From Algicola sagamiensis DSM 14643 (GTDB lineage: Bacteria > Pseudomonadota > Gammaproteobacteria > Enterobacterales > Alteromonadaceae), in contig NZ_KB894492.1 in assembly GCF_000374485.1 (NCBI RefSeq), forward strand, positions 146,508 through 210,507: a stretch of DNA of 64,000 bases. Direction: 5' to 3'. The first letter of the stretch is position 1. Each line of letters opens with the position of its first letter. Shown here in pieces: positions 1 to 64,000 of the stretch. The notes under the pieces were generated by a model, which saw nothing but the letters and a program-made list of their open reading frames with translations, ran no database searches and was not told the origin of the DNA. Both the position numbers and the translations under genes were made by a program.

Positions 1-285
1 AATAAGAGACCAGTTTCCGTGTGGTCTTGTAAACGTGCAACGCGCTTGGTGTGACAGATAGCTATCAGAGTCTGGTTCCATCACATAGTTGATTGTATTG
101 AGAATACATTCTTGCTGGATAAATCCTGCGGCTTCAAGTTCATTGAATGTAAATTGGAGATCTTGACCTTGCTCAAAAACGTCATTTGGTGCAGGGAAGA
201 CATTCAGCAGGACATCATCACTTGCAGCAGATTGGAAAGCGATACAAGCAAAAGCAGTAGCCAGTGTTGTTTTGAAAATATTCAT
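1..285 (-). CDS. Secreted protein of unknown function, C-terminus outside window
   Basis: The minus strand reads from an ATG at 285 for 95 codons without a stop, so the gene runs off the left edge. A Shine-Dalgarno AAGGA lies 7 nt before the ATG. The N-terminus (MNIFKTTLATAFACIAF, then QSAAS) is a typical Sec signal peptide with a likely cut after AA. The visible mature part is polar, with two cysteines (in QQEC and ARC) that could form a disulphide in the periplasm. I recognise no family. It is transcribed away from the lipoprotein gene at 706-1710, with 420 nt of AT-rich DNA between them. Confidence 0.6.
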   Translation of the reverse strand, partial: MNIFKTTLATAFACIAFQSAASDDVLLNVFPAPNDVFEQGQDLQFTFNELEAAGFIQQECILNTINYVMEPDSDSYLSHQARCTFTRPHGNWSLI

Positions 286-705
286 TTCTAAGTCCTTCTA
301 TTATTTATTTCAATCCGACAATGATAATCTGGCAACGTAACTGTATTACCAGTACGGCGATATCGCCTGAATGAGTAGACCTAAGTTACTTGACTTACGA
401 GAGTCACGGAGGATTGTAGGTGAAAAATCCATCGGTACAATTGAAAAAAATTCCAGATTAAACATTAGAATTTCTAATGAATATAAGAGGTATGTGTAAA
501 ATCATGCTGAGAAAGTAAATTTTTAAACTCTTTTTTTATCAAGCAAGTATGAATAAATATTTATGAAAACATAAATCTGGACCGAATAAGTTACGATGAT
601 TGCAATAAACCAAAGCTTAATTTGCGTATTGCAAATCGATTTTGGGAAAGCCACTGATTTCTCTACAGATCAAAAGTGGACGAATCGATAGGTTTGTACC
701 AAAAG
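286..705. other. AT-rich intergenic region with two palindromes
   Basis: This stretch holds no convincing gene. It must contain the promoter of the leftward gene at 1-285 and the 3' end of the lipoprotein transcript. Two perfect inverted repeats stand out: the 12-bp palindrome GGCGATATCGCC at 356-367, and ATTAGAA/TTCTAAT around one base at 464-478. Either could be an operator for the leftward gene. I saw no T-tailed hairpin that would clearly terminate the lipoprotein gene. Confidence 0.4.
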
Positions 706-1710
706 TTACGATTTTGTCGCCGAGATTTCATTGCCATTGATGGTGACTTTCACAGTGACCAGACCACCTTTCCCATCTGTGATGACGAACATTCCTTGAT
801 CCTGATCAATTGGCATTTTTTGATTTGGCTTGTAGGTCAGTTGCTGTCCTAATGTTGAAAACCGACCTTGCTTTCCTTGCTGGATCACAACTGCAGAAAG
901 GCCGTCATTGTCAGGGTCTTTTGCCTGACTTTGCAGTAGCCAATTGACTTGGATACTTGAGGGCACTTTTGATTGAGCCAGATTCAGCTGAAAGTTTTTC
1001 GCAAATGGCGATGTATTTCGACCACAAGGTTTATGTGTTGTATCAATCTCGTTCACTTGAACGGAAATCATTCGCTGGTGACCATAGCTGTCCTTAATTT
1101 GTAAGTGAGCCAGATCACTGCCACTCTGGTTTGGATACGGGTGGTAAATCAGTAGTGCACCATCAACGACGAATTCACCTTTCATGCCTTGCTGGGTGAC
1201 AAATGCATCGAGCGTTTCAGAATGAAAATTCTGAACGCGAGAAGCGCTTTGCCAATTGACACTGCGGGAATAATTCCCGACGGTCACTGGAAATTCAAAA
1301 TGATCAGCGAAAGGGTGGTTTTCTTCGAGGGTATTAATGCCATCAACAGCAATCGTGAGTTGTAACAACTGACCTGAACGCGTAGTTAACATAAAACGTC
1401 CTGTATCACGACCAAATTGGTTTTGTGATGGATAATATGTTGCAGAAGTTGTAGAGATTTCCCATTTCCCTTTTTCACCTTCTTTTAGAAGCGTTAAAGT
1501 GCGGATTTGGTCCTTCAGGCCTAGCTTTCGAGCAAGCAGCGGGAAAGAAAAGCTTTGTGACATATCACCCACCGCAATTGGAAGTGCGACGGCAACACGT
1601 TGTTCAGTTTGGATCTCATGATCGGACTCGTTTGAAGTTGCTGGCAAGCAAGCAGCCAGATATCCAGCAAGTGCAACAACAGCGATACTTCGGTACGGCT
1701 TAAGTATCAT
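706..1710 (-). CDS. Lipoprotein with cadherin-like repeats
   Basis: This is a predicted outer-membrane or surface lipoprotein of 334 residues. The N-terminus MILKPYRSIAVVALAGYLAAC is a lipoprotein signal with lipobox LAAC (lipidated Cys21). The ATG at 1710 is preferred over an in-frame TTG six bases upstream because GGGGA lies 6 nt before it. The rest appears to be three repeats of about 100 residues, each ending in a segment such as HLQIKDSYGHQ or FVITDGKGG, which resembles the calcium-binding DxxGG turn of bacterial cadherin-like/VCBS modules. Such domains usually mediate adhesion or matrix contact; here that is inference. It stands alone between AT-rich intergenic regions, suggesting accessory DNA. 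Confidence 0.6.
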   Translation of the reverse strand: MILKPYRSIAVVALAGYLAACLPATSNESDHEIQTEQRVAVALPIAVGDMSQSFSFPLLARKLGLKDQIRTLTLLKEGEKGKWEISTTSATYYPSQNQFGRDTGRFMLTTRSGQLLQLTIAVDGINTLEENHPFADHFEFPVTVGNYSRSVNWQSASRVQNFHSETLDAFVTQQGMKGEFVVDGALLIYHPYPNQSGSDLAHLQIKDSYGHQRMISVQVNEIDTTHKPCGRNTSPFAKNFQLNLAQSKVPSSIQVNWLLQSQAKDPDNDGLSAVVIQQGKQGRFSTLGQQLTYKPNQKMPIDQDQGMFVITDGKGGLVTVKVTINGNEISATKS

Positions 1711-2121
1711 GAGCAATCCCCAACCTTAGTTTAAAAACCTGTTAATGAAATATTAAGTTGTGTGTAATGTACATGTTGATTAAAAAATAGTCAAATTTAA
1801 TTAACAATTATTTTAATTGGTCGTTGGGATATATGTTGTTTTTAAAGTGGTGTAAGCGTTATTTTTGATTTAAATATCAGTGGCTTGGTTGGTATCATTT
1901 GTGGTTAAATAAATGTTAACATATGTGTGTTTCGATTTATTCATTTGTTCAGGGTAAATTGCTGTATTGAACATCAACAACTCCGTTTGTATGATTAGCG
2001 ATGATAAATTCATATTGTGCTGAGGGTGTTAAGTATACATTTTTCAGTGGGTTGAATGAGGCATCAATATCTTTCAAAAAAGTTCAACGGTTCAAGATCT
2101 TAAAGTCAAAAGGAAATTTCG
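1711..2121. other. AT-rich intergenic region between divergent genes
   Basis: About 410 nt separates the leftward lipoprotein gene from the rightward GFA gene and should hold both promoters. Base composition is clearly more AT-rich than the flanking genes. I saw no credible ORF, RNA gene or strong hairpin. The end (2107-2121) carries an AAGGAA Shine-Dalgarno for the GFA gene. Confidence 0.4.
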
Positions 2122-2508
2122 ATGAAATCTTACTCTGGATCCTGTCTATGCGGGCATGTTCAGTATGTTGCTAAAGGAAAGCCTTCATTTCCACATTTAT
2201 GTTCGTGTCAGATTTGCCAACGATGGGCTGGCGCTCCAACAGTCGCTTGGGTAGAGTTCCCTTTAGAGACATTTTCATGGGTAACTTCTTCGGATAAACC
2301 TGATTTTTTTGCATCTTCTGAGCATACGAAAAAAGGGCACTGCCCAAGGTGTGGTAGCTCAATTTGTGCGATTGATGAGGGATACGATAAAATTTCAATC
2401 ACAATGAGCTCTCTCGATGACTCATCGAGTTTGAAATTAGGCAAACAACATAGTTATCAATCAGAACTCCCTGCGTGGGTTCCATGGAATCTAGAAACTC
2501 AAACTTAG
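2122..2508 (+). CDS. GFA-family (CENP-V/GFA) zinc protein
   Basis: This 128-residue protein matches the glutathione-dependent formaldehyde-activating (GFA)/CENP-V fold. The zinc ligands are visible in order: CLCG (Cys8, Cys10), CSCQIC (Cys27, Cys29, Cys32) and CPRCGSSIC (Cys74, Cys77, Cys82). Members bind zinc, and some were proposed to speed formaldehyde-glutathione adduct formation, but most have no proven substrate. The start is supported by AAGGAA about 6 nt upstream. It ends 22 nt before greB and could be co-transcribed with it. Exact function is unknown. Confidence 0.8.
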   Translation: MKSYSGSCLCGHVQYVAKGKPSFPHLCSCQICQRWAGAPTVAWVEFPLETFSWVTSSDKPDFFASSEHTKKGHCPRCGSSICAIDEGYDKISITMSSLDDSSSLKLGKQHSYQSELPAWVPWNLETQT

Positions 2509-2530
2509 TAAAAGCGATTCAAAAACAATT

Positions 2531-3010
2531 GTGAAAACGAAACTAATAACCAGAGCGGGCTATAACAAATTAAAGGAAGAGCACGACTATCTTTGGAGAA
2601 AAAAAAGGCCAGAAGTCACTAAGATTGTGTCTTGGGCTGCGAGCCTTGGTGATCGTTCAGAAAATGCTGACTACACATTTAACAAGCGTTTGTTAAGGCA
2701 AATCGATCGTCGTATCCATTTTATTCGAAAACTTCTTCCAGAATTAACAATTGTTGATTACTCTCCTCAGCAAGAAGGAAAAGTATTTTTTGGGGCTTGG
2801 ATTGAAGTCGAGAATATCAATGGTGAAGTCCTGAAATTTCGGATTGTTGGACCTGAAGAAATCTACGGCGATGAAAAAGATTACATTTCAATCGACTCAC
2901 CGATGGCTCGTGCACTCTTAAAAAAAGAAGTAGATGATACGGTGTATGTGAAAACCCCTGATGGGGAAAAGGAATGGGTGATCCATTCTATTTTTTATGA
3001 GAAGAACTAA
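2531..3010 (+). CDS. greB: Transcription elongation factor GreB
   Basis: GreB binds the secondary channel of stalled RNA polymerase and stimulates cleavage of backtracked RNA. The 159-residue product matches the family in length and landmarks: N-terminal coiled coil (about 1-75) with the acidic tip motif GDRSENADY near residue 40, then the C-terminal FKBP-like domain with IVDYSPQQEGKVFFGAW and DYISIDSPMARALL. The start is a GTG; I see no strong Shine-Dalgarno, so translation may depend on the GFA gene just upstream. The tex gene follows, as in E. coli greB-yhgF, but a hairpin with a T tail separates them. Confidence 0.95.
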   Translation: MKTKLITRAGYNKLKEEHDYLWRKKRPEVTKIVSWAASLGDRSENADYTFNKRLLRQIDRRIHFIRKLLPELTIVDYSPQQEGKVFFGAWIEVENINGEVLKFRIVGPEEIYGDEKDYISIDSPMARALLKKEVDDTVYVKTPDGEKEWVIHSIFYEKN

Positions 3011-3019
3011 CCTACAGGG

Positions 3020-3042
3020 CTGAAATGTTTTCAGTTCTTTTT
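3020..3042 (+). terminator. Rho-independent terminator after greB
   Basis: A perfect 6-bp stem CTGAAA/TTTCAG with a 3-nt loop is followed by TTCTTTTT, starting 10 nt after the greB stop codon. The stem is short and AU-rich, so termination may be partial. Confidence 0.5.
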
Positions 3043-3230
3043 CCAGTGCATCCCAGCCTTCTCGTGTTATATAATTGGACTTCTTCATGAGGTTTGATAA
3101 TTTCGCGTAATCTCAACTTTATTTTTGGCGAAAACAAACTGCCGTGACACGTTAAATTTGTATCTGTTGCTTGTATCTTCGATGAATGAGCAGCAACGGA
3201 GGTTCTCAATAATTAAGGATTGTATGTCTC

Positions 3231-5549
3231 ATGCCTAGTATTTCTCAGCAACTCTCAAAAGAGTTGAATGCCCAAGTCTCGCAAATTGATTCAGCGGTCA
3301 AGTTGTTAGATGACGGATCGACTGTTCCATTTATTGCACGCTATCGAAAAGAAGCAACTGGCGGGCTGGATGATACACAATTGAGAACACTTGAACAGCG
3401 GCTTTCCTATTTACGAGATATGGAAGATCGCCGTCGGGTCATTTTAAAGTCGATAGAAGACCAGGGAAAACTAACTGCTGAGTTACAAAAAGATATCCTC
3501 GATGCAGATAACAAAACCCTGCTTGAAGACCTCTACCTCCCATACCGACCAAAACGAAGAACAAAAGGCCAAATCGCGATTGAAGCAGGCATCGAACCGC
3601 TGGCAGATCTGCTTTTCTCACAACCGAATACCGATCCGGAAGTTGCAGCGCAAGATTTTCTCAATCCAGAAAAGAATTTTTCAGATACCAAAGCTGTTCT
3701 GGAAGGCGCGAAATATATTCTCATGGAGCGTTTTGCTGAAGACGCAAAGCTATTGGAAAAAGTAAGAAAGCACCTCAAAAGAGAGGCTCATCTCACCAGT
3801 ACGCTCGTCAAAGGTGAAGCGGAATCCGGGGCAAAATATCGAGACTATTTTGAACATAGTGAACCCGTTCGCAGTATTCCTTCACACCGTGCTTTAGCGA
3901 TGTTTCGTGGTAGAAACGAAGGCGTGTTGCAACTCAATATCGATCCTGCGCCAGAGCAAGAAGAGACTTCAAAGTCCTCCGTTTGTGAGAAGATGATCGC
4001 TGACCATGTTGGTTTGTCTTTTGATGGTGCGAAAGCTGATACTTGGCTTAAGTCTGTTGTTCAATGGACATGGAAGGTGAAAGTCGCACTGCATCTGGAA
4101 ACAGAAATCTTGGGCGAAATGAAAGAAAAATCTGAGCTTGAGGCAATCAACGTCTTCTCTAAGAATTTAAAAGACCTACTTATGTCTGCACCAGCAGGTG
4201 CAAGACCGACACTTGGATTGGATCCAGGATTGAGAACAGGCGTGAAAGTCGCAGTTGTTGATGACACAGGTAAACTTCAAGCGACATCGACAATTTTCCC
4301 ACATGCACCACAAAACCACTGGGACAAGTCGATTCGTGTTTTGGCAAATCTCTGCAAACAGTACAAGATAGAACTGGTTGCGATTGGGAATGGAACGGCT
4401 TCCAGAGAGACCGACAAGCTTGTTGGTGAACTGATGAAAGATAACCCGGACTTACAATTGACCAAGGTGATGGTGAGTGAAGCAGGCGCATCGGTTTATT
4501 CAGCTTCTGAGTTTGCAGCAAACGAATTCCCGGATCTCGATGTTTCGTTACGTGGTGCGGTGTCTATTGCAAGAAGATTACAGGACCCATTGGCAGAATT
4601 AGTTAAAATCGAACCAAAGTCTATTGGTGTCGGCCAATACCAGCATGACGTCAACCAAAGTGATTTGGCGAAAAGTCTTGATGCGATTGTAGAGGACTGT
4701 GTGAATGCAGTCGGTGTTGATGTGAATATGGCTTCTGCACCACTACTCGCAAGAGTTTCTGGTCTCAATAAGACGCTTGCGAATAACATTGTTGCTTACC
4801 GAGATGAGCATGGGCGTTTTCAGAATCGACAGCTTTTCAAGAAAGTAACGCGTCTTGGGCCGAAAGCATTCGAGCAGGCGGCAGGTTTCTTAAAAATCTC
4901 AAATGGCGATAACCCGTTAGATGCTTCTGCTGTTCACCCCGAGTCTTATAATGTTGTGAAGCAAATTGTCGGTGATCATGATATTCAGGTTGACCAAGTG
5001 ATTGGGAATTCCGAATTCTTAAGAAAACTGGATCCAAAGAGCTATGTCACCAATGATGTTGGTTTACCAACAGTGACGGATATTATCTCTGAATTAGATA
5101 AGCCTGGACGTGATCCGCGACCTGAGTTTAAAACGGCTCGCTTTGATGAAGCGGTATCGACAATTCAGGATTTAAAGCCAGGCTTGATCTTGGAAGGTGT
5201 CGTCTCGAACGTCACAAACTTTGGTGCTTTTGTTGATGTTGGGGTCCATCAGGATGGCTTAGTCCATATTTCTTCATTAACAGATAAATTTGTTTCTGAT
5301 CCGCATGAAGTGGTCAAGGCAGGTGATATTGTGAAAGTGAAGGTCCTTGATGTTGACCTAGGGCGCAAGCGGATCAGCTTCACCATGCGTATGGATGAAG
5401 CGTCACAGCAAAGCTCGCCAAAGGAAGGACGTTCGTCACAGCCCAAACAGAAACAACGTTCATCACAGCAAAAGTCTAGGAAAGACAATGCGATGAATAG
5501 TGCTATGAGCAGCGCATTTGCAGAAGCCTTTGCAAAAGCGAAGAAATAG
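3231..5549 (+). CDS. tex: Tex family RNA-binding transcription accessory protein
   Basis: Tex is a large cytoplasmic nucleic-acid-binding protein related to the core of eukaryotic Spt6 and is linked to transcription fidelity. The 772 residues show the usual order: N-terminal helical domain with [15 protein letters not shown], the YqgF/RNase-H-like domain beginning [16 protein letters not shown], the helix-hairpin-helix region with [15 protein letters not shown], and an S1 domain near residues 645-715 ([20 protein letters not shown]). A Gln/Ser/Lys-rich tail follows. It is downstream of greB, a conserved association of two elongation-related genes, and has its own terminator at 5610. Confidence 0.95.
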
Positions 5550-5609
5550 GTCAAAATACCTTCGTTTACGCGTATTGTGCTGATTGTTCAGTGACAATAC
5601 ACTGTGATA

Positions 5610-5635
5610 CACCTCCATCGCGGAGGTGTTTTTAT
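5610..5635 (+). terminator. Rho-independent terminator after tex
   Basis: A perfect 7-bp GC-rich stem CACCTCC/GGAGGTG with loop ATCGC is followed by TTTTTATTTG, 60 nt after the tex stop. Its position inside the upstream in-frame extension of the next ORF argues that the next gene starts later, at 5666. Confidence 0.85.
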
Positions 5636-5665
5636 TTGTTATCAGGCTTGTTTATTATCGTGAAT

Positions 5666-6073
5666 ATGAATCGAATCTTAAATGTCGCTTTCTTGATCAC
5701 TCTGCTTTTGCTTTTTGGGTGTGCAGCGAAGCTCCCTGCAGAGCCGGAAGGGACGGCACATATCGTGATCTCGAAAGAAGATCCACCAAACTATTGTAAA
5801 GAGCTTGGTCCAGTCGAGGCGCAGCATGGTTCTGGTTGTGTCGGCTTTCAGACAGGAACATATGTTGGGGCATATCGCATCCTCAAATCACAGGCGAAAT
5901 CATTACAAGCCAATTATGTTCGGATGGATGCACACCAGTTTCCTGGTCAGGATGCACATTGTTCAAGTTTTGCCTATGTGATCCGTGGTGTTGCTTTTAT
6001 GTGTGAAATACCAAAAGCGCAGAAAATCGAGCAACCTGTTGTGAAAACAAAAGAGAAATCCTTTCTTTTTTAA
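5666..6073 (+). CDS. DUF4156-type lipoprotein
   Basis: This 135-residue small lipoprotein has signal MNRILNVAFLITLLLLFGC with lipobox LFGC. The body carries the pattern seen in DUF4156 proteins: an early CKELGPV, a glycine-rich GTYVGAYRILKSQA helix, then NYVRMD and a late cysteine pair (HCSSFAY, FMCEI). Length fits that family. Its role is unknown; relatives are envelope proteins. The start at 5666 is chosen because earlier in-frame codons lie on the tex terminator, although no strong Shine-Dalgarno is seen. Confidence 0.65.
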   Translation: MNRILNVAFLITLLLLFGCAAKLPAEPEGTAHIVISKEDPPNYCKELGPVEAQHGSGCVGFQTGTYVGAYRILKSQAKSLQANYVRMDAHQFPGQDAHCSSFAYVIRGVAFMCEIPKAQKIEQPVVKTKEKSFLF

Positions 6074-6145
6074 TCGGTTGTTGTGTGAATGAAGAAATAT
6101 TCTTAAAATTCTACATGCGCATAAAAACGATAAGGTGTACAACAA

Positions 6146-6487
6146 ATGAAAACGTTCTTTCTTTCATCACTGCTTTTCTCATCCTTCTCTCTCCTGAGTG
6201 CGAATTATATGGTTGATATCAACGTCACAGTGGATAATAAAAATGTTTTTTCTCCAAGTTTTATTGTTCGATTAAACGAGACTGCAACGATGATAACAGG
6301 TGAAGACTTCGAAGCGTCAGTTTTGGTGAATGAGAATAAGGATGACACATTAGCGGTATCATTGGATGTCAGAGCAAATGACTTTCAATTAGCACCAAAA
6401 ATTAGCGCAGAACCAGGGAAGTTGGTGACGATCCAGACTGAAGAAGGAAAGGTTTACCTCGTGGTTTCACCATATCTAGAAAAGTGA
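6146..6487 (+). CDS. Small exported protein, unknown function
   Basis: The gene encodes 113 residues with a clear Sec signal (MKTFFLSSLLFSSFSLLSA) and a likely cut after SA. The mature part of about 94 residues is predicted mostly beta, with alternating polar and hydrophobic residues, no cysteine and an acidic surface. AAGG lies 10 nt before the ATG. I recognise no family; it probably acts in the periplasm. It is 72 nt downstream of the DUF4156 lipoprotein in the same direction and might share its transcript. An inverted repeat follows at 6506. Confidence 0.6.
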   Translation: MKTFFLSSLLFSSFSLLSANYMVDINVTVDNKNVFSPSFIVRLNETATMITGEDFEASVLVNENKDDTLAVSLDVRANDFQLAPKISAEPGKLVTIQTEEGKVYLVVSPYLEK

Positions 6488-6505
6488 TTTTACTTATCAT
6501 CCGAA

Positions 6506-6533
6506 CAGCTTCAACCTTAATCGTTTGAAGCTG
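6506..6533. repeat. 9-bp inverted repeat between convergent genes
   Basis: CAGCTTCAA and TTGAAGCTG pair perfectly around a 10-nt loop, in the gap between a rightward and a leftward gene. No T tract follows on either strand, so it may protect mRNA ends or be a weak bidirectional terminator. Confidence 0.4.
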
Positions 6534-6568
6534 CTCATGAATCAATAAAACTAGATCACCTATCCTGA

Positions 6569-7399
6569 CTATGATTGAGCGTCTTTGAAAGCGCTATCGG
6601 ATTTTTCCTGTATTTTTTTATTCTTTGGTGGAACCCCAAGCAACAATCGTAAGTTTGTATTTTTATAGTTCAGGCCGAGCTTTTCGCCTTGAACGACATC
6701 TGGGTGAACAAAAGTCCCAAATAATCGATCCCAGAATGAAAAAATAAACCCAAAGTTTTTGTCAGAAAAGCGTCGTTCAACATGGTGATGGACAAAGTGC
6801 ACTCTTGGCGTCACGATGATCCATTCTAACTGGCGCTCAAACGGAAAACGAACGTTTGAATGGATCCAATGTTGGTTGAGGACACGAATGATGATCAAAA
6901 TGACGATCATGGTGCCCCCTTGTGCAGTTGGAAATGCTAAGTATGAAATCACAAGCGGTAAACCCATCAAAACCACATGCAATGGCGAAGCTCTCAAACC
7001 AGCTAACCACCATAGGTGTTTCGGCGCATGATGCCATGCATGCGCATGCCAAAATAATTGGGTGTGTAATAGTCGATGTGCCCAGTAAAACAAAAAGTCT
7101 GTAAACAGGAGTTGTATCAGTCCAATGAGAATCGGTGGAATCGCTGAAATATCCGGTTGTAAGCTACTGATCCAAGGCAAATCCAGAAAAAATATAATCA
7201 ATGGTGTACCAAGAAGCATCCAAAACAACGCTGAAAAAAGTGTAGCGCCAAGGACACTTGCGATATCCCATTTGTATTCTCGCGGTTGCTCTAATTTGCG
7301 AAATGGAAATTTACTGGCAAGAAATTGCAATAAAAGTCCGGTGATGATGTAGATGAGGATGACTTGTAGGTTCATAGAATTGATCCAGCTAAGGTACAT
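6569..7399 (-). CDS. Sterol desaturase / fatty-acid hydroxylase family membrane protein
   Basis: This is a membrane di-iron enzyme of the fatty acid hydroxylase superfamily, 276 residues. The three histidine boxes are visible: HRLLH (HxxxH), HAHAWHH (HxxHH) and HFVHHH, between about four hydrophobic segments, which is the expected topology. Such enzymes oxidise C-H bonds in lipids with O2; the substrate cannot be read from sequence. The start could be the ATG at 7399 or at 7375 (GGA 8 nt upstream); the choice changes only eight residues. The LysR gene begins divergently 176 nt away and is a candidate regulator. Confidence 0.85.
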   Translation of the reverse strand: MYLSWINSMNLQVILIYIITGLLLQFLASKFPFRKLEQPREYKWDIASVLGATLFSALFWMLLGTPLIIFFLDLPWISSLQPDISAIPPILIGLIQLLFTDFLFYWAHRLLHTQLFWHAHAWHHAPKHLWWLAGLRASPLHVVLMGLPLVISYLAFPTAQGGTMIVILIIIRVLNQHWIHSNVRFPFERQLEWIIVTPRVHFVHHHVERRFSDKNFGFIFSFWDRLFGTFVHPDVVQGEKLGLNYKNTNLRLLLGVPPKNKKIQEKSDSAFKDAQS

Positions 7400-7575
7400 G
7401 AAGCATTATTCTACCCAGCATGCTGTGCCTATAAAAGAAAATAATTTTTATTCTCATTCCGATTTAAAATAATATCAAGCATTTACCCTATTTATGACTT
7501 TATGCTTAGGTGGTAAAGTCAGAGCGAGCGCGATGAGTAGGCAGTCATGTACAGAAAATGGATAGGAATAGAAGG

Positions 7576-8553
7576 ATGGAAAATAAGGTAATGTTAAGAC
7601 AAAAAGTCAGAAAACTGGATTTTCAAGCGTTAGAAATATTTCACACGCTTTATGCTTTACATAATGTGACGGCCACCTCGGAGCTTTTATCTCTTAGCCA
7701 ATCGACGGTAAGTTATAGTTTAAATCGTCTGAGAAATGTTTTTGAGGATGAGCTATTTATCCCAACGAGAAGTGGTATGATGCCGACTCAAAAGGCAAAA
7801 AGTATTGCGGATTCCGTTAAAGTAATTTTAGAAAAAATTTCTGACTGTGTGGATGAAAAGGTTATTTTCTCCCCAAAAGATGAAAAAGTCAGTTTTATCA
7901 TATTTGCCCCTGAATACTTCGAGATCCTGATTTTGCCAATGCTCATGAAAGACATTATCAAACATGAGTTAAAAATTCATATTGAAATGATCAGGCCAGA
8001 TGTCAAAGTGCCATTCGAGGAGATATTGAGTAAGCGTATTGACTTAGGCATCATGCCTCTTAATCGATTTGAAAATCTGCCATCCTCTCTTGAGCATGAA
8101 ACAATCCTGACGGATAAATTAATCGCTGTATTTGAGGGCAAGCCCCTGAGCGATTCGACCTTAACTATTGATGAGATGCTGACTCAAAAACAGGTTTTTC
8201 CAACACCTTGGTTAAGTGGTCACTGTATGGTTGAGTCCTGGCTCAAACAAAAAGGCATCATTCGGCCAGTTGCGATTCGAGCAAATGGTTATTACGCCGG
8301 TTTAAACATGCTGAGTTCACCTGAAATAATGATGATGCTACCGGAAAAGATCTATCAAAAAGTTTCGAAGAAGTACCCGTTTCTTTATGCACGTCCAGCG
8401 CCAGAAGATTTACCTGGATTTGAGGTGGCGATGGTATGGCATACCTCACACACTCGCCAACCTGCAAATCTCTGGTTAAGAAAACAGATTTTAAAGGCGT
8501 GTACAACACTCAATTCGCATTTGCAAAGTGAAGCGGGTAGTCAACAGGCTTAA
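7576..8553 (+). CDS. LysR-family transcriptional regulator
   Basis: A 325-residue LysR-type regulator: the N-terminal winged helix (about 12-75) shows FHTLYALHNVTATSELLSLS followed by STVSYSLNRLR, and the rest is a periplasmic-binding-protein-like ligand domain. Three in-frame ATGs are possible (7558, 7576, 7591); 7576 has AGGA 8 nt upstream and is preferred. It is divergent from the sterol-desaturase-family gene, the usual LysR target arrangement. Its 3' end overlaps the stop end of the MFS gene on the other strand by 44 nt. The effector is unknown. Confidence 0.9.
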   Translation: MENKVMLRQKVRKLDFQALEIFHTLYALHNVTATSELLSLSQSTVSYSLNRLRNVFEDELFIPTRSGMMPTQKAKSIADSVKVILEKISDCVDEKVIFSPKDEKVSFIIFAPEYFEILILPMLMKDIIKHELKIHIEMIRPDVKVPFEEILSKRIDLGIMPLNRFENLPSSLEHETILTDKLIAVFEGKPLSDSTLTIDEMLTQKQVFPTPWLSGHCMVESWLKQKGIIRPVAIRANGYYAGLNMLSSPEIMMMLPEKIYQKVSKKYPFLYARPAPEDLPGFEVAMVWHTSHTRQPANLWLRKQILKACTTLNSHLQSEAGSQQA

Positions 8554-9718
8554 ATCGCCATCCGATGAAAAGCATCATCGTGGCAATGATTGCGAGTATT
8601 AGCCATGCAACAGAAAAGCTCGAATAAGTATCTTTGATGAATCCTGCAACGAGTGGCGACATCGCGGCAATGATATAGCCAATTCCTTGAACAAATGTGG
8701 TCAACTTGCCCGTTTGTGTTGGATCATCCACATGGTCCATGGTCACAATCAAACTCATGGGGAAGAGTCCACCGATACCGATCCCTAAAAGGCTGGCCCA
8801 TAACAGTGCATATGCTGTTGGAGCGATAATCAGCCCAATAAAACCAGCAATGATACTACCTAATAAGCAACTGAGTATCCAGCGGCGATCAACACTTTGG
8901 CTCGCCATGGCGGGGATAAGTAAACCAGCCAATACCTCCATGGATGTCAAAAAAGCTAAAATCAACCCAGACTCTTTATCCTGCCAGCCCAAATCAAAAT
9001 AATAAGGTGGTAGCCAAGCCAAGACACAGGTATATGCGGATGTACCTAGACCAAAGAACATGCCTAATAGCCATGCACGAGGATGACGCGTGAATTGAAA
9101 TGTGGATGAATGTCTATTTGATGATCTTGGGGTGAAATGATCGCTATTCTGTAAACGCTCTTTCATGGTGTGCCAAATGAGCAATGCGAACACAGCCAAC
9201 CCAGCCCAAATCGACAAAGCCACCTGCCAGCTATCAAAGAATTCTGCGAGAAATGGTGCAGTAGAAGCAGATAAGGCAGCGCCTCCCATAATGGCTGTCA
9301 CATAGACACCCATGAATAGCTCAATGTGTTTTGGGAAACGTGATTTAATGATTTGAGGGATGATCGATTGGATCATCGCAATCCCAATGCCGGCAATCAT
9401 CGCAGTCATGAGGAGGTTTATTTCATCTTCCGCGATAAACCGGAATAAACTTGCTACTGCGATCAGTAACAAAGATAAACTCACAACACGGTGTTCCCCA
9501 GCAGCCTGTGTCATACGTAATCCGATAAACATGGCAATGCCCATCGCGAGAACGGGAAGCATTGTGAGTAATGAAATCACAGTATAACTGAGCGGTATTG
9601 TGTCACGGATTGCATTGAGCAGTGGGCCAATAGCAGCCATTGAGGGGCGTAAGTTCAGTCCTATCAAAATAAAGATGATACATAATAAGACACTCGTACT
9701 TCTGGAAGTGGTCATCAT
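8510..9718 (-). CDS. CynX/NimT-like MFS transporter
   Basis: This 402-residue major-facilitator protein has about twelve hydrophobic segments. The first helix carries LNLRPSMAAIGPLL, the hallmark of the CynX/NimT branch (cyanate and nitroimidazole exporters), and later helices show GIGIGGLFPMSL. Substrate is not predictable; E. coli CynX and YeaN/NimT handle small organic molecules. GGAG precedes the first of two adjacent ATGs. It converges with the LysR gene with an overlap of 44 nt in the coding ends. Confidence 0.85.
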   Translation of the reverse strand: MMTTSRSTSVLLCIIFILIGLNLRPSMAAIGPLLNAIRDTIPLSYTVISLLTMLPVLAMGIAMFIGLRMTQAAGEHRVVSLSLLLIAVASLFRFIAEDEINLLMTAMIAGIGIAMIQSIIPQIIKSRFPKHIELFMGVYVTAIMGGAALSASTAPFLAEFFDSWQVALSIWAGLAVFALLIWHTMKERLQNSDHFTPRSSNRHSSTFQFTRHPRAWLLGMFFGLGTSAYTCVLAWLPPYYFDLGWQDKESGLILAFLTSMEVLAGLLIPAMASQSVDRRWILSCLLGSIIAGFIGLIIAPTAYALLWASLLGIGIGGLFPMSLIVTMDHVDDPTQTGKLTTFVQGIGYIIAAMSPLVAGFIKDTYSSFSVAWLILAIIATMMLFIGWRFKPVDYPLHFANAN

Positions 9719-9774
9719 CAGTTGTTGTGCTCCATTGGATCAGTTCCATGATTACATACGGAAAATTCACGGAT

Positions 9775-9811
9775 GAAAAATGAAAGATCCGATTGACCCA
9801 TTGGATTTTTC
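9775..9811. terminator. Possible bidirectional terminator
   Basis: ATCCGAT and ATTGGAT can form a 7-bp stem with one G-U pair around TGACCC. The plus strand continues TTTTTCG and the minus strand continues CTTTCATTTTTC. Its place 155 nt downstream of the leftward gene ending at 9961 fits a minus-strand terminator. Confidence 0.4.
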
Positions 9812-9960
9812 GATAAGGGGCTCGTTATCACGGCTCAAGGAATGTAGCTATCGCTCATGCTGTTGGTAGAAAGCTTTGTCCCAATGAAATTATGAGAGTT
9901 GAGTGCTGAGCCTGAGTACCATGGATCGAAAAAGTTGCATTGAAGGATGAGGTTCTGTGC

Positions 9961-10788
9961 TTAAGCGACTTGGAAGAAACTCTGATCGGCCGGTGCCGTT
10001 GAACGTTGGTAGAAATTTGCGATACGGCCAGCGCGTTCATCAATTGATGGATCGCGTTGTGGTTGTTGTGGTCCTACAAAATTTTCCGAGTCTTCCTTAG
10101 AACGAACAGCGATGGACGTTGCTTCTTCACTGTTGTCGTCTGTTTCCAATCTGGCGCGAACTTCTTCTGCTTGAACTTTGGTCAGTTCAACCTGTGCATT
10201 GGCGATTTCTTGTGTGGCTTTTGCCGCAACGCGTCGATCAGCACCCGAAGGCTCAGCTGGTGCAAGTGCTGCGGCTTTGACAACTTGCATTTTTTGAATC
10301 GTTGCTTGCGGGTCATTTGGAACAGGGGAGACGTCAATTTGAACTTCTCCACCGACTGCATAATTGTTACCGTCAGGGCCTTTTTCAAATGTGTAACTTG
10401 GCGAACCTGCGTATTGACCGCCGACCGCTGCATGTGCTTGCTCGTGTGCGCGGACTTCTCGATCTCTTGCTTTTAACTTTTCTAGCCTTTGCTGGTCTTG
10501 TTGTTCCTGTTTTTGTTCGCGTTGATCTTCTTTCTGCTGGCGTTCTTGCTGATTACCATTACGCCCATCTTCATCAACATCTTGACGCTGAGCTTGCTTG
10601 CCCTCTGCCTGTTGGTTTTGAGAAGAGCCCGAACGTTCACGTTCACCCACACCTTTCTCGGGGGAATATTCATCGAGTTCGGTCGTTTGCTGGATGAGTT
10701 CGCGCTGGACATTATCGTTGCGCGCCAACTCCGTCGAAGGGTTCGCGGTAACAAGGTTGATGGTCGGATACGTCGTTACAATGTTCAC
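9961..10788 (-). CDS. SprA-related putative zinc metalloprotease
   Basis: The product is 275 residues. The first 105 residues are low-complexity (Gln/Glu/Arg-rich, probably disordered), then RDREVRAHEQAHAAVGGQYAG begins a compact domain: HEQAH (115-119) is an HExxH zinc motif, followed by SYTFEKGPDGNNYAVGGEVQIDVSP. This is the SprA-related family (the label CJM1_0395 metalloprotease is used in databases). No protease activity is demonstrated to my knowledge. There is no signal peptide. The start is a GTG 8 nt after the stop of the rod-like gene, so the two form an operon. Confidence 0.75.
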   Translation of the reverse strand: MNIVTTYPTINLVTANPSTELARNDNVQRELIQQTTELDEYSPEKGVGERERSGSSQNQQAEGKQAQRQDVDEDGRNGNQQERQQKEDQREQKQEQQDQQRLEKLKARDREVRAHEQAHAAVGGQYAGSPSYTFEKGPDGNNYAVGGEVQIDVSPVPNDPQATIQKMQVVKAAALAPAEPSGADRRVAAKATQEIANAQVELTKVQAEEVRARLETDDNSEEATSIAVRSKEDSENFVGPQQPQRDPSIDERAGRIANFYQRSTAPADQSFFQVA

Positions 10789-10796
10789 GAGCTTGA

Positions 10797-11108
10797 CTAT
10801 ACCGTGACGTCGATTATTGTGCCAAGGACTTCGTCGGCAGTCTCAATCGTTCTCGCATTGGCAGCTGCGTTTGTCTGTTCGGTGACAAGCTGTGTCAGAC
10901 TGTTTGTCACATTGGGTGGCGCTGCTGTTTCGAGCGGTTGCTCATTTCGAATTGCTTGGTCAGCCTGCTGGACTTGCTGCTGTTGTTCCCTTTGTTGCTG
11001 CTCCACAACGGGTTGACGTGCGATATCATTGGATGCTTCAGACACACCCAAAGAGGCTCGCTGAAAACCTTGTAATCCGGCTGATAGTGCGCCGTTGATT
11101 TCTGTCAT
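10797..11108 (-). CDS. Minimal flagellar rod/hook-like protein
   Basis: A 103-residue protein whose ends look like those of axial flagellar proteins: the N-terminus INGALSAGLQGFQRASLGVSEASNDIARQ resembles the rod/hook start (ALS.GL.A...R...S..NIAN), and the C-terminus VTEQTNAAANARTIETADEVLGTIID resembles the FlgG/FlgC end. The middle is only a Gln-rich linker, so the large domains of true rod proteins are missing. A strong Shine-Dalgarno (AGGGAG, 8 nt away) sets the start. No flagellar gene is nearby; its partner is the SprA-type gene immediately downstream. Function is unknown. Confidence 0.65.
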   Translation of the reverse strand: MTEINGALSAGLQGFQRASLGVSEASNDIARQPVVEQQQREQQQQVQQADQAIRNEQPLETAAPPNVTNSLTQLVTEQTNAAANARTIETADEVLGTIIDVTV

Positions 11109-11195
11109 ATGCTTCGCTCCCTCTGGAGATACACCACCATACGTCTAATTATTAACCTTTTCAGAGTAAATAGGAAGCCCATGATTAGAGAGAAT

Positions 11196-11228
11196 AAGCA
11201 CTAAAGTTTGAGTATTCAGTGCTTTTTG
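11196..11228. terminator. Inverted repeat downstream of bioH
   Basis: AAGCACT/AGTGCTT pair around a 15-nt loop. The plus strand runs into TTTGTT after the arm; the minus strand has only ATTCTCTC. It lies 26 nt past the bioH stop and may end the bioH transcript, though the better T tract is on the other strand. Confidence 0.4.
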
Positions 11229-11249
11229 TTATACCCATAAAAGGAGCGT

Positions 11250-11984
11250 TTAAGCGAGTTGAGCTAAAGCTTCCACAAATTCAATAGGATGTGAGATAAA
11301 CGGCGCATGAGATGCTTTTTCGAAGACGTGAGCGCGAAGGTGAGGATTGAGAGCTTGAATATTCTCTAAATTTGTCACCGGAACGAGAGTATCCAATTTA
11401 CCCAAAAATAATTGGATCGGTGCGTTGAGTCCAGCGAGTGTTTGACGTAAGTCAGTGTTTGACAACAGTGTCAGTGTTGCAGCCAACGTCTCTTGGGTTG
11501 GGTAGGGGTATTGTTCGATATCGGCTTTCAGTTCACGAATATCATTGCGTAGCGTTGGGCTGCCCATCGCCTGAATTTTTAAAAAACGTTCGATCGTTTT
11601 GGGGATATCCTGACTCAATTGTAGGCCGAAGTTTTGTAAGATTTCAGGTTTGATCCCAGGCCATGATTCACAGTGGACAAATTTGGGGGAGCTGGCGACC
11701 AGGAGTAATTGACAAACCTTTTCTGGATATGTAGCAGCAAGGTGAATTGCTACAAGGCCACCAAGTGACCAGCCAAGGAGGAGGCTTTGATCAGGAATAT
11801 CTTTTGCGATGATATTTGTCATGGCTTCCAGTGATTGATGATCGGTGAGATCATGTAAAGCACCAAATCCCGGCAAATCCAGTGGAAGCACGTGAAAGTG
11901 TTCGGACAGAGCAGGAATAACGCCTTGCCATACGCCTTGATTCATACCCCAACCATGAAGCAGGACCAAAGTTTGTTTTGTCAT
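11250..11984 (-). CDS. bioH: Pimeloyl-ACP methyl ester carboxylesterase BioH
   Basis: BioH hydrolyses the methyl ester of pimeloyl-ACP to release the biotin precursor in the cytoplasm. The 244-residue alpha/beta hydrolase shows the oxyanion motif LLHGWGMN near residue 10, nucleophile GWSLGG (Ser73), Asp198 in GKLDTLVP and His226 in ASHAPF. Length and triad match E. coli BioH. It is divergent from comF, the same bioH/gntX arrangement as in E. coli. The intergenic space is under 60 nt, so the promoters must be close or overlapping. Confidence 0.9.
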   Translation of the reverse strand: MTKQTLVLLHGWGMNQGVWQGVIPALSEHFHVLPLDLPGFGALHDLTDHQSLEAMTNIIAKDIPDQSLLLGWSLGGLVAIHLAATYPEKVCQLLLVASSPKFVHCESWPGIKPEILQNFGLQLSQDIPKTIERFLKIQAMGSPTLRNDIRELKADIEQYPYPTQETLAATLTLLSNTDLRQTLAGLNAPIQLFLGKLDTLVPVTNLENIQALNPHLRAHVFEKASHAPFISHPIEFVEALAQLA

Positions 11985-12041
11985 CAGTGACTCATTTCAG
12001 TAGGATGGTTTTATGGATCATACCTGAAGGAACAGGAATGC

Positions 12042-12740
12042 ATGAACCGTTTTTTCAAAGATAAACTCGCCAACTGCGTGATCTGTCGGCAACCACTCTC
12101 GGGTGATACACAGTTAGTGTGTATCCATTGTAAACACGATCAACTGCGGATCTATTACCCTGGCTCACTTCCTTCCCTGATACATATACCAACAATTGAG
12201 GCAAATACCCATTGTAATTATGTGGATCAAGTGTTTGCAGTCGTACCCTATGTGCCGCCATATACCGACTTTATTCAAACATTGAAATTTGGCCGCCAGC
12301 TTTTATTAGGGCGTCTGATGGGAAACATGTTGGTGGATTGGCTGGACGCAAATCAAGTGACTGAGCCTTCTGGTATCTTAGTCCCCATGCCAATCCATTT
12401 CCTTCGCTTTATGCGTCGTGGTTATAACCAAAGTCAGCTGATAGCAAAAGAAGTTGCAGCCCAAAGAGGTTACCCTATTGGAGAGAATATTTTATCAAAA
12501 TGTCGTTACACAAGTCCGCAAGCACAAGCGAAGCGTCAATCACGTTTTCGGATGCGGCATTCATTTGCTTCACGGAGGCTCAATGGAGAGACGATTATTT
12601 TGATTGATGATGTGATCACGACTGGGCACACGGCAAACGAAGCAGCCCGCACCCTCAAAAAAGCAGGTGCAGGTCGGGTTTGTTTATGGGTCTTCGCTTG
12701 TGCAAATGACCGCATTCATGACTATTGTTTCCGGATTTAG
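12042..12740 (+). CDS. comF: ComF/GntX family phosphoribosyltransferase-like protein
   Basis: This 232-residue protein has an N-terminal zinc finger (CVICRQPL ... LVCIHCKHD, four cysteines) and a C-terminal phosphoribosyltransferase fold with the PRPP loop IILIDDVITTGHTANEA. Homologues (ComF in Gram-positives and Haemophilus, GntX/YhgH in E. coli) are needed for DNA uptake or use in competence; the enzymatic reaction is unproven. It lies between bioH and nfuA as in many Gammaproteobacteria, although here a leftward M14 peptidase gene intervenes, ending 12 nt beyond the comF stop. Confidence 0.9.
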   Translation: MNRFFKDKLANCVICRQPLSGDTQLVCIHCKHDQLRIYYPGSLPSLIHIPTIEANTHCNYVDQVFAVVPYVPPYTDFIQTLKFGRQLLLGRLMGNMLVDWLDANQVTEPSGILVPMPIHFLRFMRRGYNQSQLIAKEVAAQRGYPIGENILSKCRYTSPQAQAKRQSRFRMRHSFASRRLNGETIILIDDVITTGHTANEAARTLKKAGAGRVCLWVFACANDRIHDYCFRI

Positions 12741-12752
12741 CTGTTTCGGTTT

Positions 12753-15314
12753 TTAATCTCCTGGCGTATCTAAGATATGACCAAAGAAGATTGCATTACC
12801 AAGTAACCGACTTGATCCATACCAAAAGCCTCGGAAAACAGGGTTATCCGCAAAGGCGATCACTTGCCCACGGCCTAGTTTGTGTGCCGCAAGGACGGTT
12901 TGTCCAGATAAGGCTTTTTGATATGGCTTGGCTGTAAACCCACTCAGTAGTGGTTTTTCTTGATAAGTGGCTACATTGACGGCACCGAATGCATGTGGTT
13001 TAAAGGAAAAAGTTCCCCGCTTGAATACAGGTAGCGCCTCCTCTTGTAAACCGAATCCAAGAGGATTGGATGTGTCGATTTGTGTCGCAAAGATTGCACC
13101 GGCAATACGCTTTTTCGAAGCATGATCATCTTGTTGCGCATATCGAACCGTATTTCCAGGGAACAATTTATTCAGCTCCGGCTGTCCTTTAAAGCTCATT
13201 TTGAGCAGCCCTTGTTGTGCTAGCCACTTTGCAGCTTTCCTTTGGCCCCAAAGGACACCACCTTGTTTGACCCAACGCATCACCTTTTCGGTTAAGGCTT
13301 CAGAGATCCCTTGATAGTTGCCATCGACCATGACCACATGTGTATAGTGAGAGAGTTGAATTTTGTGGAGTCGATCCAGCTCAACAATCGTTGGGGAAAT
13401 GCCGAGGTGGATATCCAGATAATGCCAGACCTCACCAGCTTCATAAGGGTTCGTTTGTTTACCACCGACAATGAGTACTTTGGGCTGCTTGAGGGCATAG
13501 GCCGAAGAGCTGCCTAAATCAATGCCCTTTGAGGTTAATGCTGAAGAGATAGGCTCGATAGCAACACCATATGTTTCCATCGTTTTTATTAAAATAACAT
13601 GGAGTTGATTGGTTGGTATTTTCTGTAAACCAGCAGGCAAAAATACAGTTCCAGCAGCAAAGGTTTGCTCTCCAGTTGGTGTGGTTGCTGTAAATTCTTG
13701 GCTAGCCACTTTGAGATAAAGCCTCTGGGAAAGTAGTGAGTGAACGGCTTTAGCTGCTGCGGAGTTGTTCCAGCGGATCCCGTAGGCAGCATGCTCACTA
13801 TTGAACTCAGGAAATGTGTTCTTGCTTTGCGCTTCCCAAGGGTGTGCTGCAAATGAGACAGAAGCTCTCCTTTTGACAACCTCAAATGGAAAATCAAAAG
13901 CATACGGGAGCGTCCAGGCTGAAACGTCATAAAAAGAATTATCTTTGAAATTTGTTTGCGTCATAAACAACGCTTTGATCAAACGGTACTGCGCTTGTTT
14001 CAATGGAATGAAATAAGTGTTTTCTTGATGGTATGTTTTCTGCTTTCCTTCATAATCTTTTGTGAGCGGGTAAGCTTGAATCTGATGCTGCGCAAGTATA
14101 CTCAAGAATGCTTGTGTTCGATAAAGATCGCCTTCTGTGTCAACAAGGTAGCCAGCCATTTTATCTTGTTCGGCCTGTTCACGGCTTTCTTCATAAAACT
14201 TGCTCTGGTAGTTGAGCAGTACGAGTCGGTTTTCAAAACTCCCTTTTAGGGTAGATAAGCTCGTGGTGATTTGATTTTGAATGGCTTGGGTAAAGGTCAA
14301 AACACCATGTTCAACTTGTTTTGCGTGTCCTCTGCTAGAGCCTTGTTCAAATAGAATACCAACACTGCCATTGATATCTGGATATGTTGAACCTTTGCCA
14401 AAATAGAAGTCGTCAAAGCTCTCTTCTGTAAAATAAAGCTGCTTTTTCTCATCAAGTGCTTTTGCATGATAGGTCGCAAGCTTTTTGGTCAACTCAACAT
14501 TTTTTTGTGGTGTAAGGGGGTTCTTGCGAGATGGGATCCCTGGTTGGAAAAAGAAAGAACTGTTTGAACCCATTTCGTGGGAGTCTGTTAATACGGTTGG
14601 CTTCCATTGGTGAAATTGAGCGACACGTGCGCGAGACTCTGGGTGTTGTAATAATAACCAGTCTCGATTTAAGTCAAACCAGTAATGATTCACACGTCCG
14701 CGGATCCAGCCTTGGACATGCTCTCGGTTCACAGGATCTGGGTTTGGGACAGTACTGCGATGCATATTCACCCAGTTTGCGAATCGATCCATGCCATCAG
14801 GGTTTAAACTCGGATCGATCAAGATCACCATTTTATCCAGCCACTGAGAGACAGTTTCACTTTGAGAAGCGGCAAGATAGTAGACGAGCGGGGCGACCGC
14901 ATTCGAGCCACTGGCCTCATCACCATGGACGCTATAGCCCATCCAAACTATCGCTTTGTCTTCTGTTGTTCGGAACGATGGGGACATTAATGCCTGACGG
15001 TGTTGTGCCTGAATATGGGATAATTTTGCTAGATTCCCAGCCGAGGAAACTTTAAGCAGATAAAGTGAGCGCTTTTGGTGTGTTTCACCTATTTTTTCGA
15101 GTTGTAGGCGCTCACTTCGTTCAGCAACCAAAGAAATATATCGAATCAGCTGATCATGTCGAAGGTGCCATTGACCAATCTCGACACCAATAACAGATTC
15201 TGGTGTTGGAATATTGGGATCAAATGGATGTCCTTCAGGAAAGAATTGGTGAGTTGGCAAGGCGTGAATAATTGCACTGAAAAATATAAGAAAACAACCA
15301 AATAACTGCTTCAT
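12753..15314 (-). CDS. Secreted M14-family zinc carboxypeptidase
   Basis: An 853-residue exported peptidase. The signal peptide is MKQLFGCFLIFFSAIIHA. The M14 domain begins near residue 45; zinc ligands are His130 and Glu133 in SVHGDEASG and His246 in TDSHEMG, with the expected LIDPSLNPDGMDRF (170-178) and FDLNRDW between them. About 450 residues follow, including a region like a class-I glutamine amidotransferase fold (LIVGGKQTNPYEAGEVWHYL), as in large secreted M14 proteins of marine bacteria. Probable periplasmic or extracellular peptide degradation. It interrupts the usual comF-nfuA adjacency. Confidence 0.85.
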   Translation of the reverse strand: MKQLFGCFLIFFSAIIHALPTHQFFPEGHPFDPNIPTPESVIGVEIGQWHLRHDQLIRYISLVAERSERLQLEKIGETHQKRSLYLLKVSSAGNLAKLSHIQAQHRQALMSPSFRTTEDKAIVWMGYSVHGDEASGSNAVAPLVYYLAASQSETVSQWLDKMVILIDPSLNPDGMDRFANWVNMHRSTVPNPDPVNREHVQGWIRGRVNHYWFDLNRDWLLLQHPESRARVAQFHQWKPTVLTDSHEMGSNSSFFFQPGIPSRKNPLTPQKNVELTKKLATYHAKALDEKKQLYFTEESFDDFYFGKGSTYPDINGSVGILFEQGSSRGHAKQVEHGVLTFTQAIQNQITTSLSTLKGSFENRLVLLNYQSKFYEESREQAEQDKMAGYLVDTEGDLYRTQAFLSILAQHQIQAYPLTKDYEGKQKTYHQENTYFIPLKQAQYRLIKALFMTQTNFKDNSFYDVSAWTLPYAFDFPFEVVKRRASVSFAAHPWEAQSKNTFPEFNSEHAAYGIRWNNSAAAKAVHSLLSQRLYLKVASQEFTATTPTGEQTFAAGTVFLPAGLQKIPTNQLHVILIKTMETYGVAIEPISSALTSKGIDLGSSSAYALKQPKVLIVGGKQTNPYEAGEVWHYLDIHLGISPTIVELDRLHKIQLSHYTHVVMVDGNYQGISEALTEKVMRWVKQGGVLWGQRKAAKWLAQQGLLKMSFKGQPELNKLFPGNTVRYAQQDDHASKKRIAGAIFATQIDTSNPLGFGLQEEALPVFKRGTFSFKPHAFGAVNVATYQEKPLLSGFTAKPYQKALSGQTVLAAHKLGRGQVIAFADNPVFRGFWYGSSRLLGNAIFFGHILDTPGD

Positions 15315-15481
15315 TTGCTTTAAGTTATTAATGGATACATAAGTTATATATTAACCTGTGTCTGGCGACTTTCCTATTTCTTCGCCCAACATCATGCGAT
15401 CCTTCCGCTAGATCCTAAGTATAAAGGGGAGTATCATATTGAGAAACTGAGTACTTTAGTCAAGTAATTTGGATGGCCGCA

Positions 15482-16060
15482 ATGATTTCGATTTCTACAG
15501 AAGCACAAACACATTTTGCAAAGCTTCTTTCCAGCCAAGGCGAAGGCACGAACATCCGTGTTTTTGTTGTAAACCCAGGCACACCACAAGCGGAGTGCGG
15601 TGTTTCTTATTGCCCACCAGAATCCGTAGAACCGACGGATATTCGATTGTCTTTTGAAGGCTTCGATGCGGTGATTGACGAGGAAAGCTCTCCTTTTCTA
15701 GATGAAGCTGAAATTGACTTTGTAACAGATGCAATGGGCTCTCAACTGACACTCAAAGCACCCAATGCGAAAATGAGAAAGGTCTCTGATGACGCGCCCT
15801 TGATGGAACGAGTGCAGTATGTGATTGAGTCAGAAATTAATCCGCAGCTTGCAAATCATGGCGGTAAAGTCATGGTCATGGAGATCACAGAAGAAGGGTA
15901 TGCAATCCTGCAATTTGGTGGGGGTTGTAATGGGTGTTCGATGGTTGACGTGACGCTGAAAGAAGGCATTGAAAAAGAACTGCTTGCCCGTTTCGAAGGT
16001 GAGCTATCAGGCGTCAAAGACGTCACAGAGCATCAGCACGGTGAACATTCTTATTATTAA
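15482..16060 (+). CDS. nfuA: Fe-S biogenesis protein NfuA
   Basis: NfuA carries a 4Fe-4S cluster to target enzymes and helps survival under iron or oxidative stress. The 192-residue form starting [16 protein letters not shown] aligns end to end with E. coli NfuA: a degenerate A-type domain (1-95) and a Nfu domain with GGGCNGCS (Cys149, Cys152), ending [11 protein letters not shown]. An in-frame ATG nine bases upstream would add MAA, but the family start and the GGA upstream favour 15482. It is the expected third member of the bioH/comF/nfuA block. Confidence 0.95.
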
Positions 16061-16125
16061 TATAAGAAGACAGATCATTGAATAAAATAATGTTGATCAT
16101 TCGATTGTTGAATGTGAGATAGCAA

Positions 16126-16386
16126 ATGCTAAAACCGCTGATTTATCGCCTCGGCGCAAACCCAAAACGCAGCCTCAAGGTTTTTTTGATTGGGCTTTTG
16201 CTTTTTGCTGTTGGTGCTGGGGCGATTGTCTACGGTTATTTTCACGAAGCCTACTGGCAATTGCTCGGGTTGATTTTACTTGTCCCGGCAATTGGTTTGG
16301 CAGCAATTGGTTATCTTGGGATTTTTGCCAATCGCTTTGCACAAGTTATGAAGCGGGTGCCGCCACGTCGCGCCAATGACGCTTAA
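16126..16386 (+). CDS. Small two-helix inner membrane protein
   Basis: An 86-residue protein with a basic N-terminus (MLKPLIYRLGANPKRSLK) and two hydrophobic segments (about 19-38 and 45-68) joined by GYFHEAYWQ, then a basic tail. This predicts two membrane helices with both ends in the cytoplasm. I recognise no family. It lies 65 nt after nfuA on the same strand and may share its transcript. Its last 41 nt overlap the end of the MATE gene on the opposite strand. Confidence 0.6.
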   Translation: MLKPLIYRLGANPKRSLKVFLIGLLLFAVGAGAIVYGYFHEAYWQLLGLILLVPAIGLAAIGYLGIFANRFAQVMKRVPPRRANDA

Positions 16387-17680
16387 AGAACACTCCCCCC
16401 AAAGATAACGAGCGTGTCAGCATAAAGCAATTCATGGCAAACCATAGGCCGTGATTTCCCCAATGTTGTGTGAGTGACCAAGGGAGCAGAAAACCACACA
16501 TTGCAGATATCAACATCATATTTCGCATAGACTTTGTATCCATCAATCCGACAAAAACCCCATCTAATAAAAAGCACCATGTTGCAACCAAGGGCAGAAC
16601 AGCTAGCCAGATCAGGTAGGGTTGGGCGGTTTGGCGAACAGAGTCCAGGTCAGTGAGGAGTGAAACCAGTGTTTTTCCTCCAAGGAAAAAAAGCAGTGTA
16701 AAAACCAAAGTAAAACAGCCAGTCCATAAGGTGGCAATGCTTAAGGATTGCTTCATTATATTGTGATCTTTTCTACCTGCTGCTTGGCCAATTTGTGCTT
16801 CAGCCGCGTAAGCGACTCCGTCTAATACAAATGAAATCAACATAAAAAAGTTCAGTAACACGGTATTCGCGGCGATGATTTCATCGCCAAGCTTTGCACC
16901 CTGCATCGTCATAAAAACAAAGCAGAGTTGTAGGGTAAGTGAGCGGATCAGGATATCGCGGTTCACCAGTATCAGGTGCTTAAAACTTGTTTGTTTTGAA
17001 AATAGACGAAAGGTCTTTGTTTTTATTTGCAGCACAATTTGTGAAATGTGATCCCTTAAGAGATAGAGTGCGATAAATAGACCTGTATATTCAGCAATGA
17101 CAGAAGCCCAGGCGACACCAGCAATCTCCCAATTGAAGCCAAAAACAAATAGGACATCAAGGGACATATTGACTAGGTTTGAAATGATCAATAAGGCCAT
17201 GGGGCCTTTTCCTTTTTGCAGTCCAATTAATACGCCGAGAAAAACAAGATTTAAGGTTGCAGCGGGTAATCCCCAAACACGAATGGAAAAATAGGTCTCT
17301 GCATGAGTTGTGACAATTTCACTTGCACCTGTGAGCACCCAGGTGATCTGTGCAATCGGGTATTGAAATAAGATGATAAAACCTGCCAAAATAAGCGCCA
17401 TGAGTCCGCTTTGCATCAGATGACGTTGCACTTTTTTGAAATCAGATTGTCCAAAAGCCTGCGCCACAAGCCCTGTCGTTGACATTCTCATGAAGCCAAA
17501 CAGCCAGATTAAGAAAGTCATCAACATATTACCAACGGCAATACCGCCTAAAAAGGCTGCATCTGGAAGGTGACCAACAACGGCTGTATCAACAAGGCCA
17601 AGAAGTGGGACAGTGATATTCGACAATATCATTGGAAAGGCAATAGATAAAAACTGGCGATGTGAGATGCGTTGCGACAT
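16346..17680 (-). CDS. dinF: DinF-type MATE efflux transporter
   Basis: A cation-coupled multidrug exporter of the MATE family, DinF branch, 444 residues from MSQRISHRQFLSIAFP. About twelve membrane segments are visible, with the family motifs PLLGLVDTAVVGHLPDAAFLGGIAVG near the start and FVLDGVAYAAEAQIGQAAG in the second half. The ATG at 17680 is preferred over an upstream in-frame TTG; GGGG lies 5 nt before it. No SOS box is visible nearby, unlike E. coli dinF. The gene starts only 19 bp from the divergent deacetylase start. Confidence 0.85.
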   Translation of the reverse strand: MSQRISHRQFLSIAFPMILSNITVPLLGLVDTAVVGHLPDAAFLGGIAVGNMLMTFLIWLFGFMRMSTTGLVAQAFGQSDFKKVQRHLMQSGLMALILAGFIILFQYPIAQITWVLTGASEIVTTHAETYFSIRVWGLPAATLNLVFLGVLIGLQKGKGPMALLIISNLVNMSLDVLFVFGFNWEIAGVAWASVIAEYTGLFIALYLLRDHISQIVLQIKTKTFRLFSKQTSFKHLILVNRDILIRSLTLQLCFVFMTMQGAKLGDEIIAANTVLLNFFMLISFVLDGVAYAAEAQIGQAAGRKDHNIMKQSLSIATLWTGCFTLVFTLLFFLGGKTLVSLLTDLDSVRQTAQPYLIWLAVLPLVATWCFLLDGVFVGLMDTKSMRNMMLISAMCGFLLPWSLTQHWGNHGLWFAMNCFMLTRSLSLGGVFFKRHWRDVAAPAS

Positions 17681-17699
17681 TAGAACCCCGGAGAACAAA

Positions 17700-18728
17700 A
17701 TGAAGTATTGGCTTGCCTTATTGTTACACTTTCCCCTGCTCGGGAATGCAGCCGTTATTCTACAGTATCATCATGTCAGTGATCACACCCCACAAATCAC
17801 GTCTATTTCGCCGAAAAAATTCCGTGAACATATGGCGTACCTGAAATATGAAAAGTTTCAGGTGATAGCTTTACCTGAGATGCTCGATGCATTGAAAAAA
17901 AACAAACCACTGCCAAGTAAAGCGGTCGCGATTACATTTGATGATGGGTATAAGAACGTTTTTGAAAATGCACGTCCGATTCTCAATGAATATCAATTTC
18001 CTTACACTGTCTTTGTCAATCCACTCATGGTTGAAAACAAACATGGCAGCGCAATGACCTGGGGGCAGTTAAAGACGCTTCAGGACGAGGGAGTAACGAT
18101 TGCAAACCACAGTCAACATCATGACTACATGGTTCGTCAGGAAAGACAGGACAGTACTCAATATTTCTCGAAAGAAATCCTCGTCGCAGAAGAAGCACTC
18201 AGAAAGCATCTGGGGACTTCATATCGTATATTTGCATACCCATATGGTGAATTTTCACCAAAGCTTCAGCAATTTTTAAGTCAACATCACTTTATTGGGA
18301 TAGGGCAACACTCAGGTGCTGTTGGCCCGTCTACTGATTTCACGCGGATCCCGCGTTTTCCAGCTTCAGGCATTTATGCGGATTTGAATGCGTTGAAAAC
18401 CAAGTTAAAGAGTTTAGCCTTTCATCTTAAATCGAAATTACCAGAACCCATGGTTTACGAAAAAAAGCCAAAACTATCAATAGTATTTCAAGTTCAGGAC
18501 TTTAAAACAAAACAGCTCATGTGCTTTGTATCTGGACAAGGAGCTGTGCAGCCTACGATTGAAAAGATGGGTAAAAACCAAGTTCGTTTGACGATCCAGG
18601 CAAAGTCAGCATTACCGATGGGGCGCTCTCGCTATAATTGTACGGCACCTTCCATGAGCCAACCTGGTCGATTTTACTGGTTCTCACAGCCATGGCTTGT
18701 GATGAGAGAACCAAGTAAAACAGAATGA
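17700..18728 (+). CDS. Secreted polysaccharide deacetylase (NodB fold)
   Basis: A 342-residue exported carbohydrate esterase family 4 protein. The signal peptide is MKYWLALLLHFPLLGNAA. NodB motifs are present: TFDDGY (Asp81, Asp82) and NHSQHHDY (HSxxH, His137 and His141), followed by FAYPYGEFSP. After about residue 235 a C-terminal beta domain follows. The likely reaction is removal of N-acetyl groups from an envelope or matrix polysaccharide in the periplasm. GGAG lies 6 nt before the ATG. A longer reading frame upstream runs back through the MATE gene and is not used. Confidence 0.85.
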   Translation: MKYWLALLLHFPLLGNAAVILQYHHVSDHTPQITSISPKKFREHMAYLKYEKFQVIALPEMLDALKKNKPLPSKAVAITFDDGYKNVFENARPILNEYQFPYTVFVNPLMVENKHGSAMTWGQLKTLQDEGVTIANHSQHHDYMVRQERQDSTQYFSKEILVAEEALRKHLGTSYRIFAYPYGEFSPKLQQFLSQHHFIGIGQHSGAVGPSTDFTRIPRFPASGIYADLNALKTKLKSLAFHLKSKLPEPMVYEKKPKLSIVFQVQDFKTKQLMCFVSGQGAVQPTIEKMGKNQVRLTIQAKSALPMGRSRYNCTAPSMSQPGRFYWFSQPWLVMREPSKTE

Positions 18729-18743
18729 TGAACGGCGATAGCG

Positions 18744-19799
18744 TTAAGCTTTTTTCGGTAATGCAGAGAAATGGATGATTTGATCTGCGATTTTATTGAG
18801 AGGGAGCACTTTATCTGCGGCTCCCATTTCATAGGCGACGCGAGGCATACCCCAGACAACGGATGTCTTTTCGTCTTGAACCAAGGTAATCGCACCTGCC
18901 TCCTTCATTTTGAGTAACCCCTTGGCACCATCGTTTCCCATCCCAGTTAAAATACACCCGATAGCATGTCGGCCTTTGAGTTCGGCGACTGAGTCAAAAA
19001 GAACATCGACAGCAGGGCGGTGACGATTGACTGGCGGTGTGTCTAGCAGTTGGCAGAATAAGTCGTAATTGACTTTTTTTAACACCAAATGCTGATCGCC
19101 GGGTGCGATATAGACGCATCCCTGTTTGATCTTCATCCCGTCGTGTGCCTCAAAGACACGCATCTGGCTGCATTGATCAACCCGTTTTGCGAATGAGCTG
19201 CTAAATACAGGCGGAATATGCTGTGTGATGACGACGGGAGGGAAATCCGCGGGAAGATTTGAAATGACTTCTTTCAGAGCTTCCGTCCCACCAGTTGATG
19301 CGCCAATAGCCACAAGAATGTTTGGTCGATACTGAATGTCTTTCTTGCCGATATTTTTTCCGACAGAGTGTTTTTTCACAGAAGTTGCGACAATATTTGC
19401 TTTGGATGCGACTCTCACTTTTTCTCTTAATTGATCTGTATATAGCGGTAAGTTTTCCATCAAGTTTTGTTTTGGCTTTGCAAAATAATCCACGGCACCA
19501 AGTTCGAGTGACTCCAGTGTGGTCGGTGCACCTTCTTCCGTGAGTGTCGAAACCATCACAACAGGCATTGGACGAAGTCGCATCAAGTTTTTCAAGAAAG
19601 TAACGCCATTCATTTTTGGCATCTCAACGTCCAGTGTGAGAACGTCGGGATTCAGCTCTTTAATTTTTTCTCTGGCTTCGTAGGGGTCATTCGCAGTGTC
19701 GATGACTTCGATATCATCACAAGTCAGGATTTCCGTCAGCATTGTTCTGACAAAGTGCGAATCATCGATCACGAGGACTCTAATTTTTTTTTGCATCAT
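18744..19799 (-). CDS. cheB: Chemotaxis methylesterase/deamidase CheB
   Basis: CheB removes methyl groups from receptor glutamates. The 351 residues hold an N-terminal receiver domain with VLVIDDS and phospho-acceptor Asp57 in LTLDVEMPKMNG, and the C-terminal esterase domain from about residue 160, with catalytic serine in GASTGGTEAL, histidine in ITQHIPP and aspartate in GMGNDGA. It is the last gene of the minus-strand operon that begins at 24646, 20 nt after cheD. It converges on the deacetylase gene with only 15 nt between stops. Confidence 0.95.
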   Translation of the reverse strand: MMQKKIRVLVIDDSHFVRTMLTEILTCDDIEVIDTANDPYEAREKIKELNPDVLTLDVEMPKMNGVTFLKNLMRLRPMPVVMVSTLTEEGAPTTLESLELGAVDYFAKPKQNLMENLPLYTDQLREKVRVASKANIVATSVKKHSVGKNIGKKDIQYRPNILVAIGASTGGTEALKEVISNLPADFPPVVITQHIPPVFSSSFAKRVDQCSQMRVFEAHDGMKIKQGCVYIAPGDQHLVLKKVNYDLFCQLLDTPPVNRHRPAVDVLFDSVAELKGRHAIGCILTGMGNDGAKGLLKMKEAGAITLVQDEKTSVVWGMPRVAYEMGAADKVLPLNKIADQIIHFSALPKKA

Positions 19800-19819
19800 T
19801 TTTCCTCTGAAGATCGTGG

Positions 19820-20434
19820 TTAGAACAATTCAATATCGCCCGAAGATTTCTCTTCAACTTCGATATTTTGCATATATTCTTTTTCGCGGCGTTCTATTGT
19901 ATCGTTATGAAGTGATTTGAGTTTCTTCACCTGCGCTTTCCCAGAGTTCGGATGAAAAAAAACTTTCCGAGGCCAAGGTCCACCGATGTCTTCGGCAACA
20001 ATACTCAGTTGTTCCTTACTTAAAAATTCCTTCGCAAATTGGATATTTCCGTTGCCAATATCTGTCATCGCGTTTAGGATTTTCCCACCACCGAAAATCT
20101 TCACTCGTAGATTGCTCCTTGAGCCGCCATTTTTTAATATTTCATTGATGAGATATTCCATGGCCCAATCGCCATAACGGCATGCATAGCTTGTGTCAAT
20201 TCCTGCATCTGGTGAATGTTTGTTTTGACAGGGCAGCATAAAATGATTCATCCCGCCAATACCCATAATGTCATCCCAGATACAGGCAGAAATACAAGAC
20301 CCAAGTACGGTTGTGACGAGTTCATTTTCTTTTGTAACGTAAAATTCACCAGGCAAAATTTTTGCAACCACCATTCGACGGTGTTTGTCGATATATCGTT
20401 TGATGTTGTGGAAGCCATTAAGTGTTGGTTGCAT
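19820..20434 (-). CDS. cheD: Chemoreceptor glutamine deamidase CheD
   Basis: CheD deamidates receptor glutamines and in some bacteria interacts with CheC. The 204-residue product has the catalytic Cys47 in VLGSCISACI, His64 in GGMNHFMLP, and the family segment VKIFGGGKILNAMTDIGNGNI. A C-terminal extension of about 35 residues is rich in charge. No cheC is in the cluster. It sits between cheR and cheB, 12 nt after cheR. Confidence 0.93.
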   Translation of the reverse strand: MQPTLNGFHNIKRYIDKHRRMVVAKILPGEFYVTKENELVTTVLGSCISACIWDDIMGIGGMNHFMLPCQNKHSPDAGIDTSYACRYGDWAMEYLINEILKNGGSRSNLRVKIFGGGKILNAMTDIGNGNIQFAKEFLSKEQLSIVAEDIGGPWPRKVFFHPNSGKAQVKKLKSLHNDTIERREKEYMQNIEVEEKSSGDIELF

Positions 20435-20446
20435 GGTATGCTCTTT

Positions 20447-21298
20447 CTAAATCTTCTGATAAATAGTACGTCCAACAGACTTAAAATTTGGACTATCTTT
20501 GCTGAGACTTTCTGAATGACCAAGAAATAAATAACCTCCATCCGCCAACATATCCCAATAGCGCTCAAATAATCTCACTTTGGTTGGTTGGTCAAAGTAA
20601 ATCACAACATTTCTGCAAAAAATGACGTCGAATGGTCCTTTCATTGGCCATTGCTGAAGTAGATTGAGCCGTTTAAACTGAATATGTTCTTGAATACCGG
20701 GTTTAACCTTGACCTGCCGATTTGCTTTTGAGCGGACAAAGCCTCGCTCCATTTTCTCGCTCGGTAATCCATCGACAGAATCCTCGGCATAAATACCATT
20801 TTTTGCTTTATAGAGCATATTGGAGTCTAAATCTGTAGCGAGGACTTTAAAGTCCCAAGGTGTTGGAAAGTGTTTTGCGAGTGTGATTGCAATACTGTAT
20901 GGCTCTTCTCCAGATGAGCAGCCAGCTGACCAAATGCGGACACGTTTATCAACTGAATGACGACTTTTCATTTCTGCGAGTGCTTTATTTTCTAGGAACT
21001 CAAAGTGATGATTTTCTCGAAAGAACGACGTCAGATTGGTCGTGATTGAGTTAATGCATTCGCTCAACTCAGGACTGTTCTTTTGATTGATGAGTTCGCA
21101 GTACTCTTTGAAATCTCTTAATCCGATGCTGCGAATGCGCCTAGCAAGTCTGGAGTAAACCATTTCACGTTTGTGATCACCGAGAACGATGCCACAAGTG
21201 TTATAAACCAATTCGCAGATGAACTCGAAATCCTTATCGGTCATCGGAAACTCTTTGTCACAAAATTGACTGGGATCTTTTTGTGTCATGGATTCCAT
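20447..21298 (-). CDS. cheR: Chemotaxis methyltransferase CheR
   Basis: CheR uses S-adenosylmethionine to methylate chemoreceptors. The 283-residue protein has the N-terminal helical domain (to about 90) and the methyltransferase domain with RIWSAGCSSGEEPYSIAI, then FDVIFCRNVVIYFD and LADGGYLFLGHSESL, all typical of CheR. Two close ATGs (21298, 21289) could start it. It is 63 nt after cheW, the widest gap inside this operon and the place where other systems of this kind carry a receptor gene; none is here. Confidence 0.95.
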   Translation of the reverse strand: MESMTQKDPSQFCDKEFPMTDKDFEFICELVYNTCGIVLGDHKREMVYSRLARRIRSIGLRDFKEYCELINQKNSPELSECINSITTNLTSFFRENHHFEFLENKALAEMKSRHSVDKRVRIWSAGCSSGEEPYSIAITLAKHFPTPWDFKVLATDLDSNMLYKAKNGIYAEDSVDGLPSEKMERGFVRSKANRQVKVKPGIQEHIQFKRLNLLQQWPMKGPFDVIFCRNVVIYFDQPTKVRLFERYWDMLADGGYLFLGHSESLSKDSPNFKSVGRTIYQKI

Positions 21299-21361
21299 CG
21301 CCTCAGTCGTTCCTCTATTCTTCTTTGATATTTCATAGTTATCGTTGGTCAGCTTGGGAAA

Positions 21362-21913
21362 CTAGCTGGTGGCCTGTACCGCTGAGCTTTGTGAAAACTC
21401 CATTAACCTTGGCAAATTGAGCAATACGACCATGTTCTTCTCAACATTCATAAGATTTTCGATAAATTCTGCATTCGCATGTTCAGTAATATCAGGTGCT
21501 GGCCGCATATTTTCCGCTTTGACGGTGTACACATCAGAAATCGCATCGACAACCAAACCGATGATTTTCTCATCATTGTTTTCTAAAGAGACTTTCACAA
21601 CAACAACAACCGTAATAGCACCGTATTCCATGGAATCCAGACCAAATCGTTGCCGAAGATCAACAACGGGCACAATGGTTCCACGAAGGTTGATAACGCC
21701 TTTCACATAATCTGGCGCATTTGGTAACACGGTTGCTGGCTCCCAGCCCCGGATTTCTTGCACACTCAGAATATCAACACCGTATTCTTCATCGTCCATC
21801 ATAAACGTGAGGAACTGGCGGCTTTCTCCAGTTGCTTCAAGTTCATGTTCTTCATGATCGTATTCAACGCTCTGTTCCTTGATGTCTTCTTCGGTTGTTG
21901 CGATATCAGTCAT
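21362..21913 (-). CDS. cheW: Chemotaxis coupling protein CheW
   Basis: CheW links receptors to CheA. The 183-residue protein has an acidic N-terminal tail (about 1-32, many Glu/Asp), then the CheW fold: FLTFMMDDEEYGVDILSVQEIRGWEP, LPNAPDYVKGVINLRGTIVPVVDLRQRFGL, and VDAISDVYTV. The ATG overlaps the cheA stop by 4 nt (ATGA), so translation is coupled. There is one cheW here, besides the CheW-like P5 domain of CheA. Confidence 0.95.
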   Translation of the reverse strand: MTDIATTEEDIKEQSVEYDHEEHELEATGESRQFLTFMMDDEEYGVDILSVQEIRGWEPATVLPNAPDYVKGVINLRGTIVPVVDLRQRFGLDSMEYGAITVVVVVKVSLENNDEKIIGLVVDAISDVYTVKAENMRPAPDITEHANAEFIENLMNVEKNMVVLLNLPRLMEFSQSSAVQATS

Positions 21914-23994
21914 GCCATTTCCTGAATTAGAGAATCAATGGATAAGCCTTGCTTGCCTGGTTTTTTCAAACCTGCGAGTTTAATCAGGCCTGCAATATCA
22001 ACAATAAGCGAGACTCTGCCATCTCCGAGAATGGTCGCGCCAGAGATGCCTTCAATACGTTGGTAATTATTTTCTAGACTCTTTATAACGACTTGCTGTT
22101 GGGCAAGGAGATCATCAACGAGTAGGCCAACTTTTTCATTGTCTGTTTCAACGACAACAAGTAAACCATGCTCCAACTCAGTGATTGCATTCTCATGTTT
22201 GAAAAGCTGGTAAAGTCTGAGAATTGGAATGTATTCATCGCGTAGCCTGAGCACTTCAACACTACCACCGACGTTGTTAACTTTCTCAATGTCGACCTGC
22301 AATGATTCAATGATACTGATCAGTGGAATGATATAGGTATGATCAGCAACCCGGACAAGTTGACCATCCAGAATCGCTAGGGTTAATGGCAGTCGGATAC
22401 GGAATGTTGAACCTTCTCCGGCGACTGAATTGACCTCAATCGACCCATTCAGCTCCTGAATATTTCTTCTGACAACATCCATTCCGACGCCACGCCCCGA
22501 AATGTCACTCACTTCATCTGCTGTGGAGAAACCAGGGCGGAAAATCAAATCATGTACTTCAGACTCACTTAATTCTTCATTTTCTGAGATGATGTGATTC
22601 TCGATTGCTTTCGCACGGATTTTCTCCGAGTTGAGCCCTGCACCATCATCAATGATTTCGATGACAATATTACCACCTTGGTGAAAGGCATTCAGTGTGA
22701 CTGAACCCGTTTCATCTTTACCAGCCGCAACACGCGCTTCTGGAGATTCAAGGCCATGATCCAACGAGTTCCGAACCAAGTGCACCATCGGGTCACTTAG
22801 CTTTTCCATGACCGTCTTATCGAGTTCCGTTTGTTCGCCGATGAGCTTTAGCTCAACTTTCTTATTAAGTTTTTGGGAAATATCCCGAACAAGGCGTGGA
22901 AAGCGGCTAAAGACAAAACTAATCGGCAGCATTCTGATCCGCATCACACTTTCTTGTAAATCACGAGTGTTATGAGAAAGTTGTGCGAGTCCTTCCTGGA
23001 GCATATTGACATTGTTTTCATCAAATTCCCGTTCAGCCAGCTGACAAAGCATCGCTTGGGTGATCACGAGTTCTCCAACCATGTTGATCAACGAGTCCAC
23101 TTTATCTATTGCAACTCGAATGGAGTTTGTTTCACCTTTTTTTACAGCCGAAGGTGCTTTTGCTGCTTGAGTGGGTGTGGGTTTTGTCTCTTTTTTCTCT
23201 TCACTGACTTGAGCTGGAGGCTCTATAGATGGCTCTGACTCTTCTTTTGTATCCTCAACTTCAGCAGAGGGAGTCACTTCTCCAATTGGGTTCAGGCTGA
23301 AGTCGCAATCATCTAATACCCACTCGAAGATTTCTTCAATTTGTTCTTTCTCAATATTGCCATGGAGTTCAATGTCCCAACCAACATGACATTCATCAGG
23401 TACAAGCTTCGAAAATTCAGGAATATGAGAAAGGTCTGCGGTAATGGTTAACTTGCCGAGTGCTTCCAATTCATGCAGCATATAAAGCGGCTCGTTACCT
23501 GTTTTGAATAAATAAGGAAATGGAAAAAACTTGATTGCCCAACCAGAGGATTGTGTTGATGATGGCTTATCTTCTGATTCATTGGCAGCATATTCACCAC
23601 AAACACCATCTGCCAAGATAGATTCAAAATCAGCTTTAAGCTTATTAGCGACTGCTTCATCGGGTACTTCTTCAGCTTTTAAAGCGGACAATAAATCACG
23701 TAAACAGTCGACAGACAGTAAAAGGAGATCAATATGCTGTTGTTCCAGCGCCCGGCGCCCATCTCTGATCTGATCAAGGAGGGTTTCGAGAACATGGGTA
23801 AAGTTTGAAACAACGGTGAATCCAAACGTTCCACTACCGCCTTTGATTGAGTGAGCCGCACGAAATATCGTATTAATCGTCTCAAGATCATGGGTACCAG
23901 GTGTCAGTGCTAACAACTCGGCTTCCATGATGTCAAGACCTTCAAAGCTTTCCTCAAAGAAAACTTCGAAGAATTGACTCAGATCGATGCTCAT
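21910..23994 (-). CDS. cheA: Chemotaxis histidine kinase CheA
   Basis: CheA phosphorylates CheY and CheB in response to receptors. The 694 residues carry: P1/Hpt domain with IFRAAHSIKGGSGTFGF (His48), a P2-like domain (about 150-240), a charged linker, dimerisation helices with IDKVDSLINMVGELVITQAML, the ATPase domain with HLVRNSLDHGLE and GRGVGMDVVRRNI, and a C-terminal CheW-like P5 domain. All catalytic boxes look intact. It follows cheY by 10 nt and overlaps cheW. Since no flagellar genes are near, this may be an alternative (non-motility) array. Confidence 0.95.
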   Translation of the reverse strand: MSIDLSQFFEVFFEESFEGLDIMEAELLALTPGTHDLETINTIFRAAHSIKGGSGTFGFTVVSNFTHVLETLLDQIRDGRRALEQQHIDLLLLSVDCLRDLLSALKAEEVPDEAVANKLKADFESILADGVCGEYAANESEDKPSSTQSSGWAIKFFPFPYLFKTGNEPLYMLHELEALGKLTITADLSHIPEFSKLVPDECHVGWDIELHGNIEKEQIEEIFEWVLDDCDFSLNPIGEVTPSAEVEDTKEESEPSIEPPAQVSEEKKETKPTPTQAAKAPSAVKKGETNSIRVAIDKVDSLINMVGELVITQAMLCQLAEREFDENNVNMLQEGLAQLSHNTRDLQESVMRIRMLPISFVFSRFPRLVRDISQKLNKKVELKLIGEQTELDKTVMEKLSDPMVHLVRNSLDHGLESPEARVAAGKDETGSVTLNAFHQGGNIVIEIIDDGAGLNSEKIRAKAIENHIISENEELSESEVHDLIFRPGFSTADEVSDISGRGVGMDVVRRNIQELNGSIEVNSVAGEGSTFRIRLPLTLAILDGQLVRVADHTYIIPLISIIESLQVDIEKVNNVGGSVEVLRLRDEYIPILRLYQLFKHENAITELEHGLLVVVETDNEKVGLLVDDLLAQQQVVIKSLENNYQRIEGISGATILGDGRVSLIVDIAGLIKLAGLKKPGKQGLSIDSLIQEMA

Positions 23995-24004
23995 AATCGC
24001 CTCG

Positions 24005-24367
24005 CTAGCGAATGACTTTATTCATCACAGCTAAGAGTTGTTCTGGATTAAAAGGTTTCACAATCCAACCTGTTGCGCCTGCCTCTTTACCCTCAGTTTT
24101 TTTATCCATGCCACTTTCGGTGGTGAGCATCAGCATCGGTGTGAATTTATAATCGGGTAAACCTCTCAATTCCCTAATCAGCGTGATCCCATCCATGCCG
24201 GGCATATTCACATCAGAAATCACGGCATCAAACTGGTTCGACTTCGCAATGGTCAGAGCTTCGTTTCCATCTTTTGCTTCCGTTACATCAAACCCGGCTT
24301 TCTTTAAGGTGAAACTTACCATTTGACGCATTGATGCAGAGTCATCAACCGCGAGAATTTTTTTCAT
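24005..24367 (-). CDS. cheY: CheY-like single-domain response regulator
   Basis: A 120-residue receiver domain without an output domain. Key residues are visible: acidic pair Asp8-Asp9 in AVDDSASMRQ, phospho-acceptor Asp52 in VISDVNMPGMDG, Thr in LMLTTES, and Lys in GWIVKPFNPEQL. It lies between the STAS gene (3 nt) and cheA (10 nt), so it is the cognate acceptor of this CheA. It might bind a flagellar switch or another target; the sequence does not decide. Confidence 0.93.
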   Translation of the reverse strand: MKKILAVDDSASMRQMVSFTLKKAGFDVTEAKDGNEALTIAKSNQFDAVISDVNMPGMDGITLIRELRGLPDYKFTPMLMLTTESGMDKKTEGKEAGATGWIVKPFNPEQLLAVMNKVIR

Positions 24368-24370
24368 GAA

Positions 24371-24646
24371 TTATTCCTCTTGGACGGTTAGCTCAAGATA
24401 ATCTGACATTCCCAGCAGTGTTGCTGACTCGATGAGCATTTCTGATGGTGCCTGCCATTTCAATGTTTTATTCTGACTTTCAAGATGCTGTTTCAAACTG
24501 CATAGTAACTGTATAGCTGCTGTATCTGCTTTGGTTACAGCGTGCCCATCTAGGCAGAGTTCATCTGTACTTTCTTGTGCTTCAAGTAGGGACTGATATA
24601 TGTCTTCAATCTCTTGAATTATAAGCTTTTCAGGAAGTTCCAACAT
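24371..24646 (-). CDS. STAS-domain protein at head of chemosensory operon
   Basis: A 91-residue protein with the STAS fold pattern: SLLEAQESTDELCLDGHAVTKADTAAIQLLCSLKQHLE and a final helix. The position normally taken by the phosphorylated serine of anti-sigma antagonists is around VTKADTAA, with Thr or Ser neighbours, so regulation by phosphorylation is possible but not shown. AAGGA lies 8 nt before the ATG. It is the first gene of the operon. Small STAS proteins head other chemosensory operons of this type; their job there is poorly known. Confidence 0.75.
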   Translation of the reverse strand: MLELPEKLIIQEIEDIYQSLLEAQESTDELCLDGHAVTKADTAAIQLLCSLKQHLESQNKTLKWQAPSEMLIESATLLGMSDYLELTVQEE

Positions 24647-24748
24647 TGGAATAAATCCTTGTTATGGCGACCTTTATTCCTCATATTGAAAAAGCATAGA
24701 CCGAGATGGCAGATTGTCCATTTTCAGGGGACGTATTTTAGGAGGGAT

Positions 24749-24772
24749 AGCGCTTTACCAATGTAAAGCGCT
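24749..24772. repeat. 10-bp stem-loop at end of cox operon
   Basis: AGCGCTTTAC and GTAAAGCGCT pair perfectly around CAAT, 8 nt after the sco stop. The minus strand has no T run after the stem, while the plus strand continues TTGATTATT. It is probably the 3' border of the cox transcript, working with Rho or as an mRNA end stabiliser. Confidence 0.55.
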
Positions 24773-24779
24773 TTGATTA

Positions 24780-25418
24780 TTATGCTGACCAAGCTTGGCT
24801 GATAATCGTGAAATCCTTGACGAGCTGTTGCTCATCAACGGTTGGTATTTTGCCTTTGATAAAAGCAGGTTTGAAGATAGCCTCAACCTCAGCTTTTGGA
24901 TTAATTAGTACGATTGAGGCACTGTGATCAACGGAATATGAGCCTTCAGCATGTTCATCATCTACCATGACGTACATGAGACCCAGTTGTCGAGTAAAAG
25001 GGTATAGTGTTTTATGTTTGCCAGTTGCGCCAATAAACTTCGGATTAAAGTATTGGACGTATTGTGACAACTTTTCAACGCTATCTCGCCTAGGGTCGAC
25101 AGAGACCATAACTATCTGGGACTCAATCGATGTTGCTTCTGTGATTGCGGGATAAATACCAGCTAGCTTGGACATGGTTGTTGGGCAAACATCCGGGCAA
25201 GAGGTAAATCCAAGAAAGATCAGGCTCCATTTTCCTTCAAGGCTTTTTTCAGTGAAGGTACCGCCACCAGATTGCTCAAGTAAGAAGGGTTGCATCACTC
25301 GCGGTGCTTCATACCAGAGTGCTTTCACATCATGACGAGAAGGAGATTGATATTTCCAAGCAAAAACACCAGAGCCAAAAGCGAGAAGACTAATGATTAA
25401 AAGTAAGTATTTACTCAT
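24780..25418 (-). CDS. sco: SCO1/SenC-type copper chaperone for cytochrome oxidase
   Basis: A 212-residue membrane-anchored thioredoxin-fold protein that helps deliver copper to the CuA site of subunit II. N-terminal anchor MSKYLLLIISLLAFGSGVFAW; copper ligands Cys74 and Cys78 in FTSCPDVCPTT and His165 in YSVDHSAS, all intact. It is the last gene of the cox operon, 15 nt after ctaB. Confidence 0.93.
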   Translation of the reverse strand: MSKYLLLIISLLAFGSGVFAWKYQSPSRHDVKALWYEAPRVMQPFLLEQSGGGTFTEKSLEGKWSLIFLGFTSCPDVCPTTMSKLAGIYPAITEATSIESQIVMVSVDPRRDSVEKLSQYVQYFNPKFIGATGKHKTLYPFTRQLGLMYVMVDDEHAEGSYSVDHSASIVLINPKAEVEAIFKPAFIKGKIPTVDEQQLVKDFTIISQAWSA

Positions 25419-25433
25419 TCCTTACCCCTTATT

Positions 25434-26348
25434 TTATGTGTACAAGCTATGGTCGATGATCAATACAATAAATAACACCGTGAGATGCAGAATAGAGAAC
25501 TTGAATGTATCCCAGGCTGTTTTTTCAGCCGGGTTGTATTTTAATCGCAAGGCATAGTAAATGAAACCGAGATTGAAAGCCAGACTGAACACCAGATACA
25601 GTTCATGACTCATCCCAACAAGATATGGAAGTAAACAGACAATCAGGAGTAAAACGGTATAAAGTAGCACGAGGGTTTTCGTAAATTCGATCCCATGGGT
25701 TACAGGAAGCATAGGAATTTTCGCTTTCTCATAATCTGATTTTCGATGAATTGCGAGTGCCCAAAAATGTGGAGGTGTCCAAGTAAAGATAATCATGACA
25801 AGGAGCAAGGCGTGTGGATCGATTGTGTTTGTCATTGCTGTCCAACCCAATAAAGGGGGCATCGCACCTGCAAGCCCGCCAATGACAATATTCTGAGGGG
25901 TTGCTCGCTTCAGAAAAACTGTATAAACGATGGCGTAACCGAATAAGCATGCCAAAGTCAGCCAAGCGGTGAGCCAGTTGACAAATGTTGCGAGGAGGAA
26001 AAAGCCGCTCGTCGCGACAATCATCGCAAACGCAAGCGCCTGTCTTCTTGTTAATCGGCCTGAGGCGATTGGGCGATGCTTTGTTCTTGCCATTTTTGCA
26101 TCAATTTCGTCTTCTAGAAGATGATTGATGGCTGCTGCCGCACCAGAAAGCATTCCGATACCAATGGATGCAATAAGGATTAACCCAGCTTGATCAAATG
26201 CTGTTGGCGCAAGCGCCATCCCCGCAACAGCTGTGAGAATGAGTAACAGAACCACCTTTGGCTTCGTAAGCGCAAGGAAGTCTTTCAGCCGTAACATACT
26301 TACCTGTGAGACTGTCAATGTGCTGGGGATTGATTTTGTCTGATTCAT
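25434..26348 (-). CDS. cyoE: Protoheme IX farnesyltransferase (heme o synthase)
   Basis: The enzyme adds a farnesyl group to heme b to give heme o, which CtaA then turns into heme a. The 304 residues form about nine membrane helices. UbiA-family signatures: INHLLEDEIDAKMARTKHRP (aspartate-rich, binds the prenyl diphosphate) and WALAIHRKSDYEKAKIPMLP. Because it sits in the cox operon, the name ctaB fits equally. Its start overlaps the ctaA stop by 4 nt. Confidence 0.95.
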   Translation of the reverse strand: MNQTKSIPSTLTVSQVSMLRLKDFLALTKPKVVLLLILTAVAGMALAPTAFDQAGLILIASIGIGMLSGAAAAINHLLEDEIDAKMARTKHRPIASGRLTRRQALAFAMIVATSGFFLLATFVNWLTAWLTLACLFGYAIVYTVFLKRATPQNIVIGGLAGAMPPLLGWTAMTNTIDPHALLLVMIIFTWTPPHFWALAIHRKSDYEKAKIPMLPVTHGIEFTKTLVLLYTVLLLIVCLLPYLVGMSHELYLVFSLAFNLGFIYYALRLKYNPAEKTAWDTFKFSILHLTVLFIVLIIDHSLYT

Positions 26349-27355
26349 CTGAGCACTCCTTGAAATGGGGTGGAAGCTGTACGGTATAATCGATAAAGTG
26401 TGTATGTTACGCTGGCTAAAAGCAGTGCCGCGACAAGGTTATGGGCGACGGCAATGGGAAGTGGGATCAACCAGTAGATGTTTCCAATCCCCAGGGTGAT
26501 CTGACATGTGAGCAAGGTCACTATCCCTAGCGCTGGCTTCTTTAGTGAATGGCATTGGCGGTAAACAGCAAAAGAAAATGCAAGCAATAGCAACGTGGTC
26601 ATGATTGCTCCGAATCGATGCGTGACATGAATCGTCATTCTTGCTTCGTAGGGCTTCACACCAAATTCATAATTTTCATGTCCAGTTGGTATTGAGAAAG
26701 CATGTGGAAAATCAAGCCTTTCCTGCCAGTTTCCTTCACATATTGGCAGCTTTGTACATGCGACAGCTGCATAGTTTGCGGCAGTCCAGCCTCCCAATGC
26801 AATTTGTAAGACCAGGATACTGAATGCCGCCCAACCAAGTTTTCGGTTAAAAGTCACCGTTGAATACGATTTTGTTTGTGGTGGTATGTGTCTTTCTCTC
26901 AACTGATACCAAAGTACACAGAGCAGCACCATAATGGTAAACCCACCTAATAAGTGTCCCATGACAACCAGTGGCATGAGATTCATGGTGACCGTCCACA
27001 TCCCAAGTGCAGCTTGGAATATCACAAGTGCGCACAAGAATGTTGTTAAAGGACGTTGGGCACGATATTCCTGGGATCGCCAAGAATGGACAAACAGTCC
27101 AAATATGAATAATCCTAGCGTGCCGGCAACATATCGGTGGAGCATTTCATTCCAGGCTTTATGTGGTTCCAAAGGGCGCTCTGGAAAAGCTTCATTCGCG
27201 ACTTGCTGTGCTAATTCGGAACTTGGAACGACGAGTTTTCCGTAACAGCCTGGCCAGTCAGGACAACCGAGCCCTGCATCCGTCAACCGGGTATATGCAC
27301 CGAGCCCAATCACAACCAATGACATGAGCCAGGCAAGAAGAACATATTTGCGCAT
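26345..27355 (-). CDS. ctaA: Heme A synthase CtaA
   Basis: CtaA oxidises heme o to heme a in the inner membrane. The 336-residue protein has eight predicted helices and conserved segments GAYTRLTDAGLGCPDWPGCYG, EMLHRYVAGTLGL, and a second half with THRFGA and VAHNLVAALLLA, giving the histidines that bind heme. A cysteine pair (ACTKLPIC) lies in the loop, as in CtaA proteins. It makes the oxidase an a-heme type. The gap to the upstream gene is 2 nt. Confidence 0.93.
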   Translation of the reverse strand: MRKYVLLAWLMSLVVIGLGAYTRLTDAGLGCPDWPGCYGKLVVPSSELAQQVANEAFPERPLEPHKAWNEMLHRYVAGTLGLFIFGLFVHSWRSQEYRAQRPLTTFLCALVIFQAALGMWTVTMNLMPLVVMGHLLGGFTIMVLLCVLWYQLRERHIPPQTKSYSTVTFNRKLGWAAFSILVLQIALGGWTAANYAAVACTKLPICEGNWQERLDFPHAFSIPTGHENYEFGVKPYEARMTIHVTHRFGAIMTTLLLLAFSFAVYRQCHSLKKPALGIVTLLTCQITLGIGNIYWLIPLPIAVAHNLVAALLLASVTYTLYRLYRTASTPFQGVLR

Positions 27356-27357
27356 GG

Positions 27358-27891
27358 TTAAAGTCTCCTGGAAAATTTGAGTAATTTCTTCATGTCTTTC
27401 AACAAATCCTTACTGGTTTGCAAAATAGCATCGCGCTCATAAGGAATGGGGTAGCGCATGAGAATGCTGCCATGAGGGTCTGCAAGATAGAGGTGGTCTG
27501 AATCTAGAGGGTTGATTGGTGCAGACATTGCGAGGGTCTCGAATCTTTCTTGGTAATCATCATGAGAAAAAGACCAAGGCATTCTCTCTTGTGAAAAAAG
27601 TACTGTAGGTGTGACTTTATGCTGCTCTTTACCGAGAGCTGAAACACTTTGGTTTGCGACATAAAGTGCTTGCTCGCAGTGGGCATCACAATCATCTTGG
27701 GCGATATAAACAATCCGCCATGGTGCTTCTGATGAATGTTTTATGGGGATGATGAACTCTTCACTCAGCCATTCCCCTTGATTGGTTGAACCCGCATCAT
27801 ACCAATCCATTTTTAAAAGGATTGCCGCAAGTAAAAAAGGCCCGATAAAAACGGCCCCTAGTCGTAGCATGGTTTTTTGATTATTTTGCAT
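27358..27891 (-). CDS. Membrane-anchored CxxxC (thioredoxin-like) protein of cox operon
   Basis: A 177-residue protein from MQNNQKTMLRLGAVFIG, with one N-terminal membrane helix (about 9-27) and an extracytoplasmic domain. WRIVYIAQDDCDAHC (Cys68, Cys72) has the CxxxC spacing used by SCO proteins, and LYLADPHGSILMRYP resembles a late strand of SCO/thioredoxin folds. The histidine of SCO is not obvious. The ATG overlaps the end of the SURF1 gene by 11 nt; AAAAGGAG lies 11 nt upstream inside SURF1. Similar small proteins occur at this place in other proteobacterial cox operons. Likely an assembly factor; function unproven. Confidence 0.65.
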   Translation of the reverse strand: MQNNQKTMLRLGAVFIGPFLLAAILLKMDWYDAGSTNQGEWLSEEFIIPIKHSSEAPWRIVYIAQDDCDAHCEQALYVANQSVSALGKEQHKVTPTVLFSQERMPWSFSHDDYQERFETLAMSAPINPLDSDHLYLADPHGSILMRYPIPYERDAILQTSKDLLKDMKKLLKFSRRL

Positions 27892-28603
27892 GAGGAATAG
27901 GACTCCTTTTATATGCCGCAGCAACATAAATAACAATTGCCGCTATCCCGATAAGCAGCCACTGGATGCTGTAGGCGTGGTGCTTTTCCGGTGGCATAAC
28001 ACTGGGTTGATAATGGAATACAAAGCTGAAGTCTGATGCGTTCTCTACATACCCAATCACGGGCATGATTGGTGTTTGGAGTGTTTGGCTGACTTCATTT
28101 TCGGTAAGATGAAATACTCTTTTAGGCCAATGATTGGATTGTTCATTTTTGCCAGAAATGATTGGTTCATGAAACCAATTCGCAATTGTAATACTGATGG
28201 AATGAATGGGTGATGATAAATTAACTTCAGGAAGTCTGTTGCGATCTTTCCCAGCTTTTACCCAGCCAAAATTGACGAGTATTGGTTGTTTGAGAACTGG
28301 CGCATGAATGGCAGAGAGTACATCATATCCTGCTTGACCATCAACGATACGATTGTCGAGGAGCCATGCACCTTCTCCCAATACGATGACATTTGATATT
28401 TGTATCCGTTCACCAGGTAAAAATCCGTCTCGAATATCCACTAAGGGATGGATATCTTTTGCTTGTGATTTCAGTATGATGGACTTCTGCTCCGCTCTTA
28501 GCCATTGCCAACGAGCCAGAGAAAATGTTGTGGCGACCACTGCCAAAGTGAAAAACAGCATGAATGGGCTAGAGTTAAACTTAGTCACAAAACGTTCATG
28601 CAT
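27881..28603 (-). CDS. SURF1 family oxidase assembly protein
   Basis: SURF1 helps insert heme a into subunit I. The 240-residue protein has the expected two membrane helices at the ends (about 13-30 and 210-230), with FSLARWQWLRAEQK after the first and an external domain including GAWLLDNRIVDGQAGYDVL and ILVNFGWVK. The C-terminal YSIQWLLIGIAAIVIYV is typical. Its 3' end overlaps the next gene by 11 nt. It starts 29 nt from the divergent DUF2909 gene. Confidence 0.9.
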   Translation of the reverse strand: MHERFVTKFNSSPFMLFFTLAVVATTFSLARWQWLRAEQKSIILKSQAKDIHPLVDIRDGFLPGERIQISNVIVLGEGAWLLDNRIVDGQAGYDVLSAIHAPVLKQPILVNFGWVKAGKDRNRLPEVNLSSPIHSISITIANWFHEPIISGKNEQSNHWPKRVFHLTENEVSQTLQTPIMPVIGYVENASDFSFVFHYQPSVMPPEKHHAYSIQWLLIGIAAIVIYVAAAYKRSPIPHAK

Positions 28604-28632
28604 GGCGTTACCCCCTGAATTTTGGAGTATCC

Positions 28633-28842
28633 ATGAACATCATAAAACTTGTCCTTATTGCTTTACTGCTCATGATCATCGTGAATCTTTTTAAAGCGCT
28701 TTTGGTGTTTACCCGTAATGAAACAAAAACATCCATGTCGCAATTTCTCGGAAAGCGTGTTTTATTTTCTGCACTGGTGATTGTGATCTTGCTTCTCTCG
28801 GTTGCAAGTGGTTTGATCACACCCAACCCATCTCCGTTTTAA
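28633..28842 (+). CDS. DUF2909 small membrane protein, antisense within cox operon
   Basis: A 69-residue protein with two hydrophobic helices (about 3-27 and 42-62) separated by a basic TRNETKTSMSQFLGKR loop, a pattern of the DUF2909/twin-transmembrane family commonly found beside SURF1. It is the only rightward gene in the cox region, lying between coxC and SURF1. If the cox operon is read through, this gene is transcribed antisense to that mRNA. Function unknown. Confidence 0.75.
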   Translation: MNIIKLVLIALLLMIIVNLFKALLVFTRNETKTSMSQFLGKRVLFSALVIVILLLSVASGLITPNPSPF

Positions 28843-28856
28843 GGCCCTAACGGGCC
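28843..28856. repeat. Short GC hairpin between coxC and DUF2909 gene
   Basis: GGCCC/GGGCC with loop TAAC sits just after the DUF2909 stop and 6 nt beyond the coxC stop. There is no T tract on either side. It may weakly end the small gene's transcript or mark the boundary. Confidence 0.35.
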
Positions 28857-28861
28857 AACAT

Positions 28862-29737
28862 CTAAAAGATATAAACGAAGACAAACAGACATAACCAAAC
28901 CACATCAACAAAGTGCCAATACCAGCTAGCGGCTTGAAATGCAAAGTGATTATCCGGTTGGAAATGGCCTTTCAAGACTCGAAGAAAGACAATAAACAGG
29001 ATCAGTGTTCCAAGTGTGACATGCAGTCCATGGAACCCTGTTAATAAGAAAAATGTATTCCCATATATTCCTGAGTCGAGGCGAAGATCCATTTCGGTGT
29101 AAGCATGAATATATTCCTCTGCTTGTAAGAACAAGAAAATACAACCGAGTAAGATGGTCACGCCGAGAAAGCCAATCAGCTGTTTTCTTTTGTTCTGTTC
29201 CAATCCAGTATGAGCGAAGTGTATTGTGACAGAAGATGTCAAGAGGATCAGGGTGTTATACAAGGGGAGTCCTTGCCAACCCATCGCTGTTGTTTCACCG
29301 CCTCCGGGTGTTTTTACCAAAGGCCAAATGGCTTGAAAATCAGGCCATAGCACTGCATTCGTCATGACATTATTGTCAGCACCACCGAGCCAGGGTACGG
29401 AGAACATTCTAGCGTAAAAGAGGGCACCGAAAAATGCACCAAAAAACATCACTTCGGAAAAGATAAACCAGCTCATTCCCTGGCGAAAAGAGCGATCCAT
29501 TTGTGGACTATATAACCCAGACATGGACTCATTGATGACATTATTAAACCACCCAACGAGCATGAAAATAATCACGCTCATTCCAGCAAGAAGTAAGTAA
29601 CCGCCATAGCCACCGCCTGAAGAAAGTTCTTTGACAAAACTGCCTGCGCCAAAGGCGATGAGGAACATCCCAACTGCGCCGACGATTGGCCAAGGGCTTT
29701 GTTCCGGAACATAATATTTTTGGTATTCCTGTGTCAT
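28862..29737 (-). CDS. coxC: Cytochrome c oxidase subunit III
   Basis: Subunit III supports proton uptake and stability of heme-copper oxidase. The 291 residues form about seven helices and carry QGMSWFIFSEVMFFGAFFGALFYAR, LLTSSVTIHFAHTGLEQNKR and the C-terminal FQAASWYWHFVDVVWLCLFV, all family landmarks. Its ATG overlaps the ctaG stop by 4 nt. Confidence 0.95.
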   Translation of the reverse strand: MTQEYQKYYVPEQSPWPIVGAVGMFLIAFGAGSFVKELSSGGGYGGYLLLAGMSVIIFMLVGWFNNVINESMSGLYSPQMDRSFRQGMSWFIFSEVMFFGAFFGALFYARMFSVPWLGGADNNVMTNAVLWPDFQAIWPLVKTPGGGETTAMGWQGLPLYNTLILLTSSVTIHFAHTGLEQNKRKQLIGFLGVTILLGCIFLFLQAEEYIHAYTEMDLRLDSGIYGNTFFLLTGFHGLHVTLGTLILFIVFLRVLKGHFQPDNHFAFQAASWYWHFVDVVWLCLFVFVYIF

Positions 29738-30300
29738 GATGATTCTCCATTTGTTAGAGAAGTCGCAGCAATTTGATTGCTGATATCAAACATTGTGTAT
29801 GAAAGCGTGAGTGTGGTGAACTTTGCGGGTAAAGCTGGATCGACATAAAAAATAAGTGGCATATCAACGGTTTCACCTGCTTTAACAGGCTGTTGGTTGA
29901 AACAAAAGCACTCAATCTTATGGAAATAGTTTGCAGCAAGACCCGGGGATACAGATGGAATCGCTTGACCAACCATATCATCATTGGATCGGTTTGATGC
30001 ACGAAAAAAAACCTTTGTCACTTTGCCAGGGTGGACTTTGATCTTCTTCAGTGTTGGCTGGAACTCCCAAGGCATGGCACCTTGGGTTCTAGACCAAAAC
30101 TCCACCGTTACTTCGCGCGATTCGTCTATCAGGCTGGTTGGCGCTTGTGCGGCTGTATCTGAGGTTTTTCCATTGAGACCCGTGACATCACAAAATACGT
30201 CATATAAAGGGACCAACATAAACCCAAAGCCAAACATCGCTAATGTAATTAAAACGAGACGTTTGACTAGAGCAGTATTATCTAAGCGTTGACTATCCAT
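29734..30300 (-). CDS. ctaG: Cox11/CtaG copper insertion protein
   Basis: CtaG delivers copper to the CuB site of subunit I. The 188-residue protein has one N-terminal helix (about 14-35), VPLYDVFCDVTGLNGKT just outside it, and the copper motif IECFCFNQQ followed by MPLIFYVDPALP. Both cysteines of CFC are present. It lies 14 nt after coxA. Confidence 0.95.
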   Translation of the reverse strand: MDSQRLDNTALVKRLVLITLAMFGFGFMLVPLYDVFCDVTGLNGKTSDTAAQAPTSLIDESREVTVEFWSRTQGAMPWEFQPTLKKIKVHPGKVTKVFFRASNRSNDDMVGQAIPSVSPGLAANYFHKIECFCFNQQPVKAGETVDMPLIFYVDPALPAKFTTLTLSYTMFDISNQIAATSLTNGESS

Positions 30301-30314
30301 CCTTCACCTCGTCA

Positions 30315-31904
30315 CTATCGAATTAAAGGTGGTTTTTCAAACGTATGATATGGTGCTGGTGATGGTACTTCCCACTCTAAGCCATCTGCGCCTTCCCATA
30401 CTTTTGCAGGAACCTGATGATTCTCCCGAATACACTTGATGAGTAAGTACAAGAAAATCAATTGAGAAAACCCGAATGCAAATGCGCCAACACTAATCAG
30501 TGCATTAAAGTCAGCAAACTGAATGGCATAATCTGGTATCCGGCGAGGCATTCCTGCGAGTCCTACAAAGTGCATTGGGAAGAATAAGACATTGACGGAA
30601 ATCAGAGAACACCAGAAGTGAAGCTTTGCTAACCCTTCATCGTACATATTTCCTGTCCACTTCGGTAACCAGTAATACACCGCCGCAATGATGGAAAATA
30701 TAGCGCCAGTGACTAACACATAATGGAAGTGTGCGACAACAAAGTAAGTATCGTGGTATTGAAAATCAGCAGGAGTAATGGCCAACATCAACCCTGAGAA
30801 CCCACCGATAGTAAACAATATGATAAAGGCAATAGAGAACATCATCGGTATTTCAAATGTCATGGCACCCCGCCACATCGTCGCGACCCAGTTAAATACT
30901 TTGACCCCCGTCGGAACCGAGATCAACATGGTGCAATACATGAAGAACAACTCTCCGAAGAGCGGCATTCCTGTTGTAAACATATGGTGCGCCCAAACAA
31001 CAAACGATAACAATGCGATGGATGCAGTCGCATAGACCATCGAGCTATAGCCAAATAGTCGCTTTCTGGAGAATGTTGGGACTATCGTGGACACAATACC
31101 AAATGCCGGGAGGATCATGATGTAAACCTCAGGGTGACCGAAGAACCAGAAAATATGCTGGAACATCACAGGGTCGCCGCCACCTGCAGCATTGAAGAAG
31201 CTGGTACCGAAATATTTATCCGTCAATACCATTGTGACTGCACCGGCAAGCACAGGCATAACAGCAATAAGGAGAAAAGCGGTAATCAACCAAGTCCAGA
31301 CGAACAACGGCATTTTCATGAGAGTCATACCTGGTGCACGGAGGTTGAAAATCGTGACGATGACGTTGATGGCACCCATGATGGAAGACATACCCATGAT
31401 ATGCACTGAGAAGACAAACAAAGCCGTACTGTCATTACTGTAAGTCGTTGATAGCGGTGCATAGAATGTCCACCCAAAGTTTGGGCCACCACCTTCCATG
31501 AATAATGACATCAGTAGGATGAAAAATGCAAAGGGTAGGATCCAGAAGCTCCAGTTATTCATCCGAGGAAGTGCCATGTCTGGTGCGCCAATCATCATGG
31601 GTACCATCCAGTTTGCGAGTCCGGTAAATGCAGGCATGACCGCACCAAAAACCATGATGAGGCCATGCACGGTAGTCATTTGGTTAAAGAAGTCAGGGTC
31701 AACGATTTGTAATCCTGGCTGAAACAGTTCTGCACGGATAACCAGTGCCATGCAGCCGCCAATAAGGAACATAATAAAAGCAAACCAGAGATAAAGTGTG
31801 CCAATATCTTTATGGTTTGTTGTATAGAGCCAGCGTTTAATACCACCAGAAGGATGGTGGTGATCGTGATGCTCATGATGGTCTTGTTCGATTACTTTAC
31901 TCAT
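30315..31904 (-). CDS. coxA: Cytochrome c oxidase subunit I
   Basis: The catalytic subunit of an aa3-type oxidase, 529 residues with twelve helices. Histidine ligands and motifs: TVHGLIMVFGAVMPAF (low-spin heme), WFFGHPEVYIMILPAFG (CuB His and cross-linked Tyr), VWAHHMF (two CuB His), and HDTYFVVAHFHYVL (high-spin and low-spin heme His). The K-channel lysine context and PEVY place it in the A family. ATG at 31904 has GGAG 7 nt upstream and is preferred to one at 31910. An extra His-rich N-terminal stretch (EQDHHEHHDHHH) is present. Confidence 0.95.
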   Translation of the reverse strand: MSKVIEQDHHEHHDHHHPSGGIKRWLYTTNHKDIGTLYLWFAFIMFLIGGCMALVIRAELFQPGLQIVDPDFFNQMTTVHGLIMVFGAVMPAFTGLANWMVPMMIGAPDMALPRMNNWSFWILPFAFFILLMSLFMEGGGPNFGWTFYAPLSTTYSNDSTALFVFSVHIMGMSSIMGAINVIVTIFNLRAPGMTLMKMPLFVWTWLITAFLLIAVMPVLAGAVTMVLTDKYFGTSFFNAAGGGDPVMFQHIFWFFGHPEVYIMILPAFGIVSTIVPTFSRKRLFGYSSMVYATASIALLSFVVWAHHMFTTGMPLFGELFFMYCTMLISVPTGVKVFNWVATMWRGAMTFEIPMMFSIAFIILFTIGGFSGLMLAITPADFQYHDTYFVVAHFHYVLVTGAIFSIIAAVYYWLPKWTGNMYDEGLAKLHFWCSLISVNVLFFPMHFVGLAGMPRRIPDYAIQFADFNALISVGAFAFGFSQLIFLYLLIKCIRENHQVPAKVWEGADGLEWEVPSPAPYHTFEKPPLIR

Positions 31905-31914
31905 CTTCATGCTC

Positions 31915-33042
31915 CTATTTCTGCATCACTTCATAGACTTCTTTCGGCTGAACAATATCTCCGGTGTTATTCCCCCAAGCATTTCGCTCGTAGGTGATGA
32001 CAGCAGCCATTTCTTTTAAACCGATTTGTTTCCCAAATGCCTGCATTGCTGTTCCATTGACGCCATTGATAACGACATCAATGTGCGCTTCTTGATCTTG
32101 GGTCACCATATGGTTACCTTGAAGTCCGGGGAATACTCCTGGGATGCCTTGGCCATTTGGCTGGTGACAGGCTGCACATCTGGCAAGGTAAACTTTTTCA
32201 CCGAGTGTCATCAATTCATCCATTTCCATATTCATTCCAAGCAGTTCTTTTTCCTTTTCTTTTGCTTGACGTTGCTCGGCTTCTTGCTCGGCCATCCAAG
32301 TGTCAAACTCATCAGGTGCTTTTGCAATCACGACAACGGGCATAAAACCATGATCTTTCCCGCATAGTTCAGCACATTGCCCACGATAGATACCTGGCTC
32401 ATTGACTTTCGTCCATGCTTCATTAATAAAACCCGGATTAGCATCTTTTTTGACCGCAAATTCAGGAACCCACCAAGAGTGAATCACATCATCTGAGGTA
32501 ATGAGGAAGCGAACCTTTTTACCTGTTGGGATCACGAGAGGACGATCAACTTCCAAGAGGTAGTTTTCCTCTTTTTTGAAGCGATTATTGATTTGGGACA
32601 TTGGCGTTGCCAACAGGCTGAAATACTCAAGGTTGTAATCAAAGTATTTGTAGTGCCATTTCCACTGAGAGCCTGTGATCTGGACGGTGAGATCGGCTTC
32701 AGTGGTGTCTTCCATCGCAATCAAAGTTTTTGTGGCAGGGATTGCCATACCGATGAGAATCAAAAAGGGGATGGTGGTCCAAATGATTTCCACCTTCGTA
32801 CTTTCATGAAACTGGGCTGGCTTATGACCGCGAGATTTGCGGTGCAGGATCATTGCAGCAAACATCGCACCAAATACGAGGGCACCGATGATGCAGCAGA
32901 TATAAAAGATTGTCATATGCAGGTCATAGACCTGCTCACTAATGTCTGTTACTCCTCGGGGCATATTGAGCGGCAGATCTTTGGCACTTGCCGAACCTAT
33001 GCCAAGTCCCCAGGCAAACAGGATACACGCTGTTCGATACAC
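31915..33042 (-). CDS. coxB: Cytochrome c oxidase subunit II with fused cytochrome c
   Basis: Subunit II accepts electrons and passes them via CuA to subunit I. 375 residues: signal peptide MYRTACILFAWGLGIGSASA, two membrane helices, the CuA motif YRGQCAELCGKDHGFMPVVV, a Glu/Lys-rich helical linker, and a C-terminal class I cytochrome c domain with CAACHQPNGQG (CxxCH) and GTAMQAFG as probable Met ligand. The start is GTG with GAGGAG 7 nt upstream. It is the first gene of the operon, after a 380-nt gap. Confidence 0.95.
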   Translation of the reverse strand: MYRTACILFAWGLGIGSASAKDLPLNMPRGVTDISEQVYDLHMTIFYICCIIGALVFGAMFAAMILHRKSRGHKPAQFHESTKVEIIWTTIPFLILIGMAIPATKTLIAMEDTTEADLTVQITGSQWKWHYKYFDYNLEYFSLLATPMSQINNRFKKEENYLLEVDRPLVIPTGKKVRFLITSDDVIHSWWVPEFAVKKDANPGFINEAWTKVNEPGIYRGQCAELCGKDHGFMPVVVIAKAPDEFDTWMAEQEAEQRQAKEKEKELLGMNMEMDELMTLGEKVYLARCAACHQPNGQGIPGVFPGLQGNHMVTQDQEAHIDVVINGVNGTAMQAFGKQIGLKEMAAVITYERNAWGNNTGDIVQPKEVYEVMQK

Positions 33043-33423
33043 GTGACATCTCCTCTGTCAATTGCTACTTACTGCAACTTCCAGCTTGATGACACCTCAG
33101 TACAACTTAGCTCTAGTCAAGTTACTGGTTATGATGTTGTTGTTATTCCCAGTGTTGATGGATTGTATTGTCCATTGCTAAATGAACGGGAACTTTTTGT
33201 GACGTTGCCATTCAAATCAACTGTGTGTCCAATCCAATTTTGCCATCCACTTGGGTTGTTTTTACATCCATAATTTTTTATGGAATGCTTGGTCATGACT
33301 TTCTGAAAAATCAAGCCGCTATTAGGATTGTATAAATTTGAATTTTCGTCTACTCAAAAAAAGGATGAAAATCAAAGAAAAGCCTTTTTTTTATTTTCAT
33401 TTCCATCCATTTAGTTGATTGAT
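33043..33423. other. Intergenic region: coxB upstream region and lexA 3' end
   Basis: The right part holds the lexA terminator (33356-33408). The left part must hold the coxB promoter, but I could not pick one convincing -35/-10 pair. A 7-bp stem-loop (TCCATAA/TTATGGA, loop TTTT) lies at 33267-33284. A minus-strand reading frame of 55 codons (ATG near 33296 to a stop at 33129) is open but unsupported. Confidence 0.4.
33356..33408 (-). terminator. Rho-independent terminator after lexA
   Basis: On the minus strand GGATGGAAAT pairs with ATTTTCATCC (one G-U pair) and is followed at once by seven T, beginning 16 nt past the lexA stop. The loop is long and may form a small inner stem. Confidence 0.65.
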
Positions 33424-34038
33424 TTACATCCATTCAGTATTTCTAACGATGCCAACTGCCCGACCTTCGATACAGAACGATTGATGTTCAAGGTCGACTG
33501 TAATGGTGTCAAATTCTTCGTTTTCTGCGTGAAGAAAAATTTGATGGTCTTTCTTTTCGAATCGCTTCACGGTGACATCATCGTCCACTCGAGCAACAAC
33601 CACTTGTCCATTTTCCGCAGTATTCGTTTTATGAACAGCAAGCAGGTCACCGTCCATAATTCCGATATCCTGCATACTGCTGCCATTGACACGAAGCAAG
33701 AAGTCGGCATGCGGGCGGAAGAGAGCAGGATCAACTTGGTAGTGATGCTCGATGTGCTCTTGGGCAAGAATTGGCTCCCCTGCTGCGACACGACCAATGA
33801 GCGGTAATCCAGCTGCTTCCTCGACAGGCTGAGTGAGTCGGATCCCTCTCGAAGTTCCAGGGAGCATTTCAATTGCGCCTTTTTTAGCGAGGGCTTTGAG
33901 ATGCTCTTCAGCAGCATTAGGTGACTTAAAGCCCAAAATACGAGCTATCTCTGCGCGTGTTGGTGGCATTCCCGTCGCGCTAATGTTATCTTTGATAAGT
34001 TGTAGAATTTCTGCTTGCCGCGGTGTAAGTGGTTTCAT
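33424..34038 (-). CDS. lexA: LexA repressor
   Basis: LexA represses the SOS regulon and cleaves itself when stimulated by RecA. From the family start [13 protein letters not shown] the product is 204 residues: winged helix (1-70), cleavage site Ala86-Gly87 in RVAAGEP, and the Ser/Lys dyad Ser121 (NGSSMQD) and Lys158 (VTVKRF). A longer frame upstream crosses the promoter and operators and is rejected. Two SOS boxes lie just upstream, so the gene is self-regulated. It is divergent from plsB. Confidence 0.97.
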
Positions 34039-34041
34039 AAC

Positions 34042-34057
34042 CTGTCTTTCTATACAG
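34042..34057 (-). promoter_or_regulatory. SOS box 1 of lexA
   Basis: CTGTCTTTCTATACAG matches the consensus CTGT-N8-ACAG exactly in its palindromic ends. It begins 4 nt upstream of the lexA start codon, so LexA bound here would also cover the ribosome-binding region of DNA. Confidence 0.85.
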
Positions 34058-34067
34058 TGCCAAATTA

Positions 34068-34083
34068 CTGTCAGTATATACAG
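34068..34083 (-). promoter_or_regulatory. SOS box 2 of lexA
   Basis: CTGTCAGTATATACAG matches CTGT-N8-ACAG exactly, 26 bp centre-to-centre from box 1. It overlaps the proposed lexA -10 element, so binding would block RNA polymerase. Tandem boxes upstream of lexA are also known in E. coli. Confidence 0.9.
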
Positions 34084-34100
34084 CAGGCCCAGGATAGCAA
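34073..34100 (-). promoter_or_regulatory. lexA promoter (sigma-70 type)
   Basis: On the minus strand TTGCTA (34100-34095) and TATACT (34078-34073) are separated by 16 nt. The -10 lies within SOS box 2, which fits autoregulation. Confidence 0.6.
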
Positions 34101-34178
34101 CAAAAAAATATGTTTGTGAAACAATAGGTTTGTTGATAAATTGTACAAGTCGTAACCGAGTCCAGGTATCCACAGAAT

Positions 34179-36611
34179 ATGTCGAGACTAACACTACCTT
34201 TAGCGAAAATTTTAAAGTGGCCGATCCGGTTTCTCGTAAAAACCAAACTTTTGCCTGAAAACCCCGTTGAATCTCTTTCCATCAATACAAAGCAGCCCGT
34301 GGTTTATGTACTCAAAACTGAGTCTTCAACCGATCTTCAGGTTGTTGCTGCACTTTCAGAAATGATGGGGCTTCCTTCGCCATTTGAGCCACTTTATGTT
34401 GATGGTGAGCAATTGCCAAGATTCATTGCATTACAGCGTGCCCGAGTATTTGGTAGTTCGAAAGATCTAACCTCGGATGCGATTCAAGCAGGCTTACGCC
34501 TACTTTCACTGCATCAAAAAAAGTCTACCATCGATGTTCAGCTTGTTCCGATCACCATTTGTTGGGGCCGTGATCCGGGACATGAAAGCGCCAGAATACG
34601 TGACTTGATCAGCAATACGGAAACGCCAAGTATGTTTCGCAAGATACTCTCGGTCTTTCTGTCAGGGCGAGATAATCTTGTTCGGGTCAGCCGACCGGTT
34701 TCAATCCGCTATATGGCGAATGAGCATGGTGTGGATCAGACAACAGCCCATAAACTGATCCGAGTTGCACGGATCCACTTCCAGCGTCAGCGTCTCTCTG
34801 CAACGGGGCCTCGTTTACCAAATCGAGCTCAAATGTTTACCTCTTTGATGGCCTCGCCAGGGCTTCGCAAAGCAATCGATGATGAAGCACGAACTAAGAA
34901 AATTTCTTTAGTGGAAGCCAAGCAGAATGCACGTAAATTGATGCATGAAATTGCTGCGGATTATTCCAATGTGCTCATCAAAATGAGTGACAACTTCCTC
35001 AGTTGGCTTTGGAATAAACTATACAACGGATTGGAAGTCACGAACGGTCAAGCGGTACGTGAGTTGTCTGATCAAGGGTATGAGATCGTTTACCTTCCTT
35101 GCCATCGCAGCCATATGGATTATCTTTTGTTGTCGTATGCGATATACCATCAAGGAATGGTTCCGCCGCATATTGCAGCAGGAATCAACCTCAACTTTTG
35201 GCCGGTTGGTTCTATTTTCAGAAAAGGCGGAGCATTCTTCATGCGTCGCAGCTTTAAGGGAAATAAGCTTTATTCCTCCGTTTTTCGTGAGTACCTTTCT
35301 CTTCTCTTTAACCGTGGTTACTCGGTGAAGTTTTTCACTGAAGGGGGACGGAGTCGAACAGGGCGACTTCTACCACCAAAAACGGGCATGCTCGCTATGA
35401 CAGTGCAAACGGCTCTTCGAGGTTGTGAACGGCCAATAGCACTAGTACCTGTCTATCTTGGTTATGAGCATGTAATGGAAGTAAGTACTTACACAACTGA
35501 GCTAAAAGGAAATACTAAGAAAAAAGAATCTGTAGGTAGTGTTTTTAAAGCAATCCGAAATCTTCGAGATTATGGTCATGGGTATGTGAACTTTGGTGAG
35601 CCGATTCTACTTGGGCAATTTTTAACATCACACGTGCCAGACTGGCGGAATTCTGTTTCGCAAGAAGAAGGTCCAAAACCACAGTGGCTTACGCCAACAG
35701 TCAATAAACTGGCTGATGAAGTGATGGTTCGGATTAACTCTGCTGCTGCACTAAACAGTGTTTCACTCGCAGGCATGTGTTTGCTTAATGCTGACAAATA
35801 TGCGATGACGCGACAAGAACTGGAAGTACAAATGGATTTTTATGTTGCCCTACAACGTGAGGCGCCGTATTCAGCAGAAAAAGTGATCCTAAAGATGACG
35901 GGGAAAGAGATGGTTGATCACTTGGTTCAATTAAATAAAGTGAAGAGCCATACAGATACATTTGGTGAGATCATCTCACTCGAACAAAAAGATGCGATTC
36001 TGATGACTTATTATCGGAATAACATTCTCCATTTGTATATTCTGCCAAGTTTAGTCGCTTCTATTTTAATTTCTCATGAGGTACTAGATAAGCAATCATT
36101 GATCAAGAAGATCAAGATGTTTTACCCGTTAATCAAAAATGAACTGTTCTTAAGAGAGCTAGATATTGAAGCTTATGTCGAGGCTATTCTGCAAGCACTC
36201 GAGACACAAGGGGCGGTGAATATTGAAGGTGAATCGGTGAAAGCGCTTGGGCACGAAACAGCTGGCTTTTTCCAATTACAGCTTCTTGAGCGTCTCAGTA
36301 ACGATACGCTACAGCGCTTTGCAATTGTCTTACGTCTCCTTGAAAAGCAGGATTCGATGAGTCGTAGTGAGCTTGAGAAGAAAAGCCAGCAAGCAGCACA
36401 ACGATTGTCTGAGCTGAATGGTATCAATTCTCCTGAGTTCTTTGATAAGAAAGTATTGGCTAGCTTTATCGCTGCATTACGTGAGGAAGGCTTGGTAACG
36501 TTGGATGATTCAAGTAGCCTCGAGACAACATCAGAAGTCAAAGCGCTAGGTCAAGAGATCACATTCTTGTTACGTAGCGAAGTGATACAGAGTATTCATT
36601 CTTTAACCTAA
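34179..36611 (+). CDS. plsB: Glycerol-3-phosphate 1-O-acyltransferase PlsB
   Basis: PlsB makes the first lysophosphatidic acid in membrane lipid synthesis at the inner membrane. The 810-residue protein matches family length, with the HX4D motif HRSHMD at 309-314, the second block around [16 protein letters not shown] and [27 protein letters not shown], and [16 protein letters not shown]. The start has no strong Shine-Dalgarno. It is divergent from lexA with 140 nt between, so the SOS boxes could also affect it, though no direct evidence is visible. Confidence 0.96.
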
Positions 36612-36618
36612 TTGTTTT

Positions 36619-36653
36619 AAAGGGGAAATGTCTTTTCCCCTTTCTTCCTCTTA
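36619..36653 (+). terminator. Rho-independent terminator after plsB
   Basis: AAAGGGGAAA pairs perfectly with TTTCCCCTTT around TGTCT, followed by CTTCCTCTT. It starts 8 nt after the plsB stop and lies between convergent plsB and tesB. Confidence 0.75.
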
Positions 36654-36664
36654 CCTACTTTCTA

Positions 36665-37528
36665 CTATTTCTTGCGTTGACGCATGACGCCTTCTTGAAT
36701 GGTGGAGGCAACGAGTCGTCCTTTTCTATCAAAAAACTGTCCTCTGACAAGCCCACGCCCATGTGAAGCACTTGGGCTATCTACTGCATAGAGTAACCAA
36801 TCATCCATTTGGAAAGAGTGATGGAACCACATCGCATGATCAATGGTTGCAACTTGCATGTCTGGTGACATGAATGAAGCCCTGTGAGGCTGCAATGCAG
36901 TGGGTAAAAAAGAAAAGTCTGAAGCGTAGGCTAACAGGTAATTGTGGATCCTTTGGTCAGTCGGCATTTCACCATTGGCTTTGAACCAGATGTAACGGGT
37001 TGGTTCAGAGATGATGGGCTTGAAAGGGTTAATATCACCCACTGGACGGATTTCGATGGGCTTTTCACATATAAATTTACTACGAATTTTTTCAGGTATT
37101 AAGTCTGCGTGGCGTTGATAGATCTCATTCTCTGACACGAGATTTTCAGGGCCTGGGACATTGGGCATTTGAGCTTGATGCTCAAAGCCCGTTTCTAATA
37201 ATTGGAATGAGCCGGTGAGATAAAAAATAGGCTTGCCGAATTGAACAGCCTTCACGCGGCGAGTACTGATACTTTTACCATCACGAATATTCTCAACATC
37301 GTAAACAATTGGCTTGGATGCGTCTCCTGGCCTGAGAAAATATGAATGAAAAGAATGGAGCTTGCGAGCTTCATCCACAGTTTCTTTTGCTGCTGAAAGA
37401 GCTTGTCCAAGAACTTGGCCACCAAAGACTGCACCAAATCCCAAGTCCTGACTCTGTCCTCGATAAATGCCTTGCTCGATGGTCTCTAGCTCTAAGAGAG
37501 AAAGTAAATCCTGTAAAACCTGGCTCAT
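36665..37528 (-). CDS. tesB: Acyl-CoA thioesterase II TesB
   Basis: TesB hydrolyses medium and long acyl-CoA esters in the cytoplasm. The 287-residue double-hotdog protein shows [22 protein letters not shown] at the first hotdog and [16 protein letters not shown] at the second, where the family's catalytic Asp lies, then [26 protein letters not shown]. Length and motifs match E. coli TesB. It converges on plsB and diverges from the EVE-domain gene. Confidence 0.93.
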
Positions 37529-37612
37529 ATTGTCTGTTCGTCTTGTTCTATTCTCTTTAGAATGATGTAGGCATTTCTCATAAAAACAAGTCTTAAGTAT
37601 GGAGTTTCGAAA

Positions 37613-38074
37613 ATGGCAGTGTGGTTATTTAAGTCTGAACCAGATGCATTTAGCATTGATGATTTAGCAAAGAGTCCAGAACAAAAAACAATTTGGGATG
37701 GGGTTAGAAACTATCAAGCCAGAAACTTTCTTCGGGATGACGTGAAAGTTGGAGACACGATTTTATATTATCACTCAAGCTGTAAGGTACCAGGTATTGT
37801 TGGGCTGGCAGAGGTTACGAGAGGGCCAATTGTAGATCCTTCTCAGTTTGATAACAGTAGCCCTTACTTTGATGCGAAATCAGAAAAAGCGTCTCCTCGT
37901 TGGATCACTGTTGAAATCGAATTCAAAGAGAAACTGGATCAAATCATTCCACTCACTGTTTTAAAGAACAGCGAAGCGTTACAAGGTTTTCCGTTGGTAA
38001 AAAAAGGTAACAGATTGTCGATTATCCCAGTCTCACCGAGTGAGTACCAGACTATCTTGGAATTTATTAAATAA
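37613..38074 (+). CDS. EVE-domain (PUA-like) protein
   Basis: A 153-residue single-domain protein: [15 protein letters not shown] at the start, [29 protein letters not shown], and PGIVGLAEV are the EVE pattern, shared with human THYN1. EVE domains are thought to bind modified bases in DNA or RNA; the ligand here is not known. GGAG lies 8 nt before the ATG. It is apparently monocistronic. Confidence 0.9.
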
Positions 38075-38204
38075 TATTGATCTTGAACTAAACATTTTTA
38101 GACAACTACTCATGTTTTCGTGATCTGGTGTAGAATTAAGTAAATAGCGAGTGCTTTTTGAGCAATATTCTTACCATTCAATGGAACATCTTGAAGGAGG
38201 TTCT

Positions 38205-38450
38205 ATGGCCGAAGAAAGTAGTGTTGTTGAGCGGCGCCACGATTCCGCAGATTATGAACATTCCTGGGAAAGTTTGAATATGATGCAGAAAGTGGCGATG
38301 TCGGAGTTGAATCACTATGGCTATCAGCTTGTCTTCACGAGAAAAACAAATGAAGGTGTTCTCGCTGTTGCGCTTTGTGATCAAAAAGTCGCAACGATTT
38401 CAAATGATGGAGAAATCGATATGCATCCCGGTATCAAGACCAGGATTTAG
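38205..38450 (+). CDS. Small acidic protein, unknown function
   Basis: An 81-residue cytoplasmic protein starting MAEESSVVERRHDS. The ATG at 38205 has an excellent AAGGAGG 4 nt upstream, which decides it over an in-frame ATG at 38151. The second half (LNHYGYQLVFTRKTNEGVLAVALCDQKVATISNDGEID) suggests a small beta sheet. I recognise no family. It is followed by a strong terminator, so it forms its own transcription unit or the end of one with the EVE gene. Confidence 0.65.
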   Translation: MAEESSVVERRHDSADYEHSWESLNMMQKVAMSELNHYGYQLVFTRKTNEGVLAVALCDQKVATISNDGEIDMHPGIKTRI

Positions 38451-38465
38451 CAAAAGCGTCTTAGA

Positions 38466-38490
38466 CCGCTGGAAGACCAGCGGTTTTTTT
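38466..38490 (+). terminator. Strong rho-independent terminator
   Basis: A perfect 7-bp GC-rich stem CCGCTGG/CCAGCGG with loop AAGA is followed by seven T, 15 nt past the stop of the small acidic protein gene. It overlaps by 2 nt the stop of the channel gene on the other strand. Confidence 0.92.
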
Positions 38491-39559
38491 ATGCGGTAAT
38501 TGCCAGCCAGTCAATTTCATGGCTGAATATGCGCTCTTTACATATATAGTGGAGCGTCATGCCGTGCTGTATCAGATGATCTCCTGGTGGATTTAAGTGT
38601 ATTCCTTCTCCAAATCGATTCTTAGCAACAGCTAAAATGGTCATATTGTGCCTATCTTTTAAATGGTAAAATACACTTGAAAACTTAAGCCCTTCGTTTG
38701 GAACTTCTTCCGGTACAACAAGGCTAAACTGTGTATGTCCATGTAATGTTGATAAGAGTTGCTCATGAACAAGGCTGGAACCTGGGTCTTGCATTGATCG
38801 AACGAGTATTTCTGCGGTCTTGGAAGAAGTGCATTCTACATTTCGGCAGTGCTGTTTTAGCATCTCAACTTTTGTTTCGTCTTGAAAGTGTGCACTGATA
38901 TGGCATTCATCAGCCACTAAAGTGGAGACACGTAAGGCGGTTGTAAACGTTTGATCATCATCACGACCATCAATAATGATTCGCGCAGCTTTTGTTACAG
39001 CAATGCGGTCGAGGCACTTCTGATCGGTAAATGTTTCTAATTTCGCAAAGCTGACACTGGGTTGGTCAATGAGCGGGTGGGTCATATCATCAGTCACACA
39101 AAGGAGGATCCGACGTTGTTCCCGTTTACTATCGCCAAGAATATGCTCGATGATCCGCCTTGTTCTCACATTATGCCAACCAAAAATAAGAATGTGATCT
39201 TCGTAATGTTGATAGTCTTTTTCGCCAGTCATATTTCGCCTTAATAAATGTGTTATTGCTTGTCCTGTTTTCCCTAAAAAAGCACCAAAAATGGCAAGGC
39301 CTAATGGAATCTGCCAAAGCGAAACCACCAATCGTCCTTCTGGGGACTGTGGGCTGAAGTCACCAAATCCAACCGTACTTGTTGTCACAATGTAGTAATA
39401 CAAAAATGTGATGGGTTCAAGTATTGCAGTTTCTTGAGCACTGAAGAGTAATCCCCAGGTGGACAGTGCATGAAAGAGTACAATCATGATCAGCGCAGGC
39501 CAAGTCACCTGATTGAGATGCAATCGCATCGCCAGCAGGAATTTCCGAAGAATATTCAT
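38489..39559 (-). CDS. Two-helix potassium channel with RCK domain
   Basis: A 356-residue ion channel. The first helix (about 20-39), pore helix with selectivity filter TVGFGD (62-67) and second helix (75-98) give a KcsA/MthK-like pore; the rest is a cytoplasmic RCK/TrkA-N domain starting DHILIFGWHNVRTRRII, with a TrkA-C-like end. It probably passes K+ under control of a ligand at the RCK ring. Not the E. coli kch form, which has six helices. It lies 9 nt after a gene for a small membrane protein, likely one operon. Confidence 0.88.
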   Translation of the reverse strand: MNILRKFLLAMRLHLNQVTWPALIMIVLFHALSTWGLLFSAQETAILEPITFLYYYIVTTSTVGFGDFSPQSPEGRLVVSLWQIPLGLAIFGAFLGKTGQAITHLLRRNMTGEKDYQHYEDHILIFGWHNVRTRRIIEHILGDSKREQRRILLCVTDDMTHPLIDQPSVSFAKLETFTDQKCLDRIAVTKAARIIIDGRDDDQTFTTALRVSTLVADECHISAHFQDETKVEMLKQHCRNVECTSSKTAEILVRSMQDPGSSLVHEQLLSTLHGHTQFSLVVPEEVPNEGLKFSSVFYHLKDRHNMTILAVAKNRFGEGIHLNPPGDHLIQHGMTLHYICKERIFSHEIDWLAITA

Positions 39560-39568
39560 GTGTTCCTT

Positions 39569-40057
39569 TTAACTTCCTCTAACTCTTTTTTCTTGGATAT
39601 CGAGCAGTATTTTACATGTAAAGAAGTATTCGGAAACAGAATTCTTTTGCCAGTGCCGGAGGACTTGCCCATCTTGCTGTTCAAGAAACTTAGCAAAACT
39701 ATCCCATGAAATCGACGTCGATTTCTTAAGATATTCCTTATAAGCTTCATGGACTGATTTGTGGCCAAGTGCCGCATCACTGATGACAGTACCGCAACCC
39801 TTGATGAGAGATTCCAACATGGGTTCGGTATCCGGTGGAATTGCTCCATATTGTCGCAAGCTATCAAATCGCTCACGGAAGAGAAGCTCTTGCTCAGAAG
39901 CAAGAGTAATGATGATCTCGCCGAGATAATCAGATTCTGACTTTGCACCATTGAGCTCTCTTCGATATCGCATGAGCTCTTTATTAAGATTTTGGCTTCT
40001 ATACCAAAAAAACAATGATAAAAATGAGAAAAAGGCAATGATTCCATAGGTGTACAT
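39569..40057 (-). CDS. Membrane-anchored coiled-coil protein beside K+ channel
   Basis: A 162-residue protein with one N-terminal helix (MYTYGIIAFFSFLSLFFWY) then a charged helical region (NKELMRYRRELNGAKSES) likely to form a coiled coil, and a compact C-terminal part. The ATG at 40057 has GGAG 9 nt upstream and is preferred to a TTG at 40072. A longer overlapping frame on the same strand (39556-40089) is rejected as a shadow. No family recognised. Directly upstream of the channel gene, so it may be a channel partner. Confidence 0.6.
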   Translation of the reverse strand: MYTYGIIAFFSFLSLFFWYRSQNLNKELMRYRRELNGAKSESDYLGEIIITLASEQELLFRERFDSLRQYGAIPPDTEPMLESLIKGCGTVISDAALGHKSVHEAYKEYLKKSTSISWDSFAKFLEQQDGQVLRHWQKNSVSEYFFTCKILLDIQEKRVRGS

Positions 40058-40414
40058 GTAAGCGAGCTCCAAAAGTAAGCAACATACAACGCAGAAAAAC
40101 TAACAAGCCACGGAAAACTTTCTATATATTTAGTCGGGTTATTCGACGTATGATTTCATTGACCTTGCGTTCCTTAAGCATATATCAAAAAAAGAAGTTG
40201 AGATGATCAAGACGGCGGCCCACTTTTTACCCTCGCCACGCGGTCTTATTTACCAGCCCCTTTTACATTGACAATTGGATTCACAGTAATTGTTTTCTCT
40301 TTAGTGTAAAGATGATGGGATGTTGTACGGTTGCTTTGAGAGTTTCTGGCCTGATATTCAGTCTTGGGATATTATTTTGCTCTATTTTTGAACTAATTGT
40401 ATTAAATTACCACA

Positions 40415-40442
40415 TTGACGCTTGCAAAAAGGTTAATAGAAT
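40415..40442 (+). promoter_or_regulatory. Sigma-70 promoter upstream of ABM-like gene
   Basis: TTGACG (40415-40420) and TAGAAT (40437-40442) are separated by 16 nt, each 5 of 6 to consensus. Transcription would start near 40449, giving a leader of about 320 nt before the ATG at 40771, or a separate small RNA. Confidence 0.55.
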
Positions 40443-40491
40443 GTTTTAATTCGTAACCTGTTTGATATGAACATAAGGTTCAAATCAATCT

Positions 40492-40536
40492 TGTCGTGCA
40501 CAGCCAGATTGCAACTATCACGACATAGCTAGTTGC
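40492..40536 (+). other. Interleaved inverted repeats (pseudoknot or switch candidate)
   Basis: Four 7-nt segments lie in the order A-B-A'-B': TGTCGTG (40492-40498), GCAACTA (40511-40517), CACGACA (40519-40525), TAGTTGC (40530-40536). A pairs perfectly with A' and B with B'. The stems cross, so the RNA could form a pseudoknot or switch between two hairpins. Confidence 0.5.
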
Positions 40537-40770
40537 GAGATGGTTTCACACAAACGCAATGACAACCCGATTGACGTAATGTCAATGAAGCGGGGGCATT
40601 GGGTTGGCGGGGTGATTTGTTGTGTTGTTGTATTTCATCATTGTTTTGTACCTTGTGTTCTATCAGCATTTTCTTTGTTTTTCGTTTCTTTTCCTTCTCG
40701 CAATACGCTTGTTTTCTTTTTAAGAACAATCTTTAATTATTTTGAACATAAGAATATGGAGATCGATGCC

Positions 40771-41106
40771 ATGTTTGTTGCTGTTTATGAATTTGAAGTG
40801 AAACCGGGATTTGAATCTGACTTTCAAAAATACTGGCTGGAGTTTACCAAAGGTATATATCGGCAATGTGGAAGTTTAGGCTCTCGTTTACATCAAGTGA
40901 GTGAGCATTTCTATGTTGGTTATGCCCAGTGGCCAGATCGTATGACTTGGAACGAGGCAAAAAATATCGAATTGGGCGAAGAATACCAAAGTGCTGGAGA
41001 TGCAATGCGAGCATGTTTGGTTCGTTCGAACACCCGCTTCGAAATGGAAGTGGTCAGTGATTATCTTCAACAAGAAGAGGCTTTGCTTGAAGATTTGTCT
41101 GGTTGA
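40771..41106 (+). CDS. ABM-like (dimeric alpha-beta barrel) protein
   Basis: A 111-residue protein starting MFVAVYEFEVKPGFESDFQKYWLEFTKGIYRQCGSLGSRLH; the early beta strand, long helix and VGYAQWPDRMTWNEA suggest the dimeric alpha-beta barrel seen in antibiotic-biosynthesis-monooxygenase-like proteins. Many such proteins have no known activity. The ATG at 40771 has GGAG 9 nt upstream. It precedes hslO on the opposite strand. Confidence 0.7.
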   Translation: MFVAVYEFEVKPGFESDFQKYWLEFTKGIYRQCGSLGSRLHQVSEHFYVGYAQWPDRMTWNEAKNIELGEEYQSAGDAMRACLVRSNTRFEMEVVSDYLQQEEALLEDLSG

Positions 41107-41144
41107 GTAATGGGCGTCATCAGAAGGATAGCGCCCGAGATTTT

Positions 41145-42011
41145 TTAATTTGGTTGACGGAGCTGTTGAAGCAGGCTCTCAAGTGCTTCTTTTTCGAATC
41201 GATATGATGAATTGCAATATTCGCAATGCATGTCAACCTGTTCTTGCTCGTCAATAATGTGTTCGAGTTCTTCAGCACCAAGGCTGATTAATGCGCTTTC
41301 ACATCTTTCTTTGGAACACCCACAAACAAAACGGACAGGCTGGGGTGCAAACATTTGCGGATTTTCCTGATGATAAAGTCTGATCAATAACTCTTCTGCT
41401 GGCAGCTGAAGCATTTCTTCAGATTTAACAGTATCTGTGAGGATTTCAAGATGATCGAAGTCTGTGACAGCTTTATCTTTATCGACAGGAAGGACCTGTA
41501 GCAGCATGCCTGATACGCTTTTAAATTCGTCATCAATCGCAAACCACAGACGCGTTTTGAGCTGTTCTGATTGCTGGAAGTAGCTCTCAAGACATTTGGC
41601 GACTGTCGGCTCAGAGAGGGGAACAACACCTTGATAACGTTCACCTTGATTTGGTGTGACTGTGATCACCAATGCACCTTGACCAAATAATTCTTGTAAT
41701 GAGTATATATCATCTTGAATTACTTGATCATAGCGTGCAATACCACGCAGCTCTTGCTGGTGATTCGCATTAATAACAGCCACTTTGACCGGGCCATTGC
41801 CTTGGAGCTGTACCGTAATTTCACCTTCGAATTTTAAGGTGGCGGTGAGGAGCGAAGTAGCTGCCATGAGTTCACCCAAGACCTTCTTAATTGGTGCTGG
41901 GTAGTCGTGATTTTCAATAATTTGCTGGTAACTTTCTCTTAATTGAACCAACTCACCACGGACATGATGATCTTCAAAAACGTATCGCGATAATTGATCG
42001 AATGACTGCAT
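41145..42011 (-). CDS. hslO: Redox-regulated chaperone Hsp33
   Basis: Hsp33 holds unfolding proteins when its zinc centre is oxidised. The 288 residues contain the family N-terminal domain and a C-terminal zinc module with Cys230 and Cys232 (VCGCS) and Cys263 and Cys266 (HCEYC), all present. It follows hslR by 5 nt, the usual heat-shock pair. Cytoplasmic. Confidence 0.96.
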   Translation of the reverse strand: MQSFDQLSRYVFEDHHVRGELVQLRESYQQIIENHDYPAPIKKVLGELMAATSLLTATLKFEGEITVQLQGNGPVKVAVINANHQQELRGIARYDQVIQDDIYSLQELFGQGALVITVTPNQGERYQGVVPLSEPTVAKCLESYFQQSEQLKTRLWFAIDDEFKSVSGMLLQVLPVDKDKAVTDFDHLEILTDTVKSEEMLQLPAEELLIRLYHQENPQMFAPQPVRFVCGCSKERCESALISLGAEELEHIIDEQEQVDMHCEYCNSSYRFEKEALESLLQQLRQPN

Positions 42012-42016
42012 GACGA

Positions 42017-42430
42017 CTACTCACCTAATTTAACTTTCAAAATCTGTCTGCGCTGCTTTTTGTCTGGCTTTGAATCAGGGTGTGGTGCGAATAAAGTATT
42101 ATTTTTACGTGCTAACGCATTTTTTTCGCGTTTTTCGATACTTTCTTCAGTTTCCGTATAAAGAGTCTGTGCTTCAGGTGCACCACGACGCTGGTCTGAT
42201 AAAGCTTTGACAATTACCTCTTTTTCATCCGATCCTTGTCTTAATGTGATGACAGCACCAACCTCAACAATTTTACTCGGTTTCGATCGTTGATGGTTAT
42301 ATTGAACTTTTCTGCTTTGGACCATGTCTCTAGCTAGGGCACGGTTTTTATAGAAGCGGGCAGCCCAGAGCCATTTGTCCAATCGGACGGCTACATCTGT
42401 TGACTCATTTTGCTGATTTGCTTTTTTCAT
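42017..42430 (-). CDS. hslR: Ribosome-associated heat shock protein Hsp15
   Basis: Hsp15 binds 50S subunits carrying a stalled nascent chain. The 137-residue basic protein has an S4 RNA-binding domain near the start: VRLDKWLWAARFYKNRALARDMVQSRKVQYNHQRSKPSKIVEVG, followed by a basic tail (PDSKPDKKQRRQILKVK). Length matches E. coli HslR (133). It is the first gene of the hslR-hslO unit, divergent from the gsp operon. Confidence 0.95.
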   Translation of the reverse strand: MKKANQQNESTDVAVRLDKWLWAARFYKNRALARDMVQSRKVQYNHQRSKPSKIVEVGAVITLRQGSDEKEVIVKALSDQRRGAPEAQTLYTETEESIEKREKNALARKNNTLFAPHPDSKPDKKQRRQILKVKLGE

Positions 42431-42528
42431 AAGAAAAACTTAGCGATGAAAAAGTGGGCGAAACTTAACATAAACCTAAGCTGAAAGCTACTTAAGCGTG
42501 GTGAAGTACAGCCATTCATATTTTGGGA

Positions 42529-42558
42529 TTGGCTAAAATACTGTAATAAGGGTATGAT
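42529..42558 (+). promoter_or_regulatory. Possible promoter of the gsp operon
   Basis: TTGGCT (42529-42534) and TATGAT (42553-42558) with an 18-nt spacer. The start codon of gspC would then be only about 12 nt past the -10, leaving a nearly leaderless mRNA, so this call is weak. Confidence 0.3.
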
Positions 42559-42569
42559 CGGGGCTAATT

Positions 42570-43544
42570 TTGGTTAAAAATTATTGGAAAATGGACTGGT
42601 ACGGGCGCATTACAGAACAATTCGCTAAATATCCATGGTTCAATCAGATTTTCCTCAGCAAATGCGCTGTGGTCATCTTGTCATTGATGCTGATTTCCAT
42701 GGCTGCGGATTTAACTTGGCGGATAATTCCCCAAGGGAACAGGATACAACCGCTAAATCTTATCTACACTGATAAGGGCGGGGCAGATGCATCATCTTCT
42801 GTTGATGTGACAACCATCGTGTCGAGACACCTTTTTGGCAAGTTTGAAAAGAAACCAGAAAAGGTGATCGAAATTGAGCAACCGATAGCAAACGATGTAC
42901 CAGAAACATCACTCAATGTTCGTCTAACTGGTGTGGTTGCTATTGGAGAGAAAGCCACACAAGGCGCTGCCATTATCGAAAGCATGAGTAAACAGGCGAC
43001 CTATGTCGTTAATGATACGATTGCAGGCACACAAGCCGTCTTAAAGAAGATTTTTTCTGATCGCGTCATTTTGCAATACCGAGGTCGTTTTGAAACCCTG
43101 ATGTTGGATGGGATTGATTATCACGAAGCAAAACGAAATCGCCAACAGCAGGTAAAAAAAACAGCTTCAAAGCCTAAGCCGAAAAAGAAAAGTGGAAAGG
43201 CGAAGGTGGACAAGCGGCATGACAAGGCGTTGATTAAAGAATTAAAAGCGCAACGTGAAGCCTTCATGAAGGAACCGAAAAAGATTTTTGATTATATTCG
43301 AATTTCACCGGTTCGGCGTGATGGTTCATTGGCAGGATATCGCCTCAGACCAGGCAAGGATCCTTCTTTGTTCAAGAAAACAGGTTTGAAGTCCGGTGAT
43401 ATGGCTGTCGAAATTAATGGTTATGACCTGAAAGATATGCAACAGGCGATGACAGTGCTTCGAGAATTACGTCAAATGACAGAAGCAAGTATCGTTGTGG
43501 AGCGTGGTGATCAGCAGGTCGAAGTTTTATTTGGTTTGGAATAA
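42570..43544 (+). CDS. gspC: Type II secretion protein GspC
   Basis: GspC is an inner-membrane protein whose periplasmic part contacts the secretin. The 324 residues have one helix (about 30-48), the HR domain (LNVRLTGVVAIGEKATQGAAI), a Lys-rich linker and a C-terminal PDZ domain (about 235-324). The start is uncertain: a TTG at 42570 with GGGG 6 nt upstream, or ATG at 42591. First gene of a compact operon gspC to gspN running to 54180. Confidence 0.93.
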   Translation: MVKNYWKMDWYGRITEQFAKYPWFNQIFLSKCAVVILSLMLISMAADLTWRIIPQGNRIQPLNLIYTDKGGADASSSVDVTTIVSRHLFGKFEKKPEKVIEIEQPIANDVPETSLNVRLTGVVAIGEKATQGAAIIESMSKQATYVVNDTIAGTQAVLKKIFSDRVILQYRGRFETLMLDGIDYHEAKRNRQQQVKKTASKPKPKKKSGKAKVDKRHDKALIKELKAQREAFMKEPKKIFDYIRISPVRRDGSLAGYRLRPGKDPSLFKKTGLKSGDMAVEINGYDLKDMQQAMTVLRELRQMTEASIVVERGDQQVEVLFGLE

Positions 43545-43566
43545 TAATAAGTCGGAGTTAGGGCTA

Positions 43567-45792
43567 ATGAGAAGCAAGTTGCGCCCAGGAATGAGTCGTG
43601 TGATTAAGCCACTATCGGTAGCGTGTTTATCCGTTGCCTTGACATTTGGCGCAGGTGCCAGGGCTGTTGAATATTCCCCGAACTTTAAAGGGACGGACAT
43701 TAATGAATTTATCAACATCGTTGGAAAGAACCTAAAGAAAACCATCATAATCGACCCGAATGTCAGAGGGAAGATTAATGTCCGTAGCTATGAGATGCTC
43801 ACGGAAAAACAGTACTATCAATTTTTCCTGAATGTTCTACAGGTTTATGGTTATGCAGTTGTCGAAATGGACAACGGTATTATCAAAATCGTCCGTAACA
43901 AGGATGGGAAGCATTCTGCAATTCCGGTTGTTAGCGAGCGCAATCCAGGCCAGGGTGATGAAATGGTCACCCGAGTTGTTGAAGTGAAAAACGTTTCTGT
44001 AAGAGAGCTTTCTCCACTACTTCGTCAGTTCAGTAACCAGACTCAGGGCGGCCATGTCGTTCACTACGACCCTTCGAATGTCATCATGATGACGGGTAAT
44101 GCCGCAGTCGTGAATCGCCTTGTTGAAATTATTCGCCGTGTTGACCATGCTGGCGACCGTTCTGTTGATATTATTCCACTCAAACATGCTTCAGCGTCTG
44201 AGATTGTTCGTGTTGTTGAAAAAATCACGAAGGAATCAGGCGGAAAACGATCACAACCAACTTTCCTTATTCCAAAAGTTGTCGCCGATGAGCGGACCAA
44301 CAGCGTGATAGTCAGCGGTGAACCACAAGCAAGAAAGCGTGTGAAAGAGCTTGTCCAACAACTCGATAGTGAGTTGAAAACCAGTGGTAACACGCGTGTT
44401 TTCTATCTCAAATACGCCAAAGCAGAAGATTTGGTTAAGGTTCTCAAAGGCGTCAGTGACTCGATTTCCAAAGAACAAGATAAAGGGAAGAAGGGGTCTA
44501 AAGCATCTGGTGGTCGTAATATCAGCATCGAAGCACACAAGGAAAACAATGCCCTTGTGATCACAGCTCAACCAGACATGATGCGCTCTTTGCAAGATGT
44601 GATCCGACAGCTAGATGTTAAACGTCTGCAAGTTCTTGTTGAAGCGATTATTGTTGAAGTCTTCGATAGTGATGGTGTTGATTTAGGTGTCCAGTGGGCA
44701 AGTCGAGACTTCGGTTTGATGCAGTTTAATAATGGGAAGACAGTCCCAATCGGATCATTGGCTGTTGCTGGTATTCAGGCGAAAGACACCACAAATAAGA
44801 CAACAGAAACAAGACGTGTAAATGGCACTGATCAACCTGTTCAAGTAGAGACAACAGAACGTGGTGACTATAGTGGTCTTGCTTCATTGCTAGGTGGCTT
44901 TAATGGTGTCCTTACTGGTGTCGTGAAAGATGACTGGGGTGCTCTGGTGAACTTTGTATCAACCAATACCAAGTCAAATCTACTTTCCACACCAAGTATT
45001 ATGACGATGGACAACGAAGAGGCATACTTCATCGTTGGTTCTGAAGTGCCAATTATTTCTCAATCACAAACAACCGGGACCAACACGAACCCACTACAGT
45101 CGGTTGAACGTAAAGAAGTTGGTATCAAACTGAAAGTCACACCACAGATCAACGAAGGTTCTGGCATTCAGATGAAGATTGAACAGGAAGTTTCAAAGGT
45201 TGAAGGGGCAACAGCGGTAGATATCACGATTGCAAAGCGTGAGATCAAAACAACCGTGATGGTTGAAGATGGTGCCGTAATCTCCTTAGGTGGACTCATC
45301 GATGATGATGTGCAAGAAAGTGTCTCGAAAGTCCCATTACTCGGTGATATTCCAATCCTTGGGCACCTGTTTAAATCAACGAGTACGACAAAACGTAAGC
45401 GTAATTTGATGGTCTTTATTCGTCCAACGATTGTCAAAGACAGTACGAAGATGAATGAAATCAGTTACCGCAAGTATAATTTCATGCGTGCGAAAGAGTT
45501 GATGCATGATGAAGACGGGATTGATTTAATGCCATTCACCAAAGGGCCAATGCTTCCTGAATGGGAATCCCCGTTAGAAGTGCCGCCTCATTTTGAACAG
45601 TACATGGAAGGCGACGGTGTTTTCAAAGATGACGTTCAGGTAGCACCACAAGAGGTTGCTCCAGCTCAAACAGATGATAATGAACATGTTGAAGAAGACG
45701 CTCAAATGGAAGAGGTAGCGCCAGAAGTTGAGTTGGCGCCAGAAGCTGAATCGGCAACAGAAGAGGATGCCCAAGAGCAGGAGCCGCAGTAA
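43567..45792 (+). CDS. gspD: Type II secretion secretin GspD
   Basis: GspD forms the outer-membrane gate. From [10 protein letters not shown] the product is 741 residues: signal peptide, N0-N3 domains ([23 protein letters not shown]; two KH-like repeats), and the secretin core with [16 protein letters not shown]. After the usual end (about residue 690) comes a tail of some 50 residues very rich in Glu, Pro and Ala with no Lys or Arg. The ATG at 43567 has GGAG upstream; an in-frame start at 43495 lies inside gspC. The stop overlaps the gspE ATG by one base. Confidence 0.95.
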
Positions 45793-47312
45793 TGGTAGAA
45801 GAGTCTAACGTAGAAGCTCAACCGGAAGTGGTTGAGCAACCCGTGACGACCCGATTGCCGTTCGGCTTCGCCAAACGCCACGGTGTCCTGATCAGCCGGG
45901 AAGAAGATGGCCTGTATGTCGTGACGAAACCGGGTAGCGATTTATCCGCAGTGGTTGAAGTCCGTCGTCATTTGAGCGAAAGCTTTAAGATTAAAAAGCT
46001 CTCCGAAGGGGAATTTGATAGTTTGCTTGAAGCAAGCTATCAAAAAGACTCCTCTGAGACGCGTCAAATCATGGAAGATTTAGGTAATGAGATGGATTTG
46101 GCCTCTCTTGCTGAAGAATTACCTCAATCAGAAGACCTTTTAGAAAGTGAAGATGACGCGCCGATCATCAAATTGATTAATGCAATGCTCAGTGAAGCAA
46201 TCAAAGAAGGTGCATCAGATATTCATATTGAAACCTTCGAAAATGCATTGGTGATCCGATTCCGTGTCGATGGTGTTCTACGAGAAGTCTTAAAACCAAA
46301 TCGTAAACTTGCTTCATTACTTGTGTCGCGTATCAAAGTCATGTCCGAATTGGATATTGCGGAAAAACGTGTACCACAGGATGGTCGTATTTCTTTGCGT
46401 ATCGCAGGGCGTGCTGTTGATGTCCGGGTTTCAACGATGCCAAGTAAGCATGGTGAGCGAGTTGTACTCCGTCTCCTGGATAAGAATACTGCACGACTGA
46501 ATTTGATTGATCTTGGGATGACCAAGCATATTGAAGAAAAGGTCGCTGCGTTAGTCCGTAAACCACATGGGATCATTTTGGTGACCGGTCCAACGGGTTC
46601 AGGTAAGAGTACGACCCTGTATGCTGGTTTGACCGACATTAATACCAAAGACCGAAATATCCTCACCGTTGAAGACCCGATTGAATATGAATTAGAAGGC
46701 ATTGGACAGACCCAGGTAAACCCAAAAGTCGATATGACCTTCGCTCGTGGTCTGCGAGCCATTCTCCGTCAGGATCCTGATGTGGTCATGGTTGGTGAGA
46801 TCCGGGATTTAGAGACTTCTCAAATGGCTGTTCAGGCCAGTTTGACAGGTCACTTAGTTTTATCCACGCTTCACACGAATACGGCTGCGGGTGCGATCAC
46901 CCGGATGGAAGATATGGGCGTTGAGCCTTTCTTATTATCCTCAAGTCTTCTCGGTGTGCTTGCTCAGCGACTGATCCGAACATTATGTGAAGAGTGTAAA
47001 ACGCCACATACTCCAGATGCAGAAGAGCGACGTATTCTGGGCATTTCGGAAAACGACAGTAGTATCATTTATCGTGCAGTTGGTTGTGAGCATTGTAACC
47101 AACGAGGTTATCGCGGTCGAACCGGTATTCACGAATTATTGATCGTTGATGATACGGTGCGTGAACTCATTCATGATGGTCAGGGCGAGCAGTCTGTTGA
47201 GCGCTATATCCGAGAACACACACCAAGCATTCGTCAGGATGGTTGTTATAAGGTGCTGGCAGGTCAAACAACTTTAGAAGAAGTTTTGAGAGTCACGCGA
47301 GAGGAAAGCTAA
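45792..47312 (+). CDS. gspE: Type II secretion ATPase GspE
   Basis: GspE is the cytoplasmic hexameric ATPase that drives pseudopilus assembly. 506 residues: N1E domain, Walker [11 protein letters not shown] (from residue 266), Asp box and Walker B ([16 protein letters not shown]), His box (LVLSTLHTN), and the zinc module CEECK ... CEHCNQRG. All catalytic parts are intact. It starts within the gspD stop (TAATG). Confidence 0.97.
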
Positions 47313-48539
47313 GTGGCTGCATTTGAATATAAAGCGCTCAACGCGAAAGGCAAACAGAAAAAAGGGATCATCGAGGCAGATACAGCGCGTCAGGTGAGAA
47401 CTCAGTTACGTGAGCAAGGACTCATGCCGCTTGAAGTCGAAGTCGCGAATGAAAAAGCGACAACGGCTGAGGTCGGGGGCTTCTCATTTAGTTTTGCCCG
47501 TGATATTCCTGTGTCAGACAAGGCTTTGATCACGCGTCAGGTGGCGACTTTGATTGAATCCGGTCTTCCGATTGAAGCTTCACTCCTTGCCGTTGCGGAA
47601 CAGTGCGAAAATCCGCGCCTCAAGAAAATGATGATGACGGTGCGAAGCAAAGTTGTTGAGGGTTTTTCCTTTGCAGATGGCCTTGCTGAGTTTCCACATG
47701 TCTTTGACCACTTGTATCGCTCAATGGTAGCGGCAGGTGAAAAATCGGGTCACTTAGAAGCGGTTCTCAACCGATTGGCAGACTATACGGAACAACGTGC
47801 GCATATGCGAAGTCAAATGATGCAGGCGATGATTTATCCGATCGTTTTGATTGTGATCGCGTGTGCTGTGACTTACGCCCTATTGGTGACAGTCGTTCCA
47901 AAAATTGTGACGCAGTTTGTTCAGTCGGGGCAGAAATTACCAGGTTTAACCGAATTTGTGATCAATGCCAGTAACTTTGCGAGCAACTATGGTGTTGTGG
48001 TGTTGGTTGGTTTTGTTGTGTTATTTGCGAGTTGGAAACAGGTTCTGAAGAAGCCAAAAGTGCGGCTCTGGTATGATCACCGTTTGATCACAATGCCAAT
48101 GATTGGAAAAGTTGCTCGAGGATTAAATACGGCGCGTTTTGCGCGAACACTCAGCATCTTAACGGCCAGCTCGGTGCCATTGTTGGAAGGAATGCGGATC
48201 GCTGGACAAGTTTTATCGAACGAATACATCAAAGGTGTTGTCGGAGAAGCAGCGTCAAAAGTTCGCGAAGGTGCGTCTTTAAAGGCAAGTTTAGAGCAGA
48301 CGAAAATATTTCCACCAATGATGTTGCACATGATTGCATCGGGTGAAAAATCCGGTGAACTCGAGCAGATGCTGGATCGTGCTGCCAATAACCAGGACCG
48401 GGAGTTTGAGACCCTGGTCAATGTATCATTAAAATTGTTCGAACCATTATTGATTGTGATGATGGCAGGCGTGGTACTGACCATCGTGATGGCGATCCTA
48501 TTGCCAATCATCGAAATGAATAATCTAGTCGGACTGTAA
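47313..48539 (+). CDS. gspF: Type II secretion inner membrane protein GspF
   Basis: GspF is the polytopic platform protein. 408 residues with three helices (about 170-190, 215-240, 375-400) and two repeats of the GspF domain, e.g. LITRQVATLIESGLPIEASL and MIASGEKSGELEQMLDRAA. The start is GTG directly after the gspE stop, with GAGGAAAG upstream. Confidence 0.96.
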   Translation: MAAFEYKALNAKGKQKKGIIEADTARQVRTQLREQGLMPLEVEVANEKATTAEVGGFSFSFARDIPVSDKALITRQVATLIESGLPIEASLLAVAEQCENPRLKKMMMTVRSKVVEGFSFADGLAEFPHVFDHLYRSMVAAGEKSGHLEAVLNRLADYTEQRAHMRSQMMQAMIYPIVLIVIACAVTYALLVTVVPKIVTQFVQSGQKLPGLTEFVINASNFASNYGVVVLVGFVVLFASWKQVLKKPKVRLWYDHRLITMPMIGKVARGLNTARFARTLSILTASSVPLLEGMRIAGQVLSNEYIKGVVGEAASKVREGASLKASLEQTKIFPPMMLHMIASGEKSGELEQMLDRAANNQDREFETLVNVSLKLFEPLLIVMMAGVVLTIVMAILLPIIEMNNLVGL

Positions 48540-48558
48540 TTGAGTAGAGAGTTATAAA

Positions 48559-48993
48559 ATGCAAAGAAATCAAGGTTTTTCATTGCTTGAAGTCATGGTT
48601 GTATTGGTCATTATTGGCCTTATTCTTGGTGTTGTTGCACCAAATATCTTGGGACAGGGTGAGGCAGCAAAACTCAAAAAAGTAAAGCTGGACATTCAGC
48701 AGCTGGAAAATGCCCTGGGTATGTATAAGTTCGAAAATGGCCGTTATCCATCAACAGAGCAAGGCCTGGAAGCTCTTGTAGAAAAAACAGAAATTGATCC
48801 GCGCCCACGTAAGTTTCCTGAAGGTGGTTACGTCAGTAAGTTACCAAAGGATCCATGGCAGAATGATTACGTATTGGTCAGCCCTGGTGAATTCGGCAAG
48901 ATCGATATTTTCTCTGTCGGACCAGATAGCGAAGCAGGGACCGATGATGATATCGGTAACTGGATGAGCGAAGATAACGAAGAAGAACAATAA
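48559..48993 (+). CDS. gspG: Major pseudopilin GspG
   Basis: GspG is the main pseudopilus subunit. 144 residues with the prepilin peptide MQRNQG and FSLLEVMVVLVIIGLILG after the cleavage point; Glu at +5 is present. The C-terminus has the calcium-site region DPWQNDYVLVSPGEFGKIDIFSVGPD. A short acidic tail follows. Confidence 0.97.
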   Translation: MQRNQGFSLLEVMVVLVIIGLILGVVAPNILGQGEAAKLKKVKLDIQQLENALGMYKFENGRYPSTEQGLEALVEKTEIDPRPRKFPEGGYVSKLPKDPWQNDYVLVSPGEFGKIDIFSVGPDSEAGTDDDIGNWMSEDNEEEQ

Positions 48994-49012
48994 CTAAATT
49001 TTGTGAGCGCTT

Positions 49013-49633
49013 GTGAAGTATCCGGATATACAGAGAACCAGCCAAAGTGGATTTACCATCATCGAGGTGCTGGTTGTCATCTTTCTCATAGGAATGTTAA
49101 CGTCCGTTGTTGTCTTGAGTGGCGGATTTGGACGTTCTCCAGAGAAAGATCTGGAAAAAGAAGCACAGCGCTTTCATGCTGCATTTAATTTCGCATCAGA
49201 ATATGCATTGTTAAATCGATACGAAATCGGCGTCTTTATCGAAAAAAATAAGTACGAGTTTTTGGTTTTTAGTGAATCCAAATGGGTGCCACTAGATAAA
49301 GAAAAAGTATTTAAATCGAGAAAAATGCCAGAAAATGTCATGATGACATTACAACTTGAGGGACTGTCTTGGTCTCAAGATAATTTGCTGTCATCCTGGA
49401 TGCAGGATGATGATAATTTATTGGATGAGATCACACTTTCTGAAAAAGAAGAAGAAAAGAAGAAGATCCCCCAGATCTATATTCTTTCCTCGGGTGAAGT
49501 CTCTCCTTTCCGGGTGAAATTTGAGTTGGATGATGATGCATCGGATGATGATCGCATTTATGCCGTCACTGGAAAGTTTGTCGCACCTGTCGAGCTCGCA
49601 GGACCTTTGGAAGAGATTGAGCTTGAGGAATAA
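49013..49633 (+). CDS. gspH: Minor pseudopilin GspH
   Basis: GspH is a minor pseudopilin. 206 residues with GTG start and prepilin motif SQSG then FTIIEVLVVIFLIGML. The globular domain is acidic, with the charged insert LSEKEEEKKKIPQIYI. Position between gspG and gspI confirms the call. Confidence 0.93.
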   Translation: MKYPDIQRTSQSGFTIIEVLVVIFLIGMLTSVVVLSGGFGRSPEKDLEKEAQRFHAAFNFASEYALLNRYEIGVFIEKNKYEFLVFSESKWVPLDKEKVFKSRKMPENVMMTLQLEGLSWSQDNLLSSWMQDDDNLLDEITLSEKEEEKKKIPQIYILSSGEVSPFRVKFELDDDASDDDRIYAVTGKFVAPVELAGPLEEIELEE

Positions 49634-49636
49634 CTC

Positions 49637-50002
49637 ATGAAGCGTGTTGTTGGTTTTACATTGCTTGAAATGATGGTGGCGATTTCCATCTTTGCCTTTG
49701 CTGGTATTGCGGTCATGAAGGTCGCAAATGAGCATCTGCATGCAATGTCGTTAATCGAAAAAAAAACATTGGCTTCCTGGGTTGCTTCCAATCGCTTGGT
49801 TGAAATTCGCCTTGAAAAAAAATGGCCCATTTCCAACAAGCGTGGAGATACTGAATTAGCTGACCTGAAATGGTACTGGTATCAGCAAAAAGAAAAGGTT
49901 GAGCACAAGGGGATTGTGAAAGTCACAGTCAAGGTGTTTGAAGATGAAGCGAATGAACATGAAATTTATCGCTTAACAACTTATTTTTCGAACCCCAAGT
50001 AA
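49637..50002 (+). CDS. gspI: Minor pseudopilin GspI
   Basis: GspI is a pseudopilus tip component. 121 residues with a short leader MKRVVG and FTLLEMMVAISIFAFAG; Glu at +5 is present. The end WYWYQQKEKVEHKGIVKVTVKVFED is typical of GspI. GAGGAA lies 6 nt before the ATG. Confidence 0.95.
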   Translation: MKRVVGFTLLEMMVAISIFAFAGIAVMKVANEHLHAMSLIEKKTLASWVASNRLVEIRLEKKWPISNKRGDTELADLKWYWYQQKEKVEHKGIVKVTVKVFEDEANEHEIYRLTTYFSNPK

Positions 50003-50012
50003 GGTTTTGATC

Positions 50013-50660
50013 GTGAAGCGCATAACAACATCACAAGGTTTTACACTACTTGAGGTTCTCGTCGCAGCAGTGATCTTCGGTATGATCAGTGTGGCGTCCA
50101 TGTCAATTCTGAATACGGTCACAGAGTCAGACCGATTATCCAAAGAGAAGAACGCTCAAATTCAAGGCTTGCAACGCCTTATGATCATTATGGAGCAAGA
50201 CTTTTTCCAGGCCAGTTATCGCCATGCTCGGATCAATGGTGAAAAAGCGCGTAAAGAAGTGATGATGGGCGAAAAGCAACTCATGGAAAGTGACGCTGAC
50301 GGTATTGCTTTCGTCCATGATGGTTGGCGCAATCCGGCCATGCAAATGCCAAGAAGTGAGTTACAACCTGTTGCATATCGACTCAAAGAAGGAAAGTTGG
50401 AGCGTTTATTCTACCCATATGTTGATCCAGTGACAGGAGAAGAACCACGCATTCAGGTGATGCTGGATGGAGTAGAAGATCTGACTTTCAAATATTACCA
50501 TTCTGGTAAATGGCAAGAATCATGGGTTGGCCAACGCGGATTCCCTCTGGCCGTTTCCATCAACATCAAAAATGAGCATTTAGGAGAACTGAAAAAGTTG
50601 GTTCTCATGCCTGATCCTGTCCAGACAGATCGTTCTTCACAAGAGAAAGAGGGAGAATGA
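50013..50660 (+). CDS. gspJ: Minor pseudopilin GspJ
   Basis: GspJ joins GspI and GspK at the pseudopilus tip. 215 residues with prepilin motif SQGFTLLEVLVAAVIFGM. GTG at 50013 with AAGG 8 nt upstream is preferred over a TTG at 50007. The stop overlaps gspK by 4 nt (ATGA). Confidence 0.93.
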   Translation: MKRITTSQGFTLLEVLVAAVIFGMISVASMSILNTVTESDRLSKEKNAQIQGLQRLMIIMEQDFFQASYRHARINGEKARKEVMMGEKQLMESDADGIAFVHDGWRNPAMQMPRSELQPVAYRLKEGKLERLFYPYVDPVTGEEPRIQVMLDGVEDLTFKYYHSGKWQESWVGQRGFPLAVSINIKNEHLGELKKLVLMPDPVQTDRSSQEKEGE

Positions 50661-51745
50661 TGAATCGGATCCACCGCCAGTCAGGGGCTGCACTTGTTAC
50701 GGTTTTACTCATTCTTGCTGTTGCGATCATTATTGCATCAGAAATGTCGAGCCGATTATTTTTTGGTTTGACACGCACGCAGATCCTCAATAACAACCAG
50801 CAGGCGATGTGGTATGCCATCGCAGCTGAGGAAACGGCAAAGCGTTATCTGATGGATAACTTTATGAAGAAAGACGTGGTTCATTTAAAGCAGCAATGGG
50901 CGACTAAGCTTGAAAAAATGCCTGTTGATGAAGGTACCCTTACCGCTGAAGTGACAGATTTACAGGCTTGCTTTAATTTAAATGCATTGAGCAAGCCGGA
51001 CCCTGTGAAAAAAGCAAAGAAAAAGCAATCGGGAAGTAGTAGTAACTCTTCGAATAAGACCTCCGAGAGTGAGCGTCAGCGTGAGTCTTCTGCAAAAGAA
51101 AATGAGAGTCAGAAGAGTACTCGTAACCCAGAATCGATCAAAATGTTTAAACGCTTAATCGAATTATTGGAAATTGAGACGGAATATACAGCCGAAGATC
51201 TTGCAACGCGAATTTATGATTGGATGGATGCTGATGGTATTCCAAGAAATGGCAGTGAAGATGAAGACGATTACGCCGCTTTAGTTTATCCTTACTTACC
51301 TTCGAATACCTTAATGTCTTCGGAGAGTGAATTAAGAGCAGTCTCAGGTTTTCATCCGGCAATATATCAAAAGTTACGTCCTTATATCTGTGTGATCCCT
51401 GAGGAACCGTCTTTGTTGATTAACGTGAATACGGTTCCAGAAGACAGGCCAGAGCTGATTGCTGCAATACTTGATATTGATAAAGACGAAGCCAGTAACA
51501 TCATCTCGAATCGTGGTGAAGAAGGCTATAAAGATTTTGGTTCTATTTGGTCCAATAACCCATCTGCGGTAAGTGGACAAGATAAAGAAAAATATAAAGC
51601 TTATTTTGATGTTACCAGTAAGCATTTTAAAGTGGATATCAAAACAGAATTTGATGACGGACAATTCTATCTCACGTCATATATTCAAATAACTGATGAG
51701 AAGAAAGCGAATATAATCGCACGGCGAGTTGGAGGCCCTTTGTGA
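50657..51745 (+). CDS. gspK: Minor pseudopilin GspK
   Basis: GspK caps the pseudopilus tip. 362 residues with prepilin motif RQSG then AALVTVLLILAVAIIIAS; it lacks Glu at +5, which is normal for GspK. A Ser/Glu-rich insert (about 115-155) is present, then two saposin-like regions. Overlaps gspJ and gspL. Confidence 0.94.
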   Translation: MMNRIHRQSGAALVTVLLILAVAIIIASEMSSRLFFGLTRTQILNNNQQAMWYAIAAEETAKRYLMDNFMKKDVVHLKQQWATKLEKMPVDEGTLTAEVTDLQACFNLNALSKPDPVKKAKKKQSGSSSNSSNKTSESERQRESSAKENESQKSTRNPESIKMFKRLIELLEIETEYTAEDLATRIYDWMDADGIPRNGSEDEDDYAALVYPYLPSNTLMSSESELRAVSGFHPAIYQKLRPYICVIPEEPSLLINVNTVPEDRPELIAAILDIDKDEASNIISNRGEEGYKDFGSIWSNNPSAVSGQDKEKYKAYFDVTSKHFKVDIKTEFDDGQFYLTSYIQITDEKKANIIARRVGGPL

Positions 51746-52968
51746 GCGAAGTGTTATATATCAGGTTGGGAAGCCGGCGTGAAGACGAAGTGCATTGGCT
51801 TGTCTGGTCAGATGATGCGCAAGAAGAAGTATCATCTGGTGTTTTGCCGAGTGCTCACCCAGAACACTTATCAACATTGAGTGAACGTGCAGGCGGACGG
51901 GAAGCACGCGTCTTTGTACCTTGTATAGACGTGTCTTTACAGCAGGTAAAATTACCTGGAAAATGGAATCGTCAAATGGCGAATGCTTTGCCGTTCATGT
52001 TAGAAGATGACTTGGCGACAGACGTTGAGTCATTATTCTTTGCCGTGCATGAAAAAAGAGAAACCGATGGCGTACATTCTGCGGATGTCGCGATCGTTGG
52101 ACACGATAAACTAGAGCTGTGGCTTGGTTGGTTGGCGGAAGTCGAGATTCGAACCAAGTGGATTGTGCCTGATGTACTTTGCATGCCACATCACGAGGAT
52201 GGACCTTCACTGTTATCCATGGGTGATCACTGGTTGATGCGTCAAGGCGCTTGGGCTGGTGCGATTCTGGAAGAAGAGTGGTTAGAGGATTATCTCACTT
52301 GGTATAGCGAGAAGGATGAAGATGAAAGTCCGACTCTCCACTGCTATTCTCCTTGGCCTTATGCATTTCCCGATGTTGCATTAATCCCTGAAGTTCCGGA
52401 ATTGCCGTTGGCATTGCTTGTAAAAAATTGGGACGCTGCGACTGGATTTAATTTGTTGCAGGGTTCCTTTAAACCGAAAAAAGAAACGTCGAAATACTGG
52501 AAAACTTGGCGTGTTGCGATTGTTTTGGCAGGCATCACAGTTGTATCGAGCCTCATTTCGAAAGGGACAGAGATTTACTCCCTAAATCAGAAGATTGCGC
52601 AAGTGAACTCAGAGATAAAATCTGAATACAAAAAAGCCTTCCCAGGTAAAAAATTGCGAATGTCTTTACTGAAGAGGACACTCTCAAAGCAGCTTGGCCA
52701 GGCTAATGCCTCTGATTCGGCAAGCTTTTTAACCATGATGGATCACCTCTCGTCCGGAATGGAGAAACATGATGGGATAAAGCCACTGAGCCTTCGTTTT
52801 GATGTGAGGAAGCAATCAATGCGTGTGCAAGCGAGCGGCAAGAGCTTTAATGATTTTGAACAGTTTAAAGCCACGATGGAAGAGAAAGGATATCAGGTGA
52901 AGCAGGGTGCCCTCAACAATGATGGTGATGCGGTAATTGGAACGATCAACTTGAGGAATAAGGCATGA
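51742..52968 (+). CDS. gspL: Type II secretion protein GspL
   Basis: GspL binds GspE in the cytoplasm and GspM in the membrane. 408 residues: actin-like cytoplasmic domain (1-240, ending about FNLLQGSF), one helix (about 252-272), and a periplasmic ferredoxin-like domain. It starts at a GTG in the gspK stop (GTGA). Confidence 0.93.
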   Translation: MSEVLYIRLGSRREDEVHWLVWSDDAQEEVSSGVLPSAHPEHLSTLSERAGGREARVFVPCIDVSLQQVKLPGKWNRQMANALPFMLEDDLATDVESLFFAVHEKRETDGVHSADVAIVGHDKLELWLGWLAEVEIRTKWIVPDVLCMPHHEDGPSLLSMGDHWLMRQGAWAGAILEEEWLEDYLTWYSEKDEDESPTLHCYSPWPYAFPDVALIPEVPELPLALLVKNWDAATGFNLLQGSFKPKKETSKYWKTWRVAIVLAGITVVSSLISKGTEIYSLNQKIAQVNSEIKSEYKKAFPGKKLRMSLLKRTLSKQLGQANASDSASFLTMMDHLSSGMEKHDGIKPLSLRFDVRKQSMRVQASGKSFNDFEQFKATMEEKGYQVKQGALNNDGDAVIGTINLRNKA

Positions 52969-53426
52969 AGGAAAAATGGGCACAACTGAATGCACAAGAA
53001 AAACAACTAGTCACGATTGCAGGTGTATTGCTGAGTCTGATTTTGTTTTATGCCATGATCTGGGCGCCTGTCTCGAATACAGTTGTTGAAAAACGTGTCA
53101 AACTCTTGAAGCAAAGAGAACTTCAGCAATGGGCAACGTCTGCGATTGGAAAAATCCGCGCAAGTCAAAGTCAGACTGGCAGTGGTACTTCCATGCAGAA
53201 TATTGTCAACTCGAGTGTGCGTCGGTATAACATTCAAGTCAGCCGTATTCAGCCAAAAGGTGAGCAATTGGCTGTTTGGGTAGAAAATACAGGATTCGAT
53301 CAACTCATGCAGTGGGTTGCAGAACTGGAAAACAATCGAGGCCTACGTGTTGTGACATTTGATGTCGTCGCTGAGGATGAAAGCGGCATGGTTAGAGTTC
53401 GTGGATTAACTTTAGAGAAAGCCTAG
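52965..53426 (+). CDS. gspM: Type II secretion protein GspM
   Basis: GspM is a small bitopic inner-membrane protein. 153 residues: short cytoplasmic start MKEKWAQLNAQEKQLVTIAG, one helix (about 17-37), and a periplasmic domain ending VTFDVVAEDESGMVRVRGLTL. Overlaps gspL by 4 nt. Confidence 0.92.
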   Translation: MKEKWAQLNAQEKQLVTIAGVLLSLILFYAMIWAPVSNTVVEKRVKLLKQRELQQWATSAIGKIRASQSQTGSGTSMQNIVNSSVRRYNIQVSRIQPKGEQLAVWVENTGFDQLMQWVAELENNRGLRVVTFDVVAEDESGMVRVRGLTLEKA

Positions 53427-53427
53427 G

Positions 53428-54180
53428 ATGAATTGGTTGAAACGAGCATCGCTCATTATTTTGATTTTTTTGATTTTCTTGATTTCACGTATTCCAGCTG
53501 AAACAGTGCTCAGCTGGGCTGCACCGAAGGGTGTTCGCTTAGGTGTTGTCTCAGGTACGATTTGGCACGGGAAAATTTCAGCATTTCAATATCGTCAGTA
53601 CACATTTGAGAACATTCGCTGGGAGGTTCAACTTTCGCGTTTGTTGACAGGTAAGGCGGCAGCGAAAGTCCAGATTGGTAGTCAACGCAAGCCTTCAGGA
53701 CTTTACGCATCTGGACTCGTTTATTATGGGTTTGGTGGCCCTGGAGCAGATGGTTTGACAGTTCGTTATCCGGCGAAAAAGATGGCCCCATTTGTTGGAC
53801 GTCACTTACCATTTCCAATGAAAGTGAGTGCGACAGGTTCAGTCACGTTGAAAGTGAAAGAATATCAATTTGCGAAGCCTCTTTGCGAAACCCTGATTGG
53901 ACAGGCGCGTTGGGACAATGCAACCGTTGCTGTTCCTGACATGAACTTAAATCTTGAAAAGATTGAAACAAAGCTTAAATGTGATAAAGGTGCGGTCGTT
54001 GCGAGTTTTGATGGTAAAAATAAATTAGGACTTGAAGGCGATGTGGTTGTTCAGGATCGCAAAAAATATCAAGCAAAGCTCTTCATGAAGCCCGCTTCCG
54101 ATATGCCGCAAGCACTCCATCAAGGGTTGATGTTCTTTGGTAAACCAGACAGCCAGGGACGTTACGCAATTAACCTTTAA
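53428..54180 (+). CDS. gspN: Type II secretion protein GspN
   Basis: GspN is the optional last gene of many gsp operons; its exact role is uncertain. 250 residues with an N-terminal helix (about 8-24) and a beta-rich domain starting LSWAAPKGVRLGVVSGTIWHG, a GspN/AsmA-like pattern. It is 1 nt after gspM and followed by a 9-bp stem-loop. Confidence 0.9.
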   Translation: MNWLKRASLIILIFLIFLISRIPAETVLSWAAPKGVRLGVVSGTIWHGKISAFQYRQYTFENIRWEVQLSRLLTGKAAAKVQIGSQRKPSGLYASGLVYYGFGGPGADGLTVRYPAKKMAPFVGRHLPFPMKVSATGSVTLKVKEYQFAKPLCETLIGQARWDNATVAVPDMNLNLEKIETKLKCDKGAVVASFDGKNKLGLEGDVVVQDRKKYQAKLFMKPASDMPQALHQGLMFFGKPDSQGRYAINL

Positions 54181-54185
54181 TTCTC

Positions 54186-54207
54186 ATGGAGAGCGCTTGC
54201 TCTCCAT
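54186..54207 (+). repeat. 9-bp stem-loop after gspN
   Basis: ATGGAGAGC and GCTCTCCAT pair perfectly around GCTT, 5 nt after the gspN stop. No T tract follows. It probably protects the gsp mRNA end or is part of a Rho-dependent end. Confidence 0.5.
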
Positions 54208-54303
54208 ACCACTAAAAATGGTCTTATCAGCTAAATCCCCCGTATTTATCTGCGTCATTTCAAGGTATATTAATGCCATCTCTTCTCGTGCAAGGTGCAA
54301 GTT

Positions 54304-54867
54304 ATGGACAAAAAGCAGGAACTCCCTCAGATCCACAAAGCTGAAATCGTTGCGAAAAGTCGTTTCTTTCGCGTAGAAGGCCTCCAGTTAACATTTTCAA
54401 ATGGTGAAGAACGTTATTATGAGCGGATGCGTGGCTCTGGTCGTGGTGCCGTGATGGTTGTTCCCATGCGGGATGAGTACACCATGTTGCTTGTCAGAGA
54501 ATATGCCGCGGGAACACATAGCTATGAGTTGGGTTTTCCAAAAGGTCTCAAAGATCAAGGAGAAACCCCAGAGGAAGCCGCAAATCGAGAGTTAAAAGAA
54601 GAAATCGGTTATGGTGCGGATCAACTCTTTCATTTAAAAGAAGTCACCACCGCGCCGGGATATTTTAATGCCCGCATGGACATACTTTTAGGCTATTCTC
54701 TGTATGAGGAGTCATTAGAAGGGGATGAACCGGAGCCACTGGAAATTGTCCCCTGGGATATTCGAAACTGGCAGGCATTATTAGCACATCCGGAGTTCTC
54801 TGAAGCCCGGTCTGTGGCTGCATTAATGCTTGCAAAAGAGCATTTGGAGCAAGGCATACGTGATTGA
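54304..54867 (+). CDS. nudE: ADP compounds hydrolase NudE
   Basis: NudE is a cytoplasmic Nudix hydrolase acting on ADP-ribose, NADH and Ap3A. 187 residues; the Nudix box runs from Gly81 (GLKDQGETPEEAANRELKEE, then IGY). The specificity region AAGTHSYELGFPKG and PAxxF-like PGYFNARMD match NudE. ATG at 54304 has AAGG 8 nt upstream; a GTG nine bases earlier is less likely. Next to gsp and cysQ as in related bacteria. Confidence 0.93.
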   Translation: MDKKQELPQIHKAEIVAKSRFFRVEGLQLTFSNGEERYYERMRGSGRGAVMVVPMRDEYTMLLVREYAAGTHSYELGFPKGLKDQGETPEEAANRELKEEIGYGADQLFHLKEVTTAPGYFNARMDILLGYSLYEESLEGDEPEPLEIVPWDIRNWQALLAHPEFSEARSVAALMLAKEHLEQGIRD

Positions 54868-55684
54868 CAGGACGACGTTATTGGAAGGGGTTCAACTTGC
54901 AGCCCGCCAAGCAGGAGAGGCAATATTAAAGCAATATCATTCCGGAGACTTTACCCAGTCTGAAAAATCAGACGAATCTCCAGTGACCAGTGCGGATTTA
55001 GCTGCAAACCAAATCGTGATTGAGCATTTGCAGCGTTTAACACCGGACATTCCCATGATATCTGAAGAGAGTCAGCATATTGCGCTTTCTGATCGCGAAA
55101 ACTGGCCGCGTTATTGGCTTATTGATCCACTTGATGGGACTCAGGAGTTCATTTATCGCAGTGGTGATTTTGCTGTCAATATTGCACTCATTGAAGGACA
55201 TGAGCCTATTTTTGGCCTCATCTATTGGCCTGAGAAGGATATCTATTATTATGGGATAAAAGGAGAAGGTGCGTTTAAAGAAGCAAATGGGCAAAAAGAA
55301 CAGATAAAAGTTTGTGCCAGCCCATCACCTCAATTAAGAGTGGCTGTTTCTCGAAGGCAAGAAAAATCACTCGTGACTCAGTATATTTCTCAAGAGGCAC
55401 AGTTAGAGTTTATCCCACTTGGCAGTTGCTCATTAAAAGCCTGTTTGATTGCAGAAGGTGGTGCTGATTGTTATTTGAGGGTTGGTCCAACAGGAGAATG
55501 GGATACGGGCGCAGCAGAAGTTGTCGTCGGTGAAGCTGGTGGTTTCATTTGTGATAGTGAATTTAACCCCCTCACGTATAATCAACGAGAATCTTTATCC
55601 AACCCAGATTTTATGGTGTTAGGCTCGAAAGAAATTTCTTGGAAAGAAATGATCCAGCCTCATCCTGCGATTCCGTATAAGTGA
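54860..55684 (+). CDS. cysQ: 3'(2'),5'-bisphosphate nucleotidase CysQ
   Basis: CysQ hydrolyses PAP (adenosine 3',5'-bisphosphate) left from sulfate assimilation. 274 residues of the inositol monophosphatase fold: SEESQHI, the metal site WLIDPLDGTQEFI, and EWDTGAAEVVVGEAGG. The start is a GTG inside the last codons of nudE (8-nt overlap), with AAGG 5 nt upstream, so the pair is translationally coupled. Confidence 0.95.
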   Translation: MIDRTTLLEGVQLAARQAGEAILKQYHSGDFTQSEKSDESPVTSADLAANQIVIEHLQRLTPDIPMISEESQHIALSDRENWPRYWLIDPLDGTQEFIYRSGDFAVNIALIEGHEPIFGLIYWPEKDIYYYGIKGEGAFKEANGQKEQIKVCASPSPQLRVAVSRRQEKSLVTQYISQEAQLEFIPLGSCSLKACLIAEGGADCYLRVGPTGEWDTGAAEVVVGEAGGFICDSEFNPLTYNQRESLSNPDFMVLGSKEISWKEMIQPHPAIPYK

Positions 55685-55701
55685 TCCGGGCTTGCTGATG
55701 A

Positions 55702-55932
55702 TCACGAGATATCCTCACTCCTGAATTGATCGGCAGGCAGGATATTGACAGAATCATGGAGCTCAGAATAGACAATCACGGCTGTTCCTCGTTCTAATTG
55801 CCGGTATACGTCCTGAATTTTTGTGTCCATATCTGCTTCTGATTCACCATAGTCTGTGCCTTCCCTCAGAATAAAAGATTCGATCAGGTTTTTGAGTGTA
55901 TCTGGGTGAATGCTTTGATGTGGAATGATCAT
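55702..55932 (-). CDS. yheU: YheU family protein
   Basis: A 76-residue protein of the UPF0270 family: [20 protein letters not shown] and [16 protein letters not shown] match E. coli YheU closely. Function unknown; cytoplasmic. It converges with cysQ. The E. coli neighbour yheT is absent here; the GMC pair occupies the divergent side. Confidence 0.92.
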
Positions 55933-56073
55933 CGCGTTTGCTCTACTTCATTGAATTTGCGAGCGTGAAAATATACGTTTCACTTGATGAGAATGCAAGC
56001 AATGGAGAGGAGATAAGGTTGATTTTTGGTCGGACCTGCTTATGATGGAAAGTAGGGATGGGTAAAAAGAACG

Positions 56074-56601
56074 ATGAGGATGGCGCATTCAATGGAGCGA
56101 AGACACTTTTTGGGGATTGGCATTGCAACGGGGTTTTCACTGATACTGGGTCGATGTGTCTATGATCAACATCAGGCGTTTCCTGATGTGACAATTGCAC
56201 AAAAAGAAGCGGTTCTCGCCGCATGTGTTCCTATTTTCCTTGATGGTGCATTAAAGGGCAATGCAGCACAAAAGCAAAAAGCGATTCGGCGAACTGTTCA
56301 AGGGTGTATCGCATTTATCAACGACCTTCCCAAAGGAACACAGCTTGAACTTGATCAATTATTCGAACAGCTTTCTGGCCAACTCATTATCTTTGCAACA
56401 CTTGGACAATGGCAATACCTGACGCATTTACCACTTTCTTATCGCGCTAAATGGGTTGAGGCACTGCGGCATCATGGGATCACACTACTCAGGCAAGCTT
56501 ATGAAGGGCTGCGAGAAATGATAATCGCAGCCTATTACGTACATCCAGAGCATTGGTCCGCTTTGCAGTACCAAAAACCACAACTTGGGATCCAGGAATG
56601 A
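56074..56601 (+). CDS. Tat-signal small subunit of a GMC dehydrogenase (gluconate 2-dehydrogenase subunit 3-like)
   Basis: A 175-residue protein (or 169 from the ATG at 56092). MERRHFLGIGIATGFSLILGRC has the twin-arginine pattern RRxFLG followed by a hydrophobic stretch and a Cys that might be lipidated. The mature helical part (FPDVTIAQKEAVLAACVPIFLDG) resembles subunit 3 of membrane gluconate dehydrogenases, which escorts the flavoprotein through Tat. Its stop overlaps the GMC gene by 4 nt (ATGA). Start codon is uncertain. Confidence 0.7.
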   Translation: MRMAHSMERRHFLGIGIATGFSLILGRCVYDQHQAFPDVTIAQKEAVLAACVPIFLDGALKGNAAQKQKAIRRTVQGCIAFINDLPKGTQLELDQLFEQLSGQLIIFATLGQWQYLTHLPLSYRAKWVEALRHHGITLLRQAYEGLREMIIAAYYVHPEHWSALQYQKPQLGIQE

Positions 56602-58169
56602 TTCAAGGCCCAATCAATATTCACCCCGATTGGGAACATATTGATGGACGCCTTGTGTTCAGTCCTCAAACCTTTGAAGCAGATATTGTCATTATTGGAA
56701 CAGGTGCGGGTGGTGGTGTCGCGGCTGAGGAGCTATGCAAAGCGGGACTGTCAGTACTTCTTGTCGAGATGGGGCCATTCAAAACAGCGAAGGACTTTAC
56801 GATGGAGGAGCGAACTGCTTATCCGGATTTGTATCAGGAAGCCGCTGCAAGAAAGACTAAAGATAAAGCAATATCGATATTTCAGGGGCGTTGTGTCGGT
56901 GGCTCAACAACAGTGAACTGGACAACGTCAATTCGTACACCGAAGCCAACTCAGCAGTTTTGGGCAGAACGGTTTGCTGTTAAATTAGAAGGAAAAGATG
57001 ATTTAACCCCTTATTTTCAAAAAGCAGAAAAACGCCTAAATATCTCACCCTGGCACGTCCCCCCAAATCCAAATAATGCAGCACTTCGAGATGGCTGTAT
57101 CAAACTGGGATGGGAATATACGGTGATTGCTCGCAATGTCAAAGGGTGTGCAAATTTGGGCTACTGCGGGATGGGGTGCCCGATGAATGCAAAACAATCC
57201 ATGCTTGTGACAACCATCCCTGAAGCTTTAAATTTGGGAGCGACCCTCTTATCGAGTGTATACGTAGAAAAAGCGGTCCATCAACATGGAAAAATTACAT
57301 CCCTTACGTGTTATGCGATGGATCAGAATCATCAGCCTCAGTCAGACATCCCATTGAAGATCCATGCGAAGCAGTTTATCTTCGCTGCGGGTTCGATCGG
57401 TACACCTGCGATAATGCTGCGCTCAAATTTACCCGACCCATCAGGCCGCTTAGGAAAACATACCTATCTACATCCTGTTGTGATTTCAGGTGGGTTCATG
57501 AAGGATATACATGGTCACTCTGGTGCACCACAGTCCATTTACTCAGATGAATTTGTTTGGAAGCATGGGGCGGATGGTCCGATAGGCTATAAACTGGAAG
57601 TCCCACCAATTCATCCTGTCCTGATTGGGAGTAAATTGAGTGGTTATGGGCAGCCCCATGCGGACATTATGCATCGATTTAATGATCTTCAAATCATGCT
57701 GGCACTGCTAAGAGATGGCTTCCATCCCGACTCTCAGGGTGGAACAGTAAGGTTGAATGACTATGGGGAACCAATACTGGATTATCCCCTGAATGATTAT
57801 TTGTGGAACGGAATACGGCGCGCATTTTTAACTATGGCTGAATTACAGTTTGCATCGGGAGCGAAAGCCGTATTTCCAGCGCATGATGATGCCAAACAAG
57901 TCAAAACATGGTCCGCGGCTCAATCGATGATTGAAGACTTATTACTGGAAGCTTATCGAACCGTGATTTGTTCAGCACATGTCATGGGCGGTTGTAATAT
58001 GGGTGAAGATCCAGCAAACAGTGTCGTGAATAGTTATGGTCAACACCATCAAATTGAAAATCTGTACGTTTTTGATGGTTCTGTTTTCCCCACAAGTCTC
58101 GGCGCGAATCCTCAATTATCGATTTATGGGTTGGTGTATCGGAATGTGGCGCGTTTATTGGCTGGTTAA
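56598..58169 (+). CDS. GMC family FAD-dependent oxidoreductase
   Basis: A 523-residue flavoenzyme: dinucleotide fold DIVIIGTGAGGGVAAEEL, GRCVGGSTTVNW, and C-terminal GMC segment SAHVMGGCNMG and LYVFDGSVFPTSLGANPQLSI. The cysteine-rich NVKGCANLGYCGMGCPMNAK resembles that of long-chain alcohol and sugar dehydrogenases. Oxidises an alcohol; substrate unknown. ATG at 56598 overlaps the preceding stop. No third cytochrome c subunit follows, unlike classic gluconate dehydrogenase. Likely exported with its partner. Confidence 0.85.
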   Translation: MIQGPINIHPDWEHIDGRLVFSPQTFEADIVIIGTGAGGGVAAEELCKAGLSVLLVEMGPFKTAKDFTMEERTAYPDLYQEAAARKTKDKAISIFQGRCVGGSTTVNWTTSIRTPKPTQQFWAERFAVKLEGKDDLTPYFQKAEKRLNISPWHVPPNPNNAALRDGCIKLGWEYTVIARNVKGCANLGYCGMGCPMNAKQSMLVTTIPEALNLGATLLSSVYVEKAVHQHGKITSLTCYAMDQNHQPQSDIPLKIHAKQFIFAAGSIGTPAIMLRSNLPDPSGRLGKHTYLHPVVISGGFMKDIHGHSGAPQSIYSDEFVWKHGADGPIGYKLEVPPIHPVLIGSKLSGYGQPHADIMHRFNDLQIMLALLRDGFHPDSQGGTVRLNDYGEPILDYPLNDYLWNGIRRAFLTMAELQFASGAKAVFPAHDDAKQVKTWSAAQSMIEDLLLEAYRTVICSAHVMGGCNMGEDPANSVVNSYGQHHQIENLYVFDGSVFPTSLGANPQLSIYGLVYRNVARLLAG

Positions 58170-58177
58170 TTGACGAG

Positions 58178-58219
58178 AAAAACAGGCTGGATCGGAAGTT
58201 GTACATCGGATCCAGCCTG
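58178..58219 (-). terminator. Strong terminator of the leftward DUF2390 operon
   Basis: CAGGCTGGATC and GATCCAGCCTG pair perfectly (11 bp) around a 15-nt loop; on the minus strand the stem is followed by TTTTTCTC. It lies 25 nt after the stop of the 68-residue gene, supporting that gene as real. Confidence 0.85.
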
Positions 58220-58244
58220 CGCGTCGTCGTGCTTAGTGGTTTAC

Positions 58245-58451
58245 CTATCGAACGATTGGAAACTCGATGAGGTAATGGGCAAGTGCAATTTCAGAATGGA
58301 CATCACAACATCCCTTGATTCCATATTGTTGTTTTGCATCACACTTAACATCTGGGGTTCGGGAATGCTGACGTGGTTGATGGCAAATCGTCTCCCCAAA
58401 TGTAGGGTTAGCATAGAGAGTTTTGCCGCATCTTGGGATGATGCAGATCAA
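58245..58451 (-). CDS. Cys/His-rich mini-protein, unknown function
   Basis: A 68-residue protein with six cysteines (3, 8, 23, 37, 48, 49) and histidines 24, 29, 52, 59: IPRCGKTLYANPTFGETICHQPRQH, then VKCDAKQQYGIKGCCDVHSEIAL. This spacing suggests a metal site. Start is TTG with AGGA 7 nt upstream overlapping the stop of the DUF2390 gene. The following strong terminator closes a two-gene operon. No family recognised. Confidence 0.6.
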   Translation of the reverse strand: MICIIPRCGKTLYANPTFGETICHQPRQHSRTPDVKCDAKQQYGIKGCCDVHSEIALAHYLIEFPIVR

Positions 58452-58460
58452 TAAATGGTC

Positions 58461-58946
58461 CTAAAACAGGCTGATTTCAATCGTAGCCTCTGTGACCGTT
58501 TGTCGTTCTTCCTCTGTTGTTGTCACGTTTTTCATGTCGAGATAAAGGTGCAGGTTTTCAAATGGTGCTTCACTGGGTTGAAGGTGGATGGACTGCAGCC
58601 TTGCAACAAGTGCATGCTGTTCCAGCTTTTCGAAAGCCAGTTCAAGATTCAGGCATTGTTGCTTTAATGATGTCTGATGCATGCGATCAACTAAAGATGT
58701 GTTGACGGCTCTACGAATTGCCCTTTGTGGGCCTGTTAATTCCTGATGAATGGCCTGAATGGCATCTTCTAGGGTTTGTAATTGATCGGTGGATACTTTG
58801 AGTTTTTTCTTATCAAGAACACACATCAAAAGGCATAAATTAACATTGACGTTGTAAGAATCCTGCCAATGCAACATCAATGACTGCACACCGGTGTGAC
58901 TATATATAGAAACCGATGCTTGCCAGAATTGCACAGTTGAAAGCAT
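58461..58946 (-). CDS. TIGR02444 (DUF2390) family protein
   Basis: A 161-residue protein. FWQASVSIYSHTGVQSLMLHWQDSYNVNVNLCLLMCVL matches the TIGR02444/DUF2390 start (FWxFS..YxxPGV...L.LQD..G.DVNLLL), and the remainder is helical. Members are often next to the ABC-F gene yheS, as here. Function unknown, cytoplasmic. It forms an operon with the Cys/His-rich gene (gap 9 nt). Confidence 0.85.
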   Translation of the reverse strand: MLSTVQFWQASVSIYSHTGVQSLMLHWQDSYNVNVNLCLLMCVLDKKKLKVSTDQLQTLEDAIQAIHQELTGPQRAIRRAVNTSLVDRMHQTSLKQQCLNLELAFEKLEQHALVARLQSIHLQPSEAPFENLHLYLDMKNVTTTEEERQTVTEATIEISLF

Positions 58947-59052
58947 ACGCTTCTCCTGGAGGGCGTGTCGACCTTTCGGAAATCCTCGCAGTTATTGTGA
59001 TTGCAAGAGCTTCAATCACAGTACGAGGTGCGAAGTTTTTATTTGTTGCTGC

Positions 59053-60972
59053 CTAAGCGTCACCTCGACAGGCATCAAATTCTTGTTGTAGTGCTTCAAT
59101 GGACTCCTGTAATCCTAGCCACTCTTCCTCTAAATTGCCTAACTCATTTTTCAAATCAGATTGTTGTTTTAGCAGATCTTTTAACTGAGTTTTGTTCTCT
59201 TCCGTGTACAAACTGTTGTCTGCTAGTTGTTCTTCCAGCTTATTGAGTTGTTCAGTACCTTTTTCTATTTGTTTTTCCACTTTCTCAAGTGACTTTTTAA
59301 ATGGAGATAACTTTTTGCGGTGCTCCGCTTCCAGTCGCTTGATCTCTTTGCGGTTTGCAGAAGGAGAAGCTTGTGCTGTGTCTTGTGTCTCAGATGCGGA
59401 GCTGTTTGATTGCATTAACCATTTCTGGTAATCCGACAGGTCGCCCTGGAAAGGTGCAATCAACCCTTGATCAACGAGGTAAAATTCATCCGTGGTGGCA
59501 CTTAATAAGTGTCTGTCATGGCTGACAACAATCAATGCGCCTTCGAAAGATTGCAGGGCGATTGTCAATGCTTGACGCATTTCCAAGTCAAGGTGGTTCG
59601 TCGGTTCATCCAGCAGGAGTAAGTTTGGCTTTTGGTAGACCAATATTGCAAGGACGAGTCGTGCTTTTTCTCCCCCGGAGAATGTACCAACAGGAGTCAG
59701 CGCTTTATCACCAGAGAAAGCGAAGCCACCCAGAAAGTTTCGATGTTCTTGCTCTGTGACCGATGGATCCAAGCGCGTCATGTGTGCCAGCGGTGATTCA
59801 TCTGGACGAAGTGTTTCCAATTGGTGCTGAGCAAAATAACCAATGTGTAACCCTGCATTTGGTTCATATATACCATTCATTGGGGCTAATTCACCGGAAA
59901 GTAACTTGATGAAAGTTGATTTACCAGCACCGTTTCGACCTAATAAGCCAATACGACTACCTGGAACGAGGTTCATTTTAATGGATTGTAAGATGACTTT
60001 TTCGCCATAACCAGCGCTCACATTTTCCATATGAACGAGTGGGTTTGGGAGTCGCTCTGGTGGTTGGAATGAGAAATTAAACTCAGACGTCACATGTGCG
60101 GGCATGATCTCTTCCATCTTCGCAAGTGCTTTCAAACGGCTTTGTGCTTGTTTTGCTTTACTCGCTTTGGCGCGGAAACGATCGACGAAGCTTTGCAAGT
60201 GGGCTTTTTGGACTTGCTGTTTTTCATATGCGGCTTGCTGCTGCGCCAGTTTTTCACCTCTTTGGCGTTCAAAGCTGGAATAATTTCCTGAATATAAATC
60301 AATGCTATTCTGGTGAAAATGCATGATCTCGCCGCAGATTGAATCCAAAAAATCACGATCGTGTGAAATCAGCAAAAGTGTCCCTTGGTATTGCTTGAGC
60401 CATTGTTCCAGCCAGATCACGGCGTCTAAGTCCAAGTGGTTTGTCGGCTCGTCCAGTAAGAGTAAATCAGAACGACAAATCAGCGCCTGTGCTAAGTTCA
60501 GTCGCATTCTCCACCCACCAGAAAAGTCACTGACGGGCTGTTGCAGTTGAGCTGTACTAAAGCCTAAACCATGCAGGAGTGCTCCCGCTCTTGCATGGAT
60601 ACTATAGCCTTGGATCGTATCGAGTTGATGATGCAGCGAAGCAATCTTTTCACCCGCGTTATCAGATTCTGCTTGGACAAGCTGATTTTGAAGAGATCGA
60701 TATTCTTCATCACCATCTATGACATACTCAATCGCGGGCTTGTTTAATGCTGGTGTTTCCTGTCGGACAGAAGCGATTTGCCAATGCGTGGGGAAGCTTA
60801 CTTCACCTTCATCGGCTTGAAGCTCGTTGCGGATCAGTGCAAATAAGCTTGATTTACCGCATCCATTTGGCCCAACAACACCGACTTTATGGCCAGGAAA
60901 AACCGTCAGATCAACCTGACGTAAGAGATGATGATGGCCTCTGATCAAACTCATTTTTTGCAGCTGTAACAT
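59053..60972 (-). CDS. yheS: ABC-F ATPase YheS
   Basis: A 639-residue soluble ABC-F protein that probably acts on the ribosome. Two ATPase domains: Walker A GPNGCGKSS and GRNGAGKST, signatures VSDFSGGWRMR and TFSGGEKARL, both LLLLDEPTNHLDL; the linker has YSSFERQRGEKLAQQQ. C-terminal coiled coil (about 540-639). The ATG at 60972 (MLQLQKMSLIRGHH) is preferred to a TTG at 60996. No membrane segments. Confidence 0.95.
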   Translation of the reverse strand: MLQLQKMSLIRGHHHLLRQVDLTVFPGHKVGVVGPNGCGKSSLFALIRNELQADEGEVSFPTHWQIASVRQETPALNKPAIEYVIDGDEEYRSLQNQLVQAESDNAGEKIASLHHQLDTIQGYSIHARAGALLHGLGFSTAQLQQPVSDFSGGWRMRLNLAQALICRSDLLLLDEPTNHLDLDAVIWLEQWLKQYQGTLLLISHDRDFLDSICGEIMHFHQNSIDLYSGNYSSFERQRGEKLAQQQAAYEKQQVQKAHLQSFVDRFRAKASKAKQAQSRLKALAKMEEIMPAHVTSEFNFSFQPPERLPNPLVHMENVSAGYGEKVILQSIKMNLVPGSRIGLLGRNGAGKSTFIKLLSGELAPMNGIYEPNAGLHIGYFAQHQLETLRPDESPLAHMTRLDPSVTEQEHRNFLGGFAFSGDKALTPVGTFSGGEKARLVLAILVYQKPNLLLLDEPTNHLDLEMRQALTIALQSFEGALIVVSHDRHLLSATTDEFYLVDQGLIAPFQGDLSDYQKWLMQSNSSASETQDTAQASPSANRKEIKRLEAEHRKKLSPFKKSLEKVEKQIEKGTEQLNKLEEQLADNSLYTEENKTQLKDLLKQQSDLKNELGNLEEEWLGLQESIEALQQEFDACRGDA

Positions 60973-61128
60973 GCAACGACACCCATGGTTAAGCAAAAAA
61001 GTGCTATTAAATCGTACCTCATCTTGAGAGCCAAGTACTTTCGGTAAAATTCGCGATATAATACGAGAAAGTACGGTTGAATATCGGCCGTTTTTTATTC
61101 GAACAATTCAATCCCTGAAGATAAGTTT

Positions 61129-61335
61129 ATGAGTCGTCAAAAAAAACGTTTTATTGCAGGTGCAACCTGCCCATCTTGTCAGGCAATGGATACGATCGAA
61201 CTTTATTTAGAAAATAATGTAGAGACGATTCACTGTGTTCAATGTCATTATAAAAAACAGCAGCCCGATGACGCTACTCAGGCAGCGACCCGACAATTTG
61301 AGCAAGTCATTGGCATCTTTAAACCCGATGCATAA
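61129..61335 (+). CDS. yheV: YheV family zinc-ribbon protein
   Basis: A 68-residue protein: KRFIAGATCPSCQAMDTIELYLENN and ETIHCVQCHYKKQQ give two CxxC pairs for one zinc. Matches E. coli YheV in length and pattern. Function unknown. Divergent from yheS as in E. coli-like clusters. Confidence 0.92.
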   Translation: MSRQKKRFIAGATCPSCQAMDTIELYLENNVETIHCVQCHYKKQQPDDATQAATRQFEQVIGIFKPDA

Positions 61336-61358
61336 TGAAGGTTGATGGATAGGTATAT

Positions 61359-62264
61359 TCATCGTCTTTGCGAATGTCGAATGTGGCCGTAGTTCAATAC
61401 AGCGACAAAGACACTGCCACCAATCAGATTTCCAAGCAACGCGATACAAATTGTATAGGCAAGCGTTTGTATATCCGGGTTATCTGAAACCAGAGCAGAG
61501 ACAAACAACTCAATCGATCCGGCGATAGAGTGATGGAATCCACCGAGTCCAATCAAAAAAGTAACTAAATAAATACTGACAATCTGACTGAGTGTTGAAT
61601 GGGTCGCTAAAACGATCCAAGCACCTAAGGCCATCAACCATCCAGCAAGAATGGCACTGATAAGCAGAAGGAGGGGTGGGTATGCAGTGAGGTGATCTGC
61701 AAGTCGAATATAACCCTGGCTCAGATGAGATATTGGGTCGACAAGTTTGAGCAGAATTGCACCAATCATGCCACCGACTAAATTGCCGAAAATAACGATG
61801 ACCCATAAGCGAATCAATGCACTCGAACGAACTTTGGTATCTAAGACTGGATAGACTGCGGTCGCTGTGTGTTCAGTGAAGAGCTGTGTTCGACTCATGA
61901 TACACAAAACGAAGCCAAGTGGGTAAAAGAGCGCGACAGCAATGCGTTGTAACCAAAGGTTTGGCAGAGATTCTGTGGCAAGAGTCATAACGGCGACAGC
62001 CATCACCGTAAAGCAGAGAATGAGTCCAGCAGCACAAGCTGAAAGAAACAGCGACAGCGCGGGCCTGGATAGTTGCTCCAGCCCCTCTTGAATCGCAATT
62101 TCAAGAATATCATCAGGGTGGCGGAATGATTCATCCGTTCGTTTGATGATAACGGGTTGAAACTGGCGATCTTCTTCAGCACGTTCTTCAACACGCTTGG
62201 TTTTTGCTTCGGAAGTGGTGGTGATGACATCCCCTTCCGGTGAGACGATCTTTTTGTCCGTCAT
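61359..62264 (-). CDS. FNT-family channel, YfdC-like
   Basis: A 301-residue inner-membrane protein of the formate/nitrite transporter fold. A charged N-terminal tail (1-70) precedes six helices; SRTQLFTEHTATAVYPVL and the glycine repeats GNLVGGMIGA and GNLIGGSVF fit the YfdC branch. GFHHSIAGSIE holds the region where the central histidine of FNT channels lies. Transported anion unknown. Converges with yheV with 23 nt between. Confidence 0.85.
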   Translation of the reverse strand: MTDKKIVSPEGDVITTTSEAKTKRVEERAEEDRQFQPVIIKRTDESFRHPDDILEIAIQEGLEQLSRPALSLFLSACAAGLILCFTVMAVAVMTLATESLPNLWLQRIAVALFYPLGFVLCIMSRTQLFTEHTATAVYPVLDTKVRSSALIRLWVIVIFGNLVGGMIGAILLKLVDPISHLSQGYIRLADHLTAYPPLLLLISAILAGWLMALGAWIVLATHSTLSQIVSIYLVTFLIGLGGFHHSIAGSIELFVSALVSDNPDIQTLAYTICIALLGNLIGGSVFVAVLNYGHIRHSQRR

Positions 62265-62288
62265 ACCGGATAAGCGCCAAACGATTGA

Positions 62289-62504
62289 TTAATAGTGGGG
62301 TGGCGGGGTTTCTTCTGATAATGCTGCCACTGCGGGCGTGTGCGCATTCGTCTGTCTCTCAGCTAATAGTTTTACTTGCCTTTGCATTTTTAATAGTTGT
62401 TCCTGCTGTGCTTGTAAAGCTTCATTGAGTCGATTGATTGTATCTTCTTGAAATGCAACTTTGGATTCTAATTCAACAATTCTAGCTTCCAACACATGTG
62501 ACAT
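62289..62504 (-). CDS. slyX: SlyX family protein
   Basis: A 71-residue coiled-coil protein: VLEARIVELESKVAFQEDTINRLNEALQAQQEQLLKMQRQVKLL, then a Pro-rich end TPPPHY. Matches E. coli SlyX in length and pattern. Function unknown. Close to fkpA as usual. Confidence 0.93.
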   Translation of the reverse strand: MSHVLEARIVELESKVAFQEDTINRLNEALQAQQEQLLKMQRQVKLLAERQTNAHTPAVAALSEETPPPHY

Positions 62505-62534
62505 CTGGGTTTACTCCACTGCTTTTCTTTAATT

Positions 62535-63527
62535 TCACTTCGCTTTAATTTGCCAAGTTTCGACGAGACCACTGGAGCTTTCCGTGATCAGTTTCGTGTC
62601 ATTTTGACTAAATGCGATGCTATATACCACAGCTGATTTCGGTCGGCTATCTTTTCTCGGTGTGACAAACCATTTTTTGATTTGTTTTCCTGTTTGAATA
62701 TCCCAAATCGCTAATTTTCGAGAAGGGGACCCTGTCGCCAATAGGGTTGCGTCTTTGTTGAACCGAATCGCGCTGTATATTTGTTGACGGCTTGTATAGA
62801 TTAATCTGCTCACCGATTCTCCCGTCTTTAAATCCCAAACTCGAGCTTGTTTTTGGCTATCTGCGGTAAATGCGAATCGCCCTTTCGGATCAAATGCCAC
62901 CTTTGAGACCCGACTGGGGTGATTAAATCGATAAACGACCTGTCCCGAACGTGTATCCCAGAGAAAAGCGACATAATCATTTGAACCAGATAAAGCATAA
63001 AAGCCATTTGGTGACAGCGCGACGCTGTTAATTTTTTCCTGATGGCCAACAAATTCAATTCGCCTTCCTGTGTCACGATCGACATGAACGACTTTACCAT
63101 TTGTTTTACCAATCAGCAGATAGCGTCCTTGGTTGGAAATGGCAATATCTCGAATTGTAGATTCACGGATTTTAATAAAGCCTTCAGATTGACCTGTTTC
63201 AATATTCCAAATGCCAAATTTTTCCTTATCAGCGGTCATGGCATAGCTATTATCAGGGGCAATTGCGGTAAGAAACGTGATATTATGCTCAGCGCCTTGA
63301 TGGCTCCACTGATATTTCAGAGCATTTTTCTCTAAATCCCAGAGAGAGACGCCATGATGGATGGAAGACACAAGTGAGTATTTTCCATCATCGGAAATTG
63401 TGGCAGCATAAGAGCCTTCTACTGCATGCTCATAGGATGACTCAGGCTTTGCTGTGGGATCCTGACAGCCAATTAGAAGAAAAAATAAAGCGAATAATAT
63501 AAAGCGGTTATAGGGAAACTCAGTCAT
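62535..63527 (-). CDS. WD40-repeat lipoprotein
   Basis: A 330-residue lipoprotein (signal ending FFLLIGC, lipobox LIGC) with six to seven WD40-like repeats, e.g. SVALSPNGFYALSGSNDYVAFLWDTRSG and FAFTADSQKQARVWDLKTGE, which should form a beta-propeller in the periplasm. Upstream of slyX in the same direction (30 nt). Function unknown; related WD40 lipoproteins occur beside slyX in vibrios. Confidence 0.85.
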   Translation of the reverse strand: MTEFPYNRFILFALFFLLIGCQDPTAKPESSYEHAVEGSYAATISDDGKYSLVSSIHHGVSLWDLEKNALKYQWSHQGAEHNITFLTAIAPDNSYAMTADKEKFGIWNIETGQSEGFIKIRESTIRDIAISNQGRYLLIGKTNGKVVHVDRDTGRRIEFVGHQEKINSVALSPNGFYALSGSNDYVAFLWDTRSGQVVYRFNHPSRVSKVAFDPKGRFAFTADSQKQARVWDLKTGESVSRLIYTSRQQIYSAIRFNKDATLLATGSPSRKLAIWDIQTGKQIKKWFVTPRKDSRPKSAVVYSIAFSQNDTKLITESSSGLVETWQIKAK

Positions 63528-63542
63528 GAAAACGGTTTTTCC

Positions 63543-63571
63543 TTAACGTTTTTGAAACATTTACGTATGAT
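63543..63571 (+). promoter_or_regulatory. Possible promoter of fkpA
   Basis: TTAACG (63543-63548) and TATGAT (63566-63571) with a 17-nt spacer, about 125 nt before the fkpA ATG. It could instead serve nothing; no sigma-E site was recognised with confidence. Confidence 0.35.
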
Positions 63572-63696
63572 GACGGTCTGATGTATTCTATCGTACCGCT
63601 GTTCGTGTAGAATGTAGCGATCGACGATTATGTGAATAGTATTAAGACAAATTCTCGGTATATCAAATACATTGTATCTTTGAAGTGGAGAACCAT

Positions 63697-64000
63697 ATGA
63701 AAACTAAGTTCGCACTGAGCTTGATTGCGGCATCTTTGTTGACACTAACAGCTTGTAATAAAGAGCAGGCAAAACAACCTGCTGCAGACGCAAAACCAGC
63801 AGCAGAAGCTAAAGCTGAAGAGAAAAAAGTTGATGCAGCTCAGTCAGCATTTAAATCTGAAGAAGACAAACAAGCATACAGCATTGGTGCTTCTGCAGGA
63901 AACCACTTGCGTTTAAATCTTGAGCGCACAAAAGAAGAAGGCACAGAAATCAGCAAAGAAATGCTGGTGAAAGGCTTCATCGAAGCTTTAGATAACAAAG
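63697..64000 (+). CDS. fkpA: FKBP-type peptidyl-prolyl isomerase (FkpA-like), 3' end outside window
   Basis: 101 codons are visible. The N-terminus MKTKFALSLIAASLLTLTAC is a lipoprotein-type signal (lipobox LTAC), then an Ala/Lys-rich linker and the FKBP N-terminal dimerisation helices (DKQAYSIGASAGNHLRLNLERTKEEG, MLVKGFIEAL). GGAG lies 6 nt upstream. FkpA folds proteins in the periplasm; the isomerase domain is beyond the edge, so FkpA versus FklB rests on context next to slyX. Confidence 0.85.
   Translation, partial: MKTKFALSLIAASLLTLTACNKEQAKQPAADAKPAAEAKAEEKKVDAAQSAFKSEEDKQAYSIGASAGNHLRLNLERTKEEGTEISKEMLVKGFIEALDNK

What the first reader, a model, noticed from the sequence alone, without database searches (positions are those of the whole stretch)
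9961..11108. Orphan flagellar-rod-like mini-protein paired with a SprA-type metalloprotease
A 103-residue protein keeps only the two terminal helices of rod/hook proteins joined by a Gln-rich linker, and its partner 8 nt downstream carries HEQAH after a disordered Q-rich arm. No flagellar gene is near. The pair might be a structural/processing couple, for example the protease domain acting on an axial assembly, or an independent envelope structure.
Basis: partly seen in the sequence, partly recalled or inferred. Interest (0 to 1): 0.6.

Follow-up and report, generated by a model that had tools for sequence, protein, structure and literature searches.

The report
Mini hook protein with secreted protease
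Two adjacent genes encode a shrunken relative of the flagellar hook protein and a probable zinc protease; genomes that carry the protease almost always carry flagella, so the pair looks like an unrecognised accessory part of the bacterial flagellum rather than an orphan envelope structure.

Summary
A 103-aa protein and a 275-aa SprA-related (PF12118) HExxH protein lie 8 nt apart on the minus strand, with no flagellar gene nearby. The small protein is a reduced relative of the hook protein FlgE: a family profile matches both ends of FlgE in order, with the middle missing, and one genome has a full FlgE paralogue in its place beside sprA.

The pairing persists. In 281 Gammaproteobacteria, 44 genomes have both genes (odds ratio 18.5): 24 adjacent, in changing surroundings and sometimes reversed order; 20 unlinked. 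The protease follows flagella: 110 of 111 carriers in the family and 56 of 56 in the phylum sample have FlgI, and the class exceptions are mostly explained. Outside the window's family, sigma-28-like sites precede the small gene and unlinked sprA genes. Published work shows a Campylobacter jejuni SprA-related protein absent from the supernatant of an flgG mutant.

Best reading: a late flagellar accessory pair exported by the flagellar type III system, with a D0-only hook-like protein docking or escorting a zinc protease. Export of the small protein, proteolysis and substrate are inferred.

The parts
10797..11108 (-). Gene for the 103-aa FlgE-related 'mini-hook' protein: N-terminal D0-like helix, Q-rich linker, C-terminal D0-like helix (Flg_bbr_C-like); no Sec signal apparent
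9961..10788 (-). Gene for the 275-aa SprA-related (PF12118) putative zincin: disordered N-terminal arm, HEQAH at residues 115-119, conserved GPDGxxYAVGGEV (E148 candidate third ligand), AALAPAxPS; no Sec signal apparent
10789..10796 (-). 8-nt intergenic gap; same-strand, operon-like arrangement seen in the other adjacent pairs too
11143..11157 (-). Palindromic element GGTTAATAATTAGAC (family consensus GGTTAATAATTAACC) 34 nt upstream of the small gene, with a CTTT-type element about 19 nt further upstream; conserved within the own family; its 12-mer core occurs once in the genome. Regulator unknown

Best explanation
[quoted passage not shown] The small protein is a hook protein (FlgE) cut down to its two terminal D0 helices joined by a disordered linker. 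The partner is a zinc metalloprotease (SprA-related) with a disordered, signal-less N-terminal arm, also exported through the flagellar channel. Most likely the D0-only protein packs like other axial proteins at the export gate, rod or hook, and escorts, retains or docks the protease so that it acts at the base of, along or outside the flagellum. Shown here: the kinship with FlgE, the pairing, the co-occurrence with flagella, and sigma-28-type promoter sites outside the window's own family. Shown elsewhere for one SprA-related protein: flagellum-dependent appearance in the supernatant. Inferred: export of the small protein, physical interaction of the two, proteolytic activity, substrate.
For: Kinship: the family profile matches the own FlgE at residues 3-31 and 385-430 of 432, in order. 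hhalign to FlgE scores 43.1, E=5e-6, with a second, N-terminal match at 19.6; the best of 20 column-shuffled controls scores 14.9; FlgG, FlgF and FlgC score lower. FlgE-sized frames are the next-best matches in most flagellated genomes. G112 has a 396-aa FlgE paralogue with the family's own C-terminus directly upstream of sprA, besides a canonical FlgE on another contig. Pairing; class survey, both genes in 44 of 281 genomes, OR 18.5, p=3e-19, 24 adjacent; 53 of 55 further loci. Flagella: family 110/1/8/10, OR 137; class 58 of 61, where of three exceptions one has flhA, one keeps flgBCDE but lacks flhA and flgI, and one has no flhA and a split sprA; phylum 56 of 56, p=1.6e-5. Regulation: TAAAG-N14/15-GCCGATAA with at most 2 mismatches upstream of the small gene in 14 of 61 loci outside the family vs 6 of 704 controls, p=2.5e-12; upstream of unlinked sprA 4 of 35, p=7e-4. 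Protease: HExxH in 80 of 81 ORFs; predicted zincin (PMC3650047). Export: C. jejuni CJM1_0395, a SprA-related protein, missing from flgG-mutant supernatant in two strains (PMC5223770).
Against: No sigma-28-like site in the window's own family beyond control level; a different conserved palindrome is there. 17 SprA genomes have no detected stand-alone small protein and 27 small-protein genomes have no SprA, so neither strictly needs the other. Flagellated genomes lacking SprA exist (8 in the family), so it is not essential for flagella. The C. jejuni mutant was motile. G349 keeps SprA without a detected FlgI. The small protein lacks the Flg_bb_rod signature. Co-occurrence tests ignore phylogeny. 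Export was not tested in any organism with this operon.
Confidence: 0.62

Rival explanations
1. The protease is a secreted effector-like enzyme that merely uses the flagellar export channel, and the small protein is a dedicated export adaptor or pilot rather than a structural subunit.
For: Flagellum-dependent release of a C. jejuni SprA-related protein with normal motility and mild host-cell interaction defects; late sigma-28-type promoter sites; disordered N-termini without an apparent Sec signal.
Against: The small protein keeps both D0 helices, which an export adaptor would not obviously need; it often exists without SprA, so it should have a role of its own.
Confidence: 0.3
2. The protease trims or remodels the axial structure, peptidoglycan or outer membrane around the growing flagellum, in analogy to the rod-cap muramidase FlgJ, with the small protein as its anchor.
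For: Pairing of a hook-like D0 module with a hydrolase-like domain; close tie to flagella.
Against: C. jejuni mutant with normal motility; many flagellated genomes lack SprA; sigma-28-type promoters come after rod and hook assembly.
Confidence: 0.15
3. An independent, non-flagellar envelope structure with a processing protease.
For: No flagellar gene nearby; own-family promoter is not of sigma-28 type.
Against: SprA is nearly absent from flagellum-less relatives (10 of 11 FlgI-negative family members lack SprA) and FlgI was found in 56 of 56 carriers in the phylum sample.
Confidence: 0.05
4. The small protein is a decaying or chance FlgE fragment that happens to sit near sprA.
For: Weak single-sequence similarity.
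Against: A conserved family of about 70-116 aa with D0-like ends maintained in many taxonomic families and sigma-28-like sites upstream.
Confidence: 0.01

Closest known systems
FlgE (flagellar hook protein; Flg_bbr_C PF06429, Flg_bb_rod PF00460, FlgE_D2 PF07559)
   Same: N- and C-terminal D0 helices in the same order, C-terminal TADE-type helix; best profile match among the axial proteins tested
   Different: About 70-116 aa instead of 400 or more; D1/D2 domains replaced by a disordered linker; NNIAN-type rod signature lost; gene outside flagellar clusters in the loci seen
CJM1_0395 of Campylobacter jejuni (SprA-related)
   Same: [quoted passage not shown] dependent on flgG for presence in the supernatant (PMC5223770)
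   Different: Different phylum; whether a mini-hook partner exists there was not testable here; its sequence was not compared here
SprA-related family PF12118, predicted zincin (PMC3650047)
   Same: Above cut-off; HExxH conserved
   Different: Its flagellar association in Gammaproteobacteria and its partner gene are not described in the papers found
FlgJ (rod cap with muramidase domain) and protease-bearing flagellins
   Same: Hydrolase coupled to an axial flagellar part (from general knowledge, not tested)
   Different: Here hydrolase and axial module are separate proteins; no sequence relation tested or claimed

Membership tests
Flagellar axial protein family (FlgE/F/G) | C-terminal D0 helix (Flg_bbr_C) | tested here: inconclusive
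   Window protein 17.3 bits against cut-off 23; 14 of 43 family members match at E<=0.01; profile-profile E=5e-6, score 43 vs shuffle maximum 14.9
Flagellar axial protein family (FlgE/F/G) | N-terminal Flg_bb_rod domain with NNIAN-type signature | tested here: not met
   No PF00460 match in any of 43 members; the helix itself matches the FlgE N-terminus
Flagellar axial protein family (FlgE/F/G) | Both terminal helices present, in order | tested here: met
   Profile hits FlgE residues 3-31 and 385-430; predicted two helices
Flagellar axial protein family (FlgE/F/G) | D1/D2 domains of hook proteins | tested here: not met
   103 aa only, no such match; present only in the full-length paralogue of G112
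Flagellar axial protein family (FlgE/F/G) | Incorporation into rod or hook | not testable with these tools
   Needs localisation or purified hook-basal bodies
SprA-related (PF12118) | Score over Pfam cut-off | tested here: met
   168.2 bits vs 27.3
SprA-related (PF12118) | HExxH motif | tested here: met
   HEQAH; 80 of 81 ORFs, the exception being half of a split gene
Zincin metalloprotease | Third metal ligand and zincin fold | tested here: inconclusive
   Position 148 is E in 86% of sequences, D in some others; fold searches with a weak model gave no convincing match
Zincin metalloprotease | Proteolytic activity | not testable with these tools
   Bench assay needed
Flagellar regulon, export substrate | Occurs with flagella | tested here: met
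   Family OR 137; phylum 56 of 56; rare exceptions discussed
Flagellar regulon, export substrate | sigma-28 (FliA) promoter | tested here: inconclusive
   Strongly enriched outside the window's family, not in it
Flagellar regulon, export substrate | No Sec signal peptide | tested here: met
   No long hydrophobic run in the N-terminus of most SprA proteins and all small proteins (crude test)
Flagellar regulon, export substrate | Export through the flagellar type III system in this organism | not testable with these tools
   Only a C. jejuni SprA-related protein has been tested (PMC5223770)

The most novel reading that the evidence does not exclude
A hook protein reduced to its D0 core has become a dedicated minor axial or docking component that recruits a type III-exported zinc protease, giving many gammaproteobacterial flagella an unrecognised enzymatic accessory; the FlgE paralogue beside sprA in one genome would be a relic of the intermediate state.
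Probability: 0.4. Interest if true: 0.75.

Novelty: new variant of a known kind. Interest (0 to 1): 0.62.

Why it matters
Two uncharacterised families, one of them a Pfam family with an isolated report of flagellum-dependent secretion, are tied here to each other and to the flagellum. This turns vague annotations into a testable system: an enzyme that probably leaves by the flagellar channel, and a minimal axial protein. The minimal protein could show how little of an axial protein is needed for export and packing.

Tried and rejected
Independent envelope structure: rejected because SprA follows flagella. SprA itself carrying a D0-like tail, suggested by its ...IDLYA ends: hhalign of SprA tails and of full SprA against the small family, FlgE and FlgG gave nothing. 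Sigma-54 promoters: no enrichment. Origin from FlgG, FlgF or FlgC: FlgE scored best. PDB sequence search for the protease: none. A shared third partner: no neighbour cluster other than the two genes occurs in more than 9 of 94 neighbourhoods. The palindrome as a genome-wide regulon site: the exact 12-mer occurs once in the genome. Identity of C. jejuni Cj0416 with CJM1_0395 was not established and is not used.

Full report
WHAT IS THERE. On the minus strand the window encodes a 103-aa protein (11108-10797) and, 8 nt further, a 275-aa protein (10788-9961). They lie between an alpha/beta hydrolase (bioH-like) gene and an MFS transporter gene. The larger protein is SprA-related, PF12118, E=4e-49. 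The small one has only a sub-threshold Flg_bbr_C match (17.3 bits, cut-off 23) and weak FlgE matches. The genome's flg genes are on contig C1 and its FlhA-type genes on C9 and C4; the window is on C2.

WHAT THE SMALL PROTEIN IS. Matches occur in 25 of 41 genomes searched; at least one of them (G037) is FlgE itself, the rest small proteins. A profile from the relatives (45 sequences; 43 in alignment A1) matches the own FlgE at both ends in the right order, residues 3-31 and 385-430 of 432. Profile-profile comparison to FlgE scores 43.1 (E=5e-6) for the C-terminal helix and 19.6 for the N-terminal one; 20 column-shuffled controls reach at most 14.9. FlgG, FlgF and FlgC score lower. In the class survey the next-best match in most flagellated genomes is a C-terminal match in an FlgE-sized frame. 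The family is thus a reduced hook protein: two D0-like helices (model: 2-54 and 67-101, pLDDT 67) joined by a variable, often Gln-rich linker, about 70-116 aa. The Flg_bb_rod signature is lost, so it is a relative, not a canonical member. A telling case is genome G112: in place of the small gene, directly upstream of sprA, stands a 396-aa FlgE paralogue with D1/D2 domains and the small family's own C-terminus (...VIETAEETIGSLFDATA), while the canonical FlgE sits on another contig.

WHAT THE PARTNER IS. HExxH is present in 80 of 81 SprA ORFs; the one lacking it is half of a split gene. A GPDG..YAV.GE/DV motif supplies a conserved acidic residue about 29 residues beyond HExxH, and AALAPA.PS..D is nearly invariant. 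A published survey predicts a zincin fold for PF12118 (PMC3650047). The N-terminal arm is predicted with very low confidence, as expected of disorder, and most members lack a long N-terminal hydrophobic stretch. Fold searches were uninformative.

PAIRING. In the first set of relatives nearly every small gene has sprA next to it. In 281 Gammaproteobacteria, 71 genomes have the small protein, 61 have SprA and 44 have both (OR 18.5, p=3e-19; within FlgI-positive genomes OR 7.5, p=9e-9). In 24 the genes are adjacent, in 20 unlinked. Adjacent pairs are on the same strand, but the order is reversed in three loci (L076, L084, L102) and other neighbours vary. In 53 of 55 further loci, mostly chosen by high SprA score, the small gene lies in the same short locus.

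FLAGELLA. In the own family (129 genomes): FlgI+SprA+ 110, FlgI-SprA+ 1, FlgI+SprA- 8, neither 10; OR 137, p=2e-9. In the class: 58 of 61 SprA genomes have FlgI vs 103 of 220 others (p=2e-13). Of the three exceptions, G092 has flhA and several flg genes (fragmented assembly), so it is probably flagellated. G116 lacks flhA, its sprA is split in two ORFs and its small gene is incomplete near a contig end, while a congener (G213) with FlgI has both genes. G067 keeps flgBCDE followed directly by chemotaxis genes but lacks flhA and flgI, which looks like a recent deletion. In the phylum sample 56 of 56 SprA genomes have FlgI vs 275 of 341 others (p=1.6e-5). These tests ignore phylogeny, but several genera within the family lack both (g2, g8, g14, g257). 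SprA is not needed for flagella, and the small protein also occurs without SprA.

REGULATION. Outside the own family, sigma-28-like sites (TAAAG-N14/15-GCCGATAA, at most 2 mismatches) precede the small gene in 14 of 61 loci vs 6 of 704 control upstream regions (p=2.5e-12), and precede unlinked sprA genes in 4 of 35 (p=7e-4). Both genes, even apart, thus tend to carry late flagellar promoters. The own family shows no such enrichment; instead a palindrome, GGTTAATAATTAACC, with an upstream CTTT element is strongly conserved (window copy 11143-11157) and its 12-mer is unique in the genome. The regulator is unknown.

LITERATURE. A SprA-related protein of C. jejuni, CJM1_0395 (26 kDa), is absent from the supernatant of flgG mutants in two strains; its deletion mutant grew and swam normally and interacted somewhat less well with cultured cells (PMC5223770). 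No paper found describes the small family or the pair (the library holds only open-licence papers).

MECHANISM. The best reading is a late flagellar accessory pair exported through the flagellar type III system, with the D0-only hook relative as gate, dock or escort for the protease. Flagellar membership is well supported; the division of labour, activity and substrate are inference. A FlgJ-like assembly role is less likely because the protease is dispensable for motility in C. jejuni, absent from many flagellated genomes and apparently late-expressed.

VERDICT. Observation confirmed, interpretation partly supported, and the finding is more interesting than stated: a conserved but unnamed flagellar accessory system rather than an orphan.

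Noticed in passing
window 11143-11157 (-): Palindromic element GGTTAATAATTAACC-like upstream of the pair, strongly conserved in the own family, unique in the genome as an exact 12-mer; variants with GTCAAT/ATTGAC halves recall FleQ-type sites from memory only.
   Followed up: partly
L080:5083-6270 (genome G112): Full-length FlgE paralogue directly upstream of a sprA gene, besides a canonical FlgE elsewhere in the same genome.
   Followed up: partly
L169 (genome G067, C1:2595000-2612000): Flagellar cluster that runs flgBCDE directly into chemotaxis genes, as if the genes between had been deleted, in a single-contig genome that still carries the small gene and sprA.
   Followed up: partly
own genome C4:214294-216273 and C9:131484-133454: Two FHIPEP (FlhA/SctV-type) genes but only one FlgI, suggesting a second, perhaps non-flagellar type III system in this organism.
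   Followed up: no
L081 (genome G116): sprA split into two ORFs in a genome without detected flhA or FlgI, while a congener with flagella has an intact copy.
   Followed up: partly
L130-L156: A stand-alone mini-FlgE gene is found in 27 of 281 Gammaproteobacteria without any PF12118 gene, so this family has a role beyond the protease.
   Followed up: partly
window 12753-15314 (-): 853-aa protein with a Peptidase_M14 (zinc carboxypeptidase) domain (E=2.9e-18), three genes upstream of the pair.
   Followed up: no
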